Source: a virus. From it: DNA of 64,000 nucleotides. Both the position numbers and the translations under genes were made by a program. Below, piece by piece: positions 1 to 64,000 of the stretch. The stretch lies in the IMG/VR virus record IMGVR_UViG_3300031576_000022, positions 1 to 64,000 of that record, one strand, 5' to 3'. The number at the start of each line of letters is the position of its first letter. Position 1 is the stretch's first letter. The notes beneath the pieces were generated by a model. It was not told the origin of the DNA and ran no database searches. It saw only the letters and a list, made by a program, of their open reading frames with translations.

Positions 1-111
1 ATCCGCGGCGGGGAGCGTGAAAAATTTTTGGGATTTTTTTGGGTCGTGTGCCAATTTCAGGCACGAAATTTGCTTGTGGTGAAAATATTCTGCGTTTTTG
101 GTGATTTTTGA

Positions 112-142
112 TTGACAAAATGATTTCGGTAGATTTTGATAT
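112..142 (+). promoter_or_regulatory. possible promoter before the HNH gene
   Basis: A perfect -35 box TTGACA (112-117) is followed by a weaker -10 candidate TGATAT (137-142), spacing 19, longer than ideal. The ATG at 150 is 7 nt downstream of that -10, so the transcript would be leaderless; no Shine-Dalgarno is visible. The stretch 1-111 holds no convincing gene, only a short inverted repeat GTGCC/GGCAC near 50-65. Confidence 0.35.
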
Positions 143-149
143 ATAGATC

Positions 150-575
150 ATGTCTGATAAATCGAAGATGGGTCGAGTTAGAGGAAGATTTATTCGTGAA
201 GCCATGATGAATTGTTATTATTGCGGAATTCTTACTGTAGAATATATCGATGATTCAAATTATATAGATCGTGCTGGGAGATTTTATATAGATGATGTTA
301 ATGATCTTTATTGCGATGATCGTGTTTTGACTGTAGATCATCTTATTCCTGTATGTGTTGGTGGAGAGACTGTAAAAGATAATCTTGTTCCATCGTGCAA
401 TAGATGTAATATACTGAAAGATGATAATACTATTGATAGATTTATAGCTGAATATCCTAATATAACAGACAATATTGCTTGTAGGATTAAAAACGCAAGG
501 ACTGGTATAGATAATATTGTTAAAAACAGGATACGAGTAAGAATACAAGGGAAGTGGAAATATGTCAGACAATAA
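150..575 (+). CDS. HNH endonuclease
   Basis: Small HNH-type nuclease of 141 residues. A CYYC pair near residue 23 and a CNRC pair near residue 90 frame the core DHLIPVCVGG, which supplies the catalytic His, followed by NLVPSCNRCNILK. This is the normal HNH layout of two zinc ligand pairs around a beta-beta-alpha metal finger. Such proteins in phages are free-standing homing nucleases or packaging-associated nickases; this copy is far from the terminase genes, so a homing or accessory role is more likely (inference). The stop overlaps the next small ORF by 14 nt, showing tight coupling. Confidence 0.85.
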   Translation: MSDKSKMGRVRGRFIREAMMNCYYCGILTVEYIDDSNYIDRAGRFYIDDVNDLYCDDRVLTVDHLIPVCVGGETVKDNLVPSCNRCNILKDDNTIDRFIAEYPNITDNIACRIKNARTGIDNIVKNRIRVRIQGKWKYVRQ

Positions 576-729
576 CTCTATTGAATTTTTTAGAAGTGTA
601 GGCCATGAATCTCTTGTTAAGTTATATGATAAATATATTGATGAATCCATTGGATTGATTGGAATAATGGTGTATGAACAAATGGCTGGAAGAAATGCTG
701 GCGCCGATCTTTATTGGCTATGGAGATAA
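562..729 (+). CDS. small hypothetical protein, 55 aa
   Basis: ATG at 562 (MSDNNSIEFF) overlaps the end of the HNH gene by 14 nt, and the TAA at 727-729 abuts the next gene. A purine-rich GGGAAGTGG lies just upstream of the ATG. The protein is mixed polar/hydrophobic with the C-terminal end GADLYWLWR. No family is recognised. Support comes from tight packing with both neighbours and phage-like codon use. Confidence 0.55.
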   Translation: MSDNNSIEFFRSVGHESLVKLYDKYIDESIGLIGIMVYEQMAGRNAGADLYWLWR

Positions 730-738
730 TTGATAGCT

Positions 739-1053
739 ATGGAAGATGAACTAGATCCCAATCGCGAATATTATAAATCATTTGATTTGGAAATTGATGA
801 TGGAGGGCTTGATGGATTAAGTCCGCAGCAAGTATTTGTATTGGGTTGCGAATTCGTTTCTATCTATGAATCTTTATCTCATGCAATGGATTCAGGTTCT
901 ACTGCGTTTAGCTTTGTTGTGCGCCCAGATAACAGAGATAGGTTAGAAAGGGCATGCGAAAAGTTTAGGTTTGCTGCAAAGTTTTCTCCATTTATGGGAG
1001 TGCCAGGAGATTGTTGGTTATTGCTTAATGCCTATATTATTGGTGATCTCTAA
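739..1053 (+). CDS. hypothetical protein
   Basis: ATG at 739 (MEDELDPNREYY) is preferred over the in-frame TTG at 730 because TGGAGA lies about 10 nt upstream of it. The protein is about 104 residues, acidic at the N-terminus, with no recognised domain and no membrane segment. It is the last gene of the first small rightward run and is followed by a 230-bp gap containing a copy of the dispersed 15-bp motif. Confidence 0.6.
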   Translation: MEDELDPNREYYKSFDLEIDDGGLDGLSPQQVFVLGCEFVSIYESLSHAMDSGSTAFSFVVRPDNRDRLERACEKFRFAAKFSPFMGVPGDCWLLLNAYIIGDL

Positions 1054-1101
1054 CACCCGATTATTGTCGACAACTATCAGTCGTTGCTAGCGCGCGGAAT
1101 A

Positions 1102-1116
1102 TTTCCCCTACTGGGC
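1102..1116 (+). repeat. dispersed 15-bp motif, copy 1
   Basis: Exact consensus TTTCCCCTACTGGGC in a locally GC-richer gap between two genes. Its right half CTGGGC can pair with GCCCAG at 1129-1134, giving a small hairpin. No gene is supported between 1054 and 1285. Confidence 0.85.
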
Positions 1117-1309
1117 ATCCTTGTGGCGGCCCAGTTTTGTTTTTACGATATCTCGATATCGATATAGGATTGATTGGAGCGAGATGGAGTGATATCGGCA
1201 CTGGATTTGCTACGCGCGCGAGCTTATTGAATATATAGATGGATAGACGAGCGAGCGAGCGATGGAATGTATGAGAAAAATTTGATTGCAAAACGATTTT
1301 GGTTTGATT

Positions 1310-1618
1310 ATGATGGCGGGCATGGCTGAAGAATATATGATTCCGTCAAGGGATTTAGAATCTCCGTTTGTTCAGGCGATTATTAATGGTGCTGGAATTG
1401 ATATTGAATCTGTAAGAAAGGTTACGATTGTGTACGAGGCTGGATCATTTGCTACTGTGTATATTGAGATGTATTTTGATGGAGATATTGACAAGACATT
1501 TACAGATGAATATTATTTGAGGATCTTTAAGAAAGGTTTGATTGCAATCATAAAAACAAGCAAAAGTATGAATGGAGCATTAATGGTATGGACAGTAAGA
1601 CTGAGGTTGAAAAGATGA
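1310..1618 (+). CDS. hypothetical protein
   Basis: The frame is open from a TTG at 1286; plausible ATG starts are 1310, 1313 and 1322, none with a strong ribosome site (GGCGGG precedes 1322). The product is about 102 residues, with alternating beta-type hydrophobics (VTIVYEAGSFATVYIEMYF). No family is recognised. The end overlaps the next gene by 31 nt. Confidence 0.6.
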   Translation: MMAGMAEEYMIPSRDLESPFVQAIINGAGIDIESVRKVTIVYEAGSFATVYIEMYFDGDIDKTFTDEYYLRIFKKGLIAIIKTSKSMNGALMVWTVRLRLKR

Positions 1619-1815
1619 TAGATCAAACGATTATGCATGAAAAAATTGCAATTGAAGATTCCAATCTACCATTTCTTGTTATAAGATTACGTGATGAATT
1701 TGCGAGGCTAGCAATGGTTGAATTAATTAGACTTGATGTTGTTTATGAAGAAATACCTGCGATTTCTTATAAAATAGCTGATGGAATGATAGCTACAAGA
1801 TTGATGTATCAATAA
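1588..1815 (+). CDS. hypothetical protein, 75 aa
   Basis: Starts at ATG 1588 inside the end of the previous gene and stops one base before the next frame. The product is a small mixed-charge protein (MDSKTEVEKM). It contains an ATGCAT site (1633-1638), the predicted target of the transposon-borne methyltransferase. Function is unknown. Confidence 0.6.
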   Translation: MDSKTEVEKMIDQTIMHEKIAIEDSNLPFLVIRLRDEFARLAMVELIRLDVVYEEIPAISYKIADGMIATRLMYQ

Positions 1816-1986
1816 TTGAAGCTTGATATTAAAAGTGATTCAATTAATTCTAGTGTTAAAAGTGAGCCACAGTGCCAGCATGAGTGGTATGATATAAGCA
1901 GAACAATGAGATGGATTGAATTTGATGTTAAGTATTTATGTAAGCTGTGCTGTGAAGAAGTAAAACACAGTGACTTACCGCCGTAA
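1816..1986 (+). CDS. small Cys/His protein, possible zinc finger
   Basis: TTG at 1816 follows directly after the previous stop and opens a 56-residue frame. It has a CQHEW element and a later CKLCCEE element, a spacing that could bind zinc. No stop occurs and codon use is phage-like. The TTG start is chosen because it abuts the upstream TAA; an internal ATG at residue 31 would remove the first ligands. Function is unknown; a small DNA- or protein-binding adaptor is plausible (inference). Confidence 0.5.
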   Translation: MKLDIKSDSINSSVKSEPQCQHEWYDISRTMRWIEFDVKYLCKLCCEEVKHSDLPP

Positions 1987-2000
1987 ACATAGGTGGAATA

Positions 2001-2228
2001 ATGAATAGTAATCCAGGATTTAATGACATTATTGACATTGCTTACAGAAATAAGTTTAAAATAAAAAAGGTTAGTAGTAGTGAGCCCAATATCTATGGTT
2101 GGTATGTGGATGTATTTGAGATATGCGTGCCGAATAAAATGTCAAATCTGGCAATGGCGTTACTAAGGCCAAAACTTGAAGTTTTGGATGTTGATGCGAT
2201 ATTGAACGGCGAATTAAGGAGGATGTAG
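2001..2228 (+). CDS. hypothetical protein, 75 aa
   Basis: Good ribosome site AGGTGGA just before ATG 2001. The protein is small and mixed alpha/beta, begins MNSNPGFNDI and contains GWYVDVFEICVP. No known family. It lies 2 bp from the next gene in the same operon. Confidence 0.65.
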   Translation: MNSNPGFNDIIDIAYRNKFKIKKVSSSEPNIYGWYVDVFEICVPNKMSNLAMALLRPKLEVLDVDAILNGELRRM

Positions 2229-2230
2229 GC

Positions 2231-2428
2231 ATGTCCAGTGATATCGAGAAAGCGAACGATATGATTATTGATAAGATTAAGAAAAATTTGATTATGTTGG
2301 TCGAATTGTCTGCGGTAGATCCTTCAGTTAAAGTTGATGCTATGAAACTTTTGTTTAAGGTTATTAAACAAGAAAAACGTGATATGATTTTGTATGGTAT
2401 ATCGTACATGGGACAACAAATTAAGTAG
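2231..2428 (+). CDS. hypothetical helical protein, 65 aa
   Basis: GGAGG lies 8-12 nt before ATG 2231. The product is predicted helical (IEKANDMIIDKIKKNLIMLVEL), lysine-rich, without membrane segment or known motif. It is part of the same small-gene operon. Confidence 0.65.
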   Translation: MSSDIEKANDMIIDKIKKNLIMLVELSAVDPSVKVDAMKLLFKVIKQEKRDMILYGISYMGQQIK

Positions 2429-2463
2429 GATGTAGGCATGTTTATACATATGAGGTAATTGTA

Positions 2464-3054
2464 ATGGCAGTTAAGGCTTACCATGCAACGACGTTAGGTG
2501 GTGCTAAAGGCATTATAGAATCTGGTGTTTTTAATGCTGGTTGTTATTTTGCATTTGATATTGTGATTGCGTTAAGGTTTGCTGGACCAATCGTGTTTGA
2601 AGTTGAGTTCGATGAAAAACTATTTAGTGGTATGTCTGGCGATGAGGCATGGCAGTTTTGGTTGCGAGAAGATCTGATGGTTGATCGTTTAGTATCTAGG
2701 CATTGGACGGATGAGCATAATATGAAAGAAGATGACACTGTATTGGAGAATGGCGTCGAATATTTTAATAATAATATTCGTAGGTTGAGTATTATTGATG
2801 AAATAAAACAGGAAAGGTCTAATCAAATTAATAATGGTTACGATAGTAATCATGATGATAATCATACGGAAGGAGAAATAAGGAAAGCAGCTATTTGTTA
2901 CGCTATTTCATTTTATGATAAAGATGAAGCTGTTGATTGGTGGCCGTGGGATTCGTATCAGTTTAAACATAAAAAGACTGGTAGGGATGCTTTGATCGTT
3001 GCTGCTGCATTGCTCGTTGCTGAAATTGAAAGGCTCGATAGGATTGATATTTAA
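2464..3054 (+). CDS. fusion: ART-like N-terminus plus phage HDDxHTxGE domain
   Basis: 196 residues in two parts. Residues about 110-196 (SIIDEIKQER, then HDDNHTEGEIRKAAICYA, WPWDSYQFK, ALIVAAALLVAEIERLDR) match a very common but uncharacterised phage domain. The N-terminal part has YHATT, then GAKGIIESGVF, CYFAFD and FEVEFD, arranged like the H-Y-E strands of small ADP-ribosyltransferase or RNA 2'-phosphotransferase-like folds. The second assignment is tentative. The ribosome site GAGGT precedes ATG 2464. If the fold is right, the protein could modify host nucleic acid or protein (inference). Confidence 0.6.
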   Translation: MAVKAYHATTLGGAKGIIESGVFNAGCYFAFDIVIALRFAGPIVFEVEFDEKLFSGMSGDEAWQFWLREDLMVDRLVSRHWTDEHNMKEDDTVLENGVEYFNNNIRRLSIIDEIKQERSNQINNGYDSNHDDNHTEGEIRKAAICYAISFYDKDEAVDWWPWDSYQFKHKKTGRDALIVAAALLVAEIERLDRIDI

Positions 3055-3129
3055 AATGATAAGATGAAGATGAAAAATGAGTGATAACCGCGAAGTTCGA
3101 TCCAACTCAAAAGTATGAGGTTTATTAAC

Positions 3130-3480
3130 ATGCATGTTGAAGAATACTGGAAAATTCATAAGGATAAAAGGTACAGGGTATCTGATAGCAATGGATTTCC
3201 CAATAGTATTGGTGGACATGATTTAGAAATGACACAAACTTGTACTAGTTTTTATAATTTTGTAAGAGAGTATTTTCCAATTAATTGTGTTCCTGGTTAT
3301 ATTAATGTTATGTTGGAGGCTATGAAGAAAAATGCTGAGCAATTTGAATCGTTTGCTGAGACGATATTGAATGATATTTGTATATTAGAACAGGAGAAGA
3401 TTAAGCATGAGGATATCGAGCGAAATGGGATTAGTGGTAAGATGGAAAATGTTAGAGTTACCATAGATAGGGTTGAATGA
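3130..3480 (+). CDS. hypothetical protein
   Basis: ATG at 3130 (MHVEEYWKIH) is preferred to ATG 3115 because GAGG lies at a suitable distance before it. About 116 residues, mainly helical in the second half. No family is recognised. Its TGA overlaps the ATG of the following gene. Confidence 0.6.
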   Translation: MHVEEYWKIHKDKRYRVSDSNGFPNSIGGHDLEMTQTCTSFYNFVREYFPINCVPGYINVMLEAMKKNAEQFESFAETILNDICILEQEKIKHEDIERNGISGKMENVRVTIDRVE

Positions 3481-3812
3481 TGAAGTGGACTAGACTGTAT
3501 GGATTAAAAAGTATTGGACTTACTGATGACAATGGTACAATATCAAGTAATGAATTATGCTATATTGTGTTTTGTCCAGATGGGAAAAATTGGCCTAGAG
3601 TTGTGGTTAGTGCCTGGTTGTTTCCGTCAGAAGTATATTACAATACTGATTTAGAAAATATATCATGGATAAAGATAGGTGCTTCATATAAGAAAAATAG
3701 TAAATCATGGTGGTTAGGGTGTGATATTCCTCCTGGATGTATGTCTGATGTGATTCTAATGCTTAATGAAGCCGAGAGAATAGCTAAGGAGCGCGGATAT
3801 GCCAGAACTTGA
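3477..3812 (+). CDS. hypothetical protein, 111 aa
   Basis: Begins ATGATG across the previous stop, typical of translational coupling. Tryptophan-rich (NWPRVVVSAWLF, WWLGCDIPPGC), probably a compact beta fold. No known family. The end overlaps the next gene by 14 nt. Confidence 0.6.
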   Translation: MMKWTRLYGLKSIGLTDDNGTISSNELCYIVFCPDGKNWPRVVVSAWLFPSEVYYNTDLENISWIKIGASYKKNSKSWWLGCDIPPGCMSDVILMLNEAERIAKERGYART

Positions 3813-4203
3813 TAATAACGGACTATCAGATCCAGCACTTTATAGTTTTGGAATAGATGTTGCGTCGATTGGTGCTAATAGCCAATTAAAAGATGCCATT
3901 AAAGAGATTAGAGCATGGAGGCGATTGTTTGAAATTGACGGGTTGGAAGTTTTCAAGGCAAGTATTATTGATAAACGAATTGAGATTAAGATTGAATGTC
4001 CGATGGTAAATAGCAGTGGAGATAGCATTGGAAATGATGGTTTGATTGTGTTTATGCATAGAAACGGATGGAGAGCAGTTGAGACTGGACCAAAATATAT
4101 GGGCAGCTTTAAATATGATATAAGTACGTTTCAAGGAATATTCGTAAGATATGACTGGTCTATACACTGTATCTCTATATCAAAGCAAGATTATCACAAA
4201 TAA
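3799..4203 (+). CDS. hypothetical protein, 134 aa
   Basis: AAGGAG precedes ATG 3799 at good spacing, inside the end of the upstream gene. Mixed alpha/beta protein with an early helix (LKDAIKEIRAWRRLF). No recognised motif or membrane segment. Confidence 0.6.
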   Translation: MPELDNNGLSDPALYSFGIDVASIGANSQLKDAIKEIRAWRRLFEIDGLEVFKASIIDKRIEIKIECPMVNSSGDSIGNDGLIVFMHRNGWRAVETGPKYMGSFKYDISTFQGIFVRYDWSIHCISISKQDYHK

Positions 4204-4204
4204 A

Positions 4205-4357
4205 ATGTCACAAATAAATGCTAAGATTAAGCTTATTGATATTATCAATAAAATTCCAGAAGAATTATTGAGTGATGGTGTAATTGAAGCAATCAATAAG
4301 TTGGTCCCAGCTTTATGCTGGATATCATCAACGCCTCAAGGAGAATCTAGGCTATGA
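4205..4357 (+). CDS. small helical protein, 50 aa
   Basis: The open frame extends back to 4151, but ATG 4205 (MSQINAKIKL) directly after the previous stop is the likely start; the earlier ATG would overlap the neighbour by 53 nt. Its end overlaps the next ATG by 4 nt. Function is unknown. Confidence 0.5.
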   Translation: MSQINAKIKLIDIINKIPEELLSDGVIEAINKLVPALCWISSTPQGESRL

Positions 4358-4767
4358 GTATCGATGAAAACACAAAAAAATATACAACAGGTGATCTTTC
4401 GGTCATTGTAAATCAAAGTTTTGATATTATCATACAAGAAATTATTCGTTTGAAGAATGGATGGATGGATGAGAAGAGGATTAATTTGCAATTGCGAATT
4501 GATATTGAAAACTTGAAGAATAGTGATGCATTGTTAGGTGATGCTAGATATATTGTAAGGAAGATGGCAAGGGCCGAGCAAAATTTCAAGCATATACAGT
4601 CTGAACTTTCCGATGCACAGGCAGAATTGATGAAAAGAGATATTACTATTAAGAATATGAACCAAGAAAATTCATTATTGAAAGATCAAATTGATAAGTT
4701 AATGAATGAAATGGTTATTATGGCTGGAAATAAAATTGAAAATGATGCAATTACGGAAAATGTATAA
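4354..4767 (+). CDS. coiled-coil protein
   Basis: AGGAG lies 10 nt before ATG 4354. From about residue 35 to 130 the sequence is a long amphipathic helix with heptad-like leucines (LQLRIDIENLKN, MNQENSLLKDQIDKLMNEM). This suggests a dimeric coiled coil. No enzymatic motif. It could act as a scaffold or DNA-binding accessory factor (inference). Confidence 0.65.
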   Translation: MSIDENTKKYTTGDLSVIVNQSFDIIIQEIIRLKNGWMDEKRINLQLRIDIENLKNSDALLGDARYIVRKMARAEQNFKHIQSELSDAQAELMKRDITIKNMNQENSLLKDQIDKLMNEMVIMAGNKIENDAITENV

Positions 4768-4984
4768 GATGAGTGAAGATCATAGATGGTCTGGATGGCC
4801 AGGTGCTTGGTGTTTGGATTGTTGGATTGAAGATCCTCGTGAAGTATGTTTGGCTGATGGTCATGATGTTGATTGTTCTTTGCCTGATTGCCAGGTTAAG
4901 CCGTGTATGGAGCTAGGAAGTTGTCGATGTGACCCGTATAAGCCTAAAACACGAATATTGAATAATTATGAAAATCCAATTTAA
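4760..4984 (+). CDS. small cysteine-rich protein
   Basis: The frame continues upstream to 4706, but ATG 4760 or 4769 (MSEDHRW) fits the operon better. The product of about 74 residues has CLDCW, then CSLPDCQ and CMELGSCRCD: seven or more cysteines that could bind one or two zinc ions. No family is recognised. It closes the rightward accessory operon. Confidence 0.55.
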   Translation: MYKMSEDHRWSGWPGAWCLDCWIEDPREVCLADGHDVDCSLPDCQVKPCMELGSCRCDPYKPKTRILNNYENPI

Positions 4985-5107
4985 ACCAAATTTATTTTCA
5001 ACTGAAAACAGGATTGTGTTGACAAGAATTTATATCTAATGAAATACTTGTATACGGAAGGCCGGTGCGCGGATTTCAAGTTTACGACCATACAAAAACA
5101 CCAGACC

Positions 5108-5122
5108 TTTTCCCTACTGAGC
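5108..5122 (+). repeat. dispersed 15-bp motif, copy 2
   Basis: TTTTCCCTACTGAGC, preceded by GACC as in several other copies. It ends 9 bp before a TATAAT box and lies about 110 bp upstream of the next gene. Confidence 0.85.
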
Positions 5123-5137
5123 CTTGTGTGATATAAT
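5108..5137 (+). promoter_or_regulatory. promoter with extended -10
   Basis: TATAAT at 5132-5137 is preceded by TGA (extended -10, TGnTATAAT). At the usual distance only a poor -35 is found, inside the motif copy. It probably drives the fibre gene pair from 5233. A further TTGACA occurs at 5019 without a clear -10. Confidence 0.6.
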
Positions 5138-5232
5138 ATTGTTTGGAACCGTTTTGCCTTTTTATAATTTTATTTTATTTTTTAGGCAAAATATTGGCTG
5201 TTGTTGAATGAAAGCAAACAAAGGGGAGATTT

Positions 5233-5556
5233 ATGGCTGATTCAGTATCAAAAGTCGGTGTATTCAATGGTGTATCGGAAGAGGTTATTTTGGCAGTTCC
5301 TGGTCCTATTTTAGTTACACCGTTGCTTGTACAGGGTGAGTTATCTGTAGTTAGGTTTACAATTTCTGGGTCTGTTGCTGCTATTTTTACGCTTATTGGA
5401 TGGGCTACATTTCCCATGGAAATACATAATGGTGTTGCTACTGCATCGAAGACATTTGTTGTTGAGGTTAGAGCTGGAATGTCGTTGAATATTGTTAGTG
5501 ATACTGCTGGAACATTTAAGGTTATTGCAAGTGAAGTTATCGGTGGGGTGATTTAG
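5233..5556 (+). CDS. hypothetical structural protein
   Basis: AAGGGGAG precedes ATG 5233. 107 residues rich in small and beta-forming residues (TPLLVQGELSVVRFTISGSV), without charged clusters, as in phage fibre or decoration proteins. It lies 2 bp from the collagen-like fibre gene and is probably a partner of it (inference). Confidence 0.6.
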   Translation: MADSVSKVGVFNGVSEEVILAVPGPILVTPLLVQGELSVVRFTISGSVAAIFTLIGWATFPMEIHNGVATASKTFVVEVRAGMSLNIVSDTAGTFKVIASEVIGGVI

Positions 5557-5558
5557 AT

Positions 5559-6146
5559 ATGAGCAGTTTTGGTGGACCGGAGCTTGATAGTATTCCAGGG
5601 GCAAATGGAACTAATGGGACCAATGGTACTAATGGTACCAACGGAACTAATGGTACTAATGGAACTAATGGAACCAATGGCACTAATGGTGCCAACGGTA
5701 TGTCTATTTTTGCGATATATGAAGATCAAAAATCTGCTGGAACGGCTGGTGGCACATTTACTAGTGGTGCATGGCAGACTAGGGTTTTGAATACAGAAGT
5801 TACGGACTTATCTTCTTTGGGAACGCTTGCTGCAAATCAAGTTACATTAATTGCTGGTACATACTATGTTCAAGCCAGGGGTCCAAGACAACAGGTTGGT
5901 GCTTCTAAGCTTAGACTCCAAGATATTACGAATACTGTTACGTTAATTCTTGGATCAAGTGGGTTTGGTGGTGCAGTAGTTGCTCAAGGTGATGATTTTT
6001 TTGCTGGAAGATTTGTTTTATCTGGTCCAACTGCTGTAGAAGTTCAGCATATTTGTAGTGTAACTTCTGCTACGATTGGATTTGGAACTGCTGGCGGGTT
6101 TGGAATTGAAACTTATACTCAAGTTGTGTTTTTTAAGATTGCATAA
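5559..6146 (+). CDS. collagen-like tail fibre/adhesin
   Basis: Residues about 10-47 are G-X-X triplets, mainly GTN repeated, ending GAN-GM, a collagen-like trimerising stalk. The remaining 145 residues form a beta-rich C-terminal head (FAIYEDQKSAGTAGG, TYYVQARGP, QHICSVTS) resembling the C1q/TNF-type jelly roll of phage collagen fibres. The likely role is host or surface binding as a trimer. A terminator hairpin follows the gene. The repeat DNA may expand or contract between strains. Confidence 0.75.
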   Translation: MSSFGGPELDSIPGANGTNGTNGTNGTNGTNGTNGTNGTNGTNGANGMSIFAIYEDQKSAGTAGGTFTSGAWQTRVLNTEVTDLSSLGTLAANQVTLIAGTYYVQARGPRQQVGASKLRLQDITNTVTLILGSSGFGGAVVAQGDDFFAGRFVLSGPTAVEVQHICSVTSATIGFGTAGGFGIETYTQVVFFKIA

Positions 6147-6174
6147 TATATTATAAATATCTGTTTATTATTAT

Positions 6175-6219
6175 AAAACAGATCGATTATTAAAATAATT
6201 GGTCTGTTTTGTGTTTTTA
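6175..6219 (+). terminator. Rho-independent terminator
   Basis: AAACAGATC (6177-6185 region) pairs with GGTCTGTTT (6201-6209), with an inner ATTATT/AATAAT stem, followed by a T-rich run. It ends the fibre operon. Confidence 0.75.
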
Positions 6220-6522
6220 TGGTTGATTTTTTTTGTTTTTTTTATTGTAAATTAAAATAGATGTATTGGATTATTCGATATGGCCTTAATTTTCATTCAT
6301 TTTTTAAATTGAAAAATCGATTTGGATTGATATGATGGAGCCTGTTCGGGAAAAAATCGTAGGCAGTCTTGATTTGGGGTGCAAAAGATCCTTTAGGTTG
6401 GCCCAGGATCGACGATTCGACCTGATTGGACCTTGGATATATGTTGCAGCCCGATCGGCCTGGTAGGGAATGAGGGGCCTTTAGGCTTGCTTGACTCTTA
6501 TTTACTTGGAAAAGAGAAAACA
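6220..6522 (+). other. 300-bp intergenic region with motif copy
   Basis: No gene is convincing here; the frame of the next gene is open from TTG 6433 but has no ribosome site. It contains a locally GC-rich patch (6350-6480), two CCTTTAGG direct repeats, and the reverse-strand motif copy at 6458-6472. Confidence 0.5.
6458..6472 (-). repeat. dispersed 15-bp motif, copy 3
   Basis: Reads CATTCCCTACCAGGC on the minus strand, 50 bp upstream of the NrdR-like gene start. Confidence 0.65.
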
Positions 6523-6927
6523 ATGAACCAAAAAATTGATAATAATATATCAAAAAAAGATATAATGAATGATGGACGTCGTTTGTCTGGAATTTTATGT
6601 CCAAAATGTCGTGATGAATCGAGGGCATCTTATGTTGTTGATTCTCGTGGTCACCTTGGTGGAAAACATATAAGGCGTAGACGGAATTGTATGAAATGTT
6701 CGTATAGATTTACTACGTATGAGACGGTTGGTATTGTAGTTGGAGATATAAATTCTCTTTCTACTATTTCAAAAGAAAAATCATTTGAAATGCCAAGAAA
6801 AATAGCGGAAGAATTGGTTGTTGCTTTACAAAAATTTATTTTTAGTTTGGATGAACATGGTAATGGAAAAGATGTATTATATGTTCGCAAGCAAGGAAAT
6901 GAAAATAACCAAATAGGGGATGATTAA
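6523..6927 (+). CDS. NrdR-like zinc-ribbon protein
   Basis: ATG 6523 (MNQKIDNN) follows GGAAAAGAG and is preferred to the TTG-initiated longer frame. About residues 25-60 contain CPKCRDES, VVDSRG, then IRRRRNCMKCSYRFTTYE, which is the zinc-ribbon signature of the ribonucleotide-reductase repressor NrdR. The following ATP-cone of NrdR is not evident: the 134-residue protein continues into a short unrelated helical tail. It may be a phage DNA-binding regulator derived from NrdR, possibly binding NrdR boxes in host nrd promoters (inference). Confidence 0.7.
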   Translation: MNQKIDNNISKKDIMNDGRRLSGILCPKCRDESRASYVVDSRGHLGGKHIRRRRNCMKCSYRFTTYETVGIVVGDINSLSTISKEKSFEMPRKIAEELVVALQKFIFSLDEHGNGKDVLYVRKQGNENNQIGDD

Positions 6928-6929
6928 AA

Positions 6930-7427
6930 ATGATCATGCATTATTCTTTGGCGATTCCTGATTGTCGTGTTGCCGCTACTGGTGGGTTTGTTGGAACTGT
7001 TACTAGATTTGCTCCTAAATATTCTCCAAATGGTAATTATATTTTTTGGGGAGCTTCTGTTGGACTTAACGAGCTTTGGTTTCCGTGTTTTAATCTTCCG
7101 TTACTAAAATCGATTGGTGGTCCACAAAAATTATCTGTTTGGGTTACCTTGAGTAAGGGTAGCGATTTAAATCCAATTTTTATTGAAGTTTCTCTTAAGT
7201 ATAAAATGATATTTTCTGGTGGATTTCTAAATGAATTGGCTCCTATAGAAGATCCTATTACAATGGAAGAAAGAAATTATAGGATATATGACATATCTGT
7301 TTATTCACCTGAGATTGTATTTATACAAATAAGTAGAATTTCGTTGAAATTTAATATGAATGAAAGCGACGAAATAAGATTGCATGCTGCTTGGGTTGAA
7401 TATCAGGATGCTTTCTATAATATTTAA
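6930..7427 (+). CDS. structural protein, paralogue A
   Basis: AGGGGATG precedes ATG 6930. 165 residues, beta-rich. The C-terminal DEIRLHAAWVEYQ is nearly the same as DEVRLHAIWLEYK in the gene at 7621, and both share an earlier FPCFNLPLL / LPCAGLPLL element, so the two are paralogues. Probably a minor head or fibre decoration protein (inference from family expansion and beta content). Confidence 0.65.
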   Translation: MIMHYSLAIPDCRVAATGGFVGTVTRFAPKYSPNGNYIFWGASVGLNELWFPCFNLPLLKSIGGPQKLSVWVTLSKGSDLNPIFIEVSLKYKMIFSGGFLNELAPIEDPITMEERNYRIYDISVYSPEIVFIQISRISLKFNMNESDEIRLHAAWVEYQDAFYNI

Positions 7428-7450
7428 ATGAGGTATAATATTTAAATGAG
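7416..7450 (+). repeat. tandem 17-bp duplication at gene end
   Basis: TATAATATTTAAATGAG occurs at 7416-7432 and again at 7434-7450, spanning the stop codon of the preceding gene. It looks like a recent slippage duplication and creates two TATAAT boxes. The rest of 7451-7620 shows only a 23-codon ORF I do not call. Confidence 0.7.
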
Positions 7451-7620
7451 ACTACAAATGATTGATATTGTATATGCTGGTCAATCGAAAATTGCAATGA
7501 TTAATTCATATGTTTAATTAGGATGCATTTTAAAATGTAAAATCTTTTTCCATAAGATTTGTGTTTTTTAAAAAAAATGATAAAATAATTTAGTTGTAAA
7601 TTCAAAAAGGAATCATAAAA

Positions 7621-8220
7621 ATGACGCCCCCTCGTGCATCAACTAGATATAAAAATGACCATATTTTGCGTGCATGGTTTGCGATGGAAGGTGAACCGAG
7701 TGTTCCATTATTTTTTCAGCAAACAAGATTTGTTTCACTTCCGCTACGCGAAGCAAGGATTGCATCTACTAATGCATTGATTGGTGCTGCTACAGCTCCG
7801 TTATATGATGTAGCTCAAAACCGTATTGAATGGGCTGCTGGTACAGCTCCCGCTGCAATTTTTCTTCCGTGCGCTGGATTACCACTTTTGATTGGTAGAG
7901 GCTTTAATGCATTTACTTTGACAGGAATTTTTAGTAAGTCAAGCAATGTGGATGATATTACTCCTGTTACCGATCAAAAGTTAAGTTCATTTGTTATATC
8001 TGGAATTGGTCTTGCAATATTTACAAATACATTGGATACTGAAGAAGGGGTTCCTTTTATTGAATCAAGGCTTCTGTTGAGATCAACAAGTATTTCTCAG
8101 GGATTAAACATGACATCAACTGTTGGTGGTCAATTGAATTCAATTTCTCTTGATATAACTGCAAATCCAAGCGATGAAGTAAGATTGCATGCTATTTGGC
8201 TTGAATATAAGGTTGCTTAA
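7621..8220 (+). CDS. structural protein, paralogue B
   Basis: AAGGAATC precedes ATG 7621. 199 residues, beta-rich, with central FLPCAGLPLL and C-terminal DEVRLHAIWLEYKVA shared with the 6930 gene. No signal peptide. Likely a virion surface or fibre component. The gene ends before a bidirectional terminator, facing the related gene at 8292-8843. Confidence 0.65.
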   Translation: MTPPRASTRYKNDHILRAWFAMEGEPSVPLFFQQTRFVSLPLREARIASTNALIGAATAPLYDVAQNRIEWAAGTAPAAIFLPCAGLPLLIGRGFNAFTLTGIFSKSSNVDDITPVTDQKLSSFVISGIGLAIFTNTLDTEEGVPFIESRLLLRSTSISQGLNMTSTVGGQLNSISLDITANPSDEVRLHAIWLEYKVA

Positions 8221-8240
8221 GGTTGTTTAAAGATATAAAC

Positions 8241-8275
8241 AAAAAAAACCAGACCTAAGCCTGGTTTTTTTGTTT
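8241..8275. terminator. bidirectional terminator
   Basis: AACCAG (8249-8254 region) pairs with CTGGTT (8261-8266), flanked by A-run on the left and T-run on the right, so it can stop transcription from both converging genes. Confidence 0.85.
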
Positions 8276-8291
8276 AATATTGATTGAATTA

Positions 8292-8843
8292 TTACAGTGC
8301 GCGAACCTCAACTCCCATTAGTGTCACAATCGTATCATTGACTGTTACGTTTACTTGAATTGCATGCATAACCATCAACGATTGCAATCCAACCGCTGCT
8401 GGTGCTGGCATTACCGTTTGAATCAGTGCTCCAGCGTCATTGGTGCGAACCGTAAATTGTCCACCAATTGTAAATGTTTTTGTAAAGGTTGGTGAGACAA
8501 AAACTGGCTGCGTTAGTCCACCAATAGAACCGACATTAACAAATGGAGAAACAATCATTGTTACTGTAACGGCTCCAGCCGGAATTCGAACATAAAGGGC
8601 GACTCTAAATCCGCCGCTAGCTCTTGTGCTTCCTATTGCTGACTGAAACGGGATTAGTGCGATTCCTGTAGTTGCTGTATCCCATACGATATTATTGGCA
8701 GCGGTTAGCATTGGCGTAGATGCTACACCAAGGTTTGCACCGGCACCGTTACGAGCGAGTATATGACTTGGTGCTGGAAAGAGTCCGGCCATTGCCGTAT
8801 TCGGATTAATTGATAGACCTTTTCTCGATGCTGGACCTGGCAT
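8292..8843 (-). CDS. structural protein, paralogue C
   Basis: AAGGAG precedes the ATG at 8843. 183 residues rich in Ala, Val, Thr and Pro (GVASTPMLTAANNIVWDTATTGIALIPF), beta-type. It resembles the 6930/7621 proteins in size and overall layout (early HILAR / HILRAW, central ALIPFQSA / FLPCAG, late MHAIQVNV with MGVEVRAL) but more distantly. Convergent orientation to its relatives suggests inversion or independent acquisition. Probably a virion protein. Confidence 0.55.
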   Translation of the reverse strand: MPGPASRKGLSINPNTAMAGLFPAPSHILARNGAGANLGVASTPMLTAANNIVWDTATTGIALIPFQSAIGSTRASGGFRVALYVRIPAGAVTVTMIVSPFVNVGSIGGLTQPVFVSPTFTKTFTIGGQFTVRTNDAGALIQTVMPAPAAVGLQSLMVMHAIQVNVTVNDTIVTLMGVEVRAL

Positions 8844-8877
8844 GGACCGACTCCTTTAGGTCGATTTGCTGTAGAAC

Positions 8878-8896
8878 TGAGCGAACCATTCGCTCA
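8878..8896. promoter_or_regulatory. perfect inverted repeat upstream of 8843 gene
   Basis: TGAGCGAA-CCA-TTCGCTCA, 8-bp perfect arms with a 3-nt loop, 35 bp upstream of the leftward start at 8843. It could be an operator or a weak terminator for the gene at 8939-9181; no T-run follows. Confidence 0.5.
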
Positions 8897-8938
8897 ACTC
8901 GCAAGCAATTTCACTGAAGCATATCACAATTTATGTAA

Positions 8939-9181
8939 TTATCCTTCTTGACCTGGAATAATTTTTCCTGATCCATAATTTATATTGATTCTTTTTGTTG
9001 GTTTTTCAGATAATTGTTTTTCAAGAAATTCAATGCGAATCTTCATTGTGATATTTTCTATAATCAATTGATCAATATTTAATTCTGTAGGTAATCTGAT
9101 AGTATTAATAGATTTAAATACAAAATCCCCACCACATTTTGAACAATAAAAATATCCATCATTATCATTTATATTTGCCAT
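8939..9181 (-). CDS. zinc-ribbon plus coiled-coil protein
   Basis: Residues 13-20 give YCSKCGGDF, half of a zinc knuckle, followed by a leucine/isoleucine-rich helix (IIENITMKIRIEFLEKQL) and a short basic tail. The start lies 12 nt from a copy of the 15-bp motif, whose reverse-strand GTAGGGGAAA could serve as a distant ribosome site. Function is unknown. Confidence 0.6.
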   Translation of the reverse strand: MANINDNDGYFYCSKCGGDFVFKSINTIRLPTELNIDQLIIENITMKIRIEFLEKQLSEKPTKRININYGSGKIIPGQEG

Positions 9182-9193
9182 TACAGAAAGCGC

Positions 9194-9208
9194 TTTCCCC
9201 TACTGGGA
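9194..9208 (+). repeat. dispersed 15-bp motif, copy 4
   Basis: TTTCCCCTACTGGGA. In the direction of the flanking leftward genes it reads TCCCAGTAGGGGAAA: its TAG is the stop codon of the zinc-ribbon gene at 9200-9352, and its AGGGGA lies upstream of the start at 9181. Confidence 0.85.
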
Positions 9209-9352
9209 TACGAAGTTTTTATAGTCCTTAGATAACCATCCACAATTTTCGCATTTGGCTCTAATAATTCTTGGATTGTTTATCATTGTTTTTGCACGAA
9301 TTATTTTTCCACATATAGGGCATGATATTTTCAATGGATTCCAGACTATCAT
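9200..9352 (-). CDS. small zinc-ribbon protein, 50 aa
   Basis: ATG at 9352 opens MIVWNPLKISCPICGK, later CENCGWLSKDY, ending FVSQ at the TAG inside the motif. Two CxxC pairs 20 residues apart form a classic zinc ribbon. It lies between the sigma-factor gene and the 8939 zinc protein on the same strand. Possibly a transcription-modulating ribbon protein (inference). No strong ribosome site is visible. Confidence 0.7.
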   Translation of the reverse strand: MIVWNPLKISCPICGKIIRAKTMINNPRIIRAKCENCGWLSKDYKNFVSQ

Positions 9353-9394
9353 TGGCTCGCTACCACGAGCGGTTGCATTGCAGCCTCATCCCAA

Positions 9395-10222
9395 TTAATT
9401 ATCCTCCCAATCGTCGATTCCAATAACCTCAACCTTTCTTCTTATTTCATTTATTGTTGAATATAAAATTTGTCGGATTCTTTCTCTTGTTAATTCTGGT
9501 TTTATTTCTTTTGATATTTCCTTTAATGTCATTGATTGATGGTATCCAATTCCATATCTCATTTTTATTATTTTTTGTGTTCTCTCTGGAAGATTATTTA
9601 TAAGTTTAGCAACTTCGTGTATACATTCAGATGACATTATATTTTTTAGTGTAGTATTTCCTTCTGATGGTTCATGAATTATATTGTCAGTAGATACTAC
9701 AGTATGTACAGAATTAGCTTGTATAATTGCATTAATTGTAGAATGTGTTATCTTGCATCCCTTTCCTATTGCATATGGAATCATTGGTTTGATTGCTAAG
9801 TTATGATCTCCTCGTGCAGATAGTATATTTTTTATTTTTTCTATTCTTTTTCTGATAAATTGCATATAAGATGGAACTCTAATTCTTCCAGAAGATTCAA
9901 TTGCTCTTAATATTTTTTGTGTAATCCATAATGTTGCATAAGTTGAAAATTTAAATCCTGCGCTTGGATTAAATTTTCTTATTGCATTAAATAATCCAAT
10001 ATTTCCTTCTGATATTAAATCTTCAAAAAGAACACCTTTTCCTATATATTTTTTTGCTATAAGTATTACAAGGCGAAGGTTTGATGTAATTAATTTATTT
10101 CTTGCTTCAATATCACCAGATAACGACCTAAGTGAAAGTGATACTTCTTCTTCTTTTGTAAGTAGTTTATATTTTGATATTTCTTTAAAATATAAAAAAA
10201 TATCAATTTGAAGTTTACTCAT
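9395..10222 (-). CDS. phage sigma-70-family factor
   Basis: 275 residues. Residues about 44-110 carry region 2 (LVILIAKKYIGKGVLFEDLISEGNIGLFNAIRKFNP, with KFSTYATLWITQKILRAI for -10 recognition and melting). Residues about 205-262 carry region 4 (LPERTQKIIKMRYGIG, then TLKEISKEIKPELTRERIRQILYSTINEIRRK), the -35-binding HTH. Region 1.1 is absent, as in group 3/RpoH-like or phage factors. It should direct RNA polymerase to phage promoters; the TTGAC(C/T)-17-TATAAT promoters in this window are candidates (inference). The N-terminus overlaps the upstream membrane-protein gene by 8 nt. Confidence 0.9.
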   Translation of the reverse strand: MSKLQIDIFLYFKEISKYKLLTKEEEVSLSLRSLSGDIEARNKLITSNLRLVILIAKKYIGKGVLFEDLISEGNIGLFNAIRKFNPSAGFKFSTYATLWITQKILRAIESSGRIRVPSYMQFIRKRIEKIKNILSARGDHNLAIKPMIPYAIGKGCKITHSTINAIIQANSVHTVVSTDNIIHEPSEGNTTLKNIMSSECIHEVAKLINNLPERTQKIIKMRYGIGYHQSMTLKEISKEIKPELTRERIRQILYSTINEIRRKVEVIGIDDWEDN

Positions 10223-10499
10223 TTTTATATTTTAATAATTTATCTACCATTATTGCAATAAGTATTCCAGTAATAATTTCTCCTAAACCGTAATGAATTA
10301 TATATGAACCATGTATTATTAGATAAAAAAATATTATAGATGATACAATGGTTACGAATGATATTATAAATTGTTTTGTTTTTGGAAATGGCATAATATC
10401 TCCACCACCAATTCCAATAACAAGTTTATCACTATCTGGTTTTTCTTGTTCTTTATGATTCTGCATGGGATCGCGCCATCTATTTATTGGCAAAACCAT
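10215..10499 (-). CDS. two-helix membrane protein, possible holin
   Basis: 94 residues. Polar N-terminus to about residue 38, then two hydrophobic helices (FIISFVTIVSSIIFFYLII about 43-61; GEIITGILIAIMVDKLL about 72-88), and a short charged tail. Size and topology suit a holin or other small phage membrane protein; no lysin is adjacent, so holin is only a possibility. A shorter start at MQNHKEQ is equally plausible. Confidence 0.65.
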   Translation of the reverse strand: MVLPINRWRDPMQNHKEQEKPDSDKLVIGIGGGDIMPFPKTKQFIISFVTIVSSIIFFYLIIHGSYIIHYGLGEIITGILIAIMVDKLLKYKNE

Positions 10500-10567
10500 A
10501 CATCTTCTTTCTTTATGTAAAATCTTATAAATTCTTTTATTAAATTTTGATTATTAAAATTTTGTTC

Positions 10568-10964
10568 GGTGGACCTGCGGGAGAATTGAACTCCCGGTCT
10601 CATGATATTCTGCCTTAAAGCTCTCGTTCACGCTTATAGCACATTCGGTTTGGTGTTTATTTTAAATTTAGCGCCGATAGGCACCGCTAAATTGTTGCTG
10701 CTTTAACGTGCTCATCGGGTTATCGCAGCGACCCGAATCATTTTTCCGTGCTGAATTATGCATTGTTCCGATCGCACGGTTTCGGACAATACATCGCTTG
10801 CTGCGGATTAGGCAGCGACGGCCACAAAAGCGCGAGCGCTTCCGGGGCCAGCGAGCAGATTGTCGTTCTTGGCAATTATTGGTTCTCCGGGTGATTTACG
10901 AGGCCAACCGGAATCCTCGAAGCGCGAGCTTGGGCATTATATCTGATCGATCCCTTTCAGGCCC
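10568..10964 (-). ncRNA. ssrA: tmRNA (transfer-messenger RNA), one-piece
   Basis: Rescue RNA that recycles stalled ribosomes and tags the nascent chain. The 5' end GGGCCTG (complement of 10958-10964) pairs with the 3' strand CAGGTCC (complement of 10571-10577); the third pair is G.U, the alanine identity element. A T-arm (CGGGAG, loop TTCAATT, CTCCCG) precedes the 3' strand, and GGGATCGAT near the 5' end fits the tmRNA D-loop region. The tag frame is at 10808-10873. Several helices match the pseudoknot domains, including TTGTTCCGA/TCGGACAA (10763-10789) crossed by CCGTGC/GCACGG (10746-10751 with 10774-10779). ACC is encoded but the final A of CCA is not. No smpB is seen in the window. Confidence 0.93.
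10808..10873 (-). other. tmRNA tag reading frame
   Basis: Resume codon GCC at 10873; the encoded tag is 21 residues, beginning AKNDNLLAG and ending RAFVAVAA before TAA. The N-D-N start and the hydrophobic VAVAA end are typical of tags recognised by ClpXP/ClpAP. It is longer than the usual 10-15 residue tags and contains an internal Gly/Pro/Ser/Arg stretch. The stop lies in a GCTGC/GCAGC hairpin, as is usual for tmRNA. Confidence 0.9.
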
Positions 10965-10979
10965 ATTTATTGCATTTAC

Positions 10980-11008
10980 AGCATACGCCTGCCTTTCCGA
11001 CGAGTCAA
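10980..11008 (-). promoter_or_regulatory. tmRNA promoter
   Basis: On the minus strand TTGACT (11003-11008) and TATGCT (10980-10985) are 17 bp apart, 15 bp upstream of the mature 5' end, leaving a short leader for RNase P. Its -35 is one arm of a perfect inverted repeat with the rightward TTGACT at 11037. Confidence 0.65.
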
Positions 11009-11036
11009 CGATTCATTCGAATTTTTTAATTTCGGT

Positions 11037-11187
11037 TTGACTCGAATGCAAAAATCGCAGAGAATTGACGCGCGAAAGATGATTGAAGATTTCGACCGAA
11101 ATCGTTTCAGCCGATTTTTGTCGGTGGATAAAAACCGCCAAATCTTCTTCATCATGTCAACCGTCTATTGGAATATCGGGGAAAACA
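11037..11187 (+). promoter_or_regulatory. divergent promoter and structured leader of the ParB-like gene
   Basis: TTGACT at 11037-11042, weak -10 GAGAAT at 11060-11065 after 17 bp. The leader holds an 8-bp helix GAAGATTT (11085-11092) with AAATCTTC (11140-11147) enclosing CGA/TCG (11093-11104), CCGA/TCGG (11111-11124) and GGTGG/CCGCC (11123-11139). The last two share bases 11123-11124, so they are mutually exclusive. GGGGAAAAC is the ribosome site. Possibly a cis-regulatory RNA (inference). Confidence 0.5.
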
Positions 11188-12297
11188 ATGGCGACTAAAG
11201 ATCCAACCGACTACACCTATTTAGATGAAGTAGCAAAACAAACAATTCCCGGTGGTACAAAAAAGATTGGTATGTTTTTTCCTGAAGAATTGACGTTGAT
11301 TCGTGATAGGGGTCATTATTTGTATGACCCTCGTGTTGAAAAAGAATTCGATGAAGATATTGTAAAAGGAATTATGGAGATTGGGCTATCAAAATCTATT
11401 GATGCACAGAAAATACGTATGGATGATGGTACATGTATTCTTGCGGTTACCGATGGTAGGCAGGGAATAATAAATACTTTAGAAGCAAATCGCAGATTAG
11501 TTGAACGTGGAGATAAACCATTAAAGGTTAAAGTTGAAGTTAGAGAGGAAGATGAAACGCTTGCAATTCGCCGCATGGTTATAAATAACGAGCATGTTCA
11601 ACTAGATGATCCAGTAACAAAAGGATTCAAGGCTAATAGATTGAAAGAGAGGGGTGTTCCGGTTGAATTGATTTGTCAAGATTTTCGTTGTGTTCCAGAA
11701 ACGCTATCAAATTGGATTAATCTTACCAAGTTATGTGTTTACGTTCAAAAATTAGTTCAGACAGAAAAGCTCGCAATGACTGCTGCGTTAAAATTACGGA
11801 GCCTTTCTCCTACTGAGCAAAAAGTGGAGGCTGATAAAATTGTTGCTGGTGTAAAAAAATCGAGTCGTGGTGCTGGCAACGAACATAAAGGTGTTGATAA
11901 GAGAAGAATTAAAAGGTTGCATGAATTGCTTGGAACTAAAAATGAAATAGTAAAAAGGGTTTTTGATTGGCTTGTTGGTAATCTTGAAGATGATAGTGTA
12001 AAAGATTTGATTAATTTTGATGTTTTATTAAAGGATAGTGGAAAAAATAATAAAAATGATAATAATTCGAATAATGGAGCTATTGGGAAAAGAGGAAGAA
12101 AGAAAAGGGAAAATCAAATTGATGATACTGAACAAAACAGGACGCTTGCTGCTATATTTGGACATAGAAATGTTGATGTTGATGGCAATATTGATGATAA
12201 TCTCGATGAAGCAGATGGTGATCTTGTTAGTGATGAGGATTTAGCCTGTTTGGTTGATGATGATGGGCTGGACGATGGGATCTGTAGCGATGATTAA
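11188..12297 (+). CDS. ParB-like nuclease/partition-domain protein
   Basis: ATG 11188 (MATKDPTDYTYL) follows GGGGAAAAC; the longer frame from 11083 runs through the structured leader and is rejected. 369 residues. Residues about 50-150 have the ParB/Srx layout (DEDIVKGIMEIGLSKSI, VTDGRQGIINTLEANRRL); a helical DNA-binding middle follows (LICQDFRCVPETLSNWINL resembles an HTH). The C-terminal third is Asn/Lys-rich then strongly acidic. Roles could be genome partition or ParB-type regulation. An in-frame copy of the 15-bp motif at 11804 encodes SPTE. Confidence 0.75.
   Translation: MATKDPTDYTYLDEVAKQTIPGGTKKIGMFFPEELTLIRDRGHYLYDPRVEKEFDEDIVKGIMEIGLSKSIDAQKIRMDDGTCILAVTDGRQGIINTLEANRRLVERGDKPLKVKVEVREEDETLAIRRMVINNEHVQLDDPVTKGFKANRLKERGVPVELICQDFRCVPETLSNWINLTKLCVYVQKLVQTEKLAMTAALKLRSLSPTEQKVEADKIVAGVKKSSRGAGNEHKGVDKRRIKRLHELLGTKNEIVKRVFDWLVGNLEDDSVKDLINFDVLLKDSGKNNKNDNNSNNGAIGKRGRKKRENQIDDTEQNRTLAAIFGHRNVDVDGNIDDNLDEADGDLVSDEDLACLVDDDGLDDGICSDD
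11804..11818 (+). repeat. dispersed 15-bp motif, copy 5 (intragenic)
   Basis: TTTCTCCTACTGAGC inside the ParB-like gene, sense orientation, encoding part of LSPTEQ. Confidence 0.75.
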
Positions 12298-12419
12298 ATA
12301 ATTTCATAGGAATAGCTAGTGTTGGGTTGACGAAACGATTTCATCGTGTATATTTATCACGCATTCAAGATTCTCAAGTCGAGGATCAAAAACTACTGCT
12401 ACCAGTTTGGAGAAGAATC

Positions 12420-12713
12420 ATGAGCCTGTTGGATACGATTAATTCCGCAACGTCGCAGAAGTCGCTGTCGGGGAAGGTAAGCGAGGAGACGTATAAGCGT
12501 TTTGACGCTGCCTGTATGCATTTAGGGTTGAATCGAAATAAGGCCGTTGCTGCGGCCTGTACTGAGGGACTGACGACCTTGGAGGCAGCTTGCAAGGATC
12601 GACCTGCAAAGCCCCCACGCGGTGCTAAGGCTAAGGCTAAGGCTGCTGCGGCTGCTGCGGTTGCGGCTGGTGCGAGTGCAGAGGATGTTTTCGGTAGTGG
12701 GAAGAAGAAGTAG
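12420..12713 (+). CDS. ribbon-helix-helix-like protein with Ala/Lys tail
   Basis: GGAGAAGA precedes ATG 12420 (MSLLDTINSATS); the earlier in-frame start at 12327 lacks a ribosome site. Residues about 15-50 (LSGKVSEETYKRFDAACMHLGLNRNKAVAAACTEGL) look like a strand followed by two helices, as in RHH DNA-binding proteins. The tail is a histone-H1-like run of Lys-Ala repeats ending SGKKK, suited to DNA compaction. The gene is much richer in G+C than its surroundings, so it may be acquired. A role with the adjacent ParB-like protein is possible (inference). Confidence 0.65.
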   Translation: MSLLDTINSATSQKSLSGKVSEETYKRFDAACMHLGLNRNKAVAAACTEGLTTLEAACKDRPAKPPRGAKAKAKAAAAAAVAAGASAEDVFGSGKKK

Positions 12714-12733
12714 TAAAGAAGTAATAATAAATA

Positions 12734-12769
12734 ACCTATGTGTTTGTTCATAAAAACGAGCACATAGGT
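12734..12769. terminator. inverted repeat after the RHH-like gene
   Basis: ACCTATGTG (12734-12742) and CACATAGGT (12761-12769), perfect 9-bp arms with an 18-nt loop. No T-run on the plus strand, so it is either a weak terminator or an operator for the next gene at 12788. Confidence 0.5.
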
Positions 12770-12787
12770 AAAGGGATGGTTTGGTAG

Positions 12788-13159
12788 ATGAATTATGCAG
12801 TTAATTCTATCGAGACTGAAAAAGAACCACAAAAAAGTAGGGGTATTCCAAAGGCAAAAGAAATATTTCGGTTTTTGAAGAATGTAACTGTAAATACTGA
12901 TGGTGTTCAATGGATTTTGATTGATGGTAGTAATAGGAGTTATTTTACGAATTTGGATAGCCTGTTTATTAAGATGATTAATTTACATCTTCATAGAATG
13001 AAGCAATTAGATGGTGATATGGTAAAAAATTTTATTGAATTATTGAAACAGGGATGGATTGAGTGTAAAAAATTGGGAGAAGAGTTAGAGGGATATGCTA
13101 GATTAGTTCATGAAAGTGTGAGATTGGTGGGTGAATCGAAAAACGAAGGATTACAATAG
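12788..13159 (+). CDS. hypothetical protein, 123 aa
   Basis: ATG 12788 follows GGTTTGGTAG, a modest site. Contains GVQWILIDGSNRSYF and a helical second half. No family is recognised. It ends 1 bp before the MazG-like gene, so the two are co-translated. Confidence 0.6.
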   Translation: MNYAVNSIETEKEPQKSRGIPKAKEIFRFLKNVTVNTDGVQWILIDGSNRSYFTNLDSLFIKMINLHLHRMKQLDGDMVKNFIELLKQGWIECKKLGEELEGYARLVHESVRLVGESKNEGLQ

Positions 13160-13160
13160 A

Positions 13161-13886
13161 ATGATTAACAAAGAATATATTGAAAATGCATTAATAACAG
13201 AATCAAAAGATTTTGATTCTATTACAAATAGATTTAATCATGTTCATTTGATGCGTGTTGTTCATGGTGCAATGGGTCTTTGTACTGAATCTGCTGAATT
13301 TCTTGATACCGTAAAAAAACATATTTTTTACGGTAAATTTATTGATATTGTTAATATTGAAGAAGAATTAGGAGATTTAATGTGGTATATGGCAATTATT
13401 ATGGATGCAATGCATATTAATCCGAATTCAGTTATGGAGTCAAATATTGCTAAATTGAAGAAAAGGTATGGTGATAAGTTTAGTGAGTGGAGTGCGATCA
13501 ATCGAAATGTTGAAAAGGAATATGAAGCGCTTAAGGTTGCGGTTGATATCGTCAAGGAATCTGGTGGTACATTAGATATGACTGTTATGCCAGATGGAAG
13601 TCCACAAGTTTTTCAAGTAAAAGATTTCATGGTTGATAAGGATGATAGTATTGTTTCAAATAAATCAAGGATGCATCCATCTGTAATGCATATTATGCAG
13701 TTTTTTGTATATTCGCATTTGCCGATTAATTTACAAAAGATCAGTAAGCCTTTTTCCGATCTTGCGATAATTATTTCTGATGGTCCGCAGAATGCAGAAA
13801 CTACTACCGCATTAAGAAAACTATTGGAGGCTAAGGATTGTGCTGTTCGTTCGTATATTGCAAAAGATAATCCAAGCGATATTTAG
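13161..13886 (+). CDS. MazG-like nucleotide pyrophosphohydrolase
   Basis: ATG 13161 (MINKEYIENALI) follows GAAGGATTA. Residues about 30-95 show the all-alpha NTP-PPase pattern: TESAEFLDTVKKH with ESAEF, then EEELGDLMWYMAIIMDAM with EELGD, the E-x2-E and E-x2-D metal ligands. The 120-residue C-terminal extension ends LRKLLEAKDCAVRSYI and is not recognised. Phage MazG proteins hydrolyse (d)NTPs or alarmones to aid replication (family knowledge). Confidence 0.8.
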   Translation: MINKEYIENALITESKDFDSITNRFNHVHLMRVVHGAMGLCTESAEFLDTVKKHIFYGKFIDIVNIEEELGDLMWYMAIIMDAMHINPNSVMESNIAKLKKRYGDKFSEWSAINRNVEKEYEALKVAVDIVKESGGTLDMTVMPDGSPQVFQVKDFMVDKDDSIVSNKSRMHPSVMHIMQFFVYSHLPINLQKISKPFSDLAIIISDGPQNAETTTALRKLLEAKDCAVRSYIAKDNPSDI

Positions 13887-13982
13887 GTGCTCAGATTTAT
13901 TTTTGATGTTATATATAAAATATTTGATTATTTAATTGATAATAGTGAAACAAGGGAGAATGATTCAAATTATCGACGGTAA
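13887..13982 (+). CDS. possible small ORF, 31 aa
   Basis: GTG directly after the MazG stop opens VLRFIFDVIYKIFDYLI, then a polar tail. No ribosome site of its own; translational coupling only. Weak call; the space could equally be untranslated. Confidence 0.25.
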   Translation: MLRFIFDVIYKIFDYLIDNSETRENDSNYRR

Positions 13983-14008
13983 GTTTTTAATATAAGGATT
14001 ATACAGTA

Positions 14009-14209
14009 ATGGTTGTTGATTTAAATGGTTGCGAACTTTTATTTGAAAAAGCTCCAGATGAATTTAATAATAGTAATGGTGGAAGTATCGCCCTGGTTTC
14101 TAAATTGAAGGCTGGTGGATATACTGTATTAGCTTCGTTTGATTTTATTGGGTTAATTGGATTGAATAATATGATTGAAGATGTTATTGTTAATTGGAAG
14201 AATAAATAA
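14009..14209 (+). CDS. hypothetical protein, 66 aa
   Basis: AAGGA precedes ATG 14009. Small protein with central SIALVSKLKAGGYTVLASFDFIGLIGL; hydrophobic but no clear transmembrane helix. Function is unknown. Confidence 0.55.
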   Translation: MVVDLNGCELLFEKAPDEFNNSNGGSIALVSKLKAGGYTVLASFDFIGLIGLNNMIEDVIVNWKNK

Positions 14210-14219
14210 AGATAAAATT

Positions 14220-14915
14220 ATGAAAAAAATAATTGGTAGTATAGTAGGAAATTTTTATATTATTGATCTTATTGATAAAATCGGTTTTGAGAAAATCTAT
14301 AAAGTTCAGTGTGTATGTAAATCAATTGGTAGTATAACGGAAAGTGGTCTTAATGCAAAGATATCATGTGGATGTACTAATATAATTGGTCCGCATAGGA
14401 TTGGATTATCTGTTCACTGTTATCAATTCATTCGATTTTTAGGTGATAATAATGGAAGGCATCTGTATGAAATTTCCTGTAATAATTGTAGGACAAACTC
14501 AATCGTGCATGGAAATTATGGGAAGAAATTATGTCCATCTTGCCCCAGATCATGTATTGTTAATGGAATTCACGTCAAGTTGGACGAGGAAGCCAAGAGG
14601 ATTGGAATACACAGGAATGCTTTACGACAAAGATTTAATAGGATGCGTGTGGATGAAGCGATTGTACGTGTTCGCAGTAACGTAGGAGGGAAAAAGGGGA
14701 TTCATGGTAAGGTATGGTTTCATAATATATTAGATTCAATACCAAATCATTTGAAAAGAATAAATAAGATTAATAAGCGTGCGTTTGTTTATTATTGGAT
14801 AAGAAAAGGTACAGATCCAAGTATTGCTATACAAATGGCCGTAGATGGCTGTAGACCTGCTGTATCTGGTGATTTTTTAAATGCATATGGATTGACTGCT
14901 GCTCAAGCAGTATAA
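14220..14915 (+). CDS. zinc-finger/HTH protein, homing-nuclease-like
   Basis: ATG 14220 (MKKIIGSIVGNFYII) is chosen because the earlier frame overlaps the upstream gene. Two cysteine clusters (CVCKSIG with CGCTN near residues 30-60; CNNCRTN with CPSCPRSC near 95-120) suggest zinc fingers. Residues about 125-160 (VKLDEEAKRIGIHRNALRQRFN, DEAIVR) match the helix-turn-helix module found at the C-termini of phage homing endonucleases. No HNH or GIY-YIG catalytic centre is visible, so it may be only a DNA-binding protein. Confidence 0.6.
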   Translation: MKKIIGSIVGNFYIIDLIDKIGFEKIYKVQCVCKSIGSITESGLNAKISCGCTNIIGPHRIGLSVHCYQFIRFLGDNNGRHLYEISCNNCRTNSIVHGNYGKKLCPSCPRSCIVNGIHVKLDEEAKRIGIHRNALRQRFNRMRVDEAIVRVRSNVGGKKGIHGKVWFHNILDSIPNHLKRINKINKRAFVYYWIRKGTDPSIAIQMAVDGCRPAVSGDFLNAYGLTAAQAV

Positions 14916-15283
14916 TGTATTCTGTGGGAACAAAACTGCGCCATCGGAGAAATCTTTCTGTCTCTGCTGGTGTCAATGTTTTTGGCACGTCCGTAATTGT
15001 TCCAGATGTTGGATTGAAATTAGTAATTACTATTGTTCCGCAAAATGCTGGTGTTTTATCTGTTGTTAGGATTGATGGAACAACTTCTAGAATATCAAAA
15101 CTGTTTGATGGTAGCGCACTTGTTGTTGGTGAAAATAATACTGATGAATTGATGGCACCAAAATTTTATTCGTTTATTCCTGATGAGGTTGCGTATAATT
15201 TTAGATATTCAGTTTTGACTGTATTTGATCTGATTACTGTATATAGTGAAAAAGAACACGCATGGGCATTGCAATTACAATAG
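14915..15283 (+). CDS. hypothetical structural protein
   Basis: ATG shares its A with the previous stop. 122 residues, beta-rich (LVITIVPQNAGVLSVVRI, SGSALVV-type strands), no charge clusters; typical of phage surface or decoration proteins. No family is recognised. Confidence 0.55.
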   Translation: MYSVGTKLRHRRNLSVSAGVNVFGTSVIVPDVGLKLVITIVPQNAGVLSVVRIDGTTSRISKLFDGSALVVGENNTDELMAPKFYSFIPDEVAYNFRYSVLTVFDLITVYSEKEHAWALQLQ

Positions 15284-15293
15284 GAAAAATTAG

Positions 15294-15881
15294 ATGAAAA
15301 TCAACACCAACAGCGAACCGCGATCCAATTCTCAATGGATCCCTCGTTCCCATCGCCAGGTATGGATCGCTGTTGGTTTATTTTCAATGTTTTTAGTGTT
15401 GAATGGGTGTGCGAATACTGGTGTTGCTAATGATGCTGTTATTTCTATTGCTGGTGCAAAAGAAGATGCTGAGCTATATCATGAAAGTAAATTAGACAGT
15501 GACTCAAAAATGCTTAGTAATCTTGCGATTGCTTTGCATAAGGTTTCAGATCTTGAAGCTAGATTAGTTATTGAACAAAAATCTGTTGATGGTAAAATTG
15601 GTAAATCTGATGCTACTCTAATCGTAAGGGGAATGCATGATGATTTGTTGAAAACTTATAATACATTGATTGAAATTAAGGATAGTCAATTAGCTTCAGA
15701 GATTCATTATCAAAGTTTAAGAGCTATTTTGCGAGCAACAATTGGTGTTGTTGCTGCACTTGCAGATCGTGAACAAAGCGAACAAAAATTAAAGGCTAGA
15801 GGAATTGAAGCGATCGAAGCTGGAGCGGATGCAGTAAAACGTGCTGGAACCGCTTCGTCTACTGGAGGTATTATTAGATGA
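15294..15881 (+). CDS. lipoprotein with lipobox
   Basis: Polar N-terminus, then a hydrophobic helix (VWIAVGLFSMFLVL) ending in the lipobox LNGC-A near residue 39, followed by a soluble helical domain. The signal identifies a lipoprotein processed by signal peptidase II, implying a diderm host or an envelope-targeted phage function such as superinfection exclusion or an outer-membrane spanin. The long N-region before the hydrophobic helix is unusual; a later start is possible but no better ATG is seen. Overlaps the next gene by 4 nt. Confidence 0.75.
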   Translation: MKINTNSEPRSNSQWIPRSHRQVWIAVGLFSMFLVLNGCANTGVANDAVISIAGAKEDAELYHESKLDSDSKMLSNLAIALHKVSDLEARLVIEQKSVDGKIGKSDATLIVRGMHDDLLKTYNTLIEIKDSQLASEIHYQSLRAILRATIGVVAALADREQSEQKLKARGIEAIEAGADAVKRAGTASSTGGIIR

Positions 15882-16177
15882 GCGAATTATCTAATTTGCT
15901 TAATGGAATTCAAATTCCAAAGATTATAAAAGGAAGGCTTACTGCTGCTGAAAGAGATATTGCTATTTCAAACATTGAAACTGCTACATCAAATATTCGT
16001 GCTGGAACATCTCGTGTTGATGCGTTTGAATCAGTGTTATCTGCTGCCATTAGTGGATTTACAACTGGATTTACAGCATATCAAGCGAAGAAAGCTGCTG
16101 AATCAATGCGAAAAGCTGCTGAAGCTGAATTGGCTGCAAAGATGGTAGAAGAGAGTGAAGGTGAGGGGGAAGGATAG
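15878..16177 (+). CDS. hypothetical helical protein
   Basis: ATGA overlap with the lipoprotein gene. 99 residues; a central small-residue stretch (LSAAISGFTTGFTAYQAKKAAE) then an Ala/Glu-rich tail ending in EGEGEG. Possibly the partner of the lipoprotein, given coupling (inference). Confidence 0.55.
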   Translation: MSELSNLLNGIQIPKIIKGRLTAAERDIAISNIETATSNIRAGTSRVDAFESVLSAAISGFTTGFTAYQAKKAAESMRKAAEAELAAKMVEESEGEGEG

Positions 16178-16218
16178 TCGGATCAAGTTTGACCATATCA
16201 AAGCGCTGGTAATGTAGT

Positions 16219-16260
16219 GATGTCCTGCAAATAGAGTGATTTGCAGGACATCATTTTTTG
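16219..16260 (+). terminator. strong Rho-independent terminator
   Basis: GATGTCCTGCAAAT (16219-16232) pairs perfectly with ATTTGCAGGACATC (16239-16252), 14 bp, followed by ATTTTTTG. It separates the accessory block from the head/tail block. Confidence 0.95.
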
Positions 16261-16278
16261 TTAGATATATCAAAAAGG

Positions 16279-16307
16279 TTGACCCTTTCCCTACTGAGCC
16301 CTATAAT
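16279..16307 (+). promoter_or_regulatory. morphogenesis promoter with motif in spacer
   Basis: TTGACC (16279-16284), 17-bp spacer, TATAAT (16302-16307). Motif copy 6 fills 16285-16299, that is, almost the entire spacer. ATG 16317 is 9 nt after the -10, so the mRNA should be leaderless. Binding of any protein to the motif would block or remodel RNA polymerase here. Confidence 0.88.
16285..16299 (+). repeat. dispersed 15-bp motif, copy 6 (in promoter)
   Basis: CTTTCCCTACTGAGC, lying exactly between the -35 and -10 boxes of the terminase promoter. Confidence 0.88.
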
Positions 16308-16316
16308 CTTTTTTCA

Positions 16317-16775
16317 ATGACAACCCGTCAAGTTCTTCCTACAGATGAATCTCTTACAAATGGCAGGCCAATTGCGCGTGCATTTATTGCTCAAAAAGAA
16401 GAAGAATTTGCACAAATAGTTGCTAATCTTTTAGGAATGCTTGATAATATTATTTTTAGCAAAGAATCGACTGATGGTGCGAAGATTAATGCAACAAAAG
16501 AAATGAGACTTTTGATTGATGTTCAGGTTAAGGTTCTTGCTGAAATTGAACGTAGACAAGATGCTCAAAAAATGGAAAATAAGTCTAAAAATCTGCGTCA
16601 AATGGTTTCTGATGATCCAGTAAAAGCATTAAACTTTATTGATAATGAAATTAAAAAATTGACTGAATTTCGTGGATGGGTATTTAATTTGGCAAATAAT
16701 CCAATTATTATGGATAATAAAGCATCTGGTCCGTTTAAACAATTACCTGATTTACTAGATAAAGATCCATTTTAA
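16317..16775 (+). CDS. probable small terminase subunit
   Basis: ATG 16317 (MTTRQVLPTDES) is the first start after the promoter; the longer frame from 16236 runs through the terminator hairpin and is rejected. 152 residues, largely helical (EEEFAQIVANLLGMLDNIIF, LIDVQVKVLAEIERRQDAQ), abutting the large terminase gene with no gap. Position, size and helical nature fit a TerS, which recognises packaging DNA; no clear HTH is read by eye, so the call rests mainly on context. Confidence 0.6.
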   Translation: MTTRQVLPTDESLTNGRPIARAFIAQKEEEFAQIVANLLGMLDNIIFSKESTDGAKINATKEMRLLIDVQVKVLAEIERRQDAQKMENKSKNLRQMVSDDPVKALNFIDNEIKKLTEFRGWVFNLANNPIIMDNKASGPFKQLPDLLDKDPF

Positions 16776-18272
16776 ATGGTTAATTTTAATTTTAATCAAT
16801 TTAATCAGTTTGATTTATCAGTAAATACTGATAATCTTGAAGCTATTCAATGTTCAATGGATTTTATTCATTTTTTAAGATATGTAAAAACTACAACTGT
16901 TGATGGTAAAGTAGTAAGTATTCCGTTAGATTGGCCGTATATTATAAAACTTTCAAAAATGTTAATGCATGAGAAGCGCCTTGTTGTACTCAAGGGACGG
17001 CAGATGCTTTGTTCTTGGATTATTGTTGCATATGCTGTTTGGGCTTGTTTAAATCAAGAAAATCTTATTATTTTGATTTTATCAAAAGGTGAAAAACCTG
17101 CACAAGAAATGATTCGTCGTGCATATGAATTGTATGATCGTCTTCCTAGTTTTCTTAAAAACATAATTCCATTACGCGATGGTCCACGTAATATGGAAAA
17201 GGTTGAATTTAATAATCGTTCTCGTATTATCTCTCTTCCATCAAAAGGTGATGCACCACGAACTGTTTCTGCAAAGATTGTATTTATTGATGAAGCTGCA
17301 TATGCGCGTGAATTAGATGAAATGCTTGGTGCGATTGAGCCTGCTCTTGGTGAAGAATCTAAACTATTTATTGTTTCGACACCAAATGGGAAACCAATAG
17401 GACGTTCGTTTACTAAATTGTGTAAAGAAGCTGAGAATAAGGGTTATCGTAGATTTGATCTTCATTATAGATTGTGTCCTGCATATAGAAATCCTGAATG
17501 GGAGCAACAAAAACGTAGGTCGATGACTCAGGCCAAGTTTGCTCATGAATACGAGCTTTCGCTTGCTTCATCTGGCGATTCCATGATTTTTGCAAAGTTG
17601 TCAGAAAAAAATGATTGGGAGGGAAGTTTTGTTCCAAATGAAAATTATGTATTAATGAGATGTGTTGATCCTGGTGAGAAGATGGGTGTTATATGGATTG
17701 CAGAGGACATACTTGGAAATATTATAGCTTATAGAGAATCGTATCTTCATGGTGGTAGTTATGAACGTCGTGCTCAAGCAATTTTAAGGAAATCTCCTGA
17801 TAATGAATTGTATGATTGTTCTGTTATTGATTCGGCTGCACCAGATGCAAAGCGCGAATTAGGAAAACATGGAATATATTGTAGGAGCTGTATTAAAAAA
17901 GATGTACATGAAACGATTGATCAAATTAATACTTTAATAGAAGGTAATGGACTTGACACTCCATGTTTATTTATTACAGATGATTGTCCTAAATTAAAAG
18001 AACAAATGCAGTCATGGGTTGGTGATGATTGTGGTTATCCTGTTAAAAACCAATATGATCATGGAATTGATGCATTGAGGTATGGAGTTCAAATTCGTTT
18101 TAAGATTCGTAAGAATAAATCTCAAGGATTTATTACAGAACAAGCACAATCGGATTTGAATATTGATAAAGATTTTGAAATAGAAATATCAAGCGATACA
18201 ATATCTCGTGGTGATGGCATCGACCATAACCGAGATTTCAGTGAAACAGATTTTGATTTGGGTTGGATTTAA
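16776..18272 (+). CDS. large terminase subunit (packaging ATPase/nuclease)
   Basis: 498 residues. Walker A-like KGRQMLCSW at 73-81, Walker B IVFIDEA at about 168-174, coupling motif VSTPNG near 201. The C-terminal RNase H-fold nuclease shows RCVDPG near 299, VIDSAAP near 353 and YDHGIDALRYG near 427, giving the acidic metal ligands. Together these drive ATP-dependent DNA translocation into the prohead and cleave the concatemer. Starts one base after the preceding stop. Confidence 0.95.
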   Translation: MVNFNFNQFNQFDLSVNTDNLEAIQCSMDFIHFLRYVKTTTVDGKVVSIPLDWPYIIKLSKMLMHEKRLVVLKGRQMLCSWIIVAYAVWACLNQENLIILILSKGEKPAQEMIRRAYELYDRLPSFLKNIIPLRDGPRNMEKVEFNNRSRIISLPSKGDAPRTVSAKIVFIDEAAYARELDEMLGAIEPALGEESKLFIVSTPNGKPIGRSFTKLCKEAENKGYRRFDLHYRLCPAYRNPEWEQQKRRSMTQAKFAHEYELSLASSGDSMIFAKLSEKNDWEGSFVPNENYVLMRCVDPGEKMGVIWIAEDILGNIIAYRESYLHGGSYERRAQAILRKSPDNELYDCSVIDSAAPDAKRELGKHGIYCRSCIKKDVHETIDQINTLIEGNGLDTPCLFITDDCPKLKEQMQSWVGDDCGYPVKNQYDHGIDALRYGVQIRFKIRKNKSQGFITEQAQSDLNIDKDFEIEISSDTISRGDGIDHNRDFSETDFDLGWI

Positions 18273-18299
18273 TCAGCCTAAATCGTTAGGGTTATATAT

Positions 18300-18536
18300 A
18301 TGCCAGATCCAGTGCAAAAAGATAAAATCTTTTTTGATCATATTGGTCAAATTATTCTTAATGCAATATTACAGGGCGTAATAATTGGTAGTAGAGAAAC
18401 AAATTCTGATACTATTCAAGTATCTGTTGATAAGGTATCGGTTGCTGCATCACAAGAAGTTGTTACTCACGCTAGATATAGGCTTGCAGAAATTAGACAA
18501 GAAATTCTAAGCGATAATAGTGCAGGTATTTTTTAA
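18300..18536 (+). CDS. hypothetical protein between terminase and portal
   Basis: 78 residues, ATG 18300 (MPDPVQKDKIFF) with weak ribosome site. Predicted helix-strand-helix; no family. Position suggests a small head-assembly accessory protein. Confidence 0.6.
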   Translation: MPDPVQKDKIFFDHIGQIILNAILQGVIIGSRETNSDTIQVSVDKVSVAASQEVVTHARYRLAEIRQEILSDNSAGIF

Positions 18537-18553
18537 ATAATACATCTATTCAA

Positions 18554-18568
18554 GCTCAGTAGGGGAAA
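18554..18568 (-). repeat. dispersed 15-bp motif, copy 7
   Basis: TTTCCCCTACTGAGC on the minus strand; read with the portal gene it is GCTCAGTAGGGGAAA, 11 bp before the portal ATG. Confidence 0.88.
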
Positions 18569-18579
18569 GGACCAAGACT

Positions 18580-20364
18580 ATGTTGTATACATCAAGATTA
18601 GATCATGAAGTTCCAACCAAGGGAATTGTTGATCGTCAGGTTGGTGATCCATTTAAGAAATGGATTGATGGAGAGATTTTAACAGAAAATACATTTGATG
18701 AATTTCATAATTATCTTTTTGGTACAAAAGTTTTTGAGAATACTGATCCATTAATTAAGGAAAGAGGGTTTCGTATTCTTGATAAGATGATTGATACTGA
18801 TCCTAGTATTAAAAATGCATATTGGAGTCGTATTTTTACAATTCTGTCTGGTGGATATTCGATAAATCCAATGGAAGAAGGGTGTGAAAGAAGCGAGGAA
18901 ATTGCTAATTTTGTAAAATGGAACTTTATGTTTTTTTGTAAAGTATCTGTTGCTTCTTTTCTTCGTAAGTTACTTGATAGTCAAAGACAGGGATTTAAAC
19001 TTGCTGAAATTATTTGGAAAGTTATTGAAGATGAAGGACCATATAAGGGTAAGATTGGTATTTATGATTTGATTGTTCGTGATTCTAGAAATTATTCATT
19101 TTTGACTGACGAAAAGGGTCGAATGGATCCGATGGGTGTTATTGAAGGGATTTCTTCAACTGGATTTTGGACGACGGATGGTGAGCCAAGACAATTACCA
19201 ACAAATAAATTTGTTATTTATTCATATTTAGCTCTTGATGATGATGCTGCATCAATCTATGGAAACAGTGATTTCCGCGCACTTTGGCGAGCGTTTTATG
19301 GTGACCTAACTGCACATAGACTTGAATTGCGTTCTGCTGAAACATTTGCTCGTCCACCATTAGTTGGATCTGTTTCTCATGGAGAATACACAAAACCTGA
19401 GCAAGACAAGATTCTGAAAGATTTAATTGGAGCTTATAATAGGGTTTATACACAAATTCCAGAAGGTGTAAAGGTTGAAGAGATTGGAGTTAAGCGTTCA
19501 GATACACGAGCATTTCAGTCTTTGCGTGAGAGGCACCATTCTCAGATTAAAAACGGTATGCTTATGGGTACGCAGGGTGGTAGTGGAGATTCTGATAGAG
19601 AAAGTGTTAAAATTCAAACTCAGATGCTTGTTACTAATCTTGATGCAATTTCAAGCGATATTTCTGATGTTGTAATGGAACGTCAAGTCATTCGTAAATT
19701 AGTTGATGTTAATTATCAGACTCAAAAGTATCCAAGTTTTATGGTTCCAAAGCTCGCAATTGACAGAAAGAATCGCGCCGACTTTATTTCAATATTAATA
19801 GAACGTGGAGTTATCGCGCCAGATGAACCATGGATTCGCACCTTTGTTGATGTGCCAAAACAGGATATGGCAACAAGAAATCGTCAAATATCAAAAAAGA
19901 ATAGTGATAAGGAGGTTGCTAATGCAGCCACAAGTGCAATTGTTTCTAGTGGTAAATTAGATAATAAATCGAATACTGGATTTAGTTTAATCAATAAATC
20001 TACCGAACTTTCCATGAGTGGTAATTCATTAATTCTTGAGGCGTTTTCACACAAAGATGTTCGCGAATTTAATGGAGATAAAAATCAAATAAATGTAGAT
20101 AAGATCCTTGATTTCATGGTTGTTATTAAAGAAAAAGATAATGGTCAAATTAGTATTGATTCAATCGTAAAAGATGGGGTTCAAGTATCTGATTTTGAGA
20201 AGCAATTAGAAAAAATCGTTGATGAAAACCCTCAGAATAAATTTTTCATTGCTAAGGTTTTCGGAGAAAGAAAGAATATTGATGGTGATGGTGTTGTAAA
20301 ATTGATGAGAGTTATTAGAGTAATTTCACCGGAGCCTCGTGACAGGGTGGTCGTTGTAGAATAG
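18580..20364 (+). CDS. Mu gp29-type portal protein (DUF935 family)
   Basis: 594 residues. N-terminal third contains FLRKLLDSQRQGFKLAEIIWKV and FVIYSYLALDDDAASIYGNSDFRALWRAFYGDL, characteristic of Mu-like portals; later KNGMLMGTQGG and SDISDVVMERQVIRKLVD continue the portal core. The final 140 residues after a Ser/Asn-rich linker are an extension, with a domain (VREFNGDKNQINVDKILDF, KLMRVIRV) that I do not recognise. The portal forms the dodecameric DNA channel. Its stop is 10 bp before the transposon target duplication. Confidence 0.88.
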   Translation: MLYTSRLDHEVPTKGIVDRQVGDPFKKWIDGEILTENTFDEFHNYLFGTKVFENTDPLIKERGFRILDKMIDTDPSIKNAYWSRIFTILSGGYSINPMEEGCERSEEIANFVKWNFMFFCKVSVASFLRKLLDSQRQGFKLAEIIWKVIEDEGPYKGKIGIYDLIVRDSRNYSFLTDEKGRMDPMGVIEGISSTGFWTTDGEPRQLPTNKFVIYSYLALDDDAASIYGNSDFRALWRAFYGDLTAHRLELRSAETFARPPLVGSVSHGEYTKPEQDKILKDLIGAYNRVYTQIPEGVKVEEIGVKRSDTRAFQSLRERHHSQIKNGMLMGTQGGSGDSDRESVKIQTQMLVTNLDAISSDISDVVMERQVIRKLVDVNYQTQKYPSFMVPKLAIDRKNRADFISILIERGVIAPDEPWIRTFVDVPKQDMATRNRQISKKNSDKEVANAATSAIVSSGKLDNKSNTGFSLINKSTELSMSGNSLILEAFSHKDVREFNGDKNQINVDKILDFMVVIKEKDNGQISIDSIVKDGVQVSDFEKQLEKIVDENPQNKFFIAKVFGERKNIDGDGVVKLMRVIRVISPEPRDRVVVVE

Positions 20365-20374
20365 ATCGCAGGTA

Positions 20375-20382
20375 ATCGGTTT
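20375..20382 (+). repeat. left target-site duplication ATCGGTTT
   Basis: ATCGGTTT immediately before the left terminal repeat; an identical copy follows the right end at 24355-24362. The exact 8-bp duplication marks a transposition event of IS1-family type (8-9 bp duplications). Confidence 0.95.
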
Positions 20383-20400
20383 GGTAGTGTCCTGATTTGA
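20383..20400 (+). repeat. left terminal inverted repeat
   Basis: GGTAGTGTCCTGATTTGA; matches the inverted right end 16 of 18. GGT at the tip is usual for IS1-family ends. Confidence 0.93.
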
Positions 20401-20423
20401 GTTTCTGTTTGGCCCGCTATTTG

Positions 20424-21536
20424 CTACTCGTCTGTTTCGGTCGGCTCCGTCTCTTCGATATTGAATTCAACGCGGCTTTGTATGATAATTTCGTCAATAA
20501 CAGTATCCATTTGGTTGAGTTTGCATATATCGTCAAAGATTTCAATTAGCTTAGGAACATTTATTATTTCTTCAATTGAAGACATAAATTTATCGACGAT
20601 TATATCGATATGATATTTTGATATCGCTTCTGTGCGAATCTTATTGCGTATCAGTTCTTCGGTATCTTCACTCTTTATAACAAATGTCAACGGGAATCGA
20701 TTCACCTTATCAATATCTAAAAAGTATTTTTCAGCACTCACGGTTTCTGTGACCTGGAAAAATCTTCCTAGTGGTCGCATAACAAAATCAATGCCACCAT
20801 CGTTCGCGTTTGTTTTTCCAGTCTTATACAATACAAGGCACTCTTGCACAAGATCATCTGATGTATAACCCCAATATATTGTTGTGTTACTATAGTGCTC
20901 TTTCAATATCGTGTAACTAACAATTTCAAATATTCTGGCATCAACGTTTGGTTTGATTTGGTCACGAATAAATTGAACAGCATGTGTACTATTTGTTTTA
21001 CTAATCATTTTTACAGATTCACATAAATCAACAAAATTATTGAATGCTTCTTGTTTAGCAACAATATATCTATTAATTATCTCGATTACTGTGTCACCGA
21101 TGTTTATGTCTTTTTTGTAGCCATTAATTTCAATGCTAATTATTAGTAGTTTCTCATTGATCCAGTATCGTAATGTATCAACATCACGTAAAATTGGCCC
21201 TTCATCACTGGCTTTGAAATATTTTATGAATTCCTCGTTACACCGGCTATTAAGTGCATGATTTTGCAATTTTGAACCGAAAGGTAATTCGCGTTGTCGG
21301 CGAAAAATATCACTGAAACGAGCGCCTTGATATGATTGGTATTGCCCCTTTCGGTCAGAAGTAAATCCATTTCTTATATAATCTTCAACAAGCACATAAA
21401 CAGCGTAATGATTCGCGAACGAACCCCTTGATTTGGCACCACTACTGGCAGATTTTGTTTTTATGTTCAAATACTGTAAAAGTGAACTTCGCTCGAAAAT
21501 AGTCTCCGCATGCTGACCGAAATGCTTGTGAAGCAC
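20424..21536 (-). CDS. probable type II restriction endonuclease
   Basis: About 370 residues from GTG 21536. Residues 245-264 give NDGGIDFVMRPLGRFFQVTE: D250 after GGI and a following Q-V-T-E strand, with E204 in a preceding helix, compatible with a PD-(D/E)XK fold (inference). N-terminal LNIKTKSASSGAKSRGSFANHYAVYVLVEDYI is the kind of block seen in type II enzymes. It lies directly downstream of the methyltransferase. Reading further upstream in frame gives HDFTPVIFEV, protein-like but without a usual start codon, so the true start may be non-canonical. By neighbour it should cut ATGCAT (inference). Confidence 0.72.
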   Translation of the reverse strand: MLHKHFGQHAETIFERSSLLQYLNIKTKSASSGAKSRGSFANHYAVYVLVEDYIRNGFTSDRKGQYQSYQGARFSDIFRRQRELPFGSKLQNHALNSRCNEEFIKYFKASDEGPILRDVDTLRYWINEKLLIISIEINGYKKDINIGDTVIEIINRYIVAKQEAFNNFVDLCESVKMISKTNSTHAVQFIRDQIKPNVDARIFEIVSYTILKEHYSNTTIYWGYTSDDLVQECLVLYKTGKTNANDGGIDFVMRPLGRFFQVTETVSAEKYFLDIDKVNRFPLTFVIKSEDTEELIRNKIRTEAISKYHIDIIVDKFMSSIEEIINVPKLIEIFDDICKLNQMDTVIDEIIIQSRVEFNIEETEPTETDE

Positions 21537-21567
21537 TTCAAAGATAACTGGAGTAAAATCGTGTGTC

Positions 21568-22506
21568 TTATGTCTTATCGGATGAATTCTCTATTGTATT
21601 GTCTGTAGATTTACCAAATAATCGTTGTAAGATATCGTCTTCCGACTCATTTGATGCTACAGAATGGTGATTTTTTCGTATATATGATTTATCAATAGGA
21701 TTTAATATTTCACCATTTAATTCCATTTGAATATCTAATCTACGAAGACCTATTTTGATGTACTCAAGCTCTTGCTCTATACCGATAAATTTGCGTCCAA
21801 GTCTTTTAGCTACAGCACCTGTTGTAAATGTACCGGCGAATGGATCGAGAATTAAGTCTCCAATATTACTACTAGCCAGTATGATTCTATCAAGAAGCGA
21901 TTCTGGTTTTTGCGACGGATGATTTTCATATTCTGGCATTCTATATCTAACACGCGGAAAATACCAGGTATTCCCTGGAACTTTTTTAGTATTATATGGA
22001 GTTGGAGTGGCTTTTCTATAATCAATTAAATTGCGAACTGCTCCAGTTCTTGCTTCTACCATAATATCTTGAGCATTGAATGTATAGTTTGTCTTGTCCA
22101 TTACTAATAAAAGGATCGGCTCGTATAATGATCCAAAATATTTTTTTGCTTGTACGCCAGAACTATCGTAATGCCACACTATTCTTGACAGAACGTCAAT
22201 ACGTTCTCGTACATAACAATCGATCAATGGCATTGCCTGCGTACTTGTCATCAGGTACATACTCGCAGTCGAAGCCATTTTTTTTATGCAAATATCAATC
22301 CAGCGGCAACACCATGAGAAATATTCCGTATCAGACTCCCATTTGTCGTCAAAATCACCGAATTTCTTTCCTATATTGTATGGAGGATCTGCAAATATTA
22401 GGTTGATAGAACCATCAATAACCGATTCGTCAAGAATTTCAAGACTATCTCCGTGTATTATTCGGCATCCATCTTTTTCATATATACTTTTCTTGAAATT
22501 ATTCAT
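21568..22506 (-). CDS. YhdJ-like N6-adenine DNA methyltransferase, ATGCAT-type
   Basis: ATG 22506 (MNNFKKSIYEKDG), overlapping the end of the upstream 109-aa gene by 8 nt. Catalytic DPPY at residues 40-43 precedes the SAM-binding DPFAGT at 221-226, the beta-class order. Segments GVQAKKYFGSLYEPIL, LIDYRKATPTPYN and VPGNTWYFPRVRY closely follow E. coli YhdJ (M.EcoKII), which methylates ATGCAT. About 312 residues; the tail after MELNGEI is variable and Asp/Ser-rich. It should protect phage and host DNA from the adjacent nuclease. Confidence 0.93.
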   Translation of the reverse strand: MNNFKKSIYEKDGCRIIHGDSLEILDESVIDGSINLIFADPPYNIGKKFGDFDDKWESDTEYFSWCCRWIDICIKKMASTASMYLMTSTQAMPLIDCYVRERIDVLSRIVWHYDSSGVQAKKYFGSLYEPILLLVMDKTNYTFNAQDIMVEARTGAVRNLIDYRKATPTPYNTKKVPGNTWYFPRVRYRMPEYENHPSQKPESLLDRIILASSNIGDLILDPFAGTFTTGAVAKRLGRKFIGIEQELEYIKIGLRRLDIQMELNGEILNPIDKSYIRKNHHSVASNESEDDILQRLFGKSTDNTIENSSDKT

Positions 22507-22828
22507 GTTTGTTGTTCTTGGCGTCCGCTGCGATTGACGCACGCACCGCATCGCGAGCGGAGTTTATGGGAGGAAACCCGAGTACGACGACTGCTTCAAG
22601 AGTGCCGTCGTCCCGTTCGCGTTCCCAAGCATAGACGCGCAAAGAAGATGGGCCAATTTCAAAAATTTCGACGACGCCGTCCCACGCAACTTTTCCCTGC
22701 CACAATTCCTTGACATGAATAGGCTTAAGTAGGTTTTTGGCGGTGCTGCCTGCGGCTCTCTCGACCGCGACGAGCAGGCTATCGATTTCATCGATCTTGT
22801 CTGGCAGGCTAGCCACTGTTAGAGTCAC
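22499..22828 (-). CDS. hypothetical protein upstream of methyltransferase
   Basis: 109 residues from GTG 22828 (TLTVASLPDKIDEI), stop overlapping the methyltransferase ATG, so first gene of the R-M operon. Contains a beta stretch GVVEIFEIGPSSLRVYAWE and VVVLGFPPINSARDAVRASI. The strand pattern faintly recalls HigB/RelE-type toxins but catalytic residues cannot be assigned. It has no HTH, so it is not an ordinary C-protein. Higher G+C than the other R-M genes. Confidence 0.6.
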   Translation of the reverse strand: MTLTVASLPDKIDEIDSLLVAVERAAGSTAKNLLKPIHVKELWQGKVAWDGVVEIFEIGPSSLRVYAWERERDDGTLEAVVVLGFPPINSARDAVRASIAADAKNNKHE

Positions 22829-23013
22829 GAATGAGGTTGATGAAGCCGATTTGCCATGGAAAATACGTGAGACGAAACACTAGCAAGCATCGGAAATCGG
22901 TACCATAAATATTTGCAATAGTTTGAGATAAAAAAGATAGCAACAATTGCGTATCGAAAAGTCGGCACAAAACCATTCCATGGATTATGGAGAAAAACAT
23001 GAGGCTAGTGAAG

Positions 23014-23116
23014 GCCCTGACGATTGCAGGTAGTGGACGGATTGTCAGGGCTGTAGAAACACGATGACCGTAGCTGATTCCCTGAGAAGGTCGGCTACGG
23101 CCATCGCCAGTCCACT
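23014..23116. ncRNA. candidate structured RNA with H-type pseudoknot
   Basis: Helix 1: GCCCTGAC (23014-23021) with GTCAGGGC (23044-23051), 8 bp perfect. Helix 2: CGATGACCGTAGC (23062-23074) with GCTACGGCCATCG (23094-23106), 12 of 13 pairs, capped by CCT-GAGA-AGG with a GNRA loop. Helix 3: AGTGGAC (23032-23038, inside loop 1) with GTCCACT (23110-23116), 7 bp perfect, forming a pseudoknot that brackets helix 2. Strand is undecided, though the adjoining tRNA-like element reads on plus. Unknown family; topology is like HDV ribozymes but lacks P3. Confidence 0.65.
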
Positions 23117-23146
23117 CTACATGCCAATGAGGTAATCGACGTAATC

Positions 23147-23218
23147 GGGGAGCCAGGTGGCCCGGCGCGGTCGTTTAGAGGCTTAGCGCGAGGGGTTCGA
23201 TTCCCCTGCTCTCCACCA
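23147..23218 (+). tRNA. tRNA-like element without anticodon arm
   Basis: Acceptor GGGGAGC pairs with GCTCTCC, the third pair being G.U as in alanine tRNAs and tmRNA; canonical T-arm AGGGG-TTCGATT-CCCCT; encoded ACCA end. Only about 37 nt lie between acceptor and T-arm; GCGC/GCGC with a loop containing TTTAGAGG resembles a D-arm, and no 5+7+5 anticodon arm can be drawn. It may be an aminoacylatable mimic like the tmRNA tRNA-like domain, or a tRNA remnant. It ends 2 bp from the stop of the RHH gene. Confidence 0.55.
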
Positions 23219-23219
23219 T

Positions 23220-23393
23220 TTACGTCAACAACCTCTGACGCACCCAATCTACCAAAACCATGCCTTTGGCACAAGCTTTGTCTTCGATTACCGCAAGCTC
23301 ATCCGGGGTGAGTCGGACTTGAAGACGTTTCGTTTTCCCTTCTCCGGTGGGGAGGCGTGGACGACCGCGTTTTGGCTTCACTTTTTTCTTCAT
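23220..23393 (-). CDS. small ribbon-helix-helix regulator, 57 aa
   Basis: ATG 23393 gives MKKKVKPKRGRPRLPTGEG, then KTKRLQVRLTPDELAVIEDKACAKG and VDWVRQRLLT. A basic N-terminal arm followed by a beta strand (RLQVRLT) and two helices is the classic RHH/CopG-type DNA-binding fold. It is divergent from the transposase gene; three TGTCGTC repeats lie between the two starts, suggesting it controls transposition (inference). The strongest overlapping alternative frames have no family features. Confidence 0.75.
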   Translation of the reverse strand: MKKKVKPKRGRPRLPTGEGKTKRLQVRLTPDELAVIEDKACAKGMVLVDWVRQRLLT

Positions 23394-23419
23394 CCTCGAA
23401 TTTTATGGCCTGAATTTTG

Positions 23420-23476
23420 TGTCGTCCATAAATGGCAGCGGATTTTTTGTCGTCTGAAAATTCTTTTTTGTCGTCC
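23420..23476. repeat. three TGTCGTC iterons between RHH gene and transposase
   Basis: TGTCGTC at 23420, 23448 and 23469, the latter two preceded by a T-run. They occupy the divergent control region 23394-23520 and are candidate binding sites for the RHH protein or the transposase. Confidence 0.65.
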
Positions 23477-23520
23477 AGGAAAATCCTCGACACCTAGAAT
23501 TTCGGGAGTACAATATTTCC

Positions 23521-24345
23521 ATGGCCAACGTACTCCGGTTCGACGTTCAGGTTGCGGTGGTTACCGCGCTCATCGAAGGGAACAGTACCCGTTCCGTCGA
23601 GCGGATGACCCGTGTTCATCGTGACACGATCACGCGCCTGGGCGTGCGGGTCGGTGAGGCGTGCGCCGCGATGATGGATCGCGAGATGCGCGATCTCGAA
23701 TGCGAACGGATTCAGGTAGACGAAATTTGGGGATTCGTCGCGAAGAAGCAGAAGCACGTTCTTCCCACTGATGATATTTCGCTTGTTGGCGATCAGTGGA
23801 CCTGGGTTGCGATTGACGCCGATACGAAAATTGTTCCATCACATCTTGTCGGAAAACGCGATGGTGCTCATGCTCGTGCCTTTATTTGCGACCTTGCCTC
23901 GCGCCTGAAAAACCGCGTTCAAATTTCATCGGATGCGCTGGCGAGCTACGTTGAAGCAATCGAGGTTGGATTTGGTGGTGACGTCGATTACGGCCAACTA
24001 GTCAAAGTCTACGCAGCTACTACCGAAGGCCCGGCGCGCTATTCCCCACCAAAAATCATGCAGGCGACCAAAAACGTAATCGTCGGGCATCCGAGACACG
24101 AGCACATTTGTACCTCATACGTCGAGCGGCAGAATCTTACGATGCGAATGGCGATGCGTCGGTTGACTCGCCTTACGAATGCCTTCTCAAAGAAGGTCGA
24201 AAACCTTCGTGCAGCGGTCGCGCTTCATTTTGCGTACTACAACTATTGTCGTCGCCATCTCACGTTGAAGACGGCACCAGCTATCGCGGCCGGGCTGACC
24301 GATCGTCGGTGGACGGTTTCCGATCTTCTCGATCTTTCAAATTAG
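23521..24345 (+). CDS. IS1-family DDE transposase
   Basis: 274 residues. N-terminal HTH (VTALIEGNSTRSVERMTRVHRDTITRL), then the DDE core: VDEIWGFVAKKQKH with the first Asp, GDQWTWVAIDADTK, ISSDALASYVEAIE with the second Asp, and HICTSYVERQNLTMRM with the Glu. The C-terminus (LHFAYYNYCRRHLTLKTAPAIAAGL) is typical of the long IS1-type transposases found in many environmental bacteria. The frame is intact, so the element could still be active. GC-rich compared with the phage. Confidence 0.93.
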   Translation: MANVLRFDVQVAVVTALIEGNSTRSVERMTRVHRDTITRLGVRVGEACAAMMDREMRDLECERIQVDEIWGFVAKKQKHVLPTDDISLVGDQWTWVAIDADTKIVPSHLVGKRDGAHARAFICDLASRLKNRVQISSDALASYVEAIEVGFGGDVDYGQLVKVYAATTEGPARYSPPKIMQATKNVIVGHPRHEHICTSYVERQNLTMRMAMRRLTRLTNAFSKKVENLRAAVALHFAYYNYCRRHLTLKTAPAIAAGLTDRRWTVSDLLDLSN

Positions 24346-24354
24346 GACACCACC
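24337..24354 (-). repeat. right terminal inverted repeat
   Basis: Complement of GGTGGTGTCCTAATTTGA, 9 bp after the transposase stop; pairs with the left end. Confidence 0.93.
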
Positions 24355-24362
24355 ATCGGTTT
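24355..24362 (+). repeat. right target-site duplication ATCGGTTT
   Basis: Exact copy of 20375-20382. Confidence 0.95.
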
Positions 24363-24448
24363 GGTTTCGTCATTTGCTGTGATAGATTGTGGTGAGCGGC
24401 AATCCTCATCATCGTCGTAATGCTGTTCAGGGTGGAGAGGCTAGGACC

Positions 24449-24463
24449 TTTCCCCTACCGGGC
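24449..24463 (+). repeat. dispersed 15-bp motif, copy 8
   Basis: TTTCCCCTACCGGGC preceded by GGACC, 22 bp before the protease/scaffold start. Confidence 0.88.
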
Positions 24464-24485
24464 CTTCTAAGGTTTACGGACGACG

Positions 24486-26603
24486 ATGATCGCTTTGTTT
24501 ACTCTTTTACGTAGATCGCAGCATGCTGCTGCTGCCGCTGATGATAGCGCGCAGGTTGTTTTGTTTGATCTATACATTGCGCTGCCAACTGAGACACAGG
24601 CTCGTCATGTAACCATGACTGAGAGCCCGTTGGAGGCATCCAGGCTAGTCGGAGAGCTTGGGCAGCCTGTGAGCAAGGATAAGCTCACCATGGCCAGTAA
24701 ACAGCCTGAGATCGTACAGGCTGGCGCTGTGGGAGCGCGCGAACAAGGTCAATCTGTTTCTAGTGACAATACGAATACTCGTATCGAAATGATCGATACT
24801 GGTGAAGTCGAGATTGTTTCTGATGAAAATGATTCAAAAATCTTCAATTTTTCTGGAAAGAAATTAATTGGAAGAATGATGATGACTCGTGATCCAGGGA
24901 CGAGTCGTTTTAATATGACAATTGATAGTAATGGTGGTGATAATAGTATCATTAGTGATAATGGTAATGGTAATGGTAATAATAATAATATTATAGATGA
25001 TAAAAAACCAAAAGAAGATACAAAAAAAGATCCTGAACCTCTTTCTGTTGATGATTTTATTAGTCCTGAATTTGCTGAAGTTATTAATGAATTGATTAAT
25101 CAAAATATACATATATCTGATGACGTAAAAGAACGTCTTACAGCTATTAGCCATCGTCTTTCTGATAAAAAACTTACAAATCGTGATGTTATTTTTGTTC
25201 TTAAATTTATTTCTGGCGGTGAAACCGCTGCATTGAATTCTATTGAATCTACTACAGATACAATTTCTCTTTCTTTATGGGATACATCTGATAAAAAGAA
25301 TGAAATTATATATCTTGACCAAGAAACAGGCGATCAATACAGGCTTGTTCCTTCTGAAAAAAATGATGGAACTTTTACTATTCCTCGTTTTCAGTTTATT
25401 TCAGAAGGTATGTATAATGATGAATTGTTTGATAGTAAAAAGGTTGCTAAAATTATTTCTAATTTTGCTGAATTGTCAAAAACTAAGATTCTTGATGTAC
25501 CAGCAAAGATTGGACATCATAGGTCGCAGTCTTTACTTGGAAATACTGGTGAACTTGCCCATGGATGGGTTAACAATGTTTGGGGTGAAGAAACGGCAAA
25601 TGGAACAAAAGGTTTTCTTTCTCTTGAAGGTATTCCGCAAACCCTTGCATATTTGATTTCTAAAAAAGCATTGAAAAATCGTAGCGCTGAAATCTTTAAA
25701 AATGTCAATTACAATGGAAAGGATTATGGTCCTACCCTTAAGGCGATTTCGTTTCTTGGCGCGTCTACTCCTGCTGTTTTAGGAATGCAACCGGATGCGT
25801 CTGGCGCTGTTGTATTGAATTCGGCCGTGCAAATGTATACGCAGGAAGACGGATCAAAAGTAATCATCGTAAAACCTAACGGGGGTAAGACTGTGAGCGA
25901 TGCCAAGAAGACGATTGAAATTTCCGTTGATGATCTCAACAAACGTATTTCTGATGCAGTTCAGGATGCTATGGAGAGGGCTAAGAAGATTGCTGAAGTT
26001 GATTCTAAGAAGATGAGTGATCAAGTTGTTGAACTTTCTGCAAAACTTAAAAACGAGCAAGATTCTCGTCGTAAGGATTTAGTTAAGTCAAATAAAGCAA
26101 CAAATGAGTCTGAGTTTGATTCTCTTGTAAAGAATGGAAGTATTCTTCCTGTACAGAAGGATGATTTTATTTCTCTTTGCAAGATTATTGATGGTGTGAA
26201 TGATATGGCTATGGGTCGTGATCTTAGCGATATGCTTTCTACTGTCAAATGTGATAAAGATACTCTTGAGTTTTCTGTTGAAACAATGGAAGCTGACAAG
26301 AAGGTTGAGATTAAGGTTCCACTCAAGAATCTTTTTTTTCGGTTTGTTAAGGGGATCAAGCAGATTGATCTTTCTCGTCAGACGAATGATGGGAAAACCT
26401 CTACTAAAAATCCTGTCGATAAGAAGGTGCTTACAAAGAGCGATGAAATTGATGAACTTACCCGTAAGTTGATGAAGGATAGCAACCTTCAATATGCTGA
26501 AGCTTTTATCAAGGCATATGATCTCAAGTTTGTTGGTGATGCAGGAATTGATGCTGCAATTGATGGTGCTACCTCTGTTCCCTCTACTAGCGATTCGGAG
26601 TAA
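24486..26603 (+). CDS. Mu gpI-type head protease/scaffold
   Basis: 705 residues. About residues 325-450 match the Mu I-type protease region: PAKIGHHRSQSLLGNTGELAHGWV, GTKGFLSLEGIPQ, LKNRSAEIFKN, GPTLKAISFLGASTPAV. The C-terminal part is a charged helical scaffold (DLNKRISDAVQDAMERAKKIAE), and the last 110 residues hold another helical domain. The first 100 residues are GC-rich, Ala/Ser-rich and low in structure, unlike the rest, and probably diverge fast. It shapes and matures the prohead. Confidence 0.85.
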   Translation: MIALFTLLRRSQHAAAAADDSAQVVLFDLYIALPTETQARHVTMTESPLEASRLVGELGQPVSKDKLTMASKQPEIVQAGAVGAREQGQSVSSDNTNTRIEMIDTGEVEIVSDENDSKIFNFSGKKLIGRMMMTRDPGTSRFNMTIDSNGGDNSIISDNGNGNGNNNNIIDDKKPKEDTKKDPEPLSVDDFISPEFAEVINELINQNIHISDDVKERLTAISHRLSDKKLTNRDVIFVLKFISGGETAALNSIESTTDTISLSLWDTSDKKNEIIYLDQETGDQYRLVPSEKNDGTFTIPRFQFISEGMYNDELFDSKKVAKIISNFAELSKTKILDVPAKIGHHRSQSLLGNTGELAHGWVNNVWGEETANGTKGFLSLEGIPQTLAYLISKKALKNRSAEIFKNVNYNGKDYGPTLKAISFLGASTPAVLGMQPDASGAVVLNSAVQMYTQEDGSKVIIVKPNGGKTVSDAKKTIEISVDDLNKRISDAVQDAMERAKKIAEVDSKKMSDQVVELSAKLKNEQDSRRKDLVKSNKATNESEFDSLVKNGSILPVQKDDFISLCKIIDGVNDMAMGRDLSDMLSTVKCDKDTLEFSVETMEADKKVEIKVPLKNLFFRFVKGIKQIDLSRQTNDGKTSTKNPVDKKVLTKSDEIDELTRKLMKDSNLQYAEAFIKAYDLKFVGDAGIDAAIDGATSVPSTSDSE

Positions 26604-26622
26604 ACAACCGAAAACGCTAGCG

Positions 26623-26637
26623 TTCTCCCTACAGGGA
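26623..26637 (+). repeat. dispersed 15-bp motif, copy 9
   Basis: TTCTCCCTACAGGGA between protease and decoration genes, 41 bp before the next ATG. A more degenerate copy. Confidence 0.65.
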
Positions 26638-26678
26638 AATCAAGGTAAAGATTAACAACAAAAACGAGGAACAGAGAA

Positions 26679-27062
26679 ATGACTACGACTTATGGAACGG
26701 CCCCTCGCAAAGCATTCGAAGCAATCTTTCAGTATGCATTCGTTAAGATTCTTGGCACTACTGATGTCGAGATTCTTGATGGTGCCGTTGCAACTGATTT
26801 TGCGTGGGGTGTTTGTCAAACGCTTGCAGCGATTGGAGATCCAGTAGAAGTTGAGACACGCCGCGGTATGATTGGTCGCGCTGTCGCTTCTGCTGCGTTT
26901 GCTGCTGGTGTTCGCCTGAAGGTTGGTTCTGGTGCAGATCATGGCAAGGTTTTGACGCAAACGGCTGGTACGTTTACTGTAGCTACTGCACTTGAAACTG
27001 CTACTGCGGCTGGTGCAATTGTTCGTGTTGTGTATGTGTTTGAGACGATCGCGCTTCCGTAA
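26679..27062 (+). CDS. head decoration-type protein
   Basis: GAGGAACAGAG precedes ATG 26679. 127 residues, Ala/Thr/Val-rich beta protein (GDPVEVETRRGMIGRAVASAAFAAG, GTFTVATALETATAAGAIVRVVYV), the size and style of DUF2190-like decoration proteins that sit between protease and capsid genes in Mu-like head modules. Confidence 0.65.
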   Translation: MTTTYGTAPRKAFEAIFQYAFVKILGTTDVEILDGAVATDFAWGVCQTLAAIGDPVEVETRRGMIGRAVASAAFAAGVRLKVGSGADHGKVLTQTAGTFTVATALETATAAGAIVRVVYVFETIALP

Positions 27063-27164
27063 TAATCGTGCTGTTGTAATAATCGGCCTACTAAAACGAT
27101 CAATCCGTGTGACAGCGGAATTTGTATCAAGAAAAAAACAGAAACATAAACAGAGGATACGTAA

Positions 27165-28085
27165 ATGCCAGTCGCACGGAGCGAAGTGCATGTCGATACC
27201 GCACTTGGTAATCTAGCTCGGGAATTTATGTTTCCAGGCTTGATTGCTGATGTTATTGCGCCGCGGGTTAAGGTTAAGAAGGATAGTGATATTTATTGGA
27301 CATTTGGACGCGAAGAAATTCGTATGAAATTGGATGGTGAGGGTGACCTTACTGCGCCTGGTTCTCCTGCGCCGGATTTTGATTGGAAGCCAAGCGGAAG
27401 GGAAACATATACGGCTTTTAAGCGTGCGTTTGTGGATAAGGTTCTTGATGAAACAATCCGCAATGCTGATAGTCCGATTGCTCCGGTTTCGCGTACAATT
27501 GAAAAGTTGACACGACATTTACTGCTGCATCGTGAACGTCGTGTTGCAAAGCTTTTCACTACTGGTGTTGCATCTACTTCAACGCCTGCCATTAAATGGG
27601 ATATTGCAACCGCAGATATTGAAGATGATGTTCGTGCTGCAAAAGAAAGCTTTAAGCTTTCTGCTGGTGGTTATCCGAATACAATTGTTATGTCTAGTTC
27701 TGTTGCTGGATTAGTTCGGTTGTATTTGAAGGCTGCTAGTGAGATCAGCTTCAAAGAGAAGGCAACTATCGATAAGATTCCTGATGAGCTTTGGGGTATG
27801 AAGGTTGTTGTGTCAGAGGCGATGATGAATACTGCTGGTGAGGGTATTGCGGAGGTTATTACAGATATTTGGCCGGATACCGTAACGCTTGCGTATATTA
27901 ATCCGTCGAAGAATCCAACGCTTCAGGACAGTACGTTTGTGTGGACGTTTACGCCTGTTCCATTTCGTGTACGTCGTTGGCGCGATGAGGTTATCGAGGC
28001 AACTATGTACGAAGTTGGCATGTATGTTGCTGAGAAAGTTGTTGCTCCGTTTGCTGCTCATACTATCACGGATGTTTTGACTTAA
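27165..28085 (+). CDS. major capsid protein
   Basis: 306 residues. HVDTALGNLAREFMFPGLIADVIAPRVKV at the start, ISFKEKATIDKIPDELWGMKVVVSEAMM in the middle and VIEATMYEVGMYVAEKVVAPFAAHTI at the end fit HK97-fold capsids of the Mu T/E-type family. High expression is suggested by richer codons than neighbours. Preceded by AGAGGA. Confidence 0.88.
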   Translation: MPVARSEVHVDTALGNLAREFMFPGLIADVIAPRVKVKKDSDIYWTFGREEIRMKLDGEGDLTAPGSPAPDFDWKPSGRETYTAFKRAFVDKVLDETIRNADSPIAPVSRTIEKLTRHLLLHRERRVAKLFTTGVASTSTPAIKWDIATADIEDDVRAAKESFKLSAGGYPNTIVMSSSVAGLVRLYLKAASEISFKEKATIDKIPDELWGMKVVVSEAMMNTAGEGIAEVITDIWPDTVTLAYINPSKNPTLQDSTFVWTFTPVPFRVRRWRDEVIEATMYEVGMYVAEKVVAPFAAHTITDVLT

Positions 28086-28098
28086 TCTTAGTATATTG

Positions 28099-28148
28099 AT
28101 CTAACATTGCTGTGCGCTGGTTGTAATAAGTGCGCGGCAATGTTAGAT
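28099..28148 (+). terminator. long hairpin after the capsid gene
   Basis: ATCTAACATTGC (28099-28110) pairs perfectly with GCAATGTTAGAT (28137-28148), with a further GCGC/GCGC inner stem. No T-run follows; it may attenuate transcription or protect the capsid mRNA 3' end. Confidence 0.7.
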
Positions 28149-28188
28149 TGGTATTAGTATTAAGCAAAATGGAATGGCAATAAAAAGA

Positions 28189-28203
28189 TCCTGGTAGGGG
28201 AAA
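28189..28203 (-). repeat. dispersed 15-bp motif, copy 10
   Basis: TTTCCCCTACCAGGA on minus; in gene sense TCCTGGTAGGGGAAA immediately precedes the GTG start at 28204, so AGGGG could double as a (close) ribosome site. Confidence 0.88.
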
Positions 28204-28740
28204 GTGGCTGATAAATATATCGATGTTATAACTGGCACCTTTTACCTTAAGAAAATCTTCTTGAGCATGGGTGTTGGAGTAGATAATCTTGATATTACGG
28301 CTGAAGAAATAGCATATTGTGAAACATGGGCTGAGAATCAAATTGATGGTTTGTTTGGTTTATCGTTTCCGTTATTTCCTGCAACACCATTGATAATTCG
28401 CGATATAGCACTTGCGCTAACTGCGTATAAAATCAGGCAGTTTCTTGTAACAGCTAATAGTCCAAATCTAGACGAACATACAAACGAAATTAGAGATGAA
28501 GCATATAGACTTATTCAAAGTATTATCCATGGCGATTTTTCGATTATTATGCCAGATCTCAGTTATCATCCAAAATATCCTGGTCCGTCTGGTGGAGAAA
28601 GGTTTATGGTTCAGCCTGAATCATCTTTGAGGTTATTTTTTACAAATATGGATAAAGAGTTTTATGCGATGCACCAAAAGGCTGAACCAGATGGGATTGA
28701 GCCAGCTTTTAGTGATCCCGAGTATGCAAACCAATCGTAA
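28204..28740 (+). CDS. gp36-like head-completion protein (DUF1320-type)
   Basis: GTG start (VADKYIDVITGTFYL). 178 residues, helical: ITAEEIAYCETWAENQIDGLFG and PLIIRDIALALTAYKIRQFL are typical of the Mu gp36/head-tail connector class (pattern of a small helical bundle with a C-terminal tail). Located right after the capsid gene, as in Mu. Confidence 0.75.
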   Translation: MADKYIDVITGTFYLKKIFLSMGVGVDNLDITAEEIAYCETWAENQIDGLFGLSFPLFPATPLIIRDIALALTAYKIRQFLVTANSPNLDEHTNEIRDEAYRLIQSIIHGDFSIIMPDLSYHPKYPGPSGGERFMVQPESSLRLFFTNMDKEFYAMHQKAEPDGIEPAFSDPEYANQS

Positions 28741-28760
28741 TAAGACAGGTATTACATTAA

Positions 28761-29267
28761 ATGGTAAAGTTTCATTTCAGGGCAACAAATATAAACGATA
28801 TAGTTTCGAGAGTATCCAAGTTAGTAGGAGGTTTAACTACAGGTGTAGGAGCAAGAGAGATCAAGGTTAATAGTGAACAAATAGTTGTTGATGAATATTT
28901 AAAGGCTTTCGATCGAGGTGGATTTCAGGGAAATAAATGGAGATCGTATAAGGGAAAGGTTTCTTTGATAAGATCAGAAGATTTTATGAAGTCTTTTTTA
29001 AAGAAAGGATCAAATGGTTTAGAAACTAAAATTGTTGCTGGTAAAACATATTTGTTAATAAGAATTGCTAGTGGATTTATTCATCCAAGAATGAATACTG
29101 AATATGTTGTAGCATTAAGACAAGGTATAGATCTTAGTGAAAAACATTCAATACAATTAGAGATAGGTGGTAAGGTTGGTGGAATTTCTCGGGGTGGAGA
29201 AATGGAGCTTTTTAGGAAGTTTCATCAAACGGTTGTAAAAGAAGCAAAACGGGTTGGATATACCTAA
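28761..29267 (+). CDS. virion morphogenesis protein, Mu gpG-like (tentative)
   Basis: 168 residues, basic. FDRGGFQGNKWRSYKGK and SGFIHPRMNTEYVVALRQGID are reminiscent of gpG-type tail completion proteins with their conserved P-x-R and H-P turn. Position between gp36-like and tail-terminator-like genes supports this. Confidence 0.6.
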   Translation: MVKFHFRATNINDIVSRVSKLVGGLTTGVGAREIKVNSEQIVVDEYLKAFDRGGFQGNKWRSYKGKVSLIRSEDFMKSFLKKGSNGLETKIVAGKTYLLIRIASGFIHPRMNTEYVVALRQGIDLSEKHSIQLEIGGKVGGISRGGEMELFRKFHQTVVKEAKRVGYT

Positions 29268-29309
29268 TAAAACCAAAATCAAGAACAAACAACCTAGTAG
29301 TCGTTGGGG

Positions 29310-29315
29310 TATAAT
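29310..29315 (+). promoter_or_regulatory. TATAAT box 5 nt before a start codon
   Basis: TATAAT at 29310-29315, ATG at 29321. No clear -35; GTTGGGG precedes. If used, the transcript would be leaderless. Confidence 0.4.
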
Positions 29316-29320
29316 TTGTT

Positions 29321-29848
29321 ATGGACAGCATCCTGAGTCTCGAAGAAATAATCGAGAGGATGCTAACAATTTTTCGAATTAAGTGGGAGCCTGAAAAAAC
29401 CAAGGATACGGCATCAGCAAAGGCGCCACTGCTTGTTGACGAGCATTTTATGTTTGGTAACCCATCGTTGATTCCACAATCTGATGCAGTAGTTATTTTT
29501 CCAGAAGGTCAAGAAGAAATAGATAAAGAGGGTGGAATAACTAGGGCTGGTCCGTGTTGTATTATTGAAGATGGGTTGATTCACATTCGTTGGTACCATA
29601 AGGAGCATGAACAAGCTAGAGGACATCGAGTAATTAATCAAATGGGAGAAGTTATCAAGAGGATGTTGCTGAGAAACAAGCAGTTAATTTTTCTTGGTTT
29701 GGGTTTAATACACGGATTAACGATAGAATCGATTACATATGGCGAACAAGTAAGAGACGCATACGAAGGTACGCGAGTTTTTTTCCCTAAAGGTGATATG
29801 CTTGTTAGAGTCGAATACGCTGAAGGGCTGGACGAAGACTTGGCTTAA
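29321..29848 (+). CDS. tail terminator-like protein
   Basis: 175 residues starting MDSILSLEEIIERML. Alpha/beta pattern with VVIFPEGQEEI, RAGPCCIIEDGLIHIRWYH and a late beta region, similar in length and order to gp37-type tail terminators that cap the tail tube at the connector. The assignment is from synteny and is tentative. No strong ribosome site. Confidence 0.55.
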   Translation: MDSILSLEEIIERMLTIFRIKWEPEKTKDTASAKAPLLVDEHFMFGNPSLIPQSDAVVIFPEGQEEIDKEGGITRAGPCCIIEDGLIHIRWYHKEHEQARGHRVINQMGEVIKRMLLRNKQLIFLGLGLIHGLTIESITYGEQVRDAYEGTRVFFPKGDMLVRVEYAEGLDEDLA

Positions 29849-29906
29849 CAATTGATTGTAAGATCGGTTGTTAGGTAAAACGCAAAAAAAAAGAGGAAAC
29901 GCTGCC

Positions 29907-30311
29907 ATGGCCGATACTACTCCGGGTTCAGCCCTAGTAACTCCGGTTTCGTTTGGTACGAGCAATGAGACGGTTTCGATCGATTTTGATCGTATTCGAA
30001 TCCGGTTGCTTAATTGGAATTATGTTGCTGATTCGCTTTCTATTGGTGTTGATTATGGGCGTGAAGATCCGCTTAATCCACCATTTAGTGAATGGTTTTT
30101 AAAGAGTCAGGCGCATCCTATTGTTAATCTTGCTGCAAATGATACGGTTATTTTGAATGGAATTACGTTTAATCGCCTTGCTGGTACACACTATACAAAC
30201 TTGAAAGCAACACTAACTACTGCTGCAATTACGGTAATGGAAAACGTTGAAGATATTGTGTTTTTTGCGTTGGTTGCGATTGGCTACTTCCCGCTTGGCG
30301 TTGAAACCTAG
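29907..30311 (+). CDS. structural protein before tail tube
   Basis: AGAGGAAAC precedes ATG 29907 (MADTTPGSALVTPV). 134 residues, beta-rich (ETVSIDFDRIRIRLLNW, NDTVILNGITFNRL). Likely a tail or neck component; no family is recognised. Confidence 0.6.
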   Translation: MADTTPGSALVTPVSFGTSNETVSIDFDRIRIRLLNWNYVADSLSIGVDYGREDPLNPPFSEWFLKSQAHPIVNLAANDTVILNGITFNRLAGTHYTNLKATLTTAAITVMENVEDIVFFALVAIGYFPLGVET

Positions 30312-30362
30312 TAGTTACGCTTCCAAAAAAGTAGTATGTAAAAAACAAACTGGAGGCGTGCA

Positions 30363-31274
30363 ATGGCACTGGTACGGCTACGCGATATTGGCGATGCTAC
30401 ATTTTTTGGTGATGAATCTGGTAGTATGGGTTGTCCGAGAAGTGCTACAATCACTCTTGATTCAGAAATTTTACGAGCCAAATGTGGTGCGGCAATTTCT
30501 GAAAGATATCAGGGCATTACTAGTCTTTCAATTGAGATTTCTATTGAAACTCTTGACCCATTTGCTGATATCCATCCCGGTGATTTTGCAACATTTGGTA
30601 TTACAATTCCTGGTGCTGTAGATGGAAGTGGACTCCCTGGTATTGGAATTGGAATTACTGTTGCTGGTGTTGTAACTGGTACTGTTCGTAGGTTTGTTAG
30701 AAACGATTTATCAAACGGAACGTATACATTGCGTGGCATTAGTGCAGATGGAATTACATGTCCAATTACATTTCTTGATGGTGTTCCAGCTATTGATTCT
30801 GGTGCTGGACCATCTGATTTTATTCGAGATATTGTTAGTTTCGACTTTGATGATGGGAAAATTACTGCTGATGATTTTTGTCCAGAATCTATAGAAATGA
30901 CAGAAGCTGCTGAACTAATTGAAGATTCATGTCAAGGTCAATTGTGGCCGACATATGTTGGTGTAACAGGGTTAAATGTTACTGTTACTGCTACAGGTAA
31001 GGGTGTTAAGCATGGGTTTGATGGTGGGTCAAGTGCATTTACTTGTCTTGGTCGCAAGGGTAGAATTGAAGTTGAAGTTGCTGTTGGTTCGGATGTTGAC
31101 TGTGCTTCTTTGACGCCAAGCTCAGACATTGCAATCGTTGCTCGTGCAAATGTTACATCAATGACAATTACTGCCACTAGTGGTGAAATTTCTACGATTT
31201 CTTTAACATGGGTTGGCCATGGTGAAGCTGGTGAGTTTACCGATGAGTCGAAGCGTGCATATGTTTTTGTGTAG
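30363..31274 (+). CDS. major tail (tube) protein
   Basis: GGAGG precedes ATG 30363. 303 residues, almost all beta: ATITLDSEILRAKCG, SLSIEISIETLD, TVTATGKGVKHGFDGG, and ATSGEISTISLTWVGHGEAG at the end, which resembles the conserved late segment of tube proteins. A terminator follows, and the next transcript has its own promoter. Position fits the tube subunit. Confidence 0.75.
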   Translation: MALVRLRDIGDATFFGDESGSMGCPRSATITLDSEILRAKCGAAISERYQGITSLSIEISIETLDPFADIHPGDFATFGITIPGAVDGSGLPGIGIGITVAGVVTGTVRRFVRNDLSNGTYTLRGISADGITCPITFLDGVPAIDSGAGPSDFIRDIVSFDFDDGKITADDFCPESIEMTEAAELIEDSCQGQLWPTYVGVTGLNVTVTATGKGVKHGFDGGSSAFTCLGRKGRIEVEVAVGSDVDCASLTPSSDIAIVARANVTSMTITATSGEISTISLTWVGHGEAGEFTDESKRAYVFV

Positions 31275-31310
31275 TAGGTTGATTGAAATCTTGGTCAAGA
31301 ATCTGGTAGC

Positions 31311-31351
31311 AACGGACAATCATATTTTTTTGGTTGTCCGTTTGTTTTTTT
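31311..31351 (+). terminator. Rho-independent terminator after tail tube gene
   Basis: AACGGACAA (31311-31319) pairs with TTGTCCGTT (31334-31342), followed by TGTTTTTTT. Confidence 0.92.
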
Positions 31352-31353
31352 GT

Positions 31354-31383
31354 ATGACAAAATGATTTTATTTATGGTATAAT
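31354..31383 (+). promoter_or_regulatory. promoter of tail chaperone/tape measure operon
   Basis: ATGACA (31354-31359), 18-bp spacer, TATAAT (31378-31383) with TGG making an extended -10. The 5' leader is about 65 nt to the GTG at 31456. Confidence 0.8.
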
Positions 31384-31455
31384 TTCTGTTGATTGCTCGC
31401 GATTTCTTAAAAAGCGAGTGTTTTGTATCCATCTACCAGAACGAGGAAAAAAAAC

Positions 31456-31992
31456 GTGATCAAGAAGGACCTGCTTGAAGAGAAGTGTTTAGAGCTTTAT
31501 CAATCTGGAAAGAAATTTAAGGTTAATAACGGTGCTGAAGTTCTAATTCCATCGCTTCCAATTGGCACTAAGGCAAGTCGTTTTCTTCGTATGCGCGATG
31601 CAATTGCAAAACCAGAATTTATTGATGGAAAAGATAGGGATTGTGATGGAAAAATTATTCAGGTAAAAAATCCTGAACATATTGATCTTACTACCGATGT
31701 TGGAATGAATGCAATTGCAAAAATGTTACATGAGATTATGTCTTTGAATTATAATATTACTTCAGAAGAATGTGATGGACTTTTTTCAATGGCACATTTC
31801 GATCAAGTTATTACTTGGTTCTATACTGGTCAAGAAAATATTGGTGCAAGTATTGCCGTTAATTCTTCGGCGAATCGCCCTACACAGGCGCCGGAAATCG
31901 ACGGCGCAGGAATGAGCACGAACAAGGCACAGGAAAACGGTACGACAACCCGCTTGAACGTAGGCGTGAAAAATCAGGAGATATTGCGCTAA
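31456..31992 (+). CDS. tail assembly chaperone (G-like)
   Basis: GAGGA 9 nt before GTG 31456 decides this start over the upstream TTG frame. 178 residues: KVNNGAEVLIPSLPIGTKASRFLRMRDAI and a helical middle, then a polar, Asn/Thr-rich tail. It lies between tail tube and tape measure genes, where lambda-like phages encode gpG and gpGT. The last 130 nt overlap an open -1 frame leading into the 32040 gene. Confidence 0.72.
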   Translation: MIKKDLLEEKCLELYQSGKKFKVNNGAEVLIPSLPIGTKASRFLRMRDAIAKPEFIDGKDRDCDGKIIQVKNPEHIDLTTDVGMNAIAKMLHEIMSLNYNITSEECDGLFSMAHFDQVITWFYTGQENIGASIAVNSSANRPTQAPEIDGAGMSTNKAQENGTTTRLNVGVKNQEILR

Positions 31993-32276
31993 GTGATGAT
32001 TATCTAGAAAGGCATATTCGTTGGCTACGTGCAAACATAATGGTCAATAGAGATATTGAAAATATATGTTTGCATGAAGCTAATGATATTGTTATGGTTT
32101 TAGGCGGAACTTTCAGGGCTATTAGTATGGATGATTTTCAAGATTATTGTGATGGAGTAGTGAGAGATACGAAACATTTAGCGGGGAAGAAGGTTAGCGG
32201 TGTTAGTGGAGATGAAATTAGTTTGCCTGCTTTTATGCAAATGGTAAAAGGGATGTCTTTTGGTGGTAAAAAGTAA
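31863..32276 (+). CDS. -1 frame extension (GT-like); stand-alone ATG at 32040
   Basis: The frame of the 78-aa ORF at 32040 (MVNRDIENICLHEAND) is open back to a stop near 31861, reading DDYLERHIRWLRANIM just upstream. It is the -1 frame of the chaperone gene, the same arrangement as lambda G/GT. Candidate slip stretches in the overlap are GGAAAAC and GTGAAAAAT; neither is a canonical heptamer. The ATG 32040 has no good ribosome site, favouring frameshift expression. Confidence 0.6.
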   Translation, partial: FFGESPYTGAGNRRRRNEHEQGTGKRYDNPLERRREKSGDIALSDDYLERHIRWLRANIMVNRDIENICLHEANDIVMVLGGTFRAISMDDFQDYCDGVVRDTKHLAGKKVSGVSGDEISLPAFMQMVKGMSFGGKK

Positions 32277-32321
32277 AAGTAAATACAAGAAAAATTAGAA
32301 GTAAAAGAAAGGAGGTAAAAC

Positions 32322-35300
32322 ATGGCTGATATTAATGATAAATTGATTTTTAATCTTGAAGTTAATGCGGCAAGTTTTGCCTCTGAGTTGAAAAAAGCTG
32401 TAAATTCTGCTGTCAAAAATCTCACACCAACATTAATTGTTAAAGCTTCTGATATAAAATTGCAGGGTAAGGTCAAGGCTCTTGACCTGATTGACCTGAC
32501 CGGATTTGCAGAAGCGCTGAAAGCCTCTATACAGTCCGCAGCGGGGAGTTTCTCCCCTACTGGGCAGGCTATCAGTAAGGCTATTGCCCAAGGTGGCGTG
32601 TTGTTACCTAGACCTTCTGTGCGGCCTGATGGGTTGACGGCTAAGGCTGTACCGGGTGGAAATGTTGTAGATATACCATTAATTGCTGCTAAAGAGCGTG
32701 CAGCATTATTGAAGGCAATTGATAAAGAAGTAAATGCATTTGCAAGAGCTGGTGAAAGAATTAGAGTTTCCGAATTTAAGCAAGCTGAAAAAGAAAAGGT
32801 TCAGGCAGCGAAAGATGCTGCAAATGAAAGGTCCGCTGCTGAATCTCGTTTTGTAAAAAGATTGCGTGGAATACCAGATACTACTGGTTTGGCTAGTGAT
32901 TCAAGAACACCAATAAAAGCCTTTCCGCTTCCTGCAATTGTTCCTGGGTTAAATACTGCTACAACTAGTATTGCTGGACTTTCATCTATTATTGGTAATT
33001 TGAATGATTCTCTTACAAAAACTAGAACTATATCTCAATCATTATCTCAGATTTTATCGACGATTGGGGCACCAGCTATTGCTTTATTTGGTAAATTTAA
33101 TATTTCTGTTCAAAATGTGTTGCGTTCATTTGGTACATTAATATCTCAATCACTTAGGTTTGCTTCTATTTCATTTGGTGCAATAATTAGTGCATTTTCT
33201 AAAATAGCTGGTGCGGCAAGATCTGCATTAAGTCCTGTTTTATCATTAACATCTGCTTTAGTTAGATCAACAGCAATCCTTACTGGATCTGGACTTTTAT
33301 TTGGTGGTCCAGCATTTATTCCAGTTGCAACTGTTCGCGCTGCTTCTGTGGCGTTTGATGAGCTTAATTCATTTACAAAAGATGTTTCATTATCTGTTGT
33401 TCAGTTTAGTGATAAAATAGCTGCATTACAAGGTAGTGATCGTGTTGCATTTATATCTGATAAGTTCAGAGAACTTTCTGCTAGTGTTCAAGATACTTCT
33501 ACAAAGTTTGGATTAACATCAAAAGATATTGCTAGTGGATTATTTGAGATTTTATCGGCTCAGGTTGGTATTTCATCTACCGCAGAAAGGCTTGAAGCGC
33601 TTAATGCATCGGCACGGGTTGCGGTTGGCGGTGCAACTGATGTTGCATCAGCATTCAAGGGTCTTGTTGCAATTAATGCTGCTTTTAATACGTCGTTTGA
33701 GCAAGCATCTGATAAATTATTTGCTATTCAGAGATTGGGCATTGCTCCTGTTAAAGAGCTGGGTCCTCAGCTTGGTAGGGTGGCAAGTATTGCGTCTGAA
33801 GCTGGTGCAAATATTAATGAACTTGGTGCAGCTATTTCTACGATTACGTCTCGTGGTATTCCATTGGAGACAACATTTACAGGATTGCGTCAAGTGTTTG
33901 CTGAGCTTGCTTCTTCTGGTGGTGCTAGTATTCAAAAATTAGTGAAAGAAATACGAGAAACAAAAGGTATTGATATTACGTTTGATATTAATACATTACG
34001 TGCAGAAGGTGGTCTTAAGAGTTTCCTTGATAAATTGAATGAAATTAGAAGGATTGATCCTGGGTTAATTGGTAAGTTATTTCCTGATACTAGGTCTATT
34101 AGTGTAATTCTTCCTTTATTGGGAAGCGTTAGTAGATTTTCAAAAGATTTAGTACAAGTAGCTGGTGCAAGGGGTGAGGCTGAAGCCGCAAGCGATGCGA
34201 TTGTTAATACATTAGCTGGTTCTTATGATCGATTAAAGGCTGCCATTTCAAACAATGTTGTTGCTGGTGCAGATCATATAGCTTCTATTATCGGGTTAAA
34301 AGAAGTTATTGATGATATTATAAAAAGTTTGGATGATTTCCAGAAAAAAATTAGAGGAATTTCTTTTCTTGATTTGAAAAAATTTCTTGGTGATCTTGTA
34401 ACAACCAAAGATGGAATTTCTTCAATTGTTGAGTTTTTGTCTAGAAAATTTGGTGAGATTTCTGGTGTTCTATTAAAACAAACCGCTCCAATTTTACGTA
34501 TTGGAGCGGTTCTTGGGCTTACTCTTGGAAAGATTATAGGTGATGCTATATTTGGACAGATACAAGAATCAATTAGAAAATCATTGCCAAAAGTGGTTGC
34601 ATTAACTGATATATTTGATGATTTTGGAACTGAAGGAAAATCATTAGAAAGTCGCAGGATAGGTCCAAAAAAAGATGTTAGCATTGCTAGTTCAATAAAT
34701 GATTCACTAAAAGAATCATTTAAACTGATTGGTAATCTTGAGGCTTTTTCTGCTGGTATTGATGTAATATTTTCTGAAATGGAAGGTGTTGGTAAGAATT
34801 TTTCTAAATCGATTTTAGGTGCAGGTCTTACTCTTGAAAAACAATTTTCTAAATTAACCGTTTCTATTGATGCAGGTAGGATAGTTGATGATGCTAAATC
34901 ATTGCGTAATGTTCTTGAACAAGAAATTGAGGGGATAAAGCCATTTGATCCTACTATAATAAATTCATTTGTTAATGTTATTCAAAAACTTCAAGCTACT
35001 AATATATCTAAATCTGTTCTTGGTGGTATTGATGATAAAAATATTAATGATTTATTTAAATCAATAGGTGGACTTGGAAGTGCAACAATAGAATTAAAGA
35101 AAGCATTTATAGATCTTGGCGCCGATATAAAGATTCCAGGTATTGGTGAAAGTGTTGAGGTGATTGATGAACAAATTAAAAAATTAAGGGTTGGTATTGC
35201 TTTCCTTGAAAGAAAAGGATTTTCTGATGCCGCTAAGAATCTTTCTAATGGAATCAAAAGGTTAGAAGATTCTGTTGCTGGAACTTTTGATAAATCTGTT

Positions 35301-36179
35301 TTTGAAAAGCTTGGAATTAAAGATGCTGGAAATGATATACGTTCTCAGCTTGTTGCTGTAACAAATGCTGTGCGTGAGTTTGATAGTCAAATTAAAGGAA
35401 GGATAGGAACCGATGAAATTAAAAAGAAATTTATCGCATTAAGAAGTTTACTTAAATTTCTTGCAATTGAAAACTTGAGATTAGATGTTAGGTTCGATTT
35501 TTCAAGTACAGAAGAACAGGCTAAAATTGGTGCTGCAAAGGCATCTGAATTTATAAAGGATGCATTGAAGACTGTATCTGATCAGGTTTTCACAGAGATT
35601 CCTTCAATATTTGGAATATCATCGTTTAAAATACCAAAATTTGAAATATCTAAAATAGATAGAGATAGTTTGCAAAAACAAATCCAGCAAACACTTGGAA
35701 ACTTTAAGGGGATTCTTTCTGGTATAGAAAATATTAGTGGTTTTGAAATATTAAAAAAGCAGGTTCAAGATGCTATAAAAGAAATGGAAAAAATGCCAGG
35801 TATTGTAGAAAAGATTAAGGATTCAAGTAAAACAATTGGTGATGGTTTTGGTGAAGGATTTGATCAAATAACAATTCTTGTTGCAGATCAAGAGAGAGCA
35901 TTTGAATCTTTTAATAAAGCTTTGCGGGATACATTTTTGACTCAAGAACAGGCTGCAAAACGTGCCGCTGAAGCTCAAGCAAAACTTACTGAGGCTTACG
36001 AAAAAACTGCTGCTGCGGCACAAAAAGTTGCAGAATTACAAGCCGCTAATGCTGGACTTGTAGGTGTTCAATCTGCTCCAACATCAATAATTGATGCTAG
36101 AAATCAAACATTAAATGTAATACCTGGAATTGGATTCAACACTGGTCCGATTTTTTTCCCAAAAATTCCACCTAAATAA
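32322..36179 (+). CDS. tape measure protein
   Basis: AAAGGAGG before ATG 32322. 1,285 residues, the longest tail gene, with long helical stretches, a central small-residue/hydrophobic region (about 240-340) and repeated coiled segments to the end (KRAAEAQAKLTEAYEKTAAAAQKVAELQA). Length sets tail length; by the common rule of about 1.5 angstrom per residue, a tail of roughly 190 nm is expected (inference). Residues 60-115 are GC-rich and contain a motif copy encoding SPTG. Confidence 0.93.
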   Translation: MADINDKLIFNLEVNAASFASELKKAVNSAVKNLTPTLIVKASDIKLQGKVKALDLIDLTGFAEALKASIQSAAGSFSPTGQAISKAIAQGGVLLPRPSVRPDGLTAKAVPGGNVVDIPLIAAKERAALLKAIDKEVNAFARAGERIRVSEFKQAEKEKVQAAKDAANERSAAESRFVKRLRGIPDTTGLASDSRTPIKAFPLPAIVPGLNTATTSIAGLSSIIGNLNDSLTKTRTISQSLSQILSTIGAPAIALFGKFNISVQNVLRSFGTLISQSLRFASISFGAIISAFSKIAGAARSALSPVLSLTSALVRSTAILTGSGLLFGGPAFIPVATVRAASVAFDELNSFTKDVSLSVVQFSDKIAALQGSDRVAFISDKFRELSASVQDTSTKFGLTSKDIASGLFEILSAQVGISSTAERLEALNASARVAVGGATDVASAFKGLVAINAAFNTSFEQASDKLFAIQRLGIAPVKELGPQLGRVASIASEAGANINELGAAISTITSRGIPLETTFTGLRQVFAELASSGGASIQKLVKEIRETKGIDITFDINTLRAEGGLKSFLDKLNEIRRIDPGLIGKLFPDTRSISVILPLLGSVSRFSKDLVQVAGARGEAEAASDAIVNTLAGSYDRLKAAISNNVVAGADHIASIIGLKEVIDDIIKSLDDFQKKIRGISFLDLKKFLGDLVTTKDGISSIVEFLSRKFGEISGVLLKQTAPILRIGAVLGLTLGKIIGDAIFGQIQESIRKSLPKVVALTDIFDDFGTEGKSLESRRIGPKKDVSIASSINDSLKESFKLIGNLEAFSAGIDVIFSEMEGVGKNFSKSILGAGLTLEKQFSKLTVSIDAGRIVDDAKSLRNVLEQEIEGIKPFDPTIINSFVNVIQKLQATNISKSVLGGIDDKNINDLFKSIGGLGSATIELKKAFIDLGADIKIPGIGESVEVIDEQIKKLRVGIAFLERKGFSDAAKNLSNGIKRLEDSVAGTFDKSVFEKLGIKDAGNDIRSQLVAVTNAVREFDSQIKGRIGTDEIKKKFIALRSLLKFLAIENLRLDVRFDFSSTEEQAKIGAAKASEFIKDALKTVSDQVFTEIPSIFGISSFKIPKFEISKIDRDSLQKQIQQTLGNFKGILSGIENISGFEILKKQVQDAIKEMEKMPGIVEKIKDSSKTIGDGFGEGFDQITILVADQERAFESFNKALRDTFLTQEQAAKRAAEAQAKLTEAYEKTAAAAQKVAELQAANAGLVGVQSAPTSIIDARNQTLNVIPGIGFNTGPIFFPKIPPK
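32551..32565 (+). repeat. dispersed 15-bp motif, copy 11 (intragenic)
   Basis: TCTCCCCTACTGGGC in the tape measure gene, sense, encoding FSPTGQ. It lies in a GC-rich island of about 200 bp (32465-32665). Confidence 0.88.
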
Positions 36180-36192
36180 ACGATAAAATTAT

Positions 36193-36597
36193 ATGGCTGA
36201 TTCAGCTTGTCCAAAATGGGATACACTTGAGTTTGAAAACGGTGAAGAATCGTATGGAAATATTATTATGTCAGTCAAGGAGGCTTCTCCGCCAGGTATT
36301 TCTGGTGTTGCGGTTATGCCTCTTGGTCTTACTAAACGATTTATTACAGTAAAGGGGATTATGGAGGGCGGTGTAGGTGAAGGAGATTCTTTAGCAACAA
36401 AACAAGCATTGCATGAAGCTGCTTGTGAAACAATGGGAATTAAAAAATATGTTACTGGAAATGGTCGTGAGTTTGACAAGGTTAGATATGTAACTATTAT
36501 TTGGGGACGGATTTTTGGAAATGCGTCTTCCGGTGGTCAGGATGCAGAATATACGGCAACATTAGAACAAATTATTCCACCAGAACCGGCGACGTAG
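36193..36597 (+). CDS. small tail protein
   Basis: 134 residues, directly after the tape measure. Contains GISGVAVMPLGLTKRFITVKGIMEGG and ATKQALHEAACETMG. No family is recognised; position suggests distal tail or tip assembly. No clear ribosome site. Confidence 0.55.
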   Translation: MADSACPKWDTLEFENGEESYGNIIMSVKEASPPGISGVAVMPLGLTKRFITVKGIMEGGVGEGDSLATKQALHEAACETMGIKKYVTGNGREFDKVRYVTIIWGRIFGNASSGGQDAEYTATLEQIIPPEPAT

Positions 36598-36603
36598 TAT
36601 AAT
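36598..36603 (+). promoter_or_regulatory. TATAAT box 6 nt before a start codon
   Basis: TATAAT at 36598-36603 overlaps the previous stop; ATG at 36610 and no Shine-Dalgarno. Candidate leaderless start; a -35 is not obvious. Confidence 0.4.
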
Positions 36604-36609
36604 AATCCC

Positions 36610-37764
36610 ATGACATTTCCAAATACGCTTCATACTCCGGTATCGAAAGATACAAGTGCTGATGAAATTGTTAATCCGCAATTTTATATTAATGGTGTTG
36701 ATGTAAATCAGATTAATGCGGAGATATTTGGAATTGAAGTTCAGCTTGGGTTATCTAAAAAGCTTGATCTAACTGTTAGTGTAAATACATTACAAATTGC
36801 TGGTCCGGCTCAGTCAACGATTGGCGGTATTATTGTTTCTATTCCCGGTGGAAGTATTACATTTATTATTGCTGGTGTATTTTTTGTTTGGGTTGATTCT
36901 TTTGGTGTTTTATTTAGTGGTGCATCGTTACCAACTACTTCTAATTACCTTCCCATCGCACAAGTAGTTTGTGGTGTTGGTGGTACAATTATTTCATTTG
37001 TTGATTTGCGTCCATGGCTTAATGGTACTGGTGGCGGTGGTAGTGGATCTTTTCCAGCTAATTATCGTGCAACAACAACTGAGCCTAGATATGCTAGGCG
37101 TGATGTTATTGTACTTGCTGCTACTGATTTTCTTCCTGCTGGGTTGATTCCACTTAGTTCATCTGCGTATTTTGATATTGATATTGTTACAAGTATTGCG
37201 GTTGAGGTTACGATCTTTCAGATTGAAGGGATTAATGTAACACCAATCATTCTCGGAACAACCGTTGCTGGTGTTAATAAAAGGTTTAGGGTACAAGCTC
37301 CTAAAAATTATGATGGAAGTGTTGTTGATATTGAATATCAAATGCAAGTTGATTTTGCCTGTACTGTTGAGTTTCTTGGAATCATGGAGATTGATTTTGA
37401 TGCGTTACTTGAAAGTACACCAGCAAGTCTTGGCGGTACTGAATTGATTCCGTTCCAGGTTGCGTTCTTGTTCTCTGATATTAGTCCAGTTGTATTGTTC
37501 AATATGCTTGCTGGTGATGTACTTACCGAATGCGAGGTTATTATTCAAACAGTGTTCAATACTGTGTCCGCTACGCTTGAGGTTGGGGTCATCGGCGATC
37601 TTGGTGCAGTGCTTGATAGTGGTGAGATTGATGCTGACGTAGTTGGACAATATGCAACTATAGCTGATAGGACTTCTGCTATTGCAGATAATTTATTGTT
37701 AACTATTACGCCTTCAGGGTCAACAAGTGGAAGTGGATACGTTTCGGGTATTATTAGGCGATAG
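36610..37764 (+). CDS. tail fibre/tip protein with glycine hinge
   Basis: 384 residues. First half beta-rich (FYINGVDVNQINAEIFGIEVQLG, GGSITFIIAGVFFVWVDSFG), then the hinge GTGGGGSGS, then FPANYRATTTEPRYARRDVIVL and a beta-rich second half ending SGSGYVSGIIRR. Two-domain fibre or adhesin; no enzyme motif. Confidence 0.65.
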   Translation: MTFPNTLHTPVSKDTSADEIVNPQFYINGVDVNQINAEIFGIEVQLGLSKKLDLTVSVNTLQIAGPAQSTIGGIIVSIPGGSITFIIAGVFFVWVDSFGVLFSGASLPTTSNYLPIAQVVCGVGGTIISFVDLRPWLNGTGGGGSGSFPANYRATTTEPRYARRDVIVLAATDFLPAGLIPLSSSAYFDIDIVTSIAVEVTIFQIEGINVTPIILGTTVAGVNKRFRVQAPKNYDGSVVDIEYQMQVDFACTVEFLGIMEIDFDALLESTPASLGGTELIPFQVAFLFSDISPVVLFNMLAGDVLTECEVIIQTVFNTVSATLEVGVIGDLGAVLDSGEIDADVVGQYATIADRTSAIADNLLLTITPSGSTSGSGYVSGIIRR

Positions 37765-37776
37765 GAACTACGACCT

Positions 37777-37791
37777 TCTCCCCTACCAGGC
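37777..37791 (+). repeat. dispersed 15-bp motif, copy 12
   Basis: TCTCCCCTACCAGGC preceded by CGACCT, 16 bp before the next ATG. Confidence 0.88.
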
Positions 37792-37807
37792 TTGAGTTAC
37801 ATTAGAA

Positions 37808-38602
37808 ATGTCGTCACAAGATTTTATAAATGCATTAGGAACACTTGCGAATCAATTTCGCATTGGGCTTAATGGACCAATGTTTGTTGCTGTTGGTGCA
37901 GAAAAATTTAGGTTAGTTAATATTGAAAATACTCAATATCTTAGACTTGAAACAAATAATCCAATTGATCCACAAGATGTTGTTACTCTTGCTTATTTAA
38001 CATCATTATTTGCATTATTGGTTTCTAAAGGAACAACTATTAGTACGATTGAAGGTATTCAAGGTGGTGGAGATTTATCAACTAATAGAACATTTAAGCT
38101 TGATATTAATGGACTTGTAGAAGTAGCTACGGTTGATCCACTTGTTGATTTTATTGTTATATATGATTTTAGTGCTGGTTTTCATAGAAAGATAAAACCA
38201 TCTGCTTTTGTTGCTTCAACAATTGCTGCCTATCCAATTTATTTTGGTGCCTCATCTGTTACTGGAAGCACAACTACTAGATATTTATATCCTTGCTTTG
38301 ATTCGTCTATTGCACAAACCATTGAGATTGGTGTTAGAGTTACAAGGAATGGAACATTACAAAACTTATTTATTGTTCAAAACAATCCAGCCGGTAATGG
38401 TAATAGTATAGTTTATACTGTTCGTATTAATGGGGTAGATACTTTGTTAGTAGTTACAATCGCTAGTAATGTTCAGAATGGATCAAATATTGTTGATACT
38501 GTTATTGTTTTAGCTGGTGATAGGGTTTCCATTAAGGTAACGAAATCTCTTACGATTGGTGTAAGTCCAGATGATATTCTTGCTACGTTGGAGTTAACTT
38601 AA
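37808..38602 (+). CDS. tail fibre protein
   Basis: 264 residues. GGDLSTNRTFKLDINGL resembles the GGDLS-NRTL-type turn often seen in phage fibres; C-terminal beta domain (YTVRINGVDTLLVVTIAS, DRVSIKVTKSLTIGVSPDDILATLEL). No ribosome site of note. Part of the fibre cluster. Confidence 0.65.
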   Translation: MSSQDFINALGTLANQFRIGLNGPMFVAVGAEKFRLVNIENTQYLRLETNNPIDPQDVVTLAYLTSLFALLVSKGTTISTIEGIQGGGDLSTNRTFKLDINGLVEVATVDPLVDFIVIYDFSAGFHRKIKPSAFVASTIAAYPIYFGASSVTGSTTTRYLYPCFDSSIAQTIEIGVRVTRNGTLQNLFIVQNNPAGNGNSIVYTVRINGVDTLLVVTIASNVQNGSNIVDTVIVLAGDRVSIKVTKSLTIGVSPDDILATLELT

Positions 38603-38603
38603 A

Positions 38604-39662
38604 ATGGCTAATGTAACTAGACGGTATCGAAGGACCGATATAAAATTAGAATCTTCTATATCAAAGCTTATTGCTTCTGGTGTTTTTATTTCTTTATCAT
38701 CACCAGAACCAGGACAAATGGTTGATGCTATTGTTGATAATACGAATACAAATTATGCAATAGATTCAGATAATATAATGAACTTAGAAGGGTTTACTTT
38801 TGTTTCTGAGAATCCAGTTACATCTTTAGAGATTGATGCTGCGGGTGAAATCCCTCCAGTAAATCGTATTAGAGAGTCTGGTGGAACAGAATTATCGATT
38901 GGTTCTGTATCAAATGGTCAAAATTTGCAACGATCTGGTTCAAGTATTATTGGTGTAGCTCCCGGTGGTGGTGGTTCATTTGATCAAAGAGATGTGTTTC
39001 TTCACGAACATTTTTTATCTGGAAATACAGATATTGATGAAATTGGTGTAATGGGATGGAGAACATATTCTATTGGCACTGGAAATGATATTACATTTTT
39101 TATGTCTCAGGCTGGCCGTCCAGGAATACTGCAATTAAATGGTGGAACTGCTGGTACATCTAGGGCAGCTATTGCTTTGGGTGATGAGCTTGGTGTTGGT
39201 GGTAGAACGATACTTGGTGGTACAAATCCAATCAATCTTGAATTTTTAATGCGATTTCCATCTGCTTCAGATTTGTTGGTTGCAAATATTGAAAGGATGG
39301 AGTGTGGTTTTGGTTTAGATTGGAATCCAGATGTTCAATTACCTAATGCGTTGGTTGTGAGATATGATCCAGCGGCAAGTTCGTTTTGGAGTTTGGTTGC
39401 AGCAAATGCTGGTGTAAGAACCGTTGTGTCTACTGGAATTGCTCCTGTAGCTGGAATATGGGCAAGATGTAAAATAGTATTTACTACTGGTCTAGGGGCG
39501 GAATTATTTATCAATGGTGCATCGGTTGCTTCACTGAATACAAATATTCCTGTTATAGCTGTTGGTGTAGGGATTAAGATTAGTGCGAACAGTGGTATTG
39601 GATGTATGGGTCAGTGGGATTACATCATCGGAACACAGGTCACCAACAAAGAGGGGGCTTAA
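38604..39662 (+). CDS. tail fibre/adhesin with lectin-like C-terminus
   Basis: 352 residues. RRYRRTDIKLESS opening, a mid hinge GVAPGGGGSFDQ, then about 220 residues with a jelly-roll pattern (VMGWRTY, GTSRAAIALGD, NLEFLMRF, ARCKIVFTTGLGAELFINGASV) typical of concanavalin-type domains in fibres. Likely receptor or glycan binding (inference). Confidence 0.65.
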   Translation: MANVTRRYRRTDIKLESSISKLIASGVFISLSSPEPGQMVDAIVDNTNTNYAIDSDNIMNLEGFTFVSENPVTSLEIDAAGEIPPVNRIRESGGTELSIGSVSNGQNLQRSGSSIIGVAPGGGGSFDQRDVFLHEHFLSGNTDIDEIGVMGWRTYSIGTGNDITFFMSQAGRPGILQLNGGTAGTSRAAIALGDELGVGGRTILGGTNPINLEFLMRFPSASDLLVANIERMECGFGLDWNPDVQLPNALVVRYDPAASSFWSLVAANAGVRTVVSTGIAPVAGIWARCKIVFTTGLGAELFINGASVASLNTNIPVIAVGVGIKISANSGIGCMGQWDYIIGTQVTNKEGA

Positions 39663-39665
39663 GAA

Positions 39666-40286
39666 ATGCCTGTTCCAGCAAATCATGGGTTTCCGATTCA
39701 ACGTCCTGGTTTTATTACAGGAGCATCATGGCTGGGTGCCGATAATGATCTTGATCTTCAGGTTAGTTATACCAATGCATTAGGAAACCCAGCCGTCATT
39801 CAGTTTGCAGCGCAAGCTGTTGGAAGGCCTGGTGAAGTTTGTGTTCCTGCTAGTTCTGATTTTAATAATCTTGGTCCACGCGCACGAGATATTCTTGCGG
39901 CACACCTTCGTATGGCATGCATGGTTGCTGGTCATGCTGTTCCAGGTTCCCGTGAATTTAATGATGTGTTTATTCAATCAGGATCGAATAATTTTCAAAC
40001 TTCAATTAGTAATGCAGCAAAGGTTAATTCATCGGCAATGGTTTCTGATACAGAAGTGGATATTCTTTGGAAAATCGGTGCCAATGGTCCTATATACACA
40101 ACCAGGCTTGGTCATGGTGAATTGGGAAATTATGTATTTGTTCCTCAAACACAATTGCTAGTTATTCCTGGTGCAGTAAAGGCGCAGTTTTCGAATTATG
40201 TTCACAATCATCCTAGCCAGGTATTAACTCAGGCTCAAAAAGATGATATCGTAGCATATGTCATTGGATTAAAGCCTTGGGTTTAG
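39666..40286 (+). CDS. virion-associated protein
   Basis: 206 residues starting MPVPANHGFPIQRP. Mixed beta/alpha, with RARDILAAHLRMACMVAG and QLLVIPGAVKAQFSNYVHNHP. Not recognised. Ends the fibre operon before an inverted repeat. Confidence 0.6.
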   Translation: MPVPANHGFPIQRPGFITGASWLGADNDLDLQVSYTNALGNPAVIQFAAQAVGRPGEVCVPASSDFNNLGPRARDILAAHLRMACMVAGHAVPGSREFNDVFIQSGSNNFQTSISNAAKVNSSAMVSDTEVDILWKIGANGPIYTTRLGHGELGNYVFVPQTQLLVIPGAVKAQFSNYVHNHPSQVLTQAQKDDIVAYVIGLKPWV

Positions 40287-40308
40287 TTTTATAATAAATA
40301 AAAACATA

Positions 40309-40336
40309 CCTAGTCATATAGAAATATATGACTAGG
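40309..40336. terminator. perfect hairpin after the fibre operon
   Basis: CCTAGTCATAT (40309-40319) and ATATGACTAGG (40326-40336), 11 bp, loop 6. No T-run on the plus strand; may be an attenuator or operator before the gene at 40352. Confidence 0.65.
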
Positions 40337-40351
40337 TTATGGAGTTTTAAA

Positions 40352-40849
40352 ATGCCAGCTATAGTTGAATTGCGTAAAAATTTATATCGAGTTGTTAGGT
40401 CTGAAGATGGTAGATTAATTAGGCATGAAAATGGAAAGCCTATTGATGGCGGTGGACACAAAACCAAGAAGAAAGCCGTATCTCAGGTTTGTAAAATAAA
40501 CACATCATTACAATTGCGCGATTCTTTGATCAAAGAAAAAACAGTGGAATTAGCGCTAGAGTCTGCGGATCGATCGCGACTACCAGATAGTTCCTTTGCC
40601 CTAGTATCACCAGGGGGCGAGATCGACGATTCTGGACGTACCGTGCCCAGGTCGAATCGGAAGCTGCCCTACCGCAATGTAGATGGGTCGGTGATGATCG
40701 AGAACGCCTATGCCGCTATAGCTGCCCTCAATGGAGCGCGGGATGGTGTAGATGCGACCAAAGAACAAAAGGATCGTGCATGGAATAAAATCATTGCGGC
40801 AATTAGAGAAAAATTTCTTGATTACAATCCGCCAAATAAAATGTTTTAA
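40352..40849 (+). CDS. DUF6582-like protein
   Basis: ATG 40352 (MPAIVELRKNLYR) lies after the hairpin and is preferred to 40328 inside it. 165 residues. C-terminal PDSSFALVSPGGEID, SNRKLPYRNVDGS, NAYAAIAALNG and KDRAWNKIIAAIREK match a domain common at the ends of phage proteases and small virion proteins. N-terminal RHENGKPIDGGGHKTKKKA is basic. The segment 40590-40760 is clearly richer in G+C than both sides. Confidence 0.65.
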   Translation: MPAIVELRKNLYRVVRSEDGRLIRHENGKPIDGGGHKTKKKAVSQVCKINTSLQLRDSLIKEKTVELALESADRSRLPDSSFALVSPGGEIDDSGRTVPRSNRKLPYRNVDGSVMIENAYAAIAALNGARDGVDATKEQKDRAWNKIIAAIREKFLDYNPPNKMF

Positions 40850-40864
40850 TTATAATAAAATTAT

Positions 40865-40996
40865 ATGTTATCTTATGTTTATAGTTTTTTTTATCGATAT
40901 ATTGAAATAGTATTTATGGCAATATTTTTTATAGTATTAGGATTTTTGATTTTGTTGTTTCAAGTTCTACTTGACAAGAAAAAAAATGAGAAGTAA
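40865..40996 (+). CDS. single-pass membrane peptide, 43 aa
   Basis: ATG 40865 (MLSYVYSFFYRYI) with a long hydrophobic helix (IVFMAIFFIVLGFLILLFQVLL) and a basic tail DKKKNEK. Size and topology suit a small holin-like or signalling membrane peptide. Strand, spacing and clear hydrophobic design support it; no ribosome site is evident. Confidence 0.5.
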   Translation: MLSYVYSFFYRYIEIVFMAIFFIVLGFLILLFQVLLDKKKNEK

Positions 40997-41006
40997 TGTC
41001 CAGCAC

Positions 41007-41021
41007 TTTTCCCTACTGAGC
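41007..41021 (+). repeat. dispersed 15-bp motif, copy 13
   Basis: TTTTCCCTACTGAGC between the rightward structural block and the leftward replication block. Confidence 0.88.
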
Positions 41022-41031
41022 TATTTTTTAT

Positions 41032-41481
41032 TTATATAATTCCAAGTTCAGCACATCTTTTGTGCCATGACCACTCCAACAATCTTAATGTTGTAGTTTT
41101 TCCTAGTGTTCTTGATCCTACAAAAAAAATATGAACATTATACCTAACACTAAATGCAAGATACGATTGTACAACAGCTTTTGGATTTGCACGAGATCTT
41201 TGGTATGGTTTCAGTAAATCTTCCATAGTAGATTCAATTATAATTGCCCGATATTTATATGATTGCATTCTCTGCATTTCATCAATAAATCTTTCTCTAT
41301 GATTTATAATTGTAGTAACAGCATCTTCTGGATTCTTGCGTTCAATTACTATGCATGTTGGTGATTCGATTATTGCATAGTCTCCAGTTTCAAGGGTTAC
41401 TGATGTCGAATTTACAAAAGAATATGGATATTTTTCGCGAGTATCTATTGCTATAGTAAATGGTGGAATGTTTTTTTTCAT
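41032..41481 (-). CDS. ERCC4-type nuclease
   Basis: 149 residues. IDTREKYPY (12-20), LETGDYAI (31-38) and VIERKNPED (45-53) form the GDX(n)ERKX3D nuclease signature of the XPF/ERCC4 fold; QYSYKYRAIII-type strand follows. Structure-specific DNA nuclease likely used in recombination or replication fork processing. Last gene of the leftward cluster. Confidence 0.88.
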   Translation of the reverse strand: MKKNIPPFTIAIDTREKYPYSFVNSTSVTLETGDYAIIESPTCIVIERKNPEDAVTTIINHRERFIDEMQRMQSYKYRAIIIESTMEDLLKPYQRSRANPKAVVQSYLAFSVRYNVHIFFVGSRTLGKTTTLRLLEWSWHKRCAELGII

Positions 41482-41503
41482 TATATTTTATATGTGTATA
41501 ATA

Positions 41504-41956
41504 CTATATAAGAGCAAGTGTTCTGTTATTATCACCTATATTTTTTTCTGCAAAAAATATTTCGAGCCATAAATTATGAATTTCTATTGTTGGTTTTGCG
41601 TTAGATGGAAGAAATACGGATTGTTTAAATGTAAGTATAATTACAATTTTAATTACATAGCATTCATTAATATTTTTAATTGTATGTAGATTTATTTCTT
41701 CAAATTTATTATCTGATAAGCAAAAATGAAAACTTTGTGTTATAACATTTTCTTTTGTTGGTGTTAAAATAGATATCTGTGCGTCACATGGTAAATCGTG
41801 TTTAGAGTTCATCCATGTTTTTAATGAAATATTTTGATCTTTTTCAATTATAAATGGAGGGCAGGTTGTAGAGTAAATAATAGATCCTGTTTGTGTAGTC
41901 GCAATCATTTGTGTTGAAATTTTTTCGATATGGTTTTTGCTATGAATTGATTGCAT
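41504..41956 (-). CDS. hypothetical protein
   Basis: ATG 41956 (MQSIHSKNHIEK) after GGAAG, overlapping no neighbour; the longer frame would overlap the upstream gene. About 150 residues, beta-rich and Ile/Thr/Asn-rich. Not recognised. Confidence 0.55.
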   Translation of the reverse strand: MQSIHSKNHIEKISTQMIATTQTGSIIYSTTCPPFIIEKDQNISLKTWMNSKHDLPCDAQISILTPTKENVITQSFHFCLSDNKFEEINLHTIKNINECYVIKIVIILTFKQSVFLPSNAKPTIEIHNLWLEIFFAEKNIGDNNRTLALI

Positions 41957-41957
41957 G

Positions 41958-42164
41958 TTAATCTTCCTTGTTACTAAAAAATACTGCATTGTTTTTTATT
42001 TGTTGATAGACCATTCGTGAGGCCCTTGTTGCTCCTGGTAGCCTGGAATAGCTTTGAGCGCTATCTGCAATGATACGATTATTGCTAGAAATAAGTCGCC
42101 ATCGCCATTTTTTAGCTGCATCGCGATAATGTTCAAACGTAATACCAAATGGTGGATTGCTCAT
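41958..42164 (-). CDS. DUF1508 (YegP-like) domain protein
   Basis: 68 residues. FEHYRDAAKKWRWRLISSNNRIIADSAQSYSR matches the single repeat of the DUF1508 family (strand-strand-helix, with WRWRL and I-A-S-eqY pattern). Small, often stress-related in bacteria; role in phage unknown. Confidence 0.75.
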   Translation of the reverse strand: MSNPPFGITFEHYRDAAKKWRWRLISSNNRIIADSAQSYSRLPGATRASRMVYQQIKNNAVFFSNKED

Positions 42165-42206
42165 TTATTATCTCGATTTTTACTGGATGTTTGTTTTTTG
42201 GTTAAA

Positions 42207-42479
42207 TTATATATTTGATTCAAGGGTTACCGATATAATTTCTCCTGTTGTTTCATCAAGTTGAAGCGACATGGTTACCGCAAGTCCAATGCATGGAGAT
42301 CCGTCATTGCCAGATCCAAGCGCACCAATCGATCCAATTTCTCTTATAGATCCTGTTATATCTTTGCACAATAACTTTGGGAAGATTTGATCTAGAGCAT
42401 TTTTATTAAATATGTCTTGCATTGCGTTAAATACATCTTCTGGTATTGCACCTTTATTGCATATTTGTATTGTTATCAT
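42207..42479 (-). CDS. hypothetical protein, 90 aa
   Basis: MITIQICNKGAIPEDVF start; a Gly-rich centre (IGALGSGNDGSPCIGLAV) and a strand-type end. Start codon overlaps the end of the upstream zinc-ribbon gene. Not recognised. Confidence 0.55.
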   Translation of the reverse strand: MITIQICNKGAIPEDVFNAMQDIFNKNALDQIFPKLLCKDITGSIREIGSIGALGSGNDGSPCIGLAVTMSLQLDETTGEIISVTLESNI

Positions 42480-42669
42480 TGTTTGCCTCTATTTTTGTTT
42501 GTTGATCTGATTTGTTGTTGTTGAATGGGTCATAATTATAATGGTTAGAACCTATAATATGCCATCCAGCATTGCATGATTCGCAGAGTCTTCCTTGCTT
42601 GCTTCCTGATAATACAAGTATTGCTGGAGAACCGCACCTTGGACATAAACCTTCAAGATGTTGATGCAT
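42454..42669 (-). CDS. zinc-ribbon protein, 71 aa
   Basis: GLCPRCGSP (8-16) and RLCESCNAGW (27-36) form a two-knuckle zinc ribbon followed by an Asn-rich, disordered tail. Overlaps both neighbours. Third of several stand-alone ribbon proteins in the window. Confidence 0.65.
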   Translation of the reverse strand: MHQHLEGLCPRCGSPAILVLSGSKQGRLCESCNAGWHIIGSNHYNYDPFNNNKSDQQTKIEANNDNNTNMQ

Positions 42670-43147
42670 GTGTATTCAATTTTTCTAGAAATTGTTTTGA
42701 TTTTTGTTGGCAAGCCTTATCACACCAAACATTATTAATATTACATTTATTACCGCGCTTACCAATTCCAATAGATAATTGAAGTTTTGTTGGATGACCA
42801 TCTACAATTTCATGCAATAAAAACCCTTTCAATCTGTTGTATTCTGTATTCATTTTATTTTTCCATTGTTCGAAAATTCCGTTTGTTTTCCATCCATGAA
42901 AAATACGTCCTAATGTTATTTGGCTATCACTAAAAAGTGTGGCTGGTATGTTTGATGGTGTTTTTGTCATACCGTATAATGCTGCAAGATATTCTGACAT
43001 ATTGTTTGTACATCCTGGATATAATATAATTTCACATCCTTCTGATAATACGTTTCCATCTTCATGTACTAAACGATAAGCATATGTACCACCATATGGT
43101 GAAGGATTGCGAGATATTACACCTCCGTCTACATAGATAAATAACAC
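42653..43147 (-). CDS. RNase H-like nuclease
   Basis: GTG 43147 is the start; AGTAGGGGAAA of the motif lies 6 nt upstream and may act as the ribosome site. 164 residues: YVDGGVISR with the first Asp, NNMSEYLAALYG with the Glu, LFSDSQITLGRI with the next Asp, and NNVWCDKACQQ with the last Asp, the DEDD set of RNase HI. Probably removes RNA primers during phage replication. Confidence 0.85.
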   Translation of the reverse strand: MLFIYVDGGVISRNPSPYGGTYAYRLVHEDGNVLSEGCEIILYPGCTNNMSEYLAALYGMTKTPSNIPATLFSDSQITLGRIFHGWKTNGIFEQWKNKMNTEYNRLKGFLLHEIVDGHPTKLQLSIGIGKRGNKCNINNVWCDKACQQKSKQFLEKLNTHASTS

Positions 43148-43153
43148 GAGACG

Positions 43154-43168
43154 TTTCCCCTACTTGGC
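43154..43168 (+). repeat. dispersed 15-bp motif, copy 14
   Basis: TTTCCCCTACTTGGC between the RNase H and RecD2-like genes; leftward sense GCCAAGTAGGGGAAA, 6 bp before the RNase H start. Confidence 0.85.
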
Positions 43169-43184
43169 CTTTAATGCTTTTAAT

Positions 43185-45572
43185 TTAGAACAGAAGTTCT
43201 TCTTCTTCAATATCTTTCCATCCAACGTCCTCAATGCTTTTTTTTATTTCAATTGTTTCACCAATTTTATTTATTTCATTTTTAATAAAGTATGATAGAT
43301 AGCTATCCCTACTTTTGTCTGGTGTTAGGCAACAATATTCAAATGCATTTCTTGGACTAACCACTATTACTAGATTTTTTCCACGCGATAAAGCTGTATA
43401 TATCCAACTCCTGTTTAATAAATTATTGTTACCTTTTGGTAGTGGAATTATTACTACTGGACATTCGCTACCCTGAAATTTGTGTGCAGTGACTGCATAA
43501 CTTAAATCAATATTGTTCTTTTTTATTGGTACTCCAACTGTAACCTGTGGGAATTCAATAATCATATGAAGTTCTTTTGGACGAGCATTAAGAACTTCAT
43601 ACCTTGATCCATCATTGAGTTGTTCTAGATCGTATTGTGAGTAAAATGCGCCGCGCCAAAGTAATCCAATAATAAATCCTATATCACCATTTACTATTGG
43701 CACTTCTTTTAAAAGTATATTTTCATTTGGTATATATTCATATGATTCACAGTTTTTTGTGTTTATTACCCTATCACCGATTTTAAATGAAATTTTATTA
43801 TCTTTTGTAATTGTTTTTTCGCTTGCTTCAATAACAAAATTATTATTAATAAGTCTTTGAATTTCATTGTTAATTTTATATGTTGATATAGGAAGATCTG
43901 GATTTTTATTTGGAGTTACAACTTGAATATCATTGATGGTATATCCAAATTTTGATGTTATTTTTTTTGTAAAGAGATCAATGGTTGATGATATAGTATT
44001 TTCATCGCATGTAGAAGGCCAGAGATATAAATCGGTGTTTTCTGAGTTAATAATTTCTGGAACAAGATGATTTTTTATTTCATGACAAGCCTTGATGATT
44101 GCGGATCCTTCTCCTTGTCTTTTGATCTTTTTTAATTCGACGTGTGGAAAACATTGGCTGCGAATAGAGTCTACAAGAAATTTACCAGGACCAACACTCG
44201 GTAATTGATTTGGATCTCCAACAATAATCAATCTGGTTCCGTGACGAATAGAACTGATTAATGAATATGCAAGTTCTATGTCAAGAAGAGACGATTCATC
44301 TACGATGATGATGTCTAGTTCTAGTTTGCAATTTTTTCCATGCATAAAAGAAAATGATACATCATCATCATCGCCTTTTGTAGCGATTGGAACTAATAGT
44401 GAGTGGATTGTTGTAGCTTGGCGGCCGGTAGACTCTGTCATACGCCTGGCTGCTTTTCCAGTTTGAGCACACAGTGCTGTACTGAAACCAGCGAATGACT
44501 CACATATCTTCTTAATTGTAAAGGTCTTTCCGACCCCCGGCGAACCAGTCATTAATAATACTGAATTTTTACAAGCAAGTGTTACTGCTTCTGCTTGGTC
44601 ATCTTCAAGCCCTCCAGTACGCGGAGTCACTTCTCCTACTGGGCTCGTAGATAACAATACCAGCATCTTTGCAATTTCTTTTTCCATATGATACATACTT
44701 CTTCTATAAATATAATCGCTTACAGCAATAAATTTTCCAAGTTCAATATGTTGATCTAATATTTGAACAATTATGTCTTTATCAAGGTTTGTTTCTGTAC
44801 AAATATATTGAATTAATAATGTTTTCAGAATACATGTATGCCCGCCTCCACGTTCCCAGTTCTTGATTACATACTCGCCACAAGCAGATATTCTTTCTGG
44901 TGATTGAAGATCAATACCATTCTTTACAGCAATAGAATCTGCAATTTTGAATCCAATACCAGAAATTTCTGTAAGTGTATATGGTTGATGTAAAACAATA
45001 TCTGGTCCAGATGATTTATATTTTTTAATTATTGAATTGATATGACCTTTGTGCGCCAGTGTTCCGCTTAGTAGGGAAGAAAGCTGCAATTTTAAAGACT
45101 CATTATCTTCAATGTCTTCGAGGCGCTTTGATGCTTCAATTGCCCTATCTACTGATATGCCAATTTTATCTGCGATACGAAGTGGTTCTGATTTAAGTAT
45201 TTCAATTGATTCAGAACCAAATATGTTATAGATTTTTTTGGCTGTTTGAACACCAATACCCTTACAATTAAATGCTAGATAATCTGTAATTGCTTTTTCT
45301 GAAATTGGACGTTGACGGGAGTATTCCGAAAAATTGAATTGCATTCCATATTCTTTTTGTAATTGAAGTTCTCCAGTAAAATTATATTCAATAGCAAGAG
45401 CTGGATGCAACATTGTTCCTTTAACACAAATTTCTGTATCGCGATTTGATTGTTCCCATAGAAATGTTTCTCCGTCTTGAGATGAAACATTTCCTTTAGC
45501 TAGTACACGAAGGATTACAAATCCATTATCTTCATAGATTATTCGACTAATTTTTCCAGTTATTGTTTGCAT
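43185..45572 (-). CDS. RecD2-like superfamily 1 helicase
   Basis: 795 residues. Residues about 85-235 contain helix-hairpin-helix repeats (FNCKGIGVQTAKKIYNIFG, LTEISGIGFKIAD). Walker A TGSPGVGKT near 345, Walker B IIVDESSLLD near 425, VGDPNQLPSVGPG motif III, and C-terminal AVTAHKFQGSECPVVIIPL. These are the hallmarks of RecD2/TraA-type 5'-3' DNA helicases. Carries two motif copies within its coding sequence. Confidence 0.92.
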   Translation of the reverse strand: MQTITGKISRIIYEDNGFVILRVLAKGNVSSQDGETFLWEQSNRDTEICVKGTMLHPALAIEYNFTGELQLQKEYGMQFNFSEYSRQRPISEKAITDYLAFNCKGIGVQTAKKIYNIFGSESIEILKSEPLRIADKIGISVDRAIEASKRLEDIEDNESLKLQLSSLLSGTLAHKGHINSIIKKYKSSGPDIVLHQPYTLTEISGIGFKIADSIAVKNGIDLQSPERISACGEYVIKNWERGGGHTCILKTLLIQYICTETNLDKDIIVQILDQHIELGKFIAVSDYIYRRSMYHMEKEIAKMLVLLSTSPVGEVTPRTGGLEDDQAEAVTLACKNSVLLMTGSPGVGKTFTIKKICESFAGFSTALCAQTGKAARRMTESTGRQATTIHSLLVPIATKGDDDDVSFSFMHGKNCKLELDIIIVDESSLLDIELAYSLISSIRHGTRLIIVGDPNQLPSVGPGKFLVDSIRSQCFPHVELKKIKRQGEGSAIIKACHEIKNHLVPEIINSENTDLYLWPSTCDENTISSTIDLFTKKITSKFGYTINDIQVVTPNKNPDLPISTYKINNEIQRLINNNFVIEASEKTITKDNKISFKIGDRVINTKNCESYEYIPNENILLKEVPIVNGDIGFIIGLLWRGAFYSQYDLEQLNDGSRYEVLNARPKELHMIIEFPQVTVGVPIKKNNIDLSYAVTAHKFQGSECPVVIIPLPKGNNNLLNRSWIYTALSRGKNLVIVVSPRNAFEYCCLTPDKSRDSYLSYFIKNEINKIGETIEIKKSIEDVGWKDIEEEELLF
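44630..44644 (+). repeat. dispersed 15-bp motif, copy 15 (intragenic)
   Basis: CTTCTCCTACTGGGC, antisense in the helicase gene, encoding part of TSPVGEV. One core mismatch (TCCTAC). GC-richer patch. Confidence 0.75.
45066..45080 (-). repeat. dispersed 15-bp motif, copy 16 (intragenic, weaker)
   Basis: TCTTCCCTACTAAGC on minus, sense in the helicase gene, encoding SSLLS. Confidence 0.6.
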
Positions 45573-45594
45573 TAGATATTTTAATCGGGGATCA

Positions 45595-45609
45595 TTTCCC
45601 CTACCTGGA
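45595..45609 (+). repeat. dispersed 15-bp motif, copy 17
   Basis: TTTCCCCTACCTGGA, 22 bp upstream of the helicase start (leftward sense TCCAGGTAGGGGAAA). Confidence 0.85.
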
Positions 45610-45665
45610 TTTTAGTAGATTGAGATTATGTCAAAAAGTGAATTTGAAATCAATCAATTTAGACG

Positions 45666-45701
45666 AAACCGGCCGATGGGCTTGTCTTCATCGGCCGGTT
45701 T
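45666..45701 (-). terminator. hairpin terminating the SSB transcript
   Basis: AAACCGGCCGATG (45666-45678) pairs perfectly with CATCGGCCGGTTT (45689-45701), 13 bp. On the minus strand it lies just after the SSB stop. No long T-run, so termination may be partial. Confidence 0.8.
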
Positions 45702-45726
45702 ACATTCAATAGCCTTAGCTTAGATC

Positions 45727-46212
45727 CTAAAAGGGCAATTCTGGATCGTTGTCTGGTGTTCCTTGTGCCGCTACAGTAGTTTGTGCGGCTGTACCGACCT
45801 TCCTGGCGTCTTTGGGCTCCCATGATTCATGGTTTGGACTAATAAAATCGTTACGACGATCTAACTCAATCCATGCCATTTTTCCGTTAAAGGATTTTGG
45901 TGTAAATGCCATCTTGCCTTTTGTACCTGGAAGGAGGTTTTGAATCATACGTCGCATTGTTCTCATACCACGATCATCTTTAGAAACAACAATATTAAAA
46001 TTGTACTTAGCCCAATCTTTAAGACCGTTTGCATCCATGACAATACCGCATTTGAATAATATCATGGGACAACCATCATCCCGTTTACGTGGGGTTTCGT
46101 TACCGGATGCATCTTTTTTTGTGTCTTCTCCATCAGTTATTTCGATGAGATATACACCTTTCGGTGGATGAATCTCGGTACTTCCTTCTGTATCAATATC
46201 CCATTCGTTCAT
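45727..46212 (-). CDS. single-stranded DNA-binding protein
   Basis: 161 residues: an OB-type beta core (GVYLIEITDGED, PMILFKCGIVMD, KYNFNIVV, KMAFTPKSFNGKMAWIEL) and an acidic tail ending DNDPELPF, the SSB C-terminal peptide that recruits replication partners. It resembles phage DUF669-like SSBs rather than bacterial SSB. It lies directly downstream of the Sak4-like ATPase, a usual pair in phage recombination modules. Confidence 0.8.
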   Translation of the reverse strand: MNEWDIDTEGSTEIHPPKGVYLIEITDGEDTKKDASGNETPRKRDDGCPMILFKCGIVMDANGLKDWAKYNFNIVVSKDDRGMRTMRRMIQNLLPGTKGKMAFTPKSFNGKMAWIELDRRNDFISPNHESWEPKDARKVGTAAQTTVAAQGTPDNDPELPF

Positions 46213-46270
46213 TGTTGTATTCCCCGATACAAGGTTTCGGTTGCTGTAGTTTTGTCGCAGACAATTGTAG

Positions 46271-47188
46271 TTAGAATGGTGTCACTTTAGCTAGTTTATT
46301 TTCAAGCTTTAAGACGATTTCGTTTGCTGAATCTAAAAGCAAATCGTCTATTTGGCTGACACCCCATTGGTTTAGTGCTGCGTATTTTTTTTCTTCTGTT
46401 ACTCCAAGTGTGTTAAGTAGAAGTTCTATTTTTTGTTTTATTTCTTGTGTTATATATTGAATTGGAATAGCTTTTCTAGTTATGGATTCTCCATAATATT
46501 TTTTAAAAAAATCCATATTTGCACCAGTCCAATCGATCGATACAGGCATTTTATTGTAAAAAGAACGATGCTTATCAGTATAAAGAATATATTGATCTGT
46601 CTCTTTAATCCTGGTTGAAGAAAACACTGTATCAAATTCATAATCAGTAGACTTTTGAGAATCAAAGGTTTTTCCTATTGATTTCATCATCACTTCACTG
46701 GATGTATCATATAATGTTTTCGATCTGGCGGTACAGATAACATTAAGATCCATATTCCTTAGTCTTAAGAAGATTCTACTCCAGAATCTATTGATGAGTT
46801 TATAATCCAATGGCTGTACTTCATAAAAATCTCCATGGTGGCCTTTCTTTTTTTCTCTTGTTCTTAGAAAAATCTTGTCCCAATATAATAAAGTTAAATC
46901 ATATACAATAGTTAGTGGGTCAATTACAATAGTAGTAAAATCGTGGTCTTTTGTTCCGAGGAAGTCAAGGATAGACAGTATTTCTTCGATGCTTGTTGGG
47001 ATCGGATTCCATCGATAAAATTTGAATTCATTATCATATCGATTGGTTCCACCCTCAAGATCAATATATGCAAGCTTTCCTCCAAGCTCGCTCCATTTTA
47101 AAGGAAATGACGTTTTTCCTGTCCCAGATTCTCCGTAAATAAATATTTTGGCGCGTGGAATAGATTTTGATGCTAGTTCAAACGGCAT
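46271..47188 (-). CDS. Sak4-like RecA-fold ATPase
   Basis: ATG 47188 (MPFELASKSIPRAK) after GGGAAATAATAA; the longer frame overlaps the HNH gene. 305 residues. Walker A YGESGTGKTSFP near 18-29, LAYIDLEGG near 41-49, FTTIVIDPLTIVYDL as Walker B, NVICTARSK as sensor. This is the AAA_24/Sak4 family of single-strand annealing recombinases that act with SSB. Confidence 0.85.
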   Translation of the reverse strand: MPFELASKSIPRAKIFIYGESGTGKTSFPLKWSELGGKLAYIDLEGGTNRYDNEFKFYRWNPIPTSIEEILSILDFLGTKDHDFTTIVIDPLTIVYDLTLLYWDKIFLRTREKKKGHHGDFYEVQPLDYKLINRFWSRIFLRLRNMDLNVICTARSKTLYDTSSEVMMKSIGKTFDSQKSTDYEFDTVFSSTRIKETDQYILYTDKHRSFYNKMPVSIDWTGANMDFFKKYYGESITRKAIPIQYITQEIKQKIELLLNTLGVTEEKKYAALNQWGVSQIDDLLLDSANEIVLKLENKLAKVTPF

Positions 47189-47651
47189 GATTATTATTTC
47201 CCTTGTTCTTATATGGCTTACCAGATCCATACTCTTTATTTTCGTATCTCTTTATATAATTACAATTAGCACAAAGTAATTGGTAGATTCCTTGTGGTCC
47301 ATTTTTTCTAATATCTCGATATACTGATTTACTGCATCCGTAAATGTTCCTTCTTCTTTCTGCACCATCTCCATTTATATGATCAACATGAAGTGCAGCG
47401 AAATGTTCATTGTATCCACACGTTATGCACCTGCCACCAAGAATCTGTATTACTTGTAATTTTAATTGAAATGAACGATTAATATTCTGAGTATTTCTTT
47501 GGATTCTATTCCTAACATAGAAATTATTCGCATCGACCCTTCTTCTCGCCCTTCTTATTTCCTTTTTCATTTTTTCTTCAATATCAATATTATTAATAAG
47601 ATCAATCAGTATGGAATCATTCTTATTGGTATCAATAAATTTATCAAACAT
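47178..47651 (-). CDS. HNH endonuclease
   Basis: 157 residues with a basic helical N-terminus. GGRCITCGYNE, ALHVDHINGDG and LLCANCNYIKRYEN give CxxC, the catalytic DH and the second CxxC of an HNH nuclease of the type common as free-standing homing enzymes. It sits inside the recombination operon, overlapping the Sak4 start by 11 nt. Confidence 0.88.
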   Translation of the reverse strand: MFDKFIDTNKNDSILIDLINNIDIEEKMKKEIRRARRRVDANNFYVRNRIQRNTQNINRSFQLKLQVIQILGGRCITCGYNEHFAALHVDHINGDGAERRRNIYGCSKSVYRDIRKNGPQGIYQLLCANCNYIKRYENKEYGSGKPYKNKGNNNHAV

Positions 47652-47656
47652 CAGTA

Positions 47657-48085
47657 TTAACCTTTTCTTTTGTTAGAATCGTTAATTTTACCATGACGAA
47701 CGATCATCGATCCTTCGGCAATTTTTGTTTTTAAGCTTTGATTTATTCTCCATTTCTCAAGATTTTTCATGTTGGTAGAATTAATATTTTTTTTCTTTAA
47801 GTCTTTTACAACCAATTTTTTACAGCATTTTGCATATTTTCTCAAGCTTCCGCAGATACAAGGATTATTTTTAGATGGAAATGGATTTGGATCGTTAAGC
47901 ACTGGAAGGCTTGTATTTTCGTAAACTAATACACGATGACGCGCGCAACGTCTTGTGTCCTTTTTTGATTTAGCAAGATTGAAAATAACTTTTTTACTAA
48001 TAGGTCCAAAACTAACCGGCTTTGAAATATTAGTAATTTTTTCTGTTTTAATTGTATTATCTTGATCATCTTCTGCTTGATTCAT
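47657..48085 (-). CDS. SEC-C motif protein
   Basis: ATG 48085 (MNQAEDDQDNTI). About 142 residues, very basic. PCICGSLRKYAKCC near residue 75 is the SEC-C zinc motif (CxCx8CC), known from SecA tails and many small proteins. Function is unknown; probably nucleic-acid or protein binding. Confidence 0.7.
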   Translation of the reverse strand: MNQAEDDQDNTIKTEKITNISKPVSFGPISKKVIFNLAKSKKDTRRCARHRVLVYENTSLPVLNDPNPFPSKNNPCICGSLRKYAKCCKKLVVKDLKKKNINSTNMKNLEKWRINQSLKTKIAEGSMIVRHGKINDSNKRKG

Positions 48086-48269
48086 CTTGATATTCCTTTG
48101 CTGCCTCAATCAGTGATCGAATTAAATATTCGATATTACAAACAGTTGCTGATTCTCGTTGTCCAGGAGCTTGATGTCTTTTTTTAACTTTGGAAATGAT
48201 ATTAGATAGTGATTCTTCCCATTGAGCTATAATTCCATTGTTAGGTGGAAGGCATTCGAGCAATGCCAT
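48066..48269 (-). CDS. hypothetical helical protein; start uncertain
   Basis: 67 residues from ATG 48269 (MALLECLPPNNG). In frame upstream the sequence stays protein-like (KWICDLDAASWKKSVAQIQEV) for about 30 codons to a stop inside the previous gene, but has no ATG, GTG or TTG. An A8 run (complement of 48339-48346) lies there, so a frameshift or non-standard start is possible. Confidence 0.55.
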   Translation of the reverse strand: MALLECLPPNNGIIAQWEESLSNIISKVKKRHQAPGQRESATVCNIEYLIRSLIEAAKEYQDESSRR

Positions 48270-48355
48270 AACCTCTTGAATTTGTGCAACAGATTTTTTC
48301 CAACTTGCTGCATCAAGATCGCAGATCCATTTTGGTGGTTTTTTTTGTGAACTAC

Positions 48356-49597
48356 TTAGGTAGGGTTTTCATTATTAATGGGTTCGATTGAATCTTGGTT
48401 TGTGTATTTATTTTTGATTGTTTTTGCATGAATAGCATAAGCACAAAGCTTTCGCCATGTTGCTTCATCGAATGTCGCAGGTATGATTTGATCTGGATGT
48501 TTTCCAAGATGGTATGCTGTCCATATGCGAACATCTGGTTTTTCAATAATACCAATTTCGGAAAGAGTCGAAATGAATCCACTACGAATTTTTTCAATTG
48601 GAAGAGTTTCAATATGTTCTGGCTTAACCTTATCTTGATTTGTAAGAAGTCGTACAATATCTGATTCAATAAAAGTTGTTGCATTAATTTTAAGGGCTGA
48701 ATCGACAAAATGATGCGCCTGGGGAATAGAGAAAAATCTTGGACGAAGATCAATATTGGTGCCAGATGGTCCGCCAGATGGCCCAGTAGGAGAATGGGTT
48801 GACGTTTCTTGCGTTTTTTGAATAATTGGTTTATTGGTTGTTTTATTGGTTGTTTTCTTTGTTTTTTCGGTATCAACATCTTCAATCAATTTATTCATTG
48901 GGCTAGACGTAACGATTGGAGTAAGAGGAGGTTTATCATTTACTAGGATTGGAGTTACAGGCGATTCATCATTTACTAAATCCTTGTTTTGTTTTGGAAT
49001 ATTATCTTTATCATAAAACGTAGGATTAGTCTTATGGATGATTTCAGCCCAATCAATTTTATGTCCAGATTTGATGGCTAATTTGATATTATCTAGTGCT
49101 GGTTCGTATTTTATACGGACACATGCTTTTAGAATTGGATCTGAAGATGTTGATAGTTTTTCGAGAATACTATTTAGTTCTTCATTATCAATCTTTATTT
49201 CGATAGGATATGATCCATGTAATTGCATACGACCACTTGGACAATCATAGTGTTGTCCAACTAATTTATCTTTTGTATATGATATCAATGCTTTTTGTAC
49301 TTGATGTTTTACTGATGAAATTATATCTTTTGTTTCTTGGCGATCCCTTGAGTGACGATCCATGACAGTTTTATATGCAGAATCTTTTGTTTCGGCAATG
49401 GCATCGAGTTTGATAATAATTCGCATTGCATCATCAGCATCAGCTTGTGTCCATTCTTTTGAATCGATAATATTTAATTTGTTTAAATCAACACTAGAAA
49501 TTTCATGTGGAATTCGATCAATAATTTTTGGATTAATAGAAGGAATCAAGTTCATCAACATATTATTGATAGCAGAGATTGCGCTGGCCTTACTCAT
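48356..49597 (-). CDS. hypothetical replication-cluster protein
   Basis: 413 residues. N-terminal 120 residues are helical (DADDAMRIIIKLDAIAETKDSAYKTVMDRHSRD), resembling phage Gp157/DUF1351-like coiled-coil proteins. A linker with TPILVNDKPPLTPIV and THSPTGPSGGPSG follows, then a C-terminal domain (QAHHFVDSALKINATTFIESDIV). Location suggests a replication or recombination accessory factor. Motif copy 18 encodes the SPTG of the linker. Confidence 0.6.
   Translation of the reverse strand: MSKASAISAINNMLMNLIPSINPKIIDRIPHEISSVDLNKLNIIDSKEWTQADADDAMRIIIKLDAIAETKDSAYKTVMDRHSRDRQETKDIISSVKHQVQKALISYTKDKLVGQHYDCPSGRMQLHGSYPIEIKIDNEELNSILEKLSTSSDPILKACVRIKYEPALDNIKLAIKSGHKIDWAEIIHKTNPTFYDKDNIPKQNKDLVNDESPVTPILVNDKPPLTPIVTSSPMNKLIEDVDTEKTKKTTNKTTNKPIIQKTQETSTHSPTGPSGGPSGTNIDLRPRFFSIPQAHHFVDSALKINATTFIESDIVRLLTNQDKVKPEHIETLPIEKIRSGFISTLSEIGIIEKPDVRIWTAYHLGKHPDQIIPATFDEATWRKLCAYAIHAKTIKNKYTNQDSIEPINNENPT
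48781..48795 (-). repeat. dispersed 15-bp motif, copy 18 (intragenic)
   Basis: ATTCTCCTACTGGGC, sense in the 48356-49597 gene, encoding HSPTGP. Confidence 0.75.
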
Positions 49598-49991
49598 GGT
49601 TCATCATCTCCTTGAATTCCTCACGAATTGAATCTGAGGTATCGGTAATATACTTTTCAGTTATATTACCATTGCTTTCTTTTGCTATTTCTTTTAGTAG
49701 TAATTTTAGGTGATCTACCCAAATCGCTACTATACTGGTAGGTGTTCCGAGTCTGATTGGTTTGAATATAAATATTTCTTTTCCATTTTTTACGGATGTT
49801 TCGGTATATGTAACTCCAAATGTTGGAGTATCATCGTGAAAGTCGTACCAAAATCTTTGGATATAAAATGGTCCTGTTTTTATCTTTAGTCCTTCAATAC
49901 ATATTGATGTTGGATTCAATACGATGCCTTCTAGATCAAGTTCTAGGTCGCTGATCTTTTGAATGAATTCTTCATCCATCAGTGTCATCAT
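49590..49991 (-). CDS. hypothetical protein, 133 aa
   Basis: MMTLMDEEFIQKISDLELDLEG-type start; central beta segment (KTGPFYIQRFWYDFHDDTPTFGVTYTE) and a helical tail that overlaps the next start by 8 nt. Not recognised. Confidence 0.55.
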   Translation of the reverse strand: MMTLMDEEFIQKISDLELDLEGIVLNPTSICIEGLKIKTGPFYIQRFWYDFHDDTPTFGVTYTETSVKNGKEIFIFKPIRLGTPTSIVAIWVDHLKLLLKEIAKESNGNITEKYITDTSDSIREEFKEMMNHE

Positions 49992-50037
49992 GTTTATATG
50001 TTACCAACAATGATTGGAAATGGAAGAGAAATAGAAA

Positions 50038-50247
50038 TCATTTTTTCGATGAACTGATAATTTCTATGATTGGGGGAGGAAATGGAATAGCTACTACTAT
50101 TGGTGGTGGTTGAGACGTTTGATGTACTAGGTAGGGTTGGATCGGTCTAGAAGTCGGTTTGAGGTTGGTGTTGTTCGTGCAGTCCGCTTGGCCTGACACG
50201 CAGGAAGCCATGGAGCTGCTGTATTTCAGAGTTTTTTTCCGCGCCAT
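50038..50247 (-). CDS. small proline-rich ORF
   Basis: 69 residues starting MARKKTLKYSSSM; the second half is Pro-rich (PPPIVVAIPFPPPIIEI). Its start overlaps the previous stop. No domain; weak but intact. Confidence 0.4.
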   Translation of the reverse strand: MARKKTLKYSSSMASCVSGQADCTNNTNLKPTSRPIQPYLVHQTSQPPPIVVAIPFPPPIIEIISSSKK

Positions 50248-50609
50248 CTACACGAAAAAATTAACGTATTATCCTTAATCATTTCTTCTGGATCTAATAC
50301 ACAAGGTTTATCCTTTTCAGGATTTCTACAATAAACAGTATTACAAAGGCATCTACGATATACATATTTGATGGATTGATCAAAAAATTTACGAAGCTCT
50401 AGAATATCTGCTATTTCTCGTGGAGATAATGGAATGGGTTGCCCTTTGCGACCAATAAATGCATCGTTGATCCGAAAAACGATCTCGAAAACATCGCGAA
50501 TATTCCAGTTAACCTGAATCCTTTCCCTGATTTTCGCTTCTTCCTGTTCTTTTTCTGTTTGTTCTGGTTCTTGTTCTGTTTTTCTTGCTTTGTCTGGTAG
50601 ATCGTTCAT
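50226..50609 (-). CDS. hypothetical protein with cysteine pair
   Basis: 127 residues; charged N-terminal helix (ARKTEQEPEQTEKEQEEAKIRER), then LSPREIADILELRKFF and CLCNTVYCRNPEKDKPC, which could bind a metal. Not recognised. Confidence 0.55.
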   Translation of the reverse strand: MNDLPDKARKTEQEPEQTEKEQEEAKIRERIQVNWNIRDVFEIVFRINDAFIGRKGQPIPLSPREIADILELRKFFDQSIKYVYRRCLCNTVYCRNPEKDKPCVLDPEEMIKDNTLIFSCRWRGKKL

Positions 50610-50630
50610 GTATGCTGTTATACCATATTT

Positions 50631-52172
50631 TTATGGTGGTGGAATAGGCGGAGGCGGCGGTGCCGGTTCTGCTGGTGGCGGTGCTGATGGTGGTGGTAAA
50701 ACTGGCGGTGGTTCATCCTTGCATACATCTGGCAATGGTATTTCTGTTTTTAGTAATTCTAAATCTAAATCGATGGATATTAATGGAAACATAATTGGTG
50801 GAAATGCAGGATCTTTTGGTTCTAATTTTGGTATGTTTTCAAGTAGCCAGGCTATTATAGAACTTGTTGCCGTAATATGATCTTCTGTTAATACGGCCAA
50901 TTTTTCAATTTTAAAATCTAAAGCTTTTACTATACAATATAAATGATCTATTTCATTGAGGAGGCTATTAAACCTATCTGTAATTGTTATCCATCTGTTA
51001 TTATAGCTTTGAGATGAAACCTCTTCGCATGGTAGGTATGATGTTAGTAGTGATGTTTCGCATATTGTATCAAAACCAAGTGTTTCAATATCCGGGCATT
51101 TTGGTTCAGAAAATACTTTTATTCTTTCATCAATCGTTACTCCAGCATCATGTTCTTCAAATGGTGTTGGGCTGTCTTTTGGATCTATGAAAATATCTTT
51201 TACTGTTGGGTCTTCTTCGAATGTTGCTGCAATGAGATCTTCATTGAGAATATTGCAATTATCAATTGCTGGTAAGGATACAAGAATCCCCCAGGCATGG
51301 TGTGTACGATTAAATGCGAAGGCTCCAGTCAAAATTTGACCAGACATTCTTGTTTTTTTTGTTGTTTCTATTTTTTCTTCTTCAAATTCTGTAGCTTCAA
51401 TTGTAGTTTCGGTTAATTTTGCTGTTGATTCTACCTTTAACTGATCTAGTTCAACCGGACGATCTATTCCTCTTGGAAATACCGTTTCTCCATCTTCGTC
51501 GCTATCCCTAGGCCACGAAAATCCAGAAAAAAATAATGGCCCAGTTCGTTGATCGCTTTTATAGAAGTGTGCTGTAATACGAATCTCAAATCGACCATAT
51601 AATAGATCTTTTCTTCCTGGAAACGCTCCAAATAAATCGTTATAAGACGATCTTGATTCATATGCTTCAGCTAATGCTGCGTCATCGTCTACTGAACTTC
51701 CGCCAGTTCCAGTGACAGTCGGTGGAATTGGTGTATTTTTTGCTATACTAACACGAAAAATATCTGTAAATTTTCCGATAGCTCCCATTTCTGATGGGTT
51801 CATTCCTGCATCGCCAGCCATACCGCTACGTGCGTTGTATTCTGTATCTCTACCGAATTTTTGTGGTCTTGTTGGTTCTAAATAATGTTGTATTACATAT
51901 GCCTTATCAAGATTTATTCCAGCACGAGTTACTCTTGGTATGATTCTTTCACCTAGGCTTCCTGTATCAATATCTGCTTCGGATTCTGGTGGATCATCTG
52001 GATCAAATGGGATCTCTGGAATCCCATCTGGTGTAAACCTCATAAATTTATCGGATACGGTTCCAATACTCATTTCTTTTATAGAAAGCATATCAGATAG
52101 GACACCCCATATTCTGGTGTCACCACTAAATATTTCGTTACTATCTTGTCCATCTAATATACCAACAGTCAC
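50631..52172 (-). CDS. large tail/baseplate-region protein, Pro-rich end
   Basis: GTG start at 52172, 8 nt after a motif copy in leftward sense. 513 residues; first 200 residues acidic and beta-rich (IPFDPDDPPESEADIDTG), a central FNRTHHAWGILVSLPAID, later a helical segment and a C-terminal poly-Pro tail (PPPSAPPPAEPAPPPPP). Neighbours are tail proteins, so a virion role is likely. Not recognised. Confidence 0.6.
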   Translation of the reverse strand: MTVGILDGQDSNEIFSGDTRIWGVLSDMLSIKEMSIGTVSDKFMRFTPDGIPEIPFDPDDPPESEADIDTGSLGERIIPRVTRAGINLDKAYVIQHYLEPTRPQKFGRDTEYNARSGMAGDAGMNPSEMGAIGKFTDIFRVSIAKNTPIPPTVTGTGGSSVDDDAALAEAYESRSSYNDLFGAFPGRKDLLYGRFEIRITAHFYKSDQRTGPLFFSGFSWPRDSDEDGETVFPRGIDRPVELDQLKVESTAKLTETTIEATEFEEEKIETTKKTRMSGQILTGAFAFNRTHHAWGILVSLPAIDNCNILNEDLIAATFEEDPTVKDIFIDPKDSPTPFEEHDAGVTIDERIKVFSEPKCPDIETLGFDTICETSLLTSYLPCEEVSSQSYNNRWITITDRFNSLLNEIDHLYCIVKALDFKIEKLAVLTEDHITATSSIIAWLLENIPKLEPKDPAFPPIMFPLISIDLDLELLKTEIPLPDVCKDEPPPVLPPPSAPPPAEPAPPPPPIPPP

Positions 52173-52180
52173 GGCAGTTC

Positions 52181-52195
52181 CTTTCCCTACTGGGA
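52181..52195 (+). repeat. dispersed 15-bp motif, copy 19
   Basis: CTTTCCCTACTGGGA, 8 bp before the GTG at 52172 in leftward sense (TCCCAGTAGGGAAAG). Confidence 0.85.
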
Positions 52196-52242
52196 CTTGT
52201 TTTTGTTATGTTTATATAAATACTAAAATAGTTACTGGAATA

Positions 52243-52521
52243 TTATGGGATAAGTGGTGATGGTGGTGTAGCTGCTGGTTTTTTTGGTGGCTTTGGTACA
52301 AATGGGTCATGTTTTTTTGTAAGAGCATCAATGAATTCTTCGCTTTTACTCCATGTAACTCTAGATTTAGAAACATTATCAATATTACTTGCAATAAGTA
52401 GATCCATGAATTCGCCATTATCGGCTTTTAGTATTGTTTTATGTCCAAATTGTGATGGTTGATGGATCTTTTTAGAAATTATTTCTTCAATTAGTTGCAG
52501 TAAATATCTTTCTTCGGCCAT
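52243..52521 (-). CDS. hypothetical protein, 92 aa
   Basis: Helical start (MAEERYLLQLIEEIISKK), then polar, ending Pro-rich (VPKPPKKPAATPPSPLIP). Two bases separate it from the upstream tail gene. Not recognised. Confidence 0.55.
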   Translation of the reverse strand: MAEERYLLQLIEEIISKKIHQPSQFGHKTILKADNGEFMDLLIASNIDNVSKSRVTWSKSEEFIDALTKKHDPFVPKPPKKPAATPPSPLIP

Positions 52522-52523
52522 TT

Positions 52524-54956
52524 TTATTCGACTCCAACACCAAGGTTTGGATTCATAACTTCTGATTCAACACTAATTATTGTGTTCATTGATTTAAGAT
52601 CAAATTGAATTGCAACAATAATACAAGCGGAAAATGGTTCTGGAGTAAAGTCTAGTCTATCTACTATACCAAAAATTGAATTTCCAGGTTTATATGCGAT
52701 ACTGATTGTTGGAATTCTTGCTCTCATAGAGATTATTGGAACAGTAAAATATGGTATATCTGAATCAATATCTAATCCCATTTTTATTTTTTCTGCTATA
52801 CTATAACTAGCCAAGCTTGGACTTGCTATTGCTGTTGCACCAGCCTTTGCTTGTTCTGGACTTACTGATGTTGTTGTATCGATTGCATTTACAATATCAA
52901 TTCTGTATTTTTTTCCATCTACCCACCTTCTTCCAGACATCATTGTTCCAATTTTTCCAATAGAAAATAGTCCTCTTTTTATAACAAGTCCAGCTTGATC
53001 ATGTTCTACTGCTCCAATTACCATTGGAGCTAAAAACGAAATTTTATTTGTTTTTGGATCAATAGTAACATTAACCATATTTAAATCGCCACTTTCTAAA
53101 AAAATACCAGATCTATCTTCAAGAATTCTAACGCTTCCTTTTTTTGATCCGAATGGATAAAAATCTTTTCCATCTTTCTTAATTGTAGATTTATCTTTAT
53201 CTATTGTTTCTCTTAAATCTATGTTTTCTGATACAAAATCTACAGCTAGTTGGGCTTCTTTTGTTTGTCCTGGACTAAATTTTGGAAAGTATGTTTTTGG
53301 TGGAGATGGATCGCCAGATTTTGCTGTAGCAATATTTCTTGAAAGAAATGGTCTAGGTTTAATCATATATGTAGATCCATTTACCTTGAATAATGTAGGA
53401 ATAAAATTAAATGGATCTCTTTTTTCATCTTTTGTTGTTGTAATCAATCCCGTTTCATCTGTAATCCATCTTCTCATGGTCGAAAAAAATGAATCTTGAC
53501 CTTTGAGTTTAATCGCTTCATCTTCTGCAAGATTATTGATACGAATTTTTATCATATTGTTTTGAAGTCTTTGCCATTCATATCTTGTAGATTTTCCCGT
53601 TGATTCTCCATCAATAAATGTTCCAGACATTCCTTCAAGTTTTATTTGATCATTGCCTGTTGTTGCGTCGGCTACAGATACTTTTTTGATAATTTCAAAC
53701 CATACTTCACTTGTCCATCCCTTTCTAAGATAGAATGCATTTTGTACACGAATGTTTTGTGTTGTTCCAATTAATGCACCAATTACTTGTGTATAGTCTA
53801 CGTTTATATCAATATCATCAATATTCCATTTTTCTTTATTAACAAGTGGATATGCGAGTGGTCCGGTGGATGCAATATTATAAAGTCCTACTGGCATTCC
53901 ACTTCCACCTGATCCCATAAATATTTTTATAGCTTTTGTTGCTAATCCAGTTCTCCATACATTAAGTATTGAAGCTGATTCTGTTGGTTCAAGCCACCAA
54001 TTATATCCAACAGATTGACATATTTTAGTAATTGCATCTGTTGCCCTTAATCCTTGAATGTCAATAGTTTCTGGATACAAATCATCCATCCCGGTTGGAG
54101 GCCCTAGTATTATTCTTTTTGTTTCTACAAATATATCTTCTACTGGTGCGCCACCACCAAATGGGCCTGCGTCAGCAACCGCATCTTCAAATGAATATGG
54201 TGGTGAATAACAATAAAACATTACATATTTTATCATATCCCATGCAGACCATGCAATATTTCTATCTGCTGGTGGCGCCCCACCAAAACTTTTTATGTTT
54301 AATGCAAAATAATCTCCATCAAAAATTATTTCTGGTAAAATTCCAAATGAATCTCCTGCTCCGACTGCTGGAGATTTTCTTCCATTTCCGTGTGGTGATA
54401 TAATACCAAAATGTGACCATGATGATTCTGCTAGTTTAGAAAATGTTCGATCGTTGAATACACATGGAAGTCCAGTAAACCATCCAGATCCAGCACCATA
54501 TATCCCGCCAGATACAGCTTCAGTACCATCATCATCTGCTTGAATGCCAACTTGACCTATAATAATTTCTCTGTATAAGTCATATTTATAATCAACACAT
54601 TTTAATATAATTGTTTCATCTTTTGAATCATCCGATCCACCAGACGCTCTTAACGATTGAGCCATTATGTATCCACTGAAAAGTATGCTTTTAGTACCAT
54701 CAGACAATGATGCGGAGATAGCTATTTCTGTTCCAACTGCTAAAAATTCAGATCCAAGATATGTGTCTTTATCTATTCTATTTTCAACTATTTCAATTTC
54801 TGCTGTTGAAAATTCGCTATTTCTTTTCCAATTAACATTACCAGCCTTTACATAGAATCCCAATAATGAATCTTTTGCTATAACAGTAATAATTGGTAAA
54901 TCTATTTTACCATCTTTATCAACAAATCCAACCGTATCTGTTATTGAGAATGACAT
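52524..54956 (-). CDS. tail hub/baseplate-like protein
   Basis: 810 residues. Residues 30-130 (NSEFSTAEIEIVE, ILFSGYIMAQSL, IILKCVDYKYDL) look like the first beta domain of tail-hub proteins (gp27/gpD-type), where an F-S-G-Y strand is conserved. Middle AITKICQSVGYNWWLEP also fits that fold. Later segments (SYSIAEKIKMGLDIDSDIPYFTVP) are unassigned. Likely part of the tail tip. Confidence 0.65.
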   Translation of the reverse strand: MSFSITDTVGFVDKDGKIDLPIITVIAKDSLLGFYVKAGNVNWKRNSEFSTAEIEIVENRIDKDTYLGSEFLAVGTEIAISASLSDGTKSILFSGYIMAQSLRASGGSDDSKDETIILKCVDYKYDLYREIIIGQVGIQADDDGTEAVSGGIYGAGSGWFTGLPCVFNDRTFSKLAESSWSHFGIISPHGNGRKSPAVGAGDSFGILPEIIFDGDYFALNIKSFGGAPPADRNIAWSAWDMIKYVMFYCYSPPYSFEDAVADAGPFGGGAPVEDIFVETKRIILGPPTGMDDLYPETIDIQGLRATDAITKICQSVGYNWWLEPTESASILNVWRTGLATKAIKIFMGSGGSGMPVGLYNIASTGPLAYPLVNKEKWNIDDIDINVDYTQVIGALIGTTQNIRVQNAFYLRKGWTSEVWFEIIKKVSVADATTGNDQIKLEGMSGTFIDGESTGKSTRYEWQRLQNNMIKIRINNLAEDEAIKLKGQDSFFSTMRRWITDETGLITTTKDEKRDPFNFIPTLFKVNGSTYMIKPRPFLSRNIATAKSGDPSPPKTYFPKFSPGQTKEAQLAVDFVSENIDLRETIDKDKSTIKKDGKDFYPFGSKKGSVRILEDRSGIFLESGDLNMVNVTIDPKTNKISFLAPMVIGAVEHDQAGLVIKRGLFSIGKIGTMMSGRRWVDGKKYRIDIVNAIDTTTSVSPEQAKAGATAIASPSLASYSIAEKIKMGLDIDSDIPYFTVPIISMRARIPTISIAYKPGNSIFGIVDRLDFTPEPFSACIIVAIQFDLKSMNTIISVESEVMNPNLGVGVE

Positions 54957-54968
54957 GTTATTGTATAC

Positions 54969-57446
54969 CTAACATGGATTGCCTTTAAGGCCGAGCGGAT
55001 TTGATGGTTTTGTTGCATCTGGTGTAAATCTTACTACAAATGGATTTCTTGTTTCAAAATCTCCGTCATCAGACATAACTCTAGCAACAGCATAATGTGG
55101 AATTTCTGAAAATGGACCAACAGTAGTTGATGTTAAAAAAAAGGTTTGGTCATATCCAATCTGATGAAATGGAATAAACATTGTTACGATAGGTGGTCCA
55201 GTAAAATCGGCAGGAACATTTTGTTCAAACATCCATATTTGTACGCTATTTCCAATCGCTGGCTCACGAAATGCTTTATAAATGGCTGAAAATTCAATAA
55301 ATCCATTTGGCTTAAGTGTTACAGTGAATTGTGATACTGGATTTGGTTGTGGTCCAATGAGCTTAAGTATTCCTGGCGAATCTTCAATAACAGTTATATC
55401 AAGTCTGTTTTCAAAATTACCGTCTTCTGTTATTCCATTACTGGCTCTAATTACAAATCTCCATATTCCAGGAGTCATTAGTATAATAAATCCAGGGATT
55501 GCTCCGGTTGCTGCTGGTACTGTAAAATCTGGAAATTCAAGCGTACCATTATTGTGGTATAGGTTGTATGTAGTAACTGATGGGCTTGGACTTGAACTTG
55601 ATGATACGGTTCCAAATAATCCTGTAAAAGATATTGTCATCCCGGTAGGGGCAATGATCATTTCTGGAATGATAAATGCTGTTGGATTATTTGATTCTGA
55701 TGTAAGCAGATTAATTAATTGAGATGAAATTAATATTGGTTGTGGTATGATAAAAGTAATTATTGGTCCAACAAATCCATCGATTCCTTTTCCTGGACTT
55801 GCTTCACCCCATACCCTTACATCTGTTGGTGCTATTGGTCCTGGAGCAGAAACAAATGCTGATATATTGTTTATTGTAAGAGCAAAATCTGTTCCATCGT
55901 ATGAGGCACGGATTATGTTGATTTCTTCAAGAATTATTGGTAATACCGTTAATTTCATTCCTGATCCAGTATATATACGTGCAATGATTGCATATCCTGT
56001 GTTATAATCATTATCTGGTGTCTCAAAGAATTCATTTGAAAATTTTGCAGCTATTAATTCAAAAAAACTCTCAAATGAAAATATTTTTGTATATGTAGTT
56101 GTAGCGAAACTATCTAATGGTAATGTTGTTGGAGCGCTTCTTAGTAGTACAGACATATAAATATCAAATTCTTGGCCTACACCGATCCATGAACCAGGCA
56201 CAGACCCATCAAGGTTAAATGATGCACCCTGAAGTTCAATTCCTGCACCATGATTAATCCCTTCGTAAACAAATATTGGTCTATTAGCTAGTATAGGTTG
56301 ATTAATATTTGTTATTAATGAACCCTTGCTATCTATTCTTGCTACTCTATCCTGATCATTTTCTATTTGAATTGTTCCAGCAAGATCTGTAAAAGTATTT
56401 GCTGGGTCAACTGGATCAAACCATGTTCTAGGTAAAAAATCTGCAAATGTAATAGAATCTCCAATGTTTCCTGCTATATCTTTCGATCTAAGTCTAAAAC
56501 GATATGCACCTTGAATTAATTGTGCTGTCGTATATTCGGTAGCTCCTGGCTGGATACTATCAAATTGAATATATGGTGCTCCATCTTTTGATATTTCAAT
56601 AATAATTGCTGCATATCCATCTCTAATTAAAAAATGATTCCATTTTAAATGTATTCGATTTGATGGACAATATTCAAGAATACCGCGCGCCTCAAGCTCG
56701 CGTCCTTCTAGTGAAACCCTTGATCCAGATATTGCAGCGCTGAACGTACTGCGCTGAACTCCAAGTATTTGTTCATCAAAATCAATTATAAATTTGAATA
56801 TATTATGAAACGATATGATACCATCAAGTAGATCATATGCTATTGCAGATGATCCGGTTAATCCGTTTGCAACAATGGGATCGTCCCATAATGTCATATC
56901 TGATGTTAAATCAAACCTCATGTGTCCGTTTTCAATTCCAACAAATTCAACAGCACCTACACGAGTATTTCCACCAGATATTGTAAACGATAATTTATAT
57001 TGATCTCCAAGAGAAGAAGATAGTTTCATTAAAATACTAAACCAACCACCACCAAGTGAAGTTATTGTTTGTACTGAATTAAAACTATTTGTTTCGTTTA
57101 TTCCAATACCTGTTAATTCAAGTTCTGTAAAGAATTGAACGATATCTGGATTATCACGACGAAATATTGAAGCTGTAAATATAGAAAATCCTCCAGTATC
57201 TTCAACTTCGAATGAAATAAAAATATCAATAGGAGTAAACTGAATATTTTTTGTTTGACGGTATTGACCATTTTTAAATAAGTGTGTTAGGTGCTCGAAT
57301 CGTGGAACACCAAGCCAAATACGAATAGATGAAGATACTTTGTCAATCAATCTCATATCAAGGAATGGAACATTTGGTGGAAATCCAGGAAGATTTTCCG
57401 GTAAGAACCTTCCAAGCGGATTTCCTAAACGTCTACCAGCATGCAT
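54969..57446 (-). CDS. very large tail tip/fibre protein
   Basis: 825 residues, almost entirely beta. Includes Ig/FN3-like segments (FRLRSKDIAGNIGDSITF; QFTVTLKPNGFIEFSAIYKAF) and a lectin-like middle (SWIGVGQEFDIYMSVLLRS). No catalytic motif. Stop of the Sm-like gene is 10 bp upstream, so it belongs to the same leftward operon. Contains motif copy 20 encoding APTG. Confidence 0.65.
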   Translation of the reverse strand: MHAGRRLGNPLGRFLPENLPGFPPNVPFLDMRLIDKVSSSIRIWLGVPRFEHLTHLFKNGQYRQTKNIQFTPIDIFISFEVEDTGGFSIFTASIFRRDNPDIVQFFTELELTGIGINETNSFNSVQTITSLGGGWFSILMKLSSSLGDQYKLSFTISGGNTRVGAVEFVGIENGHMRFDLTSDMTLWDDPIVANGLTGSSAIAYDLLDGIISFHNIFKFIIDFDEQILGVQRSTFSAAISGSRVSLEGRELEARGILEYCPSNRIHLKWNHFLIRDGYAAIIIEISKDGAPYIQFDSIQPGATEYTTAQLIQGAYRFRLRSKDIAGNIGDSITFADFLPRTWFDPVDPANTFTDLAGTIQIENDQDRVARIDSKGSLITNINQPILANRPIFVYEGINHGAGIELQGASFNLDGSVPGSWIGVGQEFDIYMSVLLRSAPTTLPLDSFATTTYTKIFSFESFFELIAAKFSNEFFETPDNDYNTGYAIIARIYTGSGMKLTVLPIILEEINIIRASYDGTDFALTINNISAFVSAPGPIAPTDVRVWGEASPGKGIDGFVGPIITFIIPQPILISSQLINLLTSESNNPTAFIIPEMIIAPTGMTISFTGLFGTVSSSSSPSPSVTTYNLYHNNGTLEFPDFTVPAATGAIPGFIILMTPGIWRFVIRASNGITEDGNFENRLDITVIEDSPGILKLIGPQPNPVSQFTVTLKPNGFIEFSAIYKAFREPAIGNSVQIWMFEQNVPADFTGPPIVTMFIPFHQIGYDQTFFLTSTTVGPFSEIPHYAVARVMSDDGDFETRNPFVVRFTPDATKPSNPLGLKGNPC
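55640..55654 (-). repeat. dispersed 15-bp motif, copy 20 (intragenic, weaker)
   Basis: TTGCCCCTACCGGGA, sense in the 54969-57446 gene, encoding part of IAPTGM. Confidence 0.65.
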
Positions 57447-57456
57447 TTTTTATTGC

Positions 57457-57696
57457 CTATTTACTGGTTTCAGTTTTATCGCATGAGACTGATTGAATCG
57501 AATGTTTTGGTATAATCATTAATTCTGATTCTATAATTGATATCTCATATCTTGTAACAAACCTAAGTATTCCTGATGCTATTTTATCGCCTCCATACCT
57601 AACAATGACCCTTTTCCCTACCAAGCTAATGAACAAATCAAGATTGTATAAATTTTTTTTATGTTTTTTATCTATTGGTTTCTTTTCAGTTGACAT
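57457..57696 (-). CDS. Hfq-like Sm protein
   Basis: 79 residues. Lys-rich N-terminus, then an Sm core: DLFISLVGKRVIVRYGGDKIASGILRFVTRYEISIIE (strands 1-4) and the Sm2 segment MIIPKHSIQSV, whose KH-x-I corresponds to the YKHA-I of bacterial Hfq. Such hexameric rings bind small RNAs and A/U-rich mRNA sites. No neighbours explain its role; with the tmRNA and sigma factor it suggests phage control of RNA. It has its own consensus promoter and an mRNA with no leader. A motif copy lies in its coding sequence. Confidence 0.72.
   Translation of the reverse strand: MSTEKKPIDKKHKKNLYNLDLFISLVGKRVIVRYGGDKIASGILRFVTRYEISIIESELMIIPKHSIQSVSCDKTETSK
57612..57626 (+). repeat. dispersed 15-bp motif, copy 21 (intragenic)
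   Basis: TTTTCCCTACCAAGC, antisense in the Sm-like gene, encoding SLVGKR. Confidence 0.75.
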
Positions 57697-57705
57697 TATT
57701 GATCA

Positions 57706-57734
57706 ATTATACTGCAACAGTATGTTTTAGTCAA
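57706..57734 (-). promoter_or_regulatory. consensus promoter of the Hfq-like gene
   Basis: Minus strand: TTGACT (57729-57734), 17-bp spacer, TATAAT (57706-57711), then 9 nt to ATG 57696. Same geometry as the terminase promoter. No Shine-Dalgarno; mRNA expected leaderless. Confidence 0.88.
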
Positions 57735-57749
57735 AAATTATTTAGATTA

Positions 57750-57960
57750 TTAAATTGTTGGATTGCTTTGGTAGGTAAGAAGTTCTTTGTATTTTTTATA
57801 TTGATTTTCAATCATATCATTTGGTGTAATTTTTATTCTCATTAGTTCATTATTCCTGCAATACCAACAACACGGATTATTTGGTTCGTCTTTTTTTTCC
57901 TCCTGCATGATATCCGCAGTAATGACAATTTTCGGTGCGAGCATTCAATTCTTCGCTCAT
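57750..57960 (-). pseudogene. zinc-ribbon gene split by an A8 homopolymer
   Basis: From ATG 57960 (ribosome site GGAAGAA) the frame reads MSEELNARTENCHYCGYHAGG and stops shortly after a run of eight A (complement of 57891-57898). A second frame after the run reads KKDEPNNPCCWYCRNNELMRIKIT and continues to 57750. Joined, CHYC and CWYC make a normal zinc ribbon. It is either a broken gene, a programmed frameshift, or a homopolymer error in the assembly. Confidence 0.65.
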
Positions 57961-58051
57961 TGGTTCTTCCACTAAACTGATTTTATTGGTACTGCCGCTT
58001 GTGTTTGTTACGATTCATCAACCACAAGCTATTGACATTCAAGGGTTTGCG

Positions 58052-58080
58052 TTGACCTTCGTTTTGTGGTCGGTTAGGAT
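58052..58080 (+). promoter_or_regulatory. promoter of the primase-helicase gene
   Basis: TTGACC (58052-58057), 17-bp spacer, TAGGAT (58075-58080). A leader of about 85 nt follows with a strong hairpin. Confidence 0.65.
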
Positions 58081-58092
58081 TCCGCCTATAGA

Positions 58093-58128
58093 AAACGCCC
58101 CGGCCTGATTCAGCGCAGGCCGGGGCGT
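58093..58128 (+). terminator. GC-rich 14-bp hairpin in the primase leader
   Basis: AACGCCCCGGCCTG (58093-58106) pairs perfectly with CAGGCCGGGGCGTT (58115-58128). It lies between promoter and ribosome site and lacks a T-run; it may attenuate expression or stabilise the 5' end. Confidence 0.75.
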
Positions 58129-58171
58129 TCGATCGAGGTTACGTATCTTGCCTCCGGGGAGAGGTCAGACA

Positions 58172-61100
58172 ATGGATAAGATCGCATCTGATGGCGTGTC
58201 TGTCAATTATGAATCACGGTTTTCTCGTGTCAGGGATGATGTGGAGACACTGTTGGCGCGTGATCCTGTTGGAGTAATTTTTAGTTTATTAAGTTGCCAT
58301 ATATCTAGTATAGAACGTCCAAATGGTACGCTTAGTATATGGGGTATGACGTGTCCATGGTGTAATGGAGGCGGCAATAAAGAATCATCGCCACTTTTTT
58401 TATCGAGTCATGGAAGAAAGAAGCTTCATTGTGAGAAATGTGGTAAGTCTGAATCTATTGTTTTTTTATTTATAGAACAACATGGACTTTCATTAAAATC
58501 TAATATTGGGCTATGTTCAGAAAAGCTTGCTAATGCTGCTGGTGTGAGTTCTCATGACGAATATATAAAACAAAGAGCTACAGGAAGGTTTACTGATGAT
58601 TTTATAATTGATATGGATGATAATCCGGTACAGGCGCAGGGACGAATTTTCTCCCCTACTGGGACTATGCCTCAAGATAAAAAGAATTGGATAATTAGAG
58701 GTATAGAATTTTTTTTAAATAGGGCTGATTTAGGAGAATTGAGCAAACAAGAATCTGTAGCTATTTCATATGTTATGAAACGTGGTATATCACAGAATAC
58801 TATTAGAAGCTGTAAACTATTTACTAGTATAAATTCAAACAAAATAATGGTTGTAATGCCATCATATGATTGTAACAAAGATTTAGTTGGATATCAATGG
58901 TTTGATTATGCTAATGTTGATAAGAATGGTAAAGCTGAATATCGTGCATGTAAAAATGAATTTGGTAGTTGTAGATTTCCGTTTGGGATGGAGGATTGTG
59001 TAGGAAATAATAATCCAATACTTATGGTTTGTGGGTTCTTTGATTATTTATCTGCTAAAGAAATTGGATTTGATAATGTACTTAGTCCATTTGGAACCAA
59101 TATGTTATCTACTGATTGTTCTCATATAAAAGATGTAGTAAATGGAAGGTCTGTTTCTATTTTATTTGATAGACAGATTCAAGAATTAGATCAATCTTTA
59201 TTGGTGGCAGAATCATTAAGAAAAGTTGGTGCAAAAGTAAACATATTATTATGGATGAAAGGAAAGGAAGGATTTGATTTTAATGATTTTTTGTTGGGAT
59301 GTAGAAAGAAAAACATAGAAAATCCTAGAGAATTTATTGGTAGTTTGATTAAAGATGGTATGATCAGGTTGATTAAACATGGTAAAAATATAGATATTGA
59401 TCAGATTATTAAAGATTCTGGTATTGAGATTGGTTCATATATAATGCGTGGCTCATGGCCTGCATCTAATATTATCGTAAAAAATCAAGAAAAACAATTA
59501 TCAAACATTGATATATCTAAAAATGTTCATGGTAGGGGAAAAGGTGCTAGCTTCGAGCCTGATTTAGAAAAGGCCATATCTGGATTATCTCCAATGGGAG
59601 AATTTCATACTTTAATTATGTTTACAGACATTCATTCACGATTTGAAATGTGTACTGTTCTTGATGTTAAGAGATGTGCATTGAGCGATAATTGTGGTTG
59701 CGCTGTTAACAATAGGTTAGATATATCAGATGGAAAATATTCATCTGCTTTTGTTAACAATACAAAGATGTTACCAGCAATAGAATCAATTAATGAAAGT
59801 TTCCAGTTTTTATGTCCAAATTCAAAAGGTTGGGATAAAAAGGAACCCAAAAAAATACTATATAAGGCTTCAACCAAATCAAATACGTGGTCTATTATTC
59901 ATGCTAGATCATTATTTTCAAGTAGTTCAAAAATTAATATGGTTACAGATATTAGTGATATAAGAACAGGTATATATGAGGTATATGGTTATAAATCAAA
60001 TCATTGTGGTATGACCGGATCTGTATTTGTAATAAAAGAAATGAAACCATATACGATTGAATCAGTTCTTCAGTCGATGCCACATGAAGAATCAAATTCT
60101 ACTGAAATAGATTTTTTTGATGGGGTATCTGTTATATTAGATTCTGGAATGATAGGTACCCCAGATATGATTTTTATTTCAACTGTTTGTGTATGGGCTT
60201 TTAGTCCTCCTGTTATTCCATTAATTAAAGATATTGGTAAAGATATAATTAATCACAGGCAACCATCTCTTTCTATTTATGCTATTGGTGATCCTGCAAC
60301 CGGAAAAACAAATACAATTAGAGAAGTGTCGGAACTTGCTGGACATAGATGTGATCCAACTGATGCAAAAATGGCTACAAAGCCTGGTTTGGTTATTAGT
60401 GGTGCTGATGGGTCTCCAGGTCAGATGCCAAGATCCATTGGACGTGCAATGGGGCTTGATGAGATTACTGATAGAAAATCTGTATTAGAAGTTATTCAGT
60501 TACTTGTTGAGAATCGCGTTTCTATTTCAATGAGTGGAAGAAATATAGACGAAGTTGTACCAGTAAGAATTGCATTACTTAGTAATGCAAATGCTGAAAG
60601 AAAAAAACTACATGAATTTAGAACTCCAATGGAAGCAGCATCAGATTTAATTAAAGAACATCTTATTCGTAGAATAGATATGTGTGTAGCTACTATTAGT
60701 TTATCTAGTGAGGTTGATATAGATGAAAGAAATACGAATATATATCGTAAAGATATTAATATAAATATTGATAGAAATTATTTGATAAATCTTGGGAAAA
60801 GATGTTGGAGACAAAATCCAAAAAATATTATTGTTGATGATGTAGCCATAGAATTTCTTTCTGATGAAAAAAACATTATATCAAAGATAGATCATATTCG
60901 TACTGGAAATCCAATGATGTATGGTGATATTTCTCAGCGTATATTTAGAATCGCATGTGGGATAGCTGGATTCTCTGGATCTTTCAGTGGTGAAAATATG
61001 ATCGTAAAAATTAATCATATTATGTATGCGATATTATTGATGAATGAAATGATGGATACTATGGGTGCATCTAAGGAAGCTAGGTTTCATATGAGAACAA

Positions 61101-61489
61101 TGGATGTTGAAGGTGCGTATAAAGTTCTTGTTGATGTTTGTACAGAAGCTTTGAGTATGATGGATTCTACACAGGATTCTATGATGTATGCCGGAAAGGT
61201 AATTATTGCTTTTATTCAGACATGTAATGCTCACGATCCAGGATCGTTTGTTGATACTGGCATCAAAGAATTACATAGAGATTTGAAAGATTCCAAGAGT
61301 GAAGCATTATCTTCTGAAAGAAAATTAGCACCATATAAACGTGCATGGAAAATTATAGATAGAATGAAGAGAAATGGATTAATTAAATCTGAAGGACATG
61401 GATCATATTCTATTACTGAAACATTTGCAAGGTCTGTTTCGATTATGGAAACTGATGCGCCTGTTATTTACAAGAAAATACTTGAATAG
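58172..61489 (+). CDS. primase fused to MCM-like AAA+ helicase
   Basis: ATG 58172 (MDKIASDGVSVNYE) behind GGGGAGAGG; the longer frame has no better site. About 1,105 residues. Residues 58-95 form a CHC2-type zinc ribbon (CPWCNGGG, CEKCGKSES). Residues about 285-375 are TOPRIM-like (CGFFDYLSAKEIGFDNVLSPFG, ILFDRQIQELDQ). From about 700: Walker A GDPATGKTNT, Walker B GLDEITDRK, SMSGRNIDEVVPVRIALLSNAN sensor and arginine-rich HLIRRIDM, close to MCM AAA+ proteins rather than DnaB. A wHTH-like end follows. It should be the replicative primase/helicase. Confidence 0.85.
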   Translation: MDKIASDGVSVNYESRFSRVRDDVETLLARDPVGVIFSLLSCHISSIERPNGTLSIWGMTCPWCNGGGNKESSPLFLSSHGRKKLHCEKCGKSESIVFLFIEQHGLSLKSNIGLCSEKLANAAGVSSHDEYIKQRATGRFTDDFIIDMDDNPVQAQGRIFSPTGTMPQDKKNWIIRGIEFFLNRADLGELSKQESVAISYVMKRGISQNTIRSCKLFTSINSNKIMVVMPSYDCNKDLVGYQWFDYANVDKNGKAEYRACKNEFGSCRFPFGMEDCVGNNNPILMVCGFFDYLSAKEIGFDNVLSPFGTNMLSTDCSHIKDVVNGRSVSILFDRQIQELDQSLLVAESLRKVGAKVNILLWMKGKEGFDFNDFLLGCRKKNIENPREFIGSLIKDGMIRLIKHGKNIDIDQIIKDSGIEIGSYIMRGSWPASNIIVKNQEKQLSNIDISKNVHGRGKGASFEPDLEKAISGLSPMGEFHTLIMFTDIHSRFEMCTVLDVKRCALSDNCGCAVNNRLDISDGKYSSAFVNNTKMLPAIESINESFQFLCPNSKGWDKKEPKKILYKASTKSNTWSIIHARSLFSSSSKINMVTDISDIRTGIYEVYGYKSNHCGMTGSVFVIKEMKPYTIESVLQSMPHEESNSTEIDFFDGVSVILDSGMIGTPDMIFISTVCVWAFSPPVIPLIKDIGKDIINHRQPSLSIYAIGDPATGKTNTIREVSELAGHRCDPTDAKMATKPGLVISGADGSPGQMPRSIGRAMGLDEITDRKSVLEVIQLLVENRVSISMSGRNIDEVVPVRIALLSNANAERKKLHEFRTPMEAASDLIKEHLIRRIDMCVATISLSSEVDIDERNTNIYRKDININIDRNYLINLGKRCWRQNPKNIIVDDVAIEFLSDEKNIISKIDHIRTGNPMMYGDISQRIFRIACGIAGFSGSFSGENMIVKINHIMYAILLMNEMMDTMGASKEARFHMRTMDVEGAYKVLVDVCTEALSMMDSTQDSMMYAGKVIIAFIQTCNAHDPGSFVDTGIKELHRDLKDSKSEALSSERKLAPYKRAWKIIDRMKRNGLIKSEGHGSYSITETFARSVSIMETDAPVIYKKILE
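58650..58664 (+). repeat. dispersed 15-bp motif, copy 22 (intragenic)
   Basis: TCTCCCCTACTGGGA, sense in the primase gene, encoding FSPTGT. Confidence 0.85.
59527..59541 (-). repeat. dispersed 15-bp motif, copy 23 (intragenic)
   Basis: TTTCCCCTACCATGA on minus, antisense in the primase gene, encoding HGRGKG. Confidence 0.7.
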
Positions 61490-61512
61490 TTTTAATTGTT
61501 TTTTCCGTATTC

Positions 61513-61774
61513 CTGGTCAAATCCTTGAAATCCCGGTTAAGTCCCGTGGAGCTAAGTTCATATGGACAAACGATTTACGTTCCAAATCCCGAAATCCCGG
61601 GGTTCCCGAAAAAATGAAGCCGTCCATTTTGGGCGCGTACCTGATCCTACCTATATATGTAATATTTTATTACAAATACAGTTACATACGTGGGTACCTA
61701 TTTTTAATAAGGGAATTCGGGATTTCCGGGATTTGAAGGATTTTGCTGGCGCCTTTCGAAAAGCGTCAGCAAAA
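61513..61774. other. candidate replication origin (iteron region)
   Basis: 340-bp gap between primase-helicase and HNH genes. AAATCCCGG-type repeats at 61528, 61584 and 61592 (forward) and 61718 and 61726 (inverted). AAATCCTTGAAATCCCGG (61519-61536) is matched 17 of 18 by the inverse at 61726-61743. An AT-rich core (61655-61705) with TGTAAT/ATTACA lies between. TTTTGCTGGCGC/GCGTCAGCAAAA (61741-61774) is a further hairpin, and CCCGGGAACA is tandem at 61789-61808. Confidence 0.55.
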
Positions 61775-61829
61775 TAGCACTATGTTATCCCGGGAACACC
61801 CGGGAACACGATCAGCCCGAGAATTATTC

Positions 61830-62438
61830 ATGAGATCCTATTGTAAATTACACCAGGAAAAGTGCAGTATAATTAAGAATGAAAATCGTCAAGGGGATTA
61901 CATGCTTGTATGTTTGTCATGTTTGCGAGAAGAAAATATTGCAAAAAGAAAATATGAAGAAATCTTAATTAATAAAATTGAAAAATCTACACCAATCAAT
62001 TATGAAGAAATATATTCAAAAAATCAATCAATTAAAAGAAAAAGATATCGTCGTGATAAAATTAGGAAGGGTACCGTTGAGTATTGTTTATATTCTATTT
62101 TTTCTAATGTGATCAGTAGATCAAAACTTACCGGAATTCCTACAGACATTGATCATGAATATTTAAAAGAATTATTAAGAGTTCAAAACAATAAATGTGC
62201 AATAACAGGATTAGATTTAGAATTTGAGTCTGGTTCCATTAAAAATAAAAATAAAAGAAAAATCAGTCTTGATCGTATAGATTCTAGCAAATTTTATTTA
62301 AAGGACAATGTATGGTTCGTATGCTGGTTCGTTAATCAATTGAAAAATAATCTATCAATTGATGATCTTATATTTTTTGCTAGGTGTGTAGTAAGAAAAT
62401 TTGGTGAAAATAACGGAGATCAGTCTTATGTCCCGTAA
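61830..62438 (+). CDS. HNH-like homing endonuclease
   Basis: ATG 61830 (MRSYCKLHQEKC) replaces the longer frame that runs through the repeat region. About 202 residues. Zinc pairs CKLHQEKC and CLSCLRE; the nuclease part has NNKCAITGLDLEF, KISLDRIDSSKFYLKDNVWFVCWFVNQLK, as in phage group I HNH-type homing enzymes (Asp-Arg-Ile in place of DHI). Placed just after the candidate origin, as homing genes often are. Confidence 0.75.
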   Translation: MRSYCKLHQEKCSIIKNENRQGDYMLVCLSCLREENIAKRKYEEILINKIEKSTPINYEEIYSKNQSIKRKRYRRDKIRKGTVEYCLYSIFSNVISRSKLTGIPTDIDHEYLKELLRVQNNKCAITGLDLEFESGSIKNKNKRKISLDRIDSSKFYLKDNVWFVCWFVNQLKNNLSIDDLIFFARCVVRKFGENNGDQSYVP

Positions 62439-63018
62439 CGATAGTTCCGATCTATTGATTAGTTATATAGCTGCTATAGGATCTATGTTAGTCGATGACG
62501 ATCCGGTTCGGTCAGATGAAGCTATGGCTTGGATTTATACCTTACATGTCGTAGGCAAGCCCTGGATCGTTGGGGCGCTTGACGAAGGGGTTAGCGTTAG
62601 TGTAATGGTCAAGTCGATAGGGAGCTTGTCTAGGGCTATTCTTCGTCCATCAGCAATTATAATCCATGAAAAGGATGCGACTTATTCTCATCTCGGGAAT
62701 CTACTTCCCTACGGGGAATTATTGCGTGCAGTTTTAAGTAATTTCAATGCATTAATAATTGCAAGCGAAGAAACTGCTAGTATATTTAGACGCGGTCCAG
62801 ATCCTCAACCTTGGATTGTTGATTGGAATGATCCGCGAGGTAATCCAGTAAAATGTGCAATTGATGATGGTATTATTTCAAGAGAAAATTGTGAAGAAAA
62901 ATTTAAAAAATATATTCATAATATGAAGCATAGCCCTATTAGCGAAGGAAAACGCAAGCAGTTCTTGATGGATGCATCTCGTGCCTGTCCGTTGACTATT
63001 GAAAAAAAAATCTATTGA
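62428..63018 (+). CDS. hypothetical protein
   Basis: GGAGAT before ATG 62428 (MSRNDSSDLLISYI). 196 residues; the first 100 (SMLVDDDPVRSDEAMAWIY, WIVGALDEGVSVSVMVKS) are encoded by GC-richer DNA, the rest by AT-rich DNA. No family. A degenerate motif copy lies at 62703. Confidence 0.6.
   Translation: MSRNDSSDLLISYIAAIGSMLVDDDPVRSDEAMAWIYTLHVVGKPWIVGALDEGVSVSVMVKSIGSLSRAILRPSAIIIHEKDATYSHLGNLLPYGELLRAVLSNFNALIIASEETASIFRRGPDPQPWIVDWNDPRGNPVKCAIDDGIISRENCEEKFKKYIHNMKHSPISEGKRKQFLMDASRACPLTIEKKIY
62703..62717 (+). repeat. dispersed 15-bp motif, degenerate copy 24 (intragenic)
   Basis: ACTTCCCTACGGGGA, encoding LLPYGE. Core CCCTAC kept, flanks weaker. Confidence 0.45.
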
Positions 63019-63110
63019 AAATAAAAATTTGCACTTGTGAACTATTTTGAATCTGATACTGTTATTTTGTCCTGGCTCAAAGATGGCTTCAACAAAAGGA
63101 GGAAGCCTCA

Positions 63111-63287
63111 ATGAGCAACCCGATAGTGATTTCCATCCTGGTGCTTTCTGAAGCTGCTGTTGCCGGGATTCCTGGTTCATTCGATCGTCTGCGTAAGGTT
63201 TTTTGTACGATTTGTGTCGATGAAATGACACATGAATTGGTGCGCGAGACGATTGGAGGCGATAGGTATCGTAAGCTTGTTGCTTAG
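63111..63287 (+). CDS. small hypothetical protein, 58 aa
   Basis: AAAGGAGG at ideal distance before ATG 63111 (MSNPIVISILVLSEAA), the best ribosome site nearby. Continues VFCTICVDEMTHELVRETIGG. Not recognised. Confidence 0.65.
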   Translation: MSNPIVISILVLSEAAVAGIPGSFDRLRKVFCTICVDEMTHELVRETIGGDRYRKLVA

Positions 63288-63306
63288 GATTTAGGTGTTT
63301 GTTGTG

Positions 63307-63711
63307 ATGAAAACCAAGAATAGGTTGCGCGATCATTCCCATGGAAGGCGTGATAGAAGGTGTGATAGAAGGTGTGATAGAAGGCGTGGTCGCGTCGCTT
63401 CTACTTTGGATTTATGCGCTGCACAATATGGATTGGATAGTTTGATGGAAAACAGGCCTATTGTTTCTCTTGCTCCTGCTCCAATAAAAATTCATGAAAA
63501 TCATAAGATAAGAATTGTTGAACAAAAAAATCCTAATTGGTTTAGAGATTTATGTAGTTCTAAAGATTATCAATCATCTATTAGAAAACGAATTATTCGA
63601 TTATTGAATTTAGTAAAAGAAAGATCCTATGTTCCACCCGGACCATGGAATATGACGGAACAAGCCTTATCGCTCATTCTTGAAGAGATGCAAAATTTAT
63701 TTTTGATTTGA
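63307..63711 (+). CDS. hypothetical protein with Arg-rich repeat
   Basis: ATG 63307 (MKTKNRLRDHSHGRR). About 134 residues; residues 13-30 are an Arg/Asp/Cys repeat (RRDRRCDRRCDRRRGR) encoded by a 12-bp tandem repeat; the remainder is soluble (NPNWFRDLCSSKDY, MTEQALSLILEEM). Basic repeat may bind nucleic acid (inference). Confidence 0.6.
   Translation: MKTKNRLRDHSHGRRDRRCDRRCDRRRGRVASTLDLCAAQYGLDSLMENRPIVSLAPAPIKIHENHKIRIVEQKNPNWFRDLCSSKDYQSSIRKRIIRLLNLVKERSYVPPGPWNMTEQALSLILEEMQNLFLI
63344..63391 (+). repeat. 12-bp tandem repeat, four units
   Basis: GAAGGCGTGATA, GAAGGTGTGATA twice, then GAAGGCGTGGTC, in frame within the 63307 gene. Typical slippage repeat. Confidence 0.85.
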
Positions 63712-63742
63712 AAGAAATAGATTTAGATGGTTATATAAAGAT

Positions 63743-64000
63743 ATGACTTTTCAATATTATAAAATTGGCGACCGCTTCGAGGCGCGTCGTGGTGATCAAA
63801 CATTTACTGTTCTAGTTGCAGATATTTCTGCATATCAACGTGAAGTTGAGGGTCCGGCATTATGCTGGGTAAATCCTCCATTTCGAACGGGAAGCCTGTG
63901 TGAGTTTCAGCGTCAAGCGGCTCAAACCACACATGGAATTCGATTTGTTACTATTGATTTGATTTATCGTCAGATTGCGTCTATGTTGCATAATGACGAT
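63743..64000 (+). CDS. partial CDS running off the right edge
   Basis: ATG 63743 (MTFQYYKIGDRFEAR) opens a frame without stop to the window end, 86 codons. Contains FTVLVADISAYQREVEGPALCWVNPPF and THGIRFVTIDLIYRQI. Not recognised. Confidence 0.6.
   Translation, partial: MTFQYYKIGDRFEARRGDQTFTVLVADISAYQREVEGPALCWVNPPFRTGSLCEFQRQAAQTTHGIRFVTIDLIYRQIASMLHNDD

Follow-up and report, generated by a model that had tools for sequence, protein, structure and literature searches.

A complete one-piece tmRNA gene with a 21-codon tag frame and a predicted six-pair T-stem in a tailed phage

Introduction

Bacterial tmRNA rescues stalled ribosomes and labels incomplete proteins for degradation. Its standard one-piece form (ssrA, RF00023) combines an acceptor carrying the pair G3.U70 with helix H2, four pseudoknots (PK1-PK4), a tag reading frame, a UAA stop in the loop of helix H5 and an A at position -4 of the resume codon. 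The equivalent of this base in E. coli, A86, is essential for activity and for frame choice, and the role of A86 and U85 ahead of the resume codon has been described (PMC2481249). Phages carry tmRNA genes as well, and a preliminary description of the present locus called them known but uncommon. This holds, with 402 of 18,146 phage genomes (PMC9004378) and 79 of 97,179 unique sequences (PMC11915505) having a tmRNA.

The Bxz1-like mycobacteriophage ET08 (GQ303260) encodes a one-piece tmRNA with a GGGCCUG/CAGGUCC acceptor, a five-pair T-stem and a long tag of 25 residues without an AA end, and the gene sits among about 30 tRNAs. Long-tag tmRNAs are also found in IMG/VR (for example L322 with the tag AKRNIVSFEASVAPVRLAIAA, L333, L299 and L314); these are one-piece RNAs with the GGGCCUG acceptor, five-pair T-stems and tags of 21-28 residues ending in AA. 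Mycobacteriophage DS6A carries a tmRNA-type molecule that is barely more than a tRNA-like domain and has no tag (PMC4131195, PMC11915505), and marine phages of the Melnitz type encode two-piece RNAs for trans-translation whose gene order is permuted (PMC9004378).

In this study, we describe a phage tmRNA gene that shares the whole architecture of the standard RNA. Like the ET08 and IMG/VR molecules it is in one piece and has the GGGCCUG acceptor and a long tag, but its T-stem is read as six pairs, its tag sequence is not that of ET08, and no nucleotide similarity to the long-tag IMG/VR RNAs was detected outside the conserved parts. It is complete, in contrast to the DS6A RNA, and its gene order is standard, unlike that of the Melnitz-type phages.

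Results

The window, that is the whole stretch of 64,000 nucleotides analysed here, covers the first 64 kb of a virus record of 86,248 bases. A cmscan search against Rfam revealed an RF00023 match on the minus strand at window positions 10964-10567, with a score of 100.6 bits (E 3.9e-38) against a curated cut-off of 47 bits. The model was matched end to end (positions 1-374) without truncation, and the match was the same when the whole record was searched. The preliminary description had placed the gene at 10568-10964, which is the right locus, although its start is one base off and no strand was given. The mature RNA from the gene (10567..10964, minus strand) is about 395 nt long plus the CCA end, and RNA position r corresponds to window position 10965 - r.

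The check proposed for the locus, by Infernal and ARAGORN, gave a divided result: cmscan returned the match above, while ARAGORN with default settings called no tmRNA at 10567-10964. This miss is most likely due to the six-pair T-stem and the lack of an encoded CCA. Three comparator tmRNAs (L166, L171 and L173), none of which encodes CCA, were also missed by ARAGORN.

The acceptor stem is formed by the 5' strand GGGCCUG (RNA 1-7; 10958..10964, minus strand) and the 3' strand CAGGUCC, which is followed by the discriminator A and CCG (10567..10577, minus strand). All seven pairs (1-7/388-394) are present, including G3.U392, the equivalent of the G3.U70 pair that gives alanine identity. The 5' end reads GGGC instead of the standard GGGG, and the gene-encoded 3' end is ACCG rather than ACCA, a difference that had been overlooked. 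An encoded CCA is likewise missing from two of the three phage tRNAs located at 72-80 kb of the record, which implies the use of a host CCA enzyme. One of these tRNAs, a 79-nt tRNA-Glu (L003 8108-8186, minus strand; record 72108-72186), has an odd acceptor end, AGTATC.

The remaining helices follow in the standard order on the minus strand, with boundaries that we read from the sequence with the help of the cmscan alignment and of folds. Helix H2 has its 5' strand at RNA 22-45 (10920..10943) and its 3' strand at RNA 330-361 (10604..10635), as placed by the cmscan alignment, the MFE fold and inspection. We identified four pseudoknots: PK1 (RNA 46-50/62-66 and 53-57/75-79; 10886..10919), supported by the cmscan alignment, the fold and a shuffle test; PK2 (172-183/194-206 and 186-191/214-219; 10746..10793); PK3 (229-234/245-250 and 236-240/264-268; 10697..10736); and PK4 (272-280/292-300, with a weak second helix at 288-291/317-320; 10645..10693). 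Judged from the structure line, the second helices are apparently unpaired in the Rfam model; they contain 5, 6, 5 and 4 Watson-Crick pairs in PK1 to PK4, with shuffle p values of 0.09, 0.004, 0.07 and 0.43. Jointly they reach p 0.0035 in shuffles, mainly from PK2, and PK4 is thus weak on its own. All 100 dinucleotide shuffles fold less well than the actual strand (z -3.8).

The T-arm (RNA 369-387; 10578..10596, minus strand) has a loop of the standard seven bases, UUCAAUU, and a stem, CGGGAG/CUCCCG, that we read as six pairs where the standard tmRNA has five. This feature had also escaped the preliminary description. Five pairs are the usual length and not a condition of tmRNA membership, and the Rfam model places the extra pair as an insertion, yet scores the whole RNA. 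The stem has five pairs in all 90 ARAGORN-called comparators (88 bacterial and two phage; 88 stems parsed by script, two by eye) and in seven of the eight comparator loci outside the ARAGORN-filtered set, which were parsed by pattern with L179 left out. The same was found at all of at least 80 IMG/VR sites with the same acceptor, using a pattern that permitted five or six pairs. The dinucleotide AC lies directly 5' of the T-stem in 90/90 comparators and also directly before the six-pair stem, so the six-pair reading is favoured over a bulge. RNAfold leaves the sixth pair open and prefers a nested alternative; the pair is thus read from the sequence, and with it the stack of acceptor and T-stem would count 13 pairs, as does that of selenocysteine tRNA. 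Such a stack could weaken the binding of EF-Tu or SmpB.

The tag reading frame (10808..10873, minus strand) starts with the resume codon GCC at RNA 92, contains 21 sense codons encoding AKNDNLLAGPGSARAFVAVAA, and ends with UAA at RNA 155-157. The stop lies in the loop of helix H5, whose core is GCUGC/GCAGC (10800..10816, minus strand). A 12-nt linker, GAACCAAUAAUU (10874..10885, minus strand), precedes the resume codon and supplies U at -5, A at -4 and U at -1. These bases agree with the 90 comparators, in which -4 is A in 90/90, -5 is U in 79/90 and -1 is a pyrimidine in 90/90. By inspection, a five-pair hairpin lies inside the tag frame at RNA 124-137.

The tag had been called longer than usual. 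It exceeds all 88 bacterial tags tallied (8-15 residues), a sample that covers the phyla of G013, G014 and G008 together with a few others; by seed-locus titles, Planctomycetota, Pseudomonadota and Bacteroidota are among the phyla of these three sets. For five of the eight filtered-out comparator loci, which stand outside this tally, ARAGORN lists tags of 9-11 residues. For phages, on the other hand, the length is ordinary: the ET08 tag has 25 residues (that of phage G has 13), and among the matches listed, 15 of 44 IMG/VR tags from tmRNAs sharing the CAGGUCC acceptor have 21-31 residues (one doubtful tag, L307, excluded). After related tags were collapsed, long tags made up 12/39 viral and 0/88 bacterial tags among the matches listed (Fisher p 2e-7), a contrast that is suggestive only, since a single acceptor sequence defined the viral set, whereas the bacterial set was assembled by phylum. 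Some bacteria also have long tags.

The tag AKNDNLLAGPGSARAFVAVAA ends in AVAA, and 14 of the 15 long viral tags among the matches listed end in AA. AVAA is the kind of C-terminal end read by ClpX, and this ending is compatible with proteolysis tagging. Near its start the tag carries NDN, which is shared by alphaproteobacterial tags (ANDNFEAHAVAA) and hints at a possible alphaproteobacterial host. Because both ends resemble an ordinary degron, the earlier suggestion of a different handling of tagged peptides finds no support. Some long viral tags (e.g. L280 and L330) look like a canonical degron after about 15-20 extra residues.

The tmRNA is flanked by phage genes on both sides. A sigma-70-type factor (9395..10222, minus strand) lies downstream on the same strand, and a ParB-like protein is encoded at 11083-12297 on the other side. 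The terminase large subunit (16776..18272, plus strand), portal (18580-20364), major head protein (27165-28085) and tape measure (32322-36179) identify the record as a tailed phage, which also encodes a head protease, a RecD-like helicase and a Sak4-like protein. A promoter-like TTGACT-17-TATGCT (10980..11008, minus strand) stands 15 nt upstream of the mature 5' end, and the count of this pattern is not above chance. We found no SmpB match in the record, which may be incomplete, and host SmpB is therefore probably used. An open reading frame made up mostly of Gly-Ser-Gly-Tyr repeats was also observed (L003/L004, record 81075-81605, minus strand).

This AT-rich phage contains a GC-rich insert (about 22500-24400) that encodes an IS1-like transposase at 23521-24345. 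The best relatives of the transposase are 60% identical in amino acids and come from several phyla, and they point to no host. At 23147-23218 (plus strand) we observed a 72-nt alanine-type RNA relic or mimic with an acceptor GGGGAGC/GCUCUCC including G3.U70, a T-arm and an encoded ACCA, and with no recognisable anticodon arm. Its RF00023 score of 20.4 bits does not reach the cut-off, no tRNA is called here by ARAGORN, and tRNA-Ala genes have a similar 3' part. The molecule is reminiscent of the DS6A RNA, which is likewise tag-less, but it folds with an unremarkable energy and may have arisen by decay of a tRNA-Ala.

Close relatives of the phage were searched for at the protein and nucleotide levels. 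Terminase, major head protein and RecD-like helicase queries against viral_contigs found no close relative, the sigma factor query found only two relatives there (36-37%), and the head-protein alignment contains relatives at 26-33% only. In 48 of the records with such a distant head protein, most of them fragments, no tmRNA scored above the cut-off. Exact pattern searches with the tmRNA gave no match, blastn in phages gave nothing significant, and blastn against 398 genomes of one phylum gave short conserved pieces only.

Discussion

The full-model match, intact acceptor, frame signal, pseudoknots and fold are together far more than chance would give, and the locus is a genuine full-length, one-piece, phage-encoded tmRNA gene. 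The claim of a complete phage tmRNA with G3.U70, a T-arm, pseudoknots and a 21-codon frame is borne out by cmscan and by the reading of acceptor and frame. With its six-pair T-stem, the RNA appears to be a structural variant of an already known kind of phage tmRNA, and we infer its function from its sequence.

We propose that this one-piece tmRNA probably works in ordinary trans-translation with host partners. Processing to the mature ends and CCA addition would fall to host enzymes, and charging of the RNA to host AlaRS. During infection, host SmpB and EF-Tu would then deliver it to ribosomes that have stalled on broken mRNA, where the nascent chain would receive Ala and AKNDNLLAGPGSARAFVAVAA and the ribosome would be freed at the UAA. 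The AVAA end would send the tagged protein to ClpXP-type proteases. The benefit to the phage would be that ribosomes stay in use under a high demand for rescue. The extra T-stem pair may be tolerated or tuned, and the length of the tag may be ordinary phage drift.

A different role is conceivable if the 13-pair stack allows entry to the ribosome and not full trans-translation. The RNA would then bind SmpB and mainly compete with host tmRNA, diverting stalled ribosomes or SmpB from host tagging. The six-pair stem was seen in no comparator checked (for IMG/VR, among the matches listed), and inhibition of tmRNA is known for RNAs with only the tRNA-like domain (TLD), phage DS6A being a case in point (PMC4131195; PMC11915505). 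The TLD-only type is defined by having no tag coding sequence; the present RNA has a 21-codon tag. However, it retains all that tagging requires, from the resume signal and the open tag to the H5 stop and the degron end, and a competitor would need none of this. We consider this role unlikely.

It is similarly improbable that the gene is a captured host ssrA no longer in use, or the trace of an integration into ssrA. Phages and islands often integrate at ssrA (PMC3029335; PMC11915505), and conservation was seen in no relative, no close relative having been found. However, neither end of the gene is missing and phage genes lie on either side, all helices and the frame are intact, and the additional base in the T-stem has its match on the opposite strand. 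Attachment sites in phages carry just the 3' part of the gene, and the attachment-site reading was rejected on account of the complete gene and its phage neighbours. The GC content of the tmRNA (51%) is above that of the record but resembles that of the phage tRNAs (49-56%); the excess was therefore rejected as a sign of recent capture.

The 13-pair stack might also make the tmRNA partly orthogonal and have it recognised by a specific SmpB or EF-Tu state or by a factor from the phage itself. Rescue with the phage's own long tag would then replace that of the host during infection, possibly with the tag-less RNA at 23147-23218 as a decoy for host tmRNA; we regard this as very unlikely. That bacterial DNA was joined to a viral contig during assembly is hardly credible: the GC content of the tmRNA is above that of the record, which also holds the GC-rich IS-like insert at 22.5-24.4 kb, but the structured RNAs of the phage are all about 50% GC, the flanks are AT-rich with the sigma-factor gene (start 10222) on one side and the ParB-like gene from 11083 on the other, and the 398 genomes of one phylum gave only short conserved nucleotide matches.

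Ordinary trans-translation with host partners remains our preferred reading, and the locus extends the known set by an intact tmRNA from a phage that is otherwise an orphan. Since the standard gene finder ARAGORN misses such tmRNAs, phage tmRNAs have probably been undercounted. With its six-pair T-stem, the RNA is a natural case for asking how exactly the acceptor/T stack is measured by tmRNA, SmpB and EF-Tu. Furthermore, the wider sample suggests that tags of at least 20 residues are commoner in viral than in bacterial tmRNAs, among the matches listed, and the role of long tags becomes directly testable through the viral ones.

Many viral contigs with tmRNAs, both one-piece and permuted, were observed in IMG/VR (L271-L350). 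ARAGORN called a tmRNA at 45 of the at least 80 pattern loci listed, and cmscan adds more; viral one-piece tmRNAs above the Rfam cut-off and uncalled by ARAGORN are found in L272, L306, L325 and L332. In L306, a match to RF02496 (Rhizobiales sRNA Atu_At1) at 622-729 on the minus strand adjoins the 3' end of the viral tmRNA.

What the first reader, a model, noticed from the sequence alone, without database searches (positions are those of the whole stretch)
23014..23116. Pseudoknotted RNA candidate inside the transposon
Three perfect or near-perfect helices (8, 12/13 and 7 bp) with crossing topology and a GAGA tetraloop occur within 103 nt without any ORF. The arrangement is like an HDV-type ribozyme without P3, or a new element. 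It may regulate the transposase or R-M genes, or be the 5' domain of the adjacent tRNA-like structure.
Basis: partly seen in the sequence, partly recalled or inferred. Interest (0 to 1): 0.7.

Follow-up and report, generated by a model that had tools for sequence, protein, structure and literature searches.

The report
Pseudoknot RNA beside transposon suppressor-like tRNA
A jumping gene in a phage genome carries a knotted RNA directly in front of an odd transfer RNA that looks built to read a stop signal, and the same knot-plus-tRNA pair recurs in related jumping genes across bacteria and phages with different letters but the same shape.

Summary
In detail: window 23013-23116 forms three helices with crossing (H-type) topology, far better than shuffles (0 of 500). 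The HDV-ribozyme reading is not supported. The pseudoknot (PK) lies inside a complete 3,972-bp IS1-like transposon (20383-24354; matching ends, 8-bp target duplication) that also carries a restriction-modification pair and the transposase. Thirty nt after the PK stands a D-armless tRNA-like gene (23147-23218) with G3:U70, A73, CCA and anticodon UUA, complementary to the stop codon UAA. In 17 distinct relatives ARAGORN by default finds a tRNA 60-750 nt upstream of the transposase (duplicates removed by me). The stretch before such tRNAs often shows the same architecture (P1 hairpin, A-rich linker, long P3 hairpin, P2 from the P1 loop to just after P3) with different sequences. Matched P2 strands pair better than strands swapped between loci (25 units, 0 of 50,000 permutations); 14 of the 25 lack a convincing P2. 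So the PK belongs to a recurrent PK-tRNA unit of transposons without an Rfam family. Suppressor activity and the PK's role are inferred; no element gene was found to need readthrough.

The parts
20383..24354 (.). complete IS1-like transposon, 3,972 bp, that contains the pseudoknot
   Evidence: end GGTAGTGTCCTGATTTGAG at 20383-20401 (+) and GGTGGTGTCCTAATTTGAA at 24336-24354 (-), flanked by the same 8 bp
20375..20382 (.). left target-site duplication ATCGGTTT
   Evidence: repeated at 24355-24362
24355..24362 (.). right target-site duplication ATCGGTTT
20424..21536 (-). type II restriction enzyme (cargo)
   Evidence: PADLOC REase_II 2.1e-150
21568..22551 (-). adenine-specific DNA methyltransferase (cargo); the true start may be an ATG that overlaps the end of the 109-aa ORF
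   Evidence: Pfam N6_N4_Mtase 1.1e-51, NCBIfam NF008572 5.1e-133
22499..22828 (-). 109-aa protein of unknown function, a family member of these transposons
   Evidence: relatives by tblastn in 21 of 169 transposase loci, the window included; no Pfam family for it
23013..23052 (+). P1 hairpin, 23013-23025 with 23040-23052; its loop holds the P2 5' strand 23032-23038
23053..23067 (+). A-rich linker GTAGAAACACGATGA between P1 and P3
   Evidence: linkers 57% A against 30% in whole units; AAATAG or TAGAAA in 7 of 19 linkers, this one included
23068..23100 (+). P3 hairpin with GAGA tetraloop (outer extension 23062-23106)
23110..23116 (+). P2 3' strand, pairs with 23032-23038
   Evidence: P2 -14.3; 1 of 48 cross-paired strands as good
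23147..23218 (+). D-armless tRNA-like gene: 7-bp acceptor with G3:U70, 5-bp T arm, TTCGATT loop, ACCA end, anticodon loop GTTTAGA (UUA)
   Evidence: Rfam tmRNA model matches its two ends only, 20.4 bits (below the 47-bit gathering score), E 1.1e-5; ARAGORN at a lowered threshold names it tRNA-Stop(tta); similar genes in relatives
23220..23393 (-). 57-aa NikA-like (ribbon-helix-helix type) protein, convergent with the tRNA-like gene
23521..24345 (+). IS1-type DDE transposase, 274 aa
   Evidence: Pfam DDE_Tnp_IS1 1.6e-7

Best explanation
The pseudoknot is the 5' half of a PK-tRNA unit that IS1-like transposons carry near the transposase. The unit is probably transcribed as one precursor. The host's tRNA-processing enzymes would release an aberrant tRNA, which in this copy AlaRS should charge through G3:U70 and which would read the stop codon UAA. 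The pseudoknot, with an A-rich strand that may lie along P1 and a P3 hairpin whose tip often bears UUGGCG or UUGCGA, probably protects, insulates or times the release of that tRNA. Shown: the structure beyond chance, the transposon with its target duplication, recurrence of architecture and order with compensatory change, the anticodon and identity nucleotides. Inferred: transcription, processing, charging, suppression and the PK's role.
For: (1) PK in the window beyond chance: 0 of 500 shuffles. (2) In 28 stretches before such tRNAs, P1 and P3 were chosen without regard to P2; 25 had both. Own P2 strands pair at mean -9.19 against -6.43 for strands swapped between loci, 0 of 50,000 permutations as good; 11 of 25 reach -11 (1.42 expected). 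Between those 11 units both sides of a P2 pair differ in 214 of 322 comparisons, one side alone in 6. (3) Shared details: linker A content and UAGAAA/AAAUAG; hexaloop TTG[GC][CG][GA] in 9 of 26 P3 loops, shuffled mean 0.60, maximum 5. (4) ARAGORN by default finds 21 tRNAs 60-750 nt upstream of the transposase on its strand, 17 after I removed four repeats of the same locus; UUA in 7 of the 21, 4 of the 17. Rfam calls the gene a tRNA at 51-65 bits in six of nine scanned loci. (5) 40 of 169 loci have matching ends and an exact 8- or 9-bp duplication; at least nine of these 40 hold such a tRNA or tRNA-like gene. (6) G3:U70 in 12 of the 26 units.
Against: P2 is weak or absent in 14 of 25 units; L010 and L012 show only terminator-like hairpins before the tRNA. 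The same helix criteria are met by 98 of 2,500 random windows of these loci, and by 98 of 486 given P1 and P3, against 11 of 28 and 11 of 23. A wider scan that did not require a tRNA gave p 0.095, and a first automatic P1/P3 choice gave p 0.52 because P3 swallowed P2. No self-readthrough: no stop inside the transposase of 16 stop-anticodon carriers, three of them copies of one virus; they end in TGA 10, TAA 4, TAG 2. L218, a carrier found later, is broken by TAA near its end. Anticodons are not all stops: UAU, GCU, ACU, UGC, UUC and others occur. The tRNA-like's own fold is not better than shuffles (z -0.87). No expression data.
Confidence: 0.57

Rival explanations
1. The tRNA-like RNA is not used for decoding. 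With the PK it is a regulatory or decoy RNA (for AlaRS, SmpB, EF-Tu or a stalled ribosome), and the stop anticodon merely keeps it out of normal translation.
For: D-armless, tmRNA-like ends (also L209); no gene in the element was found to need readthrough; the review PMC7609411 (passages read) tells that some irregular allo-tRNAs could not be charged or used in E. [quoted passage not shown]
Against: Several units carry cloverleaf tRNAs with Rfam scores of 51-65 bits and sense anticodons; a mere decoy would not need a whole anticodon arm.
Confidence: 0.25
2. The stretch before the tRNA is only a set of strong hairpins (terminators and insulators of upstream genes). The crossing P2 is a by-product of GC-rich stems.
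For: L010 and L012 have terminator-like hairpins there; random windows meet the criteria at 98 of 2,500.
Against: P2 own-against-swapped test 0 of 50,000; A-rich linker and hexaloop motif; no run of T follows P3 in the window.
Confidence: 0.12
3. A self-cleaving, HDV-type ribozyme.
For: Order P1, P2, P1', hairpin, P2' as in HDV without its P3; the first pair of P1 is G:U (sequence).
Against: No P3 equivalent, P1 4-13 bp across 11 units, no Rfam ribozyme at E up to 5 in the window or 0.05 in nine relatives.
Confidence: 0.03
4. The PK is a 5' regulatory element of the transposase mRNA; the tRNA between them is incidental.
For: Usually on the same strand, a few hundred nt upstream of the transposase; L003 and L024 seem to have hairpin pairs directly before the transposase (by eye).
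Against: In L018, L023 and L054 the tRNA lies on the other strand, so the unit cannot lead the transposase mRNA there.
Confidence: 0.12

Closest known systems
allo-tRNAs (Mukai et al. 2017, known here through the review PMC7609411, passages read)
   Same: aberrant bacterial tRNAs, some with G3:U70 for alanine and with a UAA-reading or UAU anticodon; one pseudogene overlapped a transposon-related ORF; a link with transposable elements was guessed
   Different: the window copy has a 7/5 acceptor branch and no D stem rather than 8/4 or 9/3; a preceding pseudoknot and defined transposon ends do not appear in the passages read. L054 and L182 may be true allo-tRNAs (not tested).
tmRNA tRNA-like domain (RF00023)
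   Same: no D stem, G3:U70, TTCGATT T loop, ACCA end, pseudoknots nearby
   Different: no mRNA-like part or tag; the pseudoknot lies outside, 5' of the acceptor; a 7-nt anticodon-type loop closes the stem
HDV-like ribozymes
   Same: crossing P1/P2 with a hairpin between P1' and P2'
   Different: no P3, no fixed 7-bp P1, no sequence core found by Rfam
IS1 family insertion sequences
   Same: DDE transposase with IS1 match, ends GGTAGTG..., 8-bp (some 9-bp) duplication
   Different: elements of about 1.3-6.3 kb with cargo and tRNA genes; one-ORF transposase (that IS1 itself uses a frameshift is recalled)
transposon-borne structured RNAs such as omegaRNA/HEARO and bridge RNA (recalled)
   Same: a structured RNA next to the transposase gene
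   Different: DDE transposase, no guide-RNA nuclease or IS110 recombinase seen here; the RNA is joined to a tRNA

Membership tests
PK-tRNA unit of IS1-like transposons (defined here) | crossing P2 between the P1 loop and the tail of P3 | tested here: met
   window P2 -14.3, 1 of 48 swapped strands as good
PK-tRNA unit of IS1-like transposons (defined here) | tRNA or tRNA-like gene directly downstream | tested here: met
   23147-23218
PK-tRNA unit of IS1-like transposons (defined here) | A-rich linker between P1 and P3 | tested here: met
   47% A, TAGAAA present
HDV-like ribozyme | helix P3 nested between P2 5' and P1 3' strands | tested here: not met
   one nucleotide lies between them in the window
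HDV-like ribozyme | self-cleavage | not testable with these tools
   needs a transcript
tmRNA | mRNA-like tag reading frame between the halves of the tRNA-like domain | tested here: not met
   the Rfam match has only 34 nt unaligned between its two ends, 20.4 bits against 47; the phage has a separate full tmRNA
allo-tRNA | 12-bp acceptor branch in 8/4 or 9/3 form | tested here: not met
   7 + 5 pairs in the window
allo-tRNA | insertion of an amino acid at the codon read by its anticodon | not testable with these tools
   needs a reporter assay
IS1 family | IS1-type DDE transposase, IS1-like ends and 8-9-bp duplication | tested here: met
   Pfam DDE_Tnp_IS1 above its cut-off, ends and duplication; but NCBIfam transpos_IS1 53.6 bits stays under its cut-off of 100

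The most novel reading that the evidence does not exclude
A new RNA class: transposons spread a pseudoknot-governed cassette that releases aberrant tRNAs (nonsense and missense suppressors), reprogramming the translation of host or phage for the benefit of the element, and this is the source of many orphan suppressor-like and allo-tRNAs seen in bacteria and phages.
Probability: 0.3. Interest if true: 0.88.

Novelty: new variant of a known kind. Interest (0 to 1): 0.72.

Why it matters
Aberrant and stop-reading tRNAs turn up in bacteria and phages without a known home. Here they sit in transposons with defined ends, near the transposase, often behind a pseudoknot whose shape is kept while its sequence changes. 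This gives orphan tRNAs a vehicle and names a testable RNA partner. It also makes a direct question possible: whether a mobile element rewrites a stop codon, and for whose benefit.

Tried and rejected
HDV ribozyme: see membership test. tmRNA remnant: the phage's own tmRNA (10567-10964, -) has a different acceptor; the tRNA-like has no tag. Self-readthrough: in-frame stops in element genes were sought two ways. An all-ORF comparison gave 1,417 rows, mostly antisense artefacts, and was dropped. A transposase-only check found internal stops in L015, L041 and L110 and in second fragments of L103 and L104, and in L217, L223 and L232; none of these is a stop-anticodon carrier. L218, which is one, is broken near its end. 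Grammar scan for the PK over whole loci gave 1,695 hits, mostly in GC-rich coding DNA: not specific. P2 tests in the order done: p 0.52 (17 units, faulty P3 choice), p 0.0047 (15 units), p 0.095 (55 loci, no tRNA required), 0 of 50,000 (25 units). DNA similarity of the PK in plasmids: none; in phages only short weak matches. No close relative of this phage was found. The 109-aa protein: AlphaFold2 model of mean pLDDT 77; best PDB matches weak (Foldseek E 0.054, VIA-align Z 5.6): inconclusive. No R-scape run; the MFE alone does not show the knot. Rows dropped before counts: of the 26 units L193 and L194 were left out as doubtful tRNAs, and L018, L021, L023 and L054, found otherwise, were added (28 in all); L010, L021 and L218 had no P1 and left the P2 test. 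Of the 21 ARAGORN rows, L159, L160 and L162 repeat L158, and L237 is the same place as L069.

Full report
1. Check. The stretch 23013-23116 was read and its helices found by script. P1 is GGCCCTGACGATT with GATTGTCAGGGCT, P2 AGTGGAC with GTCCACT, P3 CCGTAGCTGAT with GTCGGCTACGG. P2 joins the P1 loop to the stretch just after P3, so it crosses P1. The best such triple scores -62.1 against -35.4 +/- 3.4 for shuffles, 0 of 500 as good. The ordinary fold without pseudoknots (z -2.29 for 221 nt) keeps P1 and P3 but pairs the end of P2 locally.

2. Where it lies. The window is part of an 86,248-base virus record with Mu-type portal, terminase and head protease genes and a GC of mostly 30-40% around the site, against about 45-55% between 22500 and 24750. 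The IS1-like transposase at 23521-24345 is followed by GGACACCACC. Searching for that end found the other one at 20383, after the portal gene, and the same eight bases ATCGGTTT on both outer sides. So the transposon is 20383-24354. Such ends with exact 8- or 9-bp duplications exist in 40 of the 169 loci held at that point, the window included. The cargo includes a type II restriction enzyme and methyltransferase and a 109-aa protein whose relatives occur in 21 of the 169 loci, the window included.

3. The neighbour. At 23147-23218 is a tRNA-like gene: 7-bp acceptor with G3:U70, 5-bp T arm with TTCGATT, A73, CCA, no D stem, and a stem closed by GUUUAGA, that is, anticodon UUA, complementary to UAA. 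Rfam's tmRNA model fits only its ends (20.4 bits, below the gathering score of 47, E 1.1e-5). ARAGORN misses it by default and names it tRNA-Stop(tta) at a lowered threshold. Reading G3:U70 as the alanine identity element rests on established knowledge, repeated in the review PMC7609411 (passages).

4. Relatives. A descriptor script found a tRNA or tRNA-like gene within 700 nt upstream of the transposase in 26 of 222 distinct loci (two of them doubtful). Its anticodon reads UUA in eight, the window included; in three more (L020, L210, L218) I read UUA by eye because the script's register was off. G3:U70 is present in 12 of the 26. ARAGORN with default settings, an independent method, finds 21 tRNAs in the 60-750 nt upstream on the same strand, 17 without four repeats of the same locus: UUA in 7 of 21 (4 of 17), UAU in three, GCU in two, ACU in two and others. 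It finds 28 tRNAs elsewhere in the loci, two with UUA. Further stop anticodons: L054 UUA, L018 and L023 CUA, L011 CUA in a gene cut by the contig end (by eye); default ARAGORN gives L021 UUA. Two elements hold two tRNAs in a row, L035 and L069.

5. Is the pseudoknot conserved? For 28 stretches of up to 150 nt before such tRNAs a script chose the best P3 and P1 without looking at P2. In the 25 with both, the P1 loop was then paired with the 20 nt after P3, and also with the tails of all other units. Own pairs average -9.19, swapped pairs -6.43; 0 of 50,000 permutations did as well; 11 of 25 reach -11 where 1.42 are expected. The 11 are the window, L023, L054, L123, L158, L182, L203, L209, L220, L222 and L230. 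Their helices share little sequence: for P2, both sides of a pair differ in 214 of 322 comparisons and one side alone in 6. The units share an A-rich linker after P1 (57% A against 30%), with AAATAG or TAGAAA in 7 of 19 linkers (shuffled mean 0.77, maximum 5), and a P3 tip TTG[GC][CG][GA] in 9 of 26 (shuffled mean 0.60; control P3 loops 28 of 606). The window has the linker motif but a GAGA tip. Results against: 14 of 25 have no convincing P2; the helix criteria are met by 98 of 2,500 random windows against 11 of 28; a scan without the tRNA condition gave p 0.095; an earlier faulty choice gave p 0.52 and a 15-unit version p 0.0047.

6. What it does. The stretch tested always precedes the tRNA, but the tRNA itself may lie on either strand relative to the transposase (L018, L023 and L054 are reversed). 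So the unit is more likely a gene of its own than a leader of the transposase. The simplest reading is a precursor from which an aberrant tRNA is cut, the PK serving protection, insulation or timing. The anticodon and G3:U70 make alanine insertion at UAA the first hypothesis for this copy. Against a service to the element's own transposase: no stop lies inside the transposases of the 16 stop-anticodon carriers examined, three of them copies, and their own terminators tell little (TGA 10, TAA 4, TAG 2). The beneficiary is unknown.

7. Known things. Rfam has no family for the PK (at E up to 5 for the window; at E up to 0.05 for nine relatives). The library of open papers was searched with terms for suppressor tRNA, transposase or transposon, allo-tRNA, P63C, IS1 family, pseudoknot, passenger genes and recoding in phages (listings only, except passages of PMC7609411); one search returned nothing. 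None of the listings described a pseudoknot-tRNA unit of transposons. Allo-tRNAs are the nearest relative; a link of some of them with transposable elements was already guessed. The original 2017 paper was not held.

8. Verdict. A structured RNA that is part of a recurrent transposon unit; the HDV-type interpretation is dropped; the function is inferred.

Noticed in passing
window 10567-10964 (-): The phage carries a complete tmRNA gene (Rfam 100.6 bits) that ARAGORN does not report; its tag, read by eye, ends in ...AVAA.
   Followed up: partly
window 20383-24354: The IS1-like transposon has brought a type II restriction-modification pair into a phage genome, between the portal and head-protease genes.
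   Followed up: yes
window 22499-22551: The end of the 109-aa ORF overlaps a possible ATG of the methyltransferase (ATGAATAA), which suggests translational coupling of transposon protein and cargo.
   Followed up: no
window 24404-24490: A hairpin with perfect 11-bp arms (ATCATCGTCGT/ACGACGATGAT, 61 nt apart) outside the transposon, right at the start of the head-protease ORF; the first 300 nt of that ORF are GC-rich.
   Followed up: no
L010 2600-3764, L012 to 3832, L013-L018: Several elements carry a gene that I take from memory for a P63C-domain protein; not checked with a library.
   Followed up: no
L003 3733-3850 and L024 3190-3270: Hairpin pairs directly before the transposase without a tRNA seen; both share CTCGCAACTTCATT, which contains the complement of the UUGCGAG type of loop.
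   Followed up: partly
L203 2571-2637 (-): The tRNA-like there scores 33.3 bits with Rfam's mascRNA model (below its cut-off), another tRNA-like fold.
   Followed up: no
L182, L147, L217: Long-variable-arm tRNAs with UAU anticodon upstream of the transposase, an anticodon that the review calls predominant among 8/4 allo-tRNAs.
   Followed up: partly
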